Shown here: piece after piece, positions 1 to 10,790 of the stretch
Layout of the letters: each line of letters begins with the position of its first letter
How positions within the stretch are numbered: the stretch's first letter is position 1
DNA from: Gammaproteobacteria bacterium
GTDB lineage: Bacteria; Pseudomonadota; Gammaproteobacteria; Tenderiales; Tenderiaceae
NCBI GenBank assembly: GCA_027001525.1
Contig: JALTMR010000460.1
Span: forward strand, 1-10,790
DNA: 10,790 bases
Direction: 5' to 3'
Notes under the pieces: model-generated
The model's input: the letters and a program-made list of their open reading frames with translations, nothing else
Databases searched by the model: none
Told to the model about the DNA's origin: nothing
Made by a program: the position numbers and the translations under genes

Positions 1-2
1 AG

Positions 3-446
3 AACGACTACTGGGGCAAAGCGGCGATCACGCTCTACGACGTCTACCCCCAGCCCCTCGGCCATATCGGCCTCAACCGGGTTAACGTCCATGACGTGGC
101 CGACGCGGTGGTCAACGCCCTCAGCAGCGACCGCTTCGATGGCAAGGAGTACACCCTCCATGGTCGCGAAGTGCTCACCGGCGACAGCATCGCCGAGGTC
201 TACAGCCGCCATTTTGGCAAGCCGGTCCGCTACGCTGGCGATGACCTGGAGAACTGGGCCGCCCAGGCCCGGCACATGATGCCTAACTGGATGGTGCAGG
301 AGTTCAAAATTCTCTATCAGTACTACCAGCAACACGGCCTCATCGCCACCGAGGAGGAGCTACAGCAACAGCAGGAGATTGTCGGCCACCCGCCGCGTGA
401 ATTTGACGATTTCGTCGCCCAGCTCGCCAACGTCTGGACGGAATAG
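3..446 (+). CDS. NmrA-like NAD(P)-binding protein, C-terminal part (5' truncated by window edge)
   Basis: An open frame enters from the left edge and stops at TAG 444-446, giving about 147 visible residues. An internal GTG at 96 opens in this frame, but the frame runs back to base 3, so the true start lies outside the window. The visible segment reads GLNRVNVHDVADAVVNAL, then GKEYTLHGREVLTGDSIAEV, then GKPVRYAGDD. This is the usual second half of NmrA/atypical short-chain dehydrogenase proteins: a 'V.DVAD....AL' helix, a 'G..Y.L.G...L....IA' segment and a 'G+PVRY' strand. The Rossmann nucleotide-binding motif would lie upstream and cannot be seen. Family members bind NAD(P)H and act as oxidoreductases or redox sensors; the substrate here is unknown. 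The gene ends 6 bases before truC, so the two are probably co-transcribed. Confidence 0.8.
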   Translation, partial: NDYWGKAAITLYDVYPQPLGHIGLNRVNVHDVADAVVNALSSDRFDGKEYTLHGREVLTGDSIAEVYSRHFGKPVRYAGDDLENWAAQARHMMPNWMVQEFKILYQYYQQHGLIATEEELQQQQEIVGHPPREFDDFVAQLANVWTE

Positions 447-452
447 CCCGGC

Positions 453-1196
453 GTGAATGTTCGGGAACAGCTCGACATCCTCTATCGGGACGAGCACTTC
501 ATCGCCATCAACAAACCCGCCGGCCTGCTGGTGCACCGCAGTGAAATCGATCGCCACGAAACGCGCTTCGCCATCCAGATTCTGCGCAACCAGATCGGCC
601 AGCGCGTCTACCCCGTCCACCGCCTCGACAAGCCCACCTCCGGCGTCCTCCTCTTCGCTCTGCATCAGGAAGCCAATCAGCACCTGACCCAGGCGTTCAT
701 GAACAACAGCGTTCGCAAAACCTACCTCGCCGTGGTGCGGGGCTACACCGACGAGCGCGGCCACATCGACCACCCCCTGAGCCGCATGCCGGATCGCATC
801 GCCGACAAGGATGCCCAGCCCGGCAAAGCGGCCCAAAGCGCCACCACCGACTACCGCCGCCTCGCCACCATTGAACTCCCCTACCGTGTCGACCGCTACC
901 CCAGCAGCCGCTACTCCCTGGTGGAACTCAAGCCCGCCAGCGGCCGCAAGCACCAGCTGCGCCGCCACATGAAACACATCAACCACCCCATCATCGGTGA
1001 CACCACCCACGGCAAAAGCAAACACAACCGACTGTTCACGGACAAATTCGGCTCCAGACGCCTGCTGCTGGCCGCCACGCAGATCCGTTTTAACCACCCC
1101 TATACAGACAGGGAAACGACGATCCGGTCGCCACTGGAACAAAATTTCTCCCATCTGCTGGCCACACTGGGGTGGTGTTCCCTGGTCGAAAAATGA
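453..1196 (+). CDS. truC: tRNA pseudouridine(65) synthase TruC
   Basis: A 247-residue protein, close to the usual TruC length of about 250-260. TruC isomerises uridine 65 in the acceptor/T-stem region of certain tRNAs to pseudouridine in the cytoplasm. The RluA-family catalytic motif is present as VHRLDKPTSGVLLFA, with the nucleophilic aspartate at residue 59. The N-terminal strand ILYRDEHFIAINKPAGLLVH (residues 9-28) and the late KPASGRKHQLRRHMKHINHP motif followed by GDTTHGK are typical of TruC rather than RluA, RluC or RluD. The start is GTG at 453; no in-frame ATG exists before the conserved N-terminal strand, so GTG is favoured although no clear Shine-Dalgarno sequence precedes it. The 6-base gap after the upstream gene suggests translational coupling. 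The stop TGA lies inside an 18-base palindrome. Confidence 0.93.
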   Translation: MNVREQLDILYRDEHFIAINKPAGLLVHRSEIDRHETRFAIQILRNQIGQRVYPVHRLDKPTSGVLLFALHQEANQHLTQAFMNNSVRKTYLAVVRGYTDERGHIDHPLSRMPDRIADKDAQPGKAAQSATTDYRRLATIELPYRVDRYPSSRYSLVELKPASGRKHQLRRHMKHINHPIIGDTTHGKSKHNRLFTDKFGSRRLLLAATQIRFNHPYTDRETTIRSPLEQNFSHLLATLGWCSLVEK

Positions 1197-1210
1197 GTAC
1201 ATGTGCTCAT
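1193..1210. repeat. 18-base near-perfect inverted repeat at the truC stop codon
   Basis: The sequence ATGAGTACATGTGCTCAT reads as its own reverse complement except for one T/G pair. It has 5-base outer arms ATGAG/CTCAT and a palindromic core ACATGT. It covers the truC stop codon and the first bases of the gap. There is no loop and no T-run, so it looks like a dyad protein-binding site rather than a terminator. No matching known operator is recognised. Confidence 0.4.
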
Positions 1211-1342
1211 GCGCCATACCCCCTCGATCAGCTAGCCTTGAGTCGGGAACACTGTGAAACAGATCAAACCATCCCGGCCAGAGCAAGAGAAACTGAGCGG
1301 ATGAGCTGACCCGGCCCACACCGCTGACCAACACCTTCTCAG

Positions 1343-1371
1343 TTAACACCTGCCCCGCCCGGGTGCATTAT
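1343..1371 (+). promoter_or_regulatory. Candidate sigma-70 promoter for the lipoprotein/barrel unit
   Basis: A -35 element TTAACA (1343-1348, 5 of 6 matches to TTGACA) lies 17 bases upstream of CATTAT (1366-1371, 4 of 6 to TATAAT). The -10 region continues into an AT-rich ATTATAAAAA stretch that stands out from the GC-rich surroundings. Transcription would start near 1378, leaving a leader of only about 5-15 bases before the lipoprotein start. The rest of the 1197-1391 gap shows no gene and no convincing hairpin terminator for truC. Confidence 0.4.
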
Positions 1372-1391
1372 AAAAACTAGAGATGCCCGCC

Positions 1392-3524
1392 ATGAGAAAA
1401 AGAGAACCCGCCTGTCTCTCCGTGCCAGGACGCTACATCGCATCCCTTCTGCTACTGCTCCTCTTGTCCGCCTGCGGTGGCGGCGGCGGTAACAGCGCCC
1501 CCGTGACCCAGCCTGTCGGCGCAAACGATGAGATACTGTCTCTGGGAGACAGTGGCGGCACACTCAGCTTCCCCAAAGACAGCCTGCCCGCCGGCACAAC
1601 GGTCACGGTCAGAGAGGCCACGCCACCCCCGGCGACAGGGCAGATCACCGCCGTCGGCAGAGCCTTTCAAATCGACATCGACACGCAGCCAGACAAGCCC
1701 GTCAAAGTCACTCTCCCCATTCCTGCGGGCGAAGACCCCAACACGCTCATGATCTCCCGCTTTGAAGAGAGCGGACGCATCACGCTGCTCCAAACACAGG
1801 TGGAAGGAGGTATGTTAGTGGCGTTGACCCCTGGGTTCTCACGCCTCTCGGCCGTGCGCCTGGAAGAGCTGCCCGAAAATTTCCGCCCCGGCATCTTTGG
1901 CCCGGAAGTACTTCCGGTCAATATCGCCGGCCAATACTCGGAGCAGACACTTTCCGCCGTAGTGGGTGTAGAGAGCCGATGGCGACTCATTGAGGATGTG
2001 CCCCACGAGCTGATCCACAATAGCCGCACCGGCACGACGAAGCTGTCTGTGGCACAGGCCGGACTCTACACACTGATGGCGGAATTCACCGAACCCACAA
2101 CAGGCTTGAATGTGGCCGCCTTCAAAAGCATCTCCATCCTCGCCACCCTGGAGGCCGGTAACGCCCTGGATGTAACCGCCTATGGCCCGGCGATCATCGA
2201 CGAAGGGGAGCCGTTTAATCTCAGCGCCGTGGTGTTGAATACCGACGTGACCGAAATCAGCCGCTGGCGCTGGACCCTGGGCGACACGAAAGGTGGAAGC
2301 TGTGAGAGCGATTGTTCGATTCGCTTCGACCTCAACAACCAGGTACTCAATAAGCCCGGCACCACCCCCTTTATCGTCACAGCCGAGTCAGCATCCGGGC
2401 TTTCCGGCTCAGCGACAATGAACATCAAAGTACTCTCAAACAGATTGCACCTTACCCGGCTGTCTCACAGCCCGGATGATAAAAACATGGTCACCACAGC
2501 CGACACGCCCCCCATACAGATCAAGGCGACAGCTGAGCTCGAAGGAGGCACCCCGCCCTACACCTACAAGTGGTTCCTGAACAAGGCGGTTGATGGGTGG
2601 GCCAGCAGCGACGAAAGCCACATTGTGTGGACCGGTAGCGACGATTACGCTTTTTATCTTGACCAACCCGGCCACTACAAATACAAGGTGGAAGTCTCCG
2701 ACAGCAATAATCAAACGGCGTGGCGCTTCGGCTACCTGACGCTCTTGGGCGCCCCCCCCGTCAGCTTTGGCTATGAGGGCTTGCCCACGGCAAGCATCAG
2801 CACCGACCAACCTCTCTCAGTCACGTTAACGGCCAGGGGAGGCGTGCTGGCGTTCAATGGTTATCAATATGAGAGCTATGACTATCTGATCGACTGGGAC
2901 GATGGCACCATGACCTCGGGAAAGATGCCCGCCAGCAACCCCTTTGATGGTGGCCGCGTGAGCCTGAGCCACCCCTACGCCTCGCCCGGCACCTACACCC
3001 TGCAATACACCGCCTCACCCACCCGCTCGGCTGACTTCCTCAATTTCAATTTTTCGCCCTTTGAAAAAGCCACGGTTGAGGTTGCTGCCCCTTCCACGGA
3101 GCTGGCACGACCGACGGACGCCGTGTGCCCGACCACCATCAAAACCACCAGTGGCTACGATGAAGACTACCGGTTTTTGAACCTGACGCATGACGACTTA
3201 AACAGCACCGACACCCGGGCCAAATCAACCTGCAACTACGCACTGGGCTCCAGCACCGATCTGGCAGCGAAAATTTATATTAACTACGGAGCGGAGATTG
3301 CCTTCGGCTGCGACGCCACTCCCGGCACAAGCGGCTTCGAGATGATCAGCGATAACGTGCTTTACGACCGCTACAGAGGGAACACCGCCTGGAGCACGCA
3401 GAGAACACTCAGCGCGAACTATGTTGGCGTGGGCGGAGCACCCCTTTTTGATGATCGAAAATCGGTACTCATCGGCGTTATCAATGCGGCCGTCGCTCAA
3501 TCGCTGGGGGAAACATGCCCCTGA
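1392..3524 (+). CDS. Large exported lipoprotein with ZU5-like and PKD/Ig-like domains
   Basis: About 710 residues from ATG 1392. An ATG also occurs at 1383, but GAG 1380-1382 sits at a usable 9-base distance only from 1392. The N-terminus is basic (MRKREP), followed by a leucine-rich core and lipobox LLSAC with the lipidated cysteine at residue 28, then a Gly-rich linker, as in lipoproteins tethered to the envelope. Residues ~50-152 (GGTLSFPKDSLPAGTTVTV, then FSRLSAVRL) resemble a ZU5-like beta domain. Two or three Ig/PKD-like repeats follow: one with a CESDC pair (Cys304, Cys308), one with GGTPPYTYKW (residue ~385) and a good PKD match with YLIDWDDGT (Trp502) and HPYASPGTYTL. The last ~130 residues are unrecognised and carry four cysteines (579, 614, 640, 709), consistent with two disulfides. 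No catalytic motif is visible; an adhesive or scaffold role at the surface is inference. The next gene follows closely. Confidence 0.85.
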   Translation: MRKREPACLSVPGRYIASLLLLLLLSACGGGGGNSAPVTQPVGANDEILSLGDSGGTLSFPKDSLPAGTTVTVREATPPPATGQITAVGRAFQIDIDTQPDKPVKVTLPIPAGEDPNTLMISRFEESGRITLLQTQVEGGMLVALTPGFSRLSAVRLEELPENFRPGIFGPEVLPVNIAGQYSEQTLSAVVGVESRWRLIEDVPHELIHNSRTGTTKLSVAQAGLYTLMAEFTEPTTGLNVAAFKSISILATLEAGNALDVTAYGPAIIDEGEPFNLSAVVLNTDVTEISRWRWTLGDTKGGSCESDCSIRFDLNNQVLNKPGTTPFIVTAESASGLSGSATMNIKVLSNRLHLTRLSHSPDDKNMVTTADTPPIQIKATAELEGGTPPYTYKWFLNKAVDGWASSDESHIVWTGSDDYAFYLDQPGHYKYKVEVSDSNNQTAWRFGYLTLLGAPPVSFGYEGLPTASISTDQPLSVTLTARGGVLAFNGYQYESYDYLIDWDDGTMTSGKMPASNPFDGGRVSLSHPYASPGTYTLQYTASPTRSADFLNFNFSPFEKATVEVAAPSTELARPTDAVCPTTIKTTSGYDEDYRFLNLTHDDLNSTDTRAKSTCNYALGSSTDLAAKIYINYGAEIAFGCDATPGTSGFEMISDNVLYDRYRGNTAWSTQRTLSANYVGVGGAPLFDDRKSVLIGVINAAVAQSLGETCP

Positions 3525-3564
3525 CAAACAACACCTGACAACAAAATAGAAGAACAACACGATG

Positions 3565-3571
3565 AAGAGGA
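3565..3571 (+). promoter_or_regulatory. Ribosome binding site that decides the barrel protein start
   Basis: AAGAGGA lies 8 bases before ATG 3580. The upstream in-frame ATG at 3562 has only a weaker AGAAGA (3548-3553), and it would place six extra residues before a normal signal peptide. ATG 3580 is therefore preferred. Confidence 0.6.
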
Positions 3572-3579
3572 CAACCACA

Positions 3580-4290
3580 ATGAAACCCAACCGTTCACTC
3601 CCCCTGACGTTTATGCTCGCCGCACTCGCCAGCGCACCGGCCTACAGCGCCGAAACCAGCACGGAGTTCAGCTTTTCCCCTCCCCCCATCACCGAGGCGG
3701 TGTCAGCCGGCGAGGAGTCGCACCGCTTCACCGGCACCTACCTCAAGATCGATCTCGACAACGCCCTCACCGGGTACGGCATCAACTTCAGCAATCGCTA
3801 CGGCAACGCAAGCGGCACCTCGGGGAAAAGTAATTCATGGGGCCTGCTCTCACTGAGCGACGAGAGCGACACAATGAGCGGTCTGATGTTCAACGCCAAC
3901 TTCAACATGGAGGCCTACCCCGGCGGCACAGGCAACACCATTGTCTTTCTCGGCATCCCCCTTGGCCTGACCTATTTCAGCATCGATACAGGTGGCAGTG
4001 ATGATGCCTCCCTCAGCCTGCTGACTTACGGCCTTCAGGTGGGCATGCAGCACCATATCTTCCTGTCAGAGATGGCCTCAATCACCCCCTACGTCACCTA
4101 CGCAAAGAACAAAGGCAGGAGCCGTTTCCAGATGGGCGACAGCAGCGCCGACGCCATTGACTCCGACTATGAAACAGCCACCCTGACCTTTGGCTTCGAC
4201 ATCACCCTGTCGGGCGGCATCTCCCTGGCCAGCATGCTTTCCACAGGGGACGACAACATCACCATGATTCAGCTTGGCTGGAATTACTAA
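3580..4290 (+). CDS. Small outer-membrane beta-barrel protein, function unknown
   Basis: 236 residues from ATG 3580 (242 from the alternative ATG 3562). A Sec signal peptide is clear: MKPNR, a hydrophobic core, then ASAPAYSA with cleavage around residues 23-24. The mature part alternates polar and hydrophobic or aromatic residues in strands such as YGINFSNRYG, GLMFNANFNMEAY, YGLQVGMQHHIFL, ITPYVTYAKNKG and ATLTFGFDITLSGG, separated by short Gly/Ser/Asp-rich turns. It ends ITMIQLGWNY, a terminal strand with aromatic residues as expected for recognition by the Bam machinery. No cysteine is seen. Size suggests a barrel of roughly eight to ten strands, like OmpA- or OmpW-type porin-like proteins, but no specific family is recognised. 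It starts about 55 bases after the lipoprotein stop with no promoter evident between them, so the two are probably one transcription unit. Confidence 0.8.
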   Translation: MKPNRSLPLTFMLAALASAPAYSAETSTEFSFSPPPITEAVSAGEESHRFTGTYLKIDLDNALTGYGINFSNRYGNASGTSGKSNSWGLLSLSDESDTMSGLMFNANFNMEAYPGGTGNTIVFLGIPLGLTYFSIDTGGSDDASLSLLTYGLQVGMQHHIFLSEMASITPYVTYAKNKGRSRFQMGDSSADAIDSDYETATLTFGFDITLSGGISLASMLSTGDDNITMIQLGWNY

Positions 4291-4323
4291 CGACATCACC
4301 GCGGCACGGTTGTCGGAGCTTTT
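4291..4323 (+). terminator. Weak candidate terminator between convergent genes
   Basis: Directly after the barrel stop, CGACA..ACCG (4291-4301) can pair with CGGTTGTCG (4307-4315) across loop CGGCA, with a two-base bulge (4296-4297). A TTTT run follows at 4320-4323 after a four-base spacer (GAGC). The spacer and bulge make it weak. It fits the only space between the barrel gene and the oppositely oriented response regulator. Confidence 0.3.
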
Positions 4324-4942
4324 AACGCGAAAAATACTCCGCCGCAAAATGCAGCAGCGCGTTGCTGCCTTTGAGGCCCAGTTTGTCGACGATGTGGTGA
4401 CGGTGGTTTTGCACGGTGCGGATGCTGATGTTTTGCTGCTCGGCAATTTCGCGGCTGGTTTTGAACTCACCCACCAGTTTTGCGATCTCTAACTCGGCAG
4501 GGGTCAGGGAGGCGATTTTTTCATCGCCCAGGGTGATGGCAGCGTCCCGCTGGGCGATGGAGGCACTAAGGTAGCGCTGGCCGTTGCACACGGCCTCCAG
4601 ACAACGAATCAGCTCCGACTCGGCATCCTCCTTTAACAGGTAGGCATGGGCGCCCAGGTCGAAGGCTTTTTCAATCAGTTTGCTGTCGTCGTACATGGTT
4701 AACATGACGAAGCGGGTCTTGGGCGACAGCGATTTTGTCTTTTGCAGCACCTCAAGCCCGCCGGCAAACGGCATTTTAATGTCCAGCACGGCAATATCGG
4801 GCAGACCCTCGGTGATCTGCTGGATCGCCGCCTCACCGTCGCGGGCCTCGGTGCATTGGTAACATGCTTCGCTGCTCAGGATATGGCGTAAACCGACGCG
4901 GTAGATAGGGTGATCATCGGCAATCAGGACAGAGTAGTTCAC
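4322..4942 (-). CDS. NarL/FixJ-family response regulator
   Basis: 206 residues with a receiver domain followed by a LuxR-type helix-turn-helix; a cytoplasmic DNA-binding regulator controlled by phosphorylation. Receiver landmarks are Asp9-Asp10 (metal binding), Asp54 in AVLDIKMP (phosphoacceptor), Thr82 in VMLTMYDD and Lys104 in YLLKEDA, all conserved, so it should be phosphorylatable. The output domain, residues ~145-205, reads LTPAELEIAKLV, then REIAEQQNISIRTVQNHRHHI, then VDKLGL. The start is GTG at 4942, two bases after the TAA of the histidine kinase gene, with GGAGG inside the kinase's last codons. This coupling marks the kinase as its partner. Target genes are unknown; the divergent lipoprotein/barrel unit next door is a possible but unproven target. 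Confidence 0.93.
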   Translation of the reverse strand: MNYSVLIADDHPIYRVGLRHILSSEACYQCTEARDGEAAIQQITEGLPDIAVLDIKMPFAGGLEVLQKTKSLSPKTRFVMLTMYDDSKLIEKAFDLGAHAYLLKEDAESELIRCLEAVCNGQRYLSASIAQRDAAITLGDEKIASLTPAELEIAKLVGEFKTSREIAEQQNISIRTVQNHRHHIVDKLGLKGSNALLHFAAEYFSR

Positions 4943-4944
4943 GG

Positions 4945-6819
4945 TTACGCCTCCACAGGCAGTATCACCACCACACGGGTCCCCTGGGGTGTGATGGACT
5001 TGAGTTCAAACGTTCCTCCCAGCAGTACGGCACGATGTTTCATGCTCGCCACCCCCAGGCCGGCATTCGCTGCACCGGACTTCAGGCCCACACCATTATC
5101 GGTCACGGACAGATGGATCATCTCCTGCCTGCGCTGCAACGAGATGTCGAGCCGCGTTGCGCCGGCATGTTTCATGGCGTTGCTGACAGATTCCTGGACG
5201 ATGCGAAACAGGTGCAGCTCTGTCTCGCCATCCAGACTTTCAAATCCATCGGAAATATCGACCCGGCATCTGAGCCCTCCCGGTTCATCGATGCGCTCGG
5301 CAATGGACTCAATGGCCGTCACCAGCCCCAGCTGATCCAGGATGTAGGGGTGCAGCTGGTGGGAGATCGCCCTGACTTCGTTGACCGTATCCCGGCTCAC
5401 CTGTTTGGCCTGTTGCAATTCCACACTGTCATGGCCCTGAGCCAGGCGGTTAAGGCTGCTGGCCAGGAATGAGAGGTTCTGCCCCACGCCATCGTGCAGC
5501 TCTTCGGCAATGCGTTTGCGCTCGCTGTCCTGGGCGTTGATCAGCTGGGTGGAGAACCTTTTTTTAGCGGCATCGGCAGCGTGAATGGTGTCGATTAACT
5601 GCGCCTGCGCCGCCAGCTTTTCGTTGCGCAGAAAACTGATGCGATCCGCCAGAGCAAAAGAGAGCAGCACGGCGGCGACGGCGGTTCCCATGGAGAAGAG
5701 ATGCTCCGTCCAGAAGGTGGTATCCACCAGACCGTAGGTTCTCGCCATGATGAGCACCACGCCGGGAAGAATGGGCAGAAACGCAATCAACGTAAACCTG
5801 GCTGGCGGGTAGTGGGCGCGCCAGGCGGCGATGAGGGGCAGTGGAATCAGCAGTGCCACCAGGCCGCCAAACAGGGGCAAGACAAAAAACAGCGGCCCGG
5901 GGCCCAACAAGGCCACCGGCACCATCATCAACAGTGCCAGGAGCACCATGGCGCTGAGCAGGCGGTGGAGCCGAGGCGCGTATTGCTGGCTCAGGGAGAT
6001 GTACTGGGTAAAACGCAGCCCCCCCGCCATGCAGAGCCACAACGCCAGGCTGGCACTGCGGTCTGCCAGCGCCGGCCAGTCGGGCAGCAGGTAGAGCCGC
6101 GTGAACCCCGCCATGGAAAACTGAAACAGAAGGAAGGCCCCCAGGTAGACCGAAAACCAGAGATAGGCGTTGTCTTTCACCGTGGGATAGAGAAACAAAT
6201 TGTAAAACACCAGGCCGATGAGCACCCCGTAGACGATGCCGTTCACCAGCGTGTTGTTCAGCTGATCGGCCTCAAAAGCGCTGCGTTGCCACAAGGTTAG
6301 GGGCACGGTGATGGAGGTGCTGCTGTGGATTCGCACAAACACATCCGTCAGTGCATCGGCGGTCAGGGAGAGGGGGAACACCGGTTGCGGCAGGTAGGGT
6401 AACGGCTGCGCGGCCAGGGGGCGCTGATCCCCCGCCCTGAAGTGCTGCCATGGCGTCGTTGATCCATCGCGCACATAAAGATCGATCTCATCGAGCTGGG
6501 TATAGGGCAGCGCCAGCCACCACGCCCGCTGCTCCGCCTCAGCCGTCGGTCGCAGCTCGAACCAGAGCCAGTAGGCCCCTGCGGCACGAGGCAGGCTGGC
6601 GTTATCAAGCCGCCCCTGGAAGCGTGCCGTATCTGCGCTGACCTGACTGATCGTTGCCGAGGCGGAAGCGTCGTAATACCAGTGAATGTGGGGCGTCAGC
6701 GCTAATTTCTGCTGCGCTGAAACAACCACCTCTGACGCCCCGCCAGCGCCACTGAACAACAGCAGCAAGAGCAGCAAGAGCAGAAAAGACCACCGCCGTT
6801 CCAGCAACAGAGCACTCAT
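4945..6819 (-). CDS. 7TMR-DISM sensor histidine kinase
   Basis: 624 residues. A leucine-rich signal segment (residues ~11-22) precedes a periplasmic region, residues ~40-175, typical of a 7TMR-DISMED2 jelly-roll domain: YWLWFELRP, DEIDLYVRDG, then VFVRIHSSTSITVPLTLW. Seven hydrophobic helices follow (residues ~190-397), beginning VNGIVYGVLIGLVFYNLFLY. The kinase core has HisKA_3 with ERKRIAEELHDGVGQ (phospho-acceptor His442), the N-box ESVSNAMKHAG (Asn547), the DNGVGL box (Asp574) and a GLGVASMKHR segment, so ATP binding and autophosphorylation look intact. The DISMED2 fold is thought to bind carbohydrate-like or other small ligands; the ligand here is unknown. ATG 6819 has only a weak Shine-Dalgarno sequence and lies 35 bases after the yaiI stop. 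It forms a two-component pair with the downstream regulator. Confidence 0.93.
   Translation of the reverse strand: MSALLLERRWSFLLLLLLLLLFSGAGGASEVVVSAQQKLALTPHIHWYYDASASATISQVSADTARFQGRLDNASLPRAAGAYWLWFELRPTAEAEQRAWWLALPYTQLDEIDLYVRDGSTTPWQHFRAGDQRPLAAQPLPYLPQPVFPLSLTADALTDVFVRIHSSTSITVPLTLWQRSAFEADQLNNTLVNGIVYGVLIGLVFYNLFLYPTVKDNAYLWFSVYLGAFLLFQFSMAGFTRLYLLPDWPALADRSASLALWLCMAGGLRFTQYISLSQQYAPRLHRLLSAMVLLALLMMVPVALLGPGPLFFVLPLFGGLVALLIPLPLIAAWRAHYPPARFTLIAFLPILPGVVLIMARTYGLVDTTFWTEHLFSMGTAVAAVLLSFALADRISFLRNEKLAAQAQLIDTIHAADAAKKRFSTQLINAQDSERKRIAEELHDGVGQNLSFLASSLNRLAQGHDSVELQQAKQVSRDTVNEVRAISHQLHPYILDQLGLVTAIESIAERIDEPGGLRCRVDISDGFESLDGETELHLFRIVQESVSNAMKHAGATRLDISLQRRQEMIHLSVTDNGVGLKSGAANAGLGVASMKHRAVLLGGTFELKSITPQGTRVVVILPVEA
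4950..4954 (-). promoter_or_regulatory. Ribosome binding site for the GTG-started response regulator
   Basis: On the minus strand, GGAGG lies within the last codons of the kinase gene, 7 bases before the GTG start at 4942 and just before the kinase TAA (4947-4945). This supports the GTG start and translational coupling of kinase and regulator. Confidence 0.7.
6763..6783 (-). repeat. 9-base tandem repeat in the kinase signal segment
   Basis: The unit CAGCAAGAG (plus strand) occurs twice in a row (6763-6771 and 6772-6780), followed by a partial third CAG. On the coding strand it encodes Leu-Leu-Leu units. Copy changes would be in frame and would lengthen or shorten the hydrophobic core by three leucines. 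Confidence 0.5.
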
Positions 6820-6854
6820 CGTTCAGCACGACACCTGTCGAAAACGAAACACGT

Positions 6855-7307
6855 CTACTTTCCCAGGTGCTTGCTGAGGAAACGGTCGAGCTGATCGGCA
6901 AAGCTTTTTCTGTCTTTCTGATTCAGCGGCGGCGGCCCACCGGTGTGGACGCCGGAGCCACGCAGCTCATCCATCAGATCACGCATGGTCAGGCGCTGGC
7001 GGATATTGTCTTTGGTGTATAGCTCGCCGCGCGGACTGAGCCCGTGACCACCGTTGTCGATGACCTCGTTGGCCAGTGGAATATCGGCCGTAATCACCAG
7101 GTCACCGGGCTGCACACTATCGGCAATTTTTTTGTCCGCCACATCAAAGCCGGATGCCACCTGAATGGCGCGAATAAAACGCGACGGTGGTGTGCGGAGG
7201 TACTGGTTGGCCACCAGAATAAGCTCAATCTTGCGTCTTTCCGCAGTGCGGTAAAGAATCTCTTTAATCACACCAGGGCAAGCATCGGCATCGACCCAGA
7301 TACGCAT
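6855..7307 (-). CDS. yaiI: YaiI/YqxD family protein (DUF188, UPF0178)
   Basis: 150 residues from ATG 7307; the family is usually about 150. The start [11 protein letters not shown] is the hallmark N-terminus of UPF0178 proteins, with acidic residues like those of PIN-type nuclease folds. Other conserved parts are [27 protein letters not shown] and the C-terminal [27 protein letters not shown]. The biochemical function of the family is not established; a metal-dependent nuclease-like fold is inferred from the acidic motifs. A GTG one codon earlier (7310) is in frame, but AGGAG sits 8 bases from the ATG and only 5 from the GTG, and [11 protein letters not shown] is the family N-terminus. The ATG overlaps the upstream TGA by one base (TGATG). 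Confidence 0.93.
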
Positions 7308-7972
7308 CACTGAGACTCCTGGGAGGCGTTGACCCGGGCCTTGAGCTGCTCGATCTCCTGACGCAACTCGGCCACCGCCTGCTCAAGCTGCCCGATGCGT
7401 TCGGCCTGATGACTGGCCGCACTCGCCACGGGCGCTGAAGCCGTCTCTAGCGACGCCACATCCACCTCGCCGCTCAACAGGTGGGCGTAACGCGAGTCCC
7501 GTTTACCGGCCTCGCGGGGAAGCTTCACCACCAGCGGTTCCGCGCGCGATGCCAGCGCCTCCAGTGCCTGTTCGGTTTGCTTTACATCGTCGAATTTGCA
7601 CAGCCGGTTTGTGCGGGTACGCAACTCACCGGGGGTCTGCGGGCCACGCAGCAGCAGTACGCAGAGGATGGCGCGCTCCTGCGCCGAGAACTGCAACTCA
7701 CTGAACTCCGTGTTGCAAAACCGGTGCTTGTATTTCACCACCCGGCTGCCGAAACCACTGGCCTCACTCAGCAGATGTTTTTTGGCCAGCTCATCCAGAG
7801 TCTGCTGCACGGTAGATTCATCCAGCGCCATCACCGGATCGCGATTGCTCTTCTGATTGCAGGCCATCATCAGCGCGTTCAACGACAGGGGATATTGATC
7901 CGGCGTGGTGACCTCCTTCTCGATCAGGCAACCAATGAGGCGAGCCTCCAGCGGGGTAAGTTCAATCTGCAT
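7307..7972 (-). CDS. yceH: YceH family protein (DUF480, UPF0502)
   Basis: 221 residues, near the usual 210-220. The N-terminus [31 protein letters not shown], then [12 protein letters not shown], is highly characteristic of DUF480 proteins, which fold as two winged-helix domains. The second domain carries [23 protein letters not shown] and later [17 protein letters not shown], the family signature. The last ~35 residues ([26 protein letters not shown]) form a short coiled coil. The winged helices suggest nucleic-acid binding, but no target or role is established. ATG 7972 has AAGGA (7984-7980 on the minus strand) at a 7-base distance, so the start is well supported. It is the first gene of the four-gene minus-strand cluster; its promoter should lie within 7973-8100, but no convincing sigma-70 match was found there on this strand. 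Confidence 0.93.
7316..7320 (-). promoter_or_regulatory. Ribosome binding site that decides the yaiI start
   Basis: AGGAG on the minus strand, inside the last codons of the yceH-like gene, is 8 bases before ATG 7307. Combined with the TGATG overlap, it indicates re-initiation from one gene to the next. Confidence 0.6.
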
Positions 7973-8017
7973 AACACCATCCTTTCATGCCGGGAAGAGA
8001 CCTATTCACTTCCAGGC

Positions 8018-8032
8018 GGGTTACATAAACCC
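8018..8032. repeat. Short inverted repeat in the divergent intergenic region
   Basis: GGGTT (8018-8022) and AACCC (8028-8032) are perfect inverted arms around ACATA. Nearby, GGTAA occurs three times in the same orientation (8052-8056, 8062-8066, 8085-8089), the first two ten bases apart. The dyad could be an operator for the divergent genes; the arms are too short to be certain. Confidence 0.25.
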
Positions 8033-8072
8033 AACATTCACCGCAATTTGAGGTAAAGGGGGGTAAGCGCGA

Positions 8073-8102
8073 TTCAATCATAAGGGTAATTGCTTCTATA
8101 AT
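8073..8102 (+). promoter_or_regulatory. Candidate sigma-70 promoter for the HD-GYP gene
   Basis: A perfect -10 hexamer TATAAT lies at 8097-8102. The -35 is poor: TTCAAT at 8073-8078 (3 of 6) with an 18-base spacer. Transcription would begin around 8109, downstream of the ATG at 8101, which argues for translation from ATG 8143. Confidence 0.45.
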
Positions 8103-8142
8103 GGGAAACCATTCTCCTCACCCAAGGTTGCTGCAGGTCATT

Positions 8143-9288
8143 ATGAATTCAGATGAGAGCTTCCAACACCGGGATACATTGGCCTTTCTCAATCAGCGGG
8201 GGCCCCTTAAAGACAAGCTCGTCGCTGCCCACGCCGTGGTGCAGAATGCCCTCCCTTTCGTCGCCCGCATCGCCCTGGCGCTTTACGACCCCGCCACCAC
8301 GATGCTTAAGACCTACATGCACAGCAGCGGTGAGGATAATCCACTGGAGCACTACCAGACCCTCATCGACAACGCCCCTTCGCTCAAAAGAATTCTGGAG
8401 CAGGGCCAGCCGCGCGTCATCAACAAGATGCTGACGTTCGAGGATGAAAACAGCCCGCCGCATATCAAGCGCCTGGGCCGTCAGGGCTACGCCGCCAGCT
8501 ACACGATTCCCATGTTCGATAACGGTGAATTCATCGGCTTTTTATTCTTCAACTCCTACGAGGCAGATGTCTTTAGCGAGCGCGTGCTACAGGAACTGGA
8601 TCTGCACGGCCATCTCATTGCACTGATGCTCATCAAGGAGTTGTCCTTGCTGCAAACACTCACCGCAGCCATCAAAACGGCCGGCCATATTACCCACCAC
8701 CGTGACCCGGAAACCGGCAGCCACCTGGATCGCATGTCCCGCTACAGCCGCCTCATTGCCCTGGAACTGGCGAAAAAGCACGGCCTGGATGATACCTACG
8801 TCGAAAGCGTCTTCACCTTTGCACCGCTGCACGATATCGGCAAGATCGCCATCCCGGACGACATCCTCCTCAAGCCCGGGCCACTGAGCGACGAGGAGAT
8901 GAACGTCATGCGCACCCACACCCTCAAAGGGCGGCAGATGATTGATGAGCTGATTGAAAACTTCGGCCTGGAGAACCTCGACCAGGCCAATATCATGCGC
9001 AACATCACTACCTACCATCACGAGGCACTGAACGGCAGCGGTTACCCCCAGGGCCTGGCGGGGGAGAAAATCCCCCTGGAAGCACGCATTGTGGCTGTTG
9101 CGGATATTTTCGACGCCCTCACCAGCAGACGCCCCTACAAGGAGGCATGGAGCAACGAGCAGGCATTTGCACAGCTCCAAGCACTGGCCGGCGAAGTGCT
9201 GGACGCAGACTGCGTTAACGCCCTGATCGAAGCCCGCCAGGAGGTGGAACAGATCCAGCAACGGTTTCAGGAAAACAGATTGGGCTAG
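8143..9288 (+). CDS. GAF-HD-GYP cyclic-di-GMP phosphodiesterase
   Basis: 381 residues from ATG 8143 (395 from an alternative ATG 8101, which overlaps a TATAAT box). AGG at 8135-8137 precedes 8143 by 5 bases. Residues ~20-170 form a GAF-like sensor region (FVARIALALYDPATTMLKTYM, then YTIPMFDNGEFIGFLFFNS). The C-terminal HD-GYP domain shows HRDPETGSHLDRMSRYSRL, the HD pair in LHDIGKIAIPD (His230, Asp231), HHEALNGSGYPQGL (His292, His293, Glu294, Gly300-Tyr301-Pro302) and AVADIFDALTSRRPYKE. All metal-binding and GYP residues are present, so hydrolysis of cyclic di-GMP in the cytoplasm is expected; Asn replaces the more usual Asp before GSGYP. No membrane segment is seen, so the signal is probably intracellular. 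It may promote motility over biofilm growth by lowering cyclic di-GMP, which suits the chemotaxis genes downstream, but that link is inference. Confidence 0.92.
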   Translation: MNSDESFQHRDTLAFLNQRGPLKDKLVAAHAVVQNALPFVARIALALYDPATTMLKTYMHSSGEDNPLEHYQTLIDNAPSLKRILEQGQPRVINKMLTFEDENSPPHIKRLGRQGYAASYTIPMFDNGEFIGFLFFNSYEADVFSERVLQELDLHGHLIALMLIKELSLLQTLTAAIKTAGHITHHRDPETGSHLDRMSRYSRLIALELAKKHGLDDTYVESVFTFAPLHDIGKIAIPDDILLKPGPLSDEEMNVMRTHTLKGRQMIDELIENFGLENLDQANIMRNITTYHHEALNGSGYPQGLAGEKIPLEARIVAVADIFDALTSRRPYKEAWSNEQAFAQLQALAGEVLDADCVNALIEARQEVEQIQQRFQENRLG

Positions 9289-9662
9289 GAGCCCTCGATC
9301 TCTTTCACAATGGCCAGGTATTGGTCCAGCGTCTCTTTCTCTTTGAGCTTGTCCGCCACGGACATAAAGCGCCTGATCTCCTCCAGCGCCTCTTCCATAC
9401 GCCCGAGCTTCCACAGGGTATTAAACAACGCGATGGAGTACTTCCCCATTCCCGGATCGACCAGCACCAGGCGCTCAAAAACAATCTCGGCCTCCTGTAA
9501 CATGGCCGCACAAAAGTAAGATCCGCCCAGCATTAACAGGGCGGCCTCGTTGTCTGGCTGTTCCGCCAGCACAGCCTGCAATCGCTGGCGTGAAGCCGCT
9601 TCATCGCCCTGCCGCGACAACAGCCTGGCTTCGCTCAGGGTCTGTTCAATATTCACTGCCAT
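9285..9662 (-). CDS. Small tetratricopeptide-repeat protein
   Basis: 125 residues from ATG 9662. A TTG one codon earlier (9665) is in frame but would have its GAGAG ribosome site too close. The sequence is almost entirely helical, with TPR-type spacing: EARLLSRQGDEAASRQRLQAVLAEQPDNEAALLMLGGSYFCAA, then EAEIVFERLVLVDPGMGKYSIALFNTLWKLGRMEEALEEI, giving about three repeats between residues ~5 and 100. No signal peptide or membrane segment is present, so it is probably a cytoplasmic protein-interaction module. Partner and function are unknown. It is convergent with the HD-GYP gene, and the two stop codons share CTAG at 9285-9288. Confidence 0.85.
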   Translation of the reverse strand: MAVNIEQTLSEARLLSRQGDEAASRQRLQAVLAEQPDNEAALLMLGGSYFCAAMLQEAEIVFERLVLVDPGMGKYSIALFNTLWKLGRMEEALEEIRRFMSVADKLKEKETLDQYLAIVKEIEGS

Positions 9663-9726
9663 CAAAAACTCTCTGCGTTAAATAGTAAGGCCCGCAAACA
9701 ACATCTGGAGACCAAGGTTTCAGCTA

Positions 9727-9753
9727 TCAAGTTTACTCACCAGATGCCGTAAA
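9727..9753 (+). promoter_or_regulatory. Sigma-28 (FliA) flagellar-type promoter
   Basis: TCAAGTTT (9727-9734), an 11-base spacer, then GCCGTAAA (9746-9753). Compared with the enterobacterial FliA consensus TAAAGTTT-N11-GCCGATAA, this matches 7 of 8 and 6 of 8 positions with exactly the preferred spacing. It lies about 60 bases upstream of the PAS gene and points toward it. Chemoreceptor genes are classic FliA targets, so position and content agree. Confidence 0.75.
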
Positions 9754-9814
9754 AATCCCTTGAAGATAACCAAAGAGATAGTAAAAGCACACTGTAACCG
9801 CGAGACCCACTGGT

Positions 9815-10333
9815 ATGAAGCAACGGATTGCCCCGACAGATAAAGAGTGGTTTTTGCCAGAAGGTGAAACCATCATCTCCAAGACCGACACCAAAGGTCG
9901 TATCACCTATGGCAACGGCATTTTACTGGAAATCACAGGATTCAGCGAAGCAGAGTTGCTTGGCAAGCAACACAATATCGTTCGCCACCCCGACATGCCC
10001 CGAGGTGTCTTCCACCTGTTGTGGGAGACGGTAAAGGCCGGCGAGGAGTTTAATGGCTACGTCAAAAATCTGCGCAAGGATGGCGGCTTTTACTGGGTCT
10101 TTGCCAACGTCACCCCCAGTTACAACGGCCGCGGCGAGCTGGTCGGGTACTACTCGGTGAGACGCAAACCCTCAGCGGCGGCACTCAAGAGCATTCAACC
10201 CGTTTATCAACAGATGCTGGCGGCGGAGCGGGCGGCAACCACCAAAGAAGCCATCAGCGCCTCACGCAATGTGCTGCAAGGCATTCTGGAAACCAAGGGG
10301 GTCAGCTATGACGAATTTGTCTTCACGCTTTAG
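9815..10333 (+). CDS. Stand-alone Aer-type PAS sensor protein (CetB-like)
   Basis: 172 residues, soluble. Residues ~20-115 align with the PAS domain of the E. coli aerotaxis receptor Aer without a gap from my recollection of that sequence: Asn34, HNIVRHPDMP (His53, Arg57, His58, Asp60), Trp70, VKN (Asn85) and YWV (Tyr93) fall at the same numbers. In Aer this domain holds FAD and reports cellular redox state. Trp79 of Aer is Phe79 here. After the PAS domain a ~55-residue helical tail ends KGVSYDEFVFTL, an ending I recall from other stand-alone proteins of this type. There is no membrane segment and no signalling domain. It overlaps the next gene by 26 bases, suggesting that sensor and transducer act together. 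The ribosome binding site before ATG 9815 is weak. FAD as cofactor is inferred from the family. Confidence 0.9.
   Translation: MKQRIAPTDKEWFLPEGETIISKTDTKGRITYGNGILLEITGFSEAELLGKQHNIVRHPDMPRGVFHLLWETVKAGEEFNGYVKNLRKDGGFYWVFANVTPSYNGRGELVGYYSVRRKPSAAALKSIQPVYQQMLAAERAATTKEAISASRNVLQGILETKGVSYDEFVFTL
10295..10301 (+). promoter_or_regulatory. Ribosome binding site for the overlapping chemoreceptor gene
   Basis: AAGGGGG lies inside the PAS gene, 6 bases before ATG 10308, an ideal Shine-Dalgarno position. It supports a real separate gene rather than a frameshifted continuation of the PAS protein. Confidence 0.7.
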
Positions 10334-10790
10334 TCCGGCGCAAGCCCTGCTCTTCGCTCTGGGAGCCATCGTTGCGCAAACCGTTTACGTGCTGGCACAA
10401 ACCGGCGCCGACATCATCCTCATCGTCACGACCGCACTGGGCATTGGCTTTGCCTTGCTCGCCTTACGAAGCCAAAGAGCAAACCAGCAGCTGGACCAGA
10501 AGGTGGTTCAGTTGTGCCGGCAGATGGCCCGAGGTGAACTGGAACAGCGCATCACCCGCATCCCCTCACACCTTCCTTCCGCCCCCAGTGCTCACGCTTT
10601 AAATGCCGCGCTGGACCAAATCGAGGTCTACATGCGTGAAAGCGCGACCCTGATCCAGTACCAGAGAATGAGACGTTTCTACCGTCCGATCCTGAGCGAG
10701 GGAGTGCACGGCCTGTTCAGTACCGCGCTAGATGAACTGGAAAACTCACTCAAGGCGATGGAGGAAAACTACTGGCGCAGCAACGCGAAC
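10308..10790 (+). CDS. Chemoreceptor-type membrane transducer, N-terminal part (CetA-like; truncated by window edge)
   Basis: ATG 10308 opens a frame that stays open to the last base, giving 161 residues. It begins inside the PAS gene in another frame. Two hydrophobic segments, residues ~11-29 and ~36-53, are separated by only AQTGAD, forming a membrane hairpin with essentially no periplasmic domain, as in Aer. A HAMP-like region follows (MARGELEQRI, then ALNAALDQIEVYMRESA, residues ~73-113), and then RRFYRPILSEGVHGLFSTALDELENSL, which looks like a second HAMP-like or linker segment seen in some chemoreceptors. The methyl-accepting signalling hairpin would lie beyond 10790 and is not visible, so identity as a methyl-accepting protein is inference. 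The short hairpin and the upstream PAS gene suggest that it receives its signal from the PAS protein. Confidence 0.75.
   Translation, partial: MTNLSSRFSPAQALLFALGAIVAQTVYVLAQTGADIILIVTTALGIGFALLALRSQRANQQLDQKVVQLCRQMARGELEQRITRIPSHLPSAPSAHALNAALDQIEVYMRESATLIQYQRMRRFYRPILSEGVHGLFSTALDELENSLKAMEENYWRSNAN

Follow-up and report, generated by a model that had tools for sequence, protein, structure and literature searches.

A probable CetB/CetA-type bipartite energy taxis receptor encoded by overlapping genes in a gammaproteobacterium, and charge covariation between the two proteins among its relatives

The stretch of DNA analyzed here (the window, 10,790 nt) is contig C460 of a draft gammaproteobacterial genome (2.75 Mb in 583 contigs, 88% complete). 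At its end lie two overlapping genes on the plus strand. The first one (9815..10333, stop codon TAG at 10331-10333) codes for a CetB-like PAS sensor that, as stated in an earlier note on this DNA, stops after 172 residues. In Pfam it scores with PAS families only (PAS_3, 54.3 bits against a cut-off of 25.6); it is a PAS-only protein without further domains, modeled as a PAS core plus helices. The second gene (10308..10790) runs off the contig, so that the window holds the first 161 of the 498 codons of a CetA-like transducer. The two genes share 26 nt (10308..10333), the transducer ATG at 10308 being placed within the Tyr-Asp codons TAT GAC of the PAS gene. Six bases before this ATG, inside the PAS gene, there is a Shine-Dalgarno-like AAGGGGG (10295..10301). 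Both the overlap and the separate ribosome binding site had been pointed out in the earlier note, and so had the membrane hairpin and the HAMP-like part of the second frame. The hairpin (residues ~9-56, 10332..10475), read from the sequence, consists of two hydrophobic stretches split by QTGAD. The region that follows (residues ~57-117, 10476..10658), with G76, R81, N99, D103, E106 and E111, is HAMP-like by family similarity only, and the Pfam HAMP family gives no score for it. For the 161-residue transducer start alone, Pfam and NCBIfam offered no useful family, and a protein search with it returned a single relative; it was the PAS-based searches that found relatives. Upstream of the pair, the window codes for a GAF and HD_5 protein, likely a cyclic-di-GMP phosphodiesterase (8101-9288, plus strand). 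On the minus strand (4322-6819) it has two adjoining frames whose sequences look like those of a response regulator and of a membrane sensor kinase.

The earlier note had proposed to look for an MCP signalling domain beyond position 10790, and one was found on another contig of the same assembly. This contig, C220, overlaps the last 142 nt of the window with one mismatch and carries the frame onward (L023:143-1156); at its start, the final 47 residues encoded in the second frame recur. The joined transducer has 498 residues; Pfam recognizes MCPsignal (E 5e-33) in it and, at the C-terminus, a CZB domain (E 9e-13). The CZB domain scores 48.8 bits with PF13682 (cut-off 29.4) and includes H370, C400, H428 and H432, which we take to be the CZB zinc ligands; with these His and Cys residues the joined protein has the makeup of a CZB chemoreceptor. 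To our knowledge, E. coli Aer has no CZB domain. Taken across the two contigs, the gene adjacent to the PAS gene thus encodes a hairpin, a HAMP-like region and an MCP domain, and no PAS domain of its own.

The genome has ten MCP-domain matches (nine over the cut-off, C220 included) and ten CheW-domain matches. The PAS protein also matches at ten places: the gene itself, a stand-alone PAS protein on contig C500 (48% identity) and eight others (22-33%) in frames of at least 627 residues. No single chain of the Aer type was seen among these ten places of the 88% complete genome. The tail-less Aer-type PAS gene on C500 (L024:2857-6522) stands in a row of genes that code for a Ras-like GTPase, two roadblock-type proteins (one under the cut-off), a single-domain protoglobin and a phosphonate-binding-type protein. 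A tail-less PAS gene followed by a 251-residue frame recurs at L150, which suggests another PAS-based signalling module.

Among solved structures, the PAS protein is matched best by that of the E. coli Aer PAS domain (8dik, E 6e-30). The likeness to the Aer sensor asserted in the earlier note is real, but 'nearly residue for residue' was too strong, as 50 of 120 residues are identical (42%; 40% in the structural alignment). E. coli Aer (8dik; PMC9668731) shares the PAS fold and the flavin pocket, and differs in being one chain without a separate transducer gene; moreover, the chain in 8dik stops at residue 134, short of the extra helices of the protein studied here. The flavin-pocket residues of CetB2 and Aer are present in the PAS protein and are nearly invariant in 224 pairs of relatives. 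Judging from its sequence, the protein very likely binds FAD and senses the respiratory redox state. Its C-terminal helices (residues 121-140, 143-161 and 165-171, ending in KGVSYDEFVFTL; 10169..10330) are ordered in the predicted model (pLDDT 91-98) and conserved. They were barely tested by the structural search, in which all 50 matches listed are PAS or LOV chains; a full-length Aer entry (31cj), matched by sequence, is absent among these 50.

An alignment of the PAS proteins was used to search named genomes; at least 593 of the 596 stretches listed were confirmed, and the best 80 loci were kept. Directly downstream of the PAS gene, 74 of these 80 best-matching loci have a TM/HAMP-type frame, and 71 of the 74 partners contain an MCP domain. 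The other three comprise a protein with a SpoIIE-type phosphatase (L079), a contig end (L082) and a frame break (L121). As for the six loci outside the 74, one (L068) has an MCP-CZB gene upstream and five (L086, L088, L095, L110 and L122) have no partner in the stretch examined. Among 138 tailed PAS genes, 14 lack a partner both upstream and downstream within the stretch examined, some stretches being short. A CZB model matches 35 of the 71 MCP partners at E 0.01, some of them weakly (the match at L103 is under Pfam's cut-off). In Pfam itself, MCPsignal was recognized in 23 and CZB in nine of 24 chosen transducers (E 0.01). The organisms among the best 80 loci include gamma-, beta-, alpha- and epsilonproteobacteria, Holophagaceae, Ignavibacteriales, Verrucomicrobiales and Kineosporia. 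The search of genomes for the same gene pair, which the earlier note had called for, has thus recovered it widely, cultured strains included, and supports the CetB/CetA layout.

Within the family of the window, five loci (L037-L041) code for a 175-residue PAS protein and then, with a 32-nt overlap, a transducer of 486-490 residues; all five transducers have MCP and CZB matches. The same pair with a 4-nt spacer is present in another family of the class (L042). In the otherwise full-length transducer at L041:2586-4043, the CZB domain is without its conserved Cys. Within the class, matches to the tailed PAS model at E < 1e-60 occur in 18 of 274 sampled genomes, own genome included; in one of the 18 (G044, a single-contig genome) the match reaches model position 147 only. 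There (L044:1909-4238), several frame changes break both the PAS gene and the transducer, and the tail motif survives in another frame; this is either a decayed copy or the result of sequencing errors. Any match of the PAS model at 1e-20 is found in 95 of the 274 class genomes, many of the weaker ones listed being in frames of at least 500 residues. At 1e-50, the counts are 27 of 398 genomes in a sample of the phylum (including the own genome and two matches ending before the tail), 49 of 337 in another class of the same phylum and, for a single order within the class of the window, 43 of 300, including a few with partial matches.

Several loci depart from this layout. At L079:3995-8130, a CetB-like PAS gene shares 26 nt with the gene of a TM/HAMP-like protein ending in the SpoIIE-type phosphatase, followed downstream by DUF6272, SiaC and HD-domain genes; apparently, the two-protein sensor is plugged here into a non-chemotaxis output. 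In the open-licence literature, no paper was found that brings together at least four of SiaA, SiaC, a PAS domain protein, HAMP and SpoIIE. No transducer follows the related tailed PAS genes at L176, L177 and L180, where the next long frame resembles IMP dehydrogenase by sequence reading. The PAS genes at L185 and L187 are tail-less, yet have a TM/HAMP-MCP partner directly downstream. When single-chain PAS receptors were compared with the transducer model, the alignments of the first two gave 22 and 29 bits in the TM-HAMP part.

The overlap of the two genes recurs in relatives. With frames taken from the first start codon, it is exactly 26 nt in 33 of the 80 best-matching named loci; we rely on this unbiased count, since the alternative count (44 of 74) is biased by choosing the starts nearest to -26. 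The transducer start codon sits in a conserved motif of the PAS tail, K-G-x-S-Y-(D/E)-E-F; this tail Tyr motif is found in 113 of 116 pairs. Where the partner shares the frame of the tail ATG (93 pairs), TAT outnumbers TAC for the tail Tyr by 75:18, compared to 328:307 for the remaining Tyr codons in those genes (Fisher P 9e-8). For another 20 pairs the corresponding ratios are 14:6 and 52:74 (P 0.03). Of the 93 pairs, 77 have a Shine-Dalgarno-like core within the 12 nt upstream of the tail Tyr codon, compared to 10 of the 20 others. Since the motif persists also where the genes do not overlap, it seems to be kept both as protein and as start site.

Upstream of the pair, a sigma-28 (FliA)-like promoter, TCAAGTTT-N11-GCCGTAAA, occupies 9727..9753 on the plus strand, 62 nt before the PAS start codon. 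It has three mismatches to what we take to be the sigma-28 consensus and is the only match in the window with at most three (0.01 expected). Among 116 related PAS genes, 23 reach a best sigma-28 score of at least 12 out of 16 within 250 nt upstream, compared to two of 116 on the opposite strand; these 23 include the window, L037-L042 and L047, and the remaining 93 upstream regions score below 12. The mean best scores are 10.2 upstream, 9.3 on the opposite strand and 9.3 in block-shuffled sequences. According to the accessible text of PMC2628428, expression of E. coli aer appears to depend on sigma-28, and that of C. jejuni cetAB is independent of both sigma-28 and sigma-54.

To find out how the two proteins may contact each other, we paired PAS and transducer sequences from 121 loci (training set) and ranked inter-protein couplings. 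In the first run the top coupling, PAS 166 with transducer 2, was an artefact of the two genes sharing DNA. PAS positions above 160 and transducer positions below 12 were dropped from the ranking; the last 12 PAS residues are thus outside the test, as the same DNA encodes both proteins there. The top coupling is then PAS 35 with transducer 100 (z 8.5). It alone exceeds the maxima over all pairs in both nulls (6.3 for free re-pairing, 7.3 within clades), the within-clade maximum for this very pair being 3.1. PAS 115/transducer 106 (z 7.1) mostly reflects clade structure (within-clade null mean 5.5). The remaining couplings (z 4.8-6.0) are below the null maxima and form no one clear face (PAS/transducer 17/43, 56/130, 14/108, 49/83, 21/26, 98/114, 130/50, 21/23, 49/66, 139/26, 145/54 and 64/108). 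In terms of charge, PAS 23 and transducer 106 correlate with r -0.72.

The 35/100 coupling is a charge swap. In the training set, R-D (39), R-E (13), K-D (4), D-R (8) and D-H (5) are seen, with D-D (7) against the trend; overall, 68 of the 121 pairs are opposite in charge, 10 the same, 32 have one charge and 11 are neutral. The charge-product sum is -58, compared to -9.3 (sd 6.8) on random re-pairing. A fresh set was then compiled from 113 new PAS sequences; 10 had no partner and were dropped, leaving 103 pairs (median best PAS identity to training 0.63). Here 66 pairs are opposite, two the same, 24 have one charge and 11 are neutral, and the sum is -64 against -3.0 (sd 7.2). Restricting the fresh set to the 86 pairs with no more than 80% identity to training leaves 55, two, 24 and five, respectively. 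Over all 224 pairs the charge correlation at 35/100 is -0.74; for PAS 35, the second-ranking transducer column attains -0.33. Partners were also exchanged within PAS clusters, with 3000 trials per cut-off. From 1.0 down to 0.35 no trial reached the observed value; at 0.30, with little left to shuffle, 2.2% did. In 27 genomes with at least two pairs, cognate combinations are opposite in 32 cases, the same in two and include a neutral residue in 25, compared to 26, 21 and 27 for non-cognate ones. These sequence patterns support direct docking of the PAS protein on the HAMP-like region, and the charge pair may keep paralogous pairs apart. The suggestion of the earlier note that the helical tail could be the docking element fared only in part: the tail is ordered and conserved, but the strongest testable coupling is in the PAS core (residues 161-172 being outside the test), leaving docking by the tail unsupported.

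In the window, the two positions are Gly 35 (9917..9919) and Ala 100 (10605-10607, within the HAMP-like region), the sole such pair among the 224, and therefore the charged contact is absent from it. Nine near-invariant HAMP/proximal positions, picked by us from the 224 pairs, are all present in the window, and the columns of G76, R81, N99, D103, E106 and E111 are near-invariant, with E or D at 106. Elliott et al. (2009) are said to have described HAMP/PAS pairs with nine conserved HAMP/proximal residues, and may already list gammaproteobacterial pairs.

Could the two frames be one ordinary Aer, split by a sequencing or assembly error? The draft state of the bin, with its 583 contigs, would allow for this. 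However, the partner is in a separate frame at 74 of the 80 best named loci, cultured strains included, the 26-nt overlap recurs exactly at 33 of them, and the tail, the embedded ATG and the Shine-Dalgarno-like sequence are conserved, making such an error extremely improbable. PAS, HAMP-like and MCP parts, on one polypeptide in a single-chain Aer, are divided between two frames here and between two genes in the relatives. Hardly more credible is a programmed +1 frameshift at the overlap, by which some fused Aer-like chain would be made as well. The two frames are indeed offset by +1, and CTT TAG closes the PAS gene, with a Shine-Dalgarno-like stretch upstream, yet this stretch lies ~30 nt before the stop, positioned for the ATG; the last codons and stops differ among loci, and several pairs have spacers in place of the overlap. 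Finally, C220 might be a paralogue or another strain's copy instead of the true continuation, as the one mismatch could indicate. We consider this quite unlikely, given that the contigs overlap at their ends and in frame, that length and domains of the joined protein match the partners at L037-L042 (486-497 residues), and that C220 is the only other match in the genome to the window's part of the transducer gene.

The reading we favor, with high though not full confidence, is that the pair forms a CetB/CetA-type bipartite energy or aerotaxis receptor. In the mechanism suggested by the sequences, the cytoplasmic PAS protein would read the redox state of the respiratory chain through its FAD, and its core would dock on the HAMP-like helix of the transducer, a membrane-hairpin chemoreceptor lacking a sensor domain of its own outside the membrane. 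The change would pass along this helix to the MCP tip and, through CheA/CheW, to the flagella. Both genes would probably be transcribed with the flagellar regulon and be translationally coupled by the 26-nt overlap, and the CZB zinc domain at the transducer end would probably provide a second, oxidant- or zinc-responsive input. The pair might also be real and respond mainly to the latter, or to another cue, and not to flavin redox. Consistent with this, the CZB domain is above the cut-off with all four His and Cys residues in place, and others assigned a different role to Amb0994/0995, a related pair of Magnetospirillum, according to PMC12442639. On the other hand, the flavin-pocket residues are nearly invariant in the 224 pairs, 36 of the 71 MCP partners have no match to the CZB model and L041 has no CZB Cys. 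A principal signal other than flavin redox therefore appears improbable.

Receptors of this bipartite kind are known. In C. jejuni, cetA precedes cetB. CetB/CetA of this organism, as described in the accessible text of PMC2628428, likewise combine a PAS-only protein with an adjacently encoded membrane-hairpin HAMP-MCP, CetB levels depending on CetA; the differences are a 17-bp gap there, and the 26-nt overlap, PAS gene first, sigma-28-like promoter and CZB here. M. gryphiswaldense has four cetBA pairs (CetBA1-4), whose genes are described as overlapping in PMC12442639; that cetB comes first we take from the name. In the same article, CetB2 is reported to bind FAD, to interact with CetA2 and to set an oxygen-repellent response; other CetB/CetA paralogues could not replace CetB2/CetA2, which its authors attribute to interaction specificity or low expression. 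This system is from another organism group, and the main text of the article is without CZB, zinc, salt bridge or coevolution. The gammaproteobacterial host and the overlap, which the earlier note had pointed out, are nothing out of the ordinary in view of the four overlapping cetBA pairs and the tailed PAS proteins in 18 of 274 class genomes. CZB chemoreceptors (PMC8262984, accessible text) share an MCP with CZB, the separate PAS partner being the difference here. The accessible text of PMC9665402 assigns CZB to Tlp6, not CetA, and that of PMC13401364, which reviews bipartite receptors, does not contain the word CZB. Neither CZB on a bipartite receptor nor a coevolution study of a CetB/CetA pair was found in the accessible open-licence literature, supplements excluded.

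Since this receptor kind is already known, including in Campylobacter and magnetic bacteria and with overlapping cetBA genes, the locus alone is unsurprising. What is added here is the sigma-28-like promoter, CZB on about half of the MCP partners and the charge-swap covariation at 35/100. It is tempting to go further and regard 35/100 as a main specificity contact, which would set the place of the PAS core on the signalling helix and prevent cross-pairing among several such receptors of one cell, with a large CZB subset integrating flavin and oxidant/zinc signals; we hold this tentatively, at somewhat less than an even chance. So far, the view of how PAS proteins address their transducers rested on cross-linking, two-hybrid data and models (accessible text of PMC2628428 and PMC12442639). 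The charge-swap pair, present in both the training and the fresh sets, offers an answer to this question that is residue-level and testable. CZB on about half of the partners points to receptors that have two redox-linked inputs.
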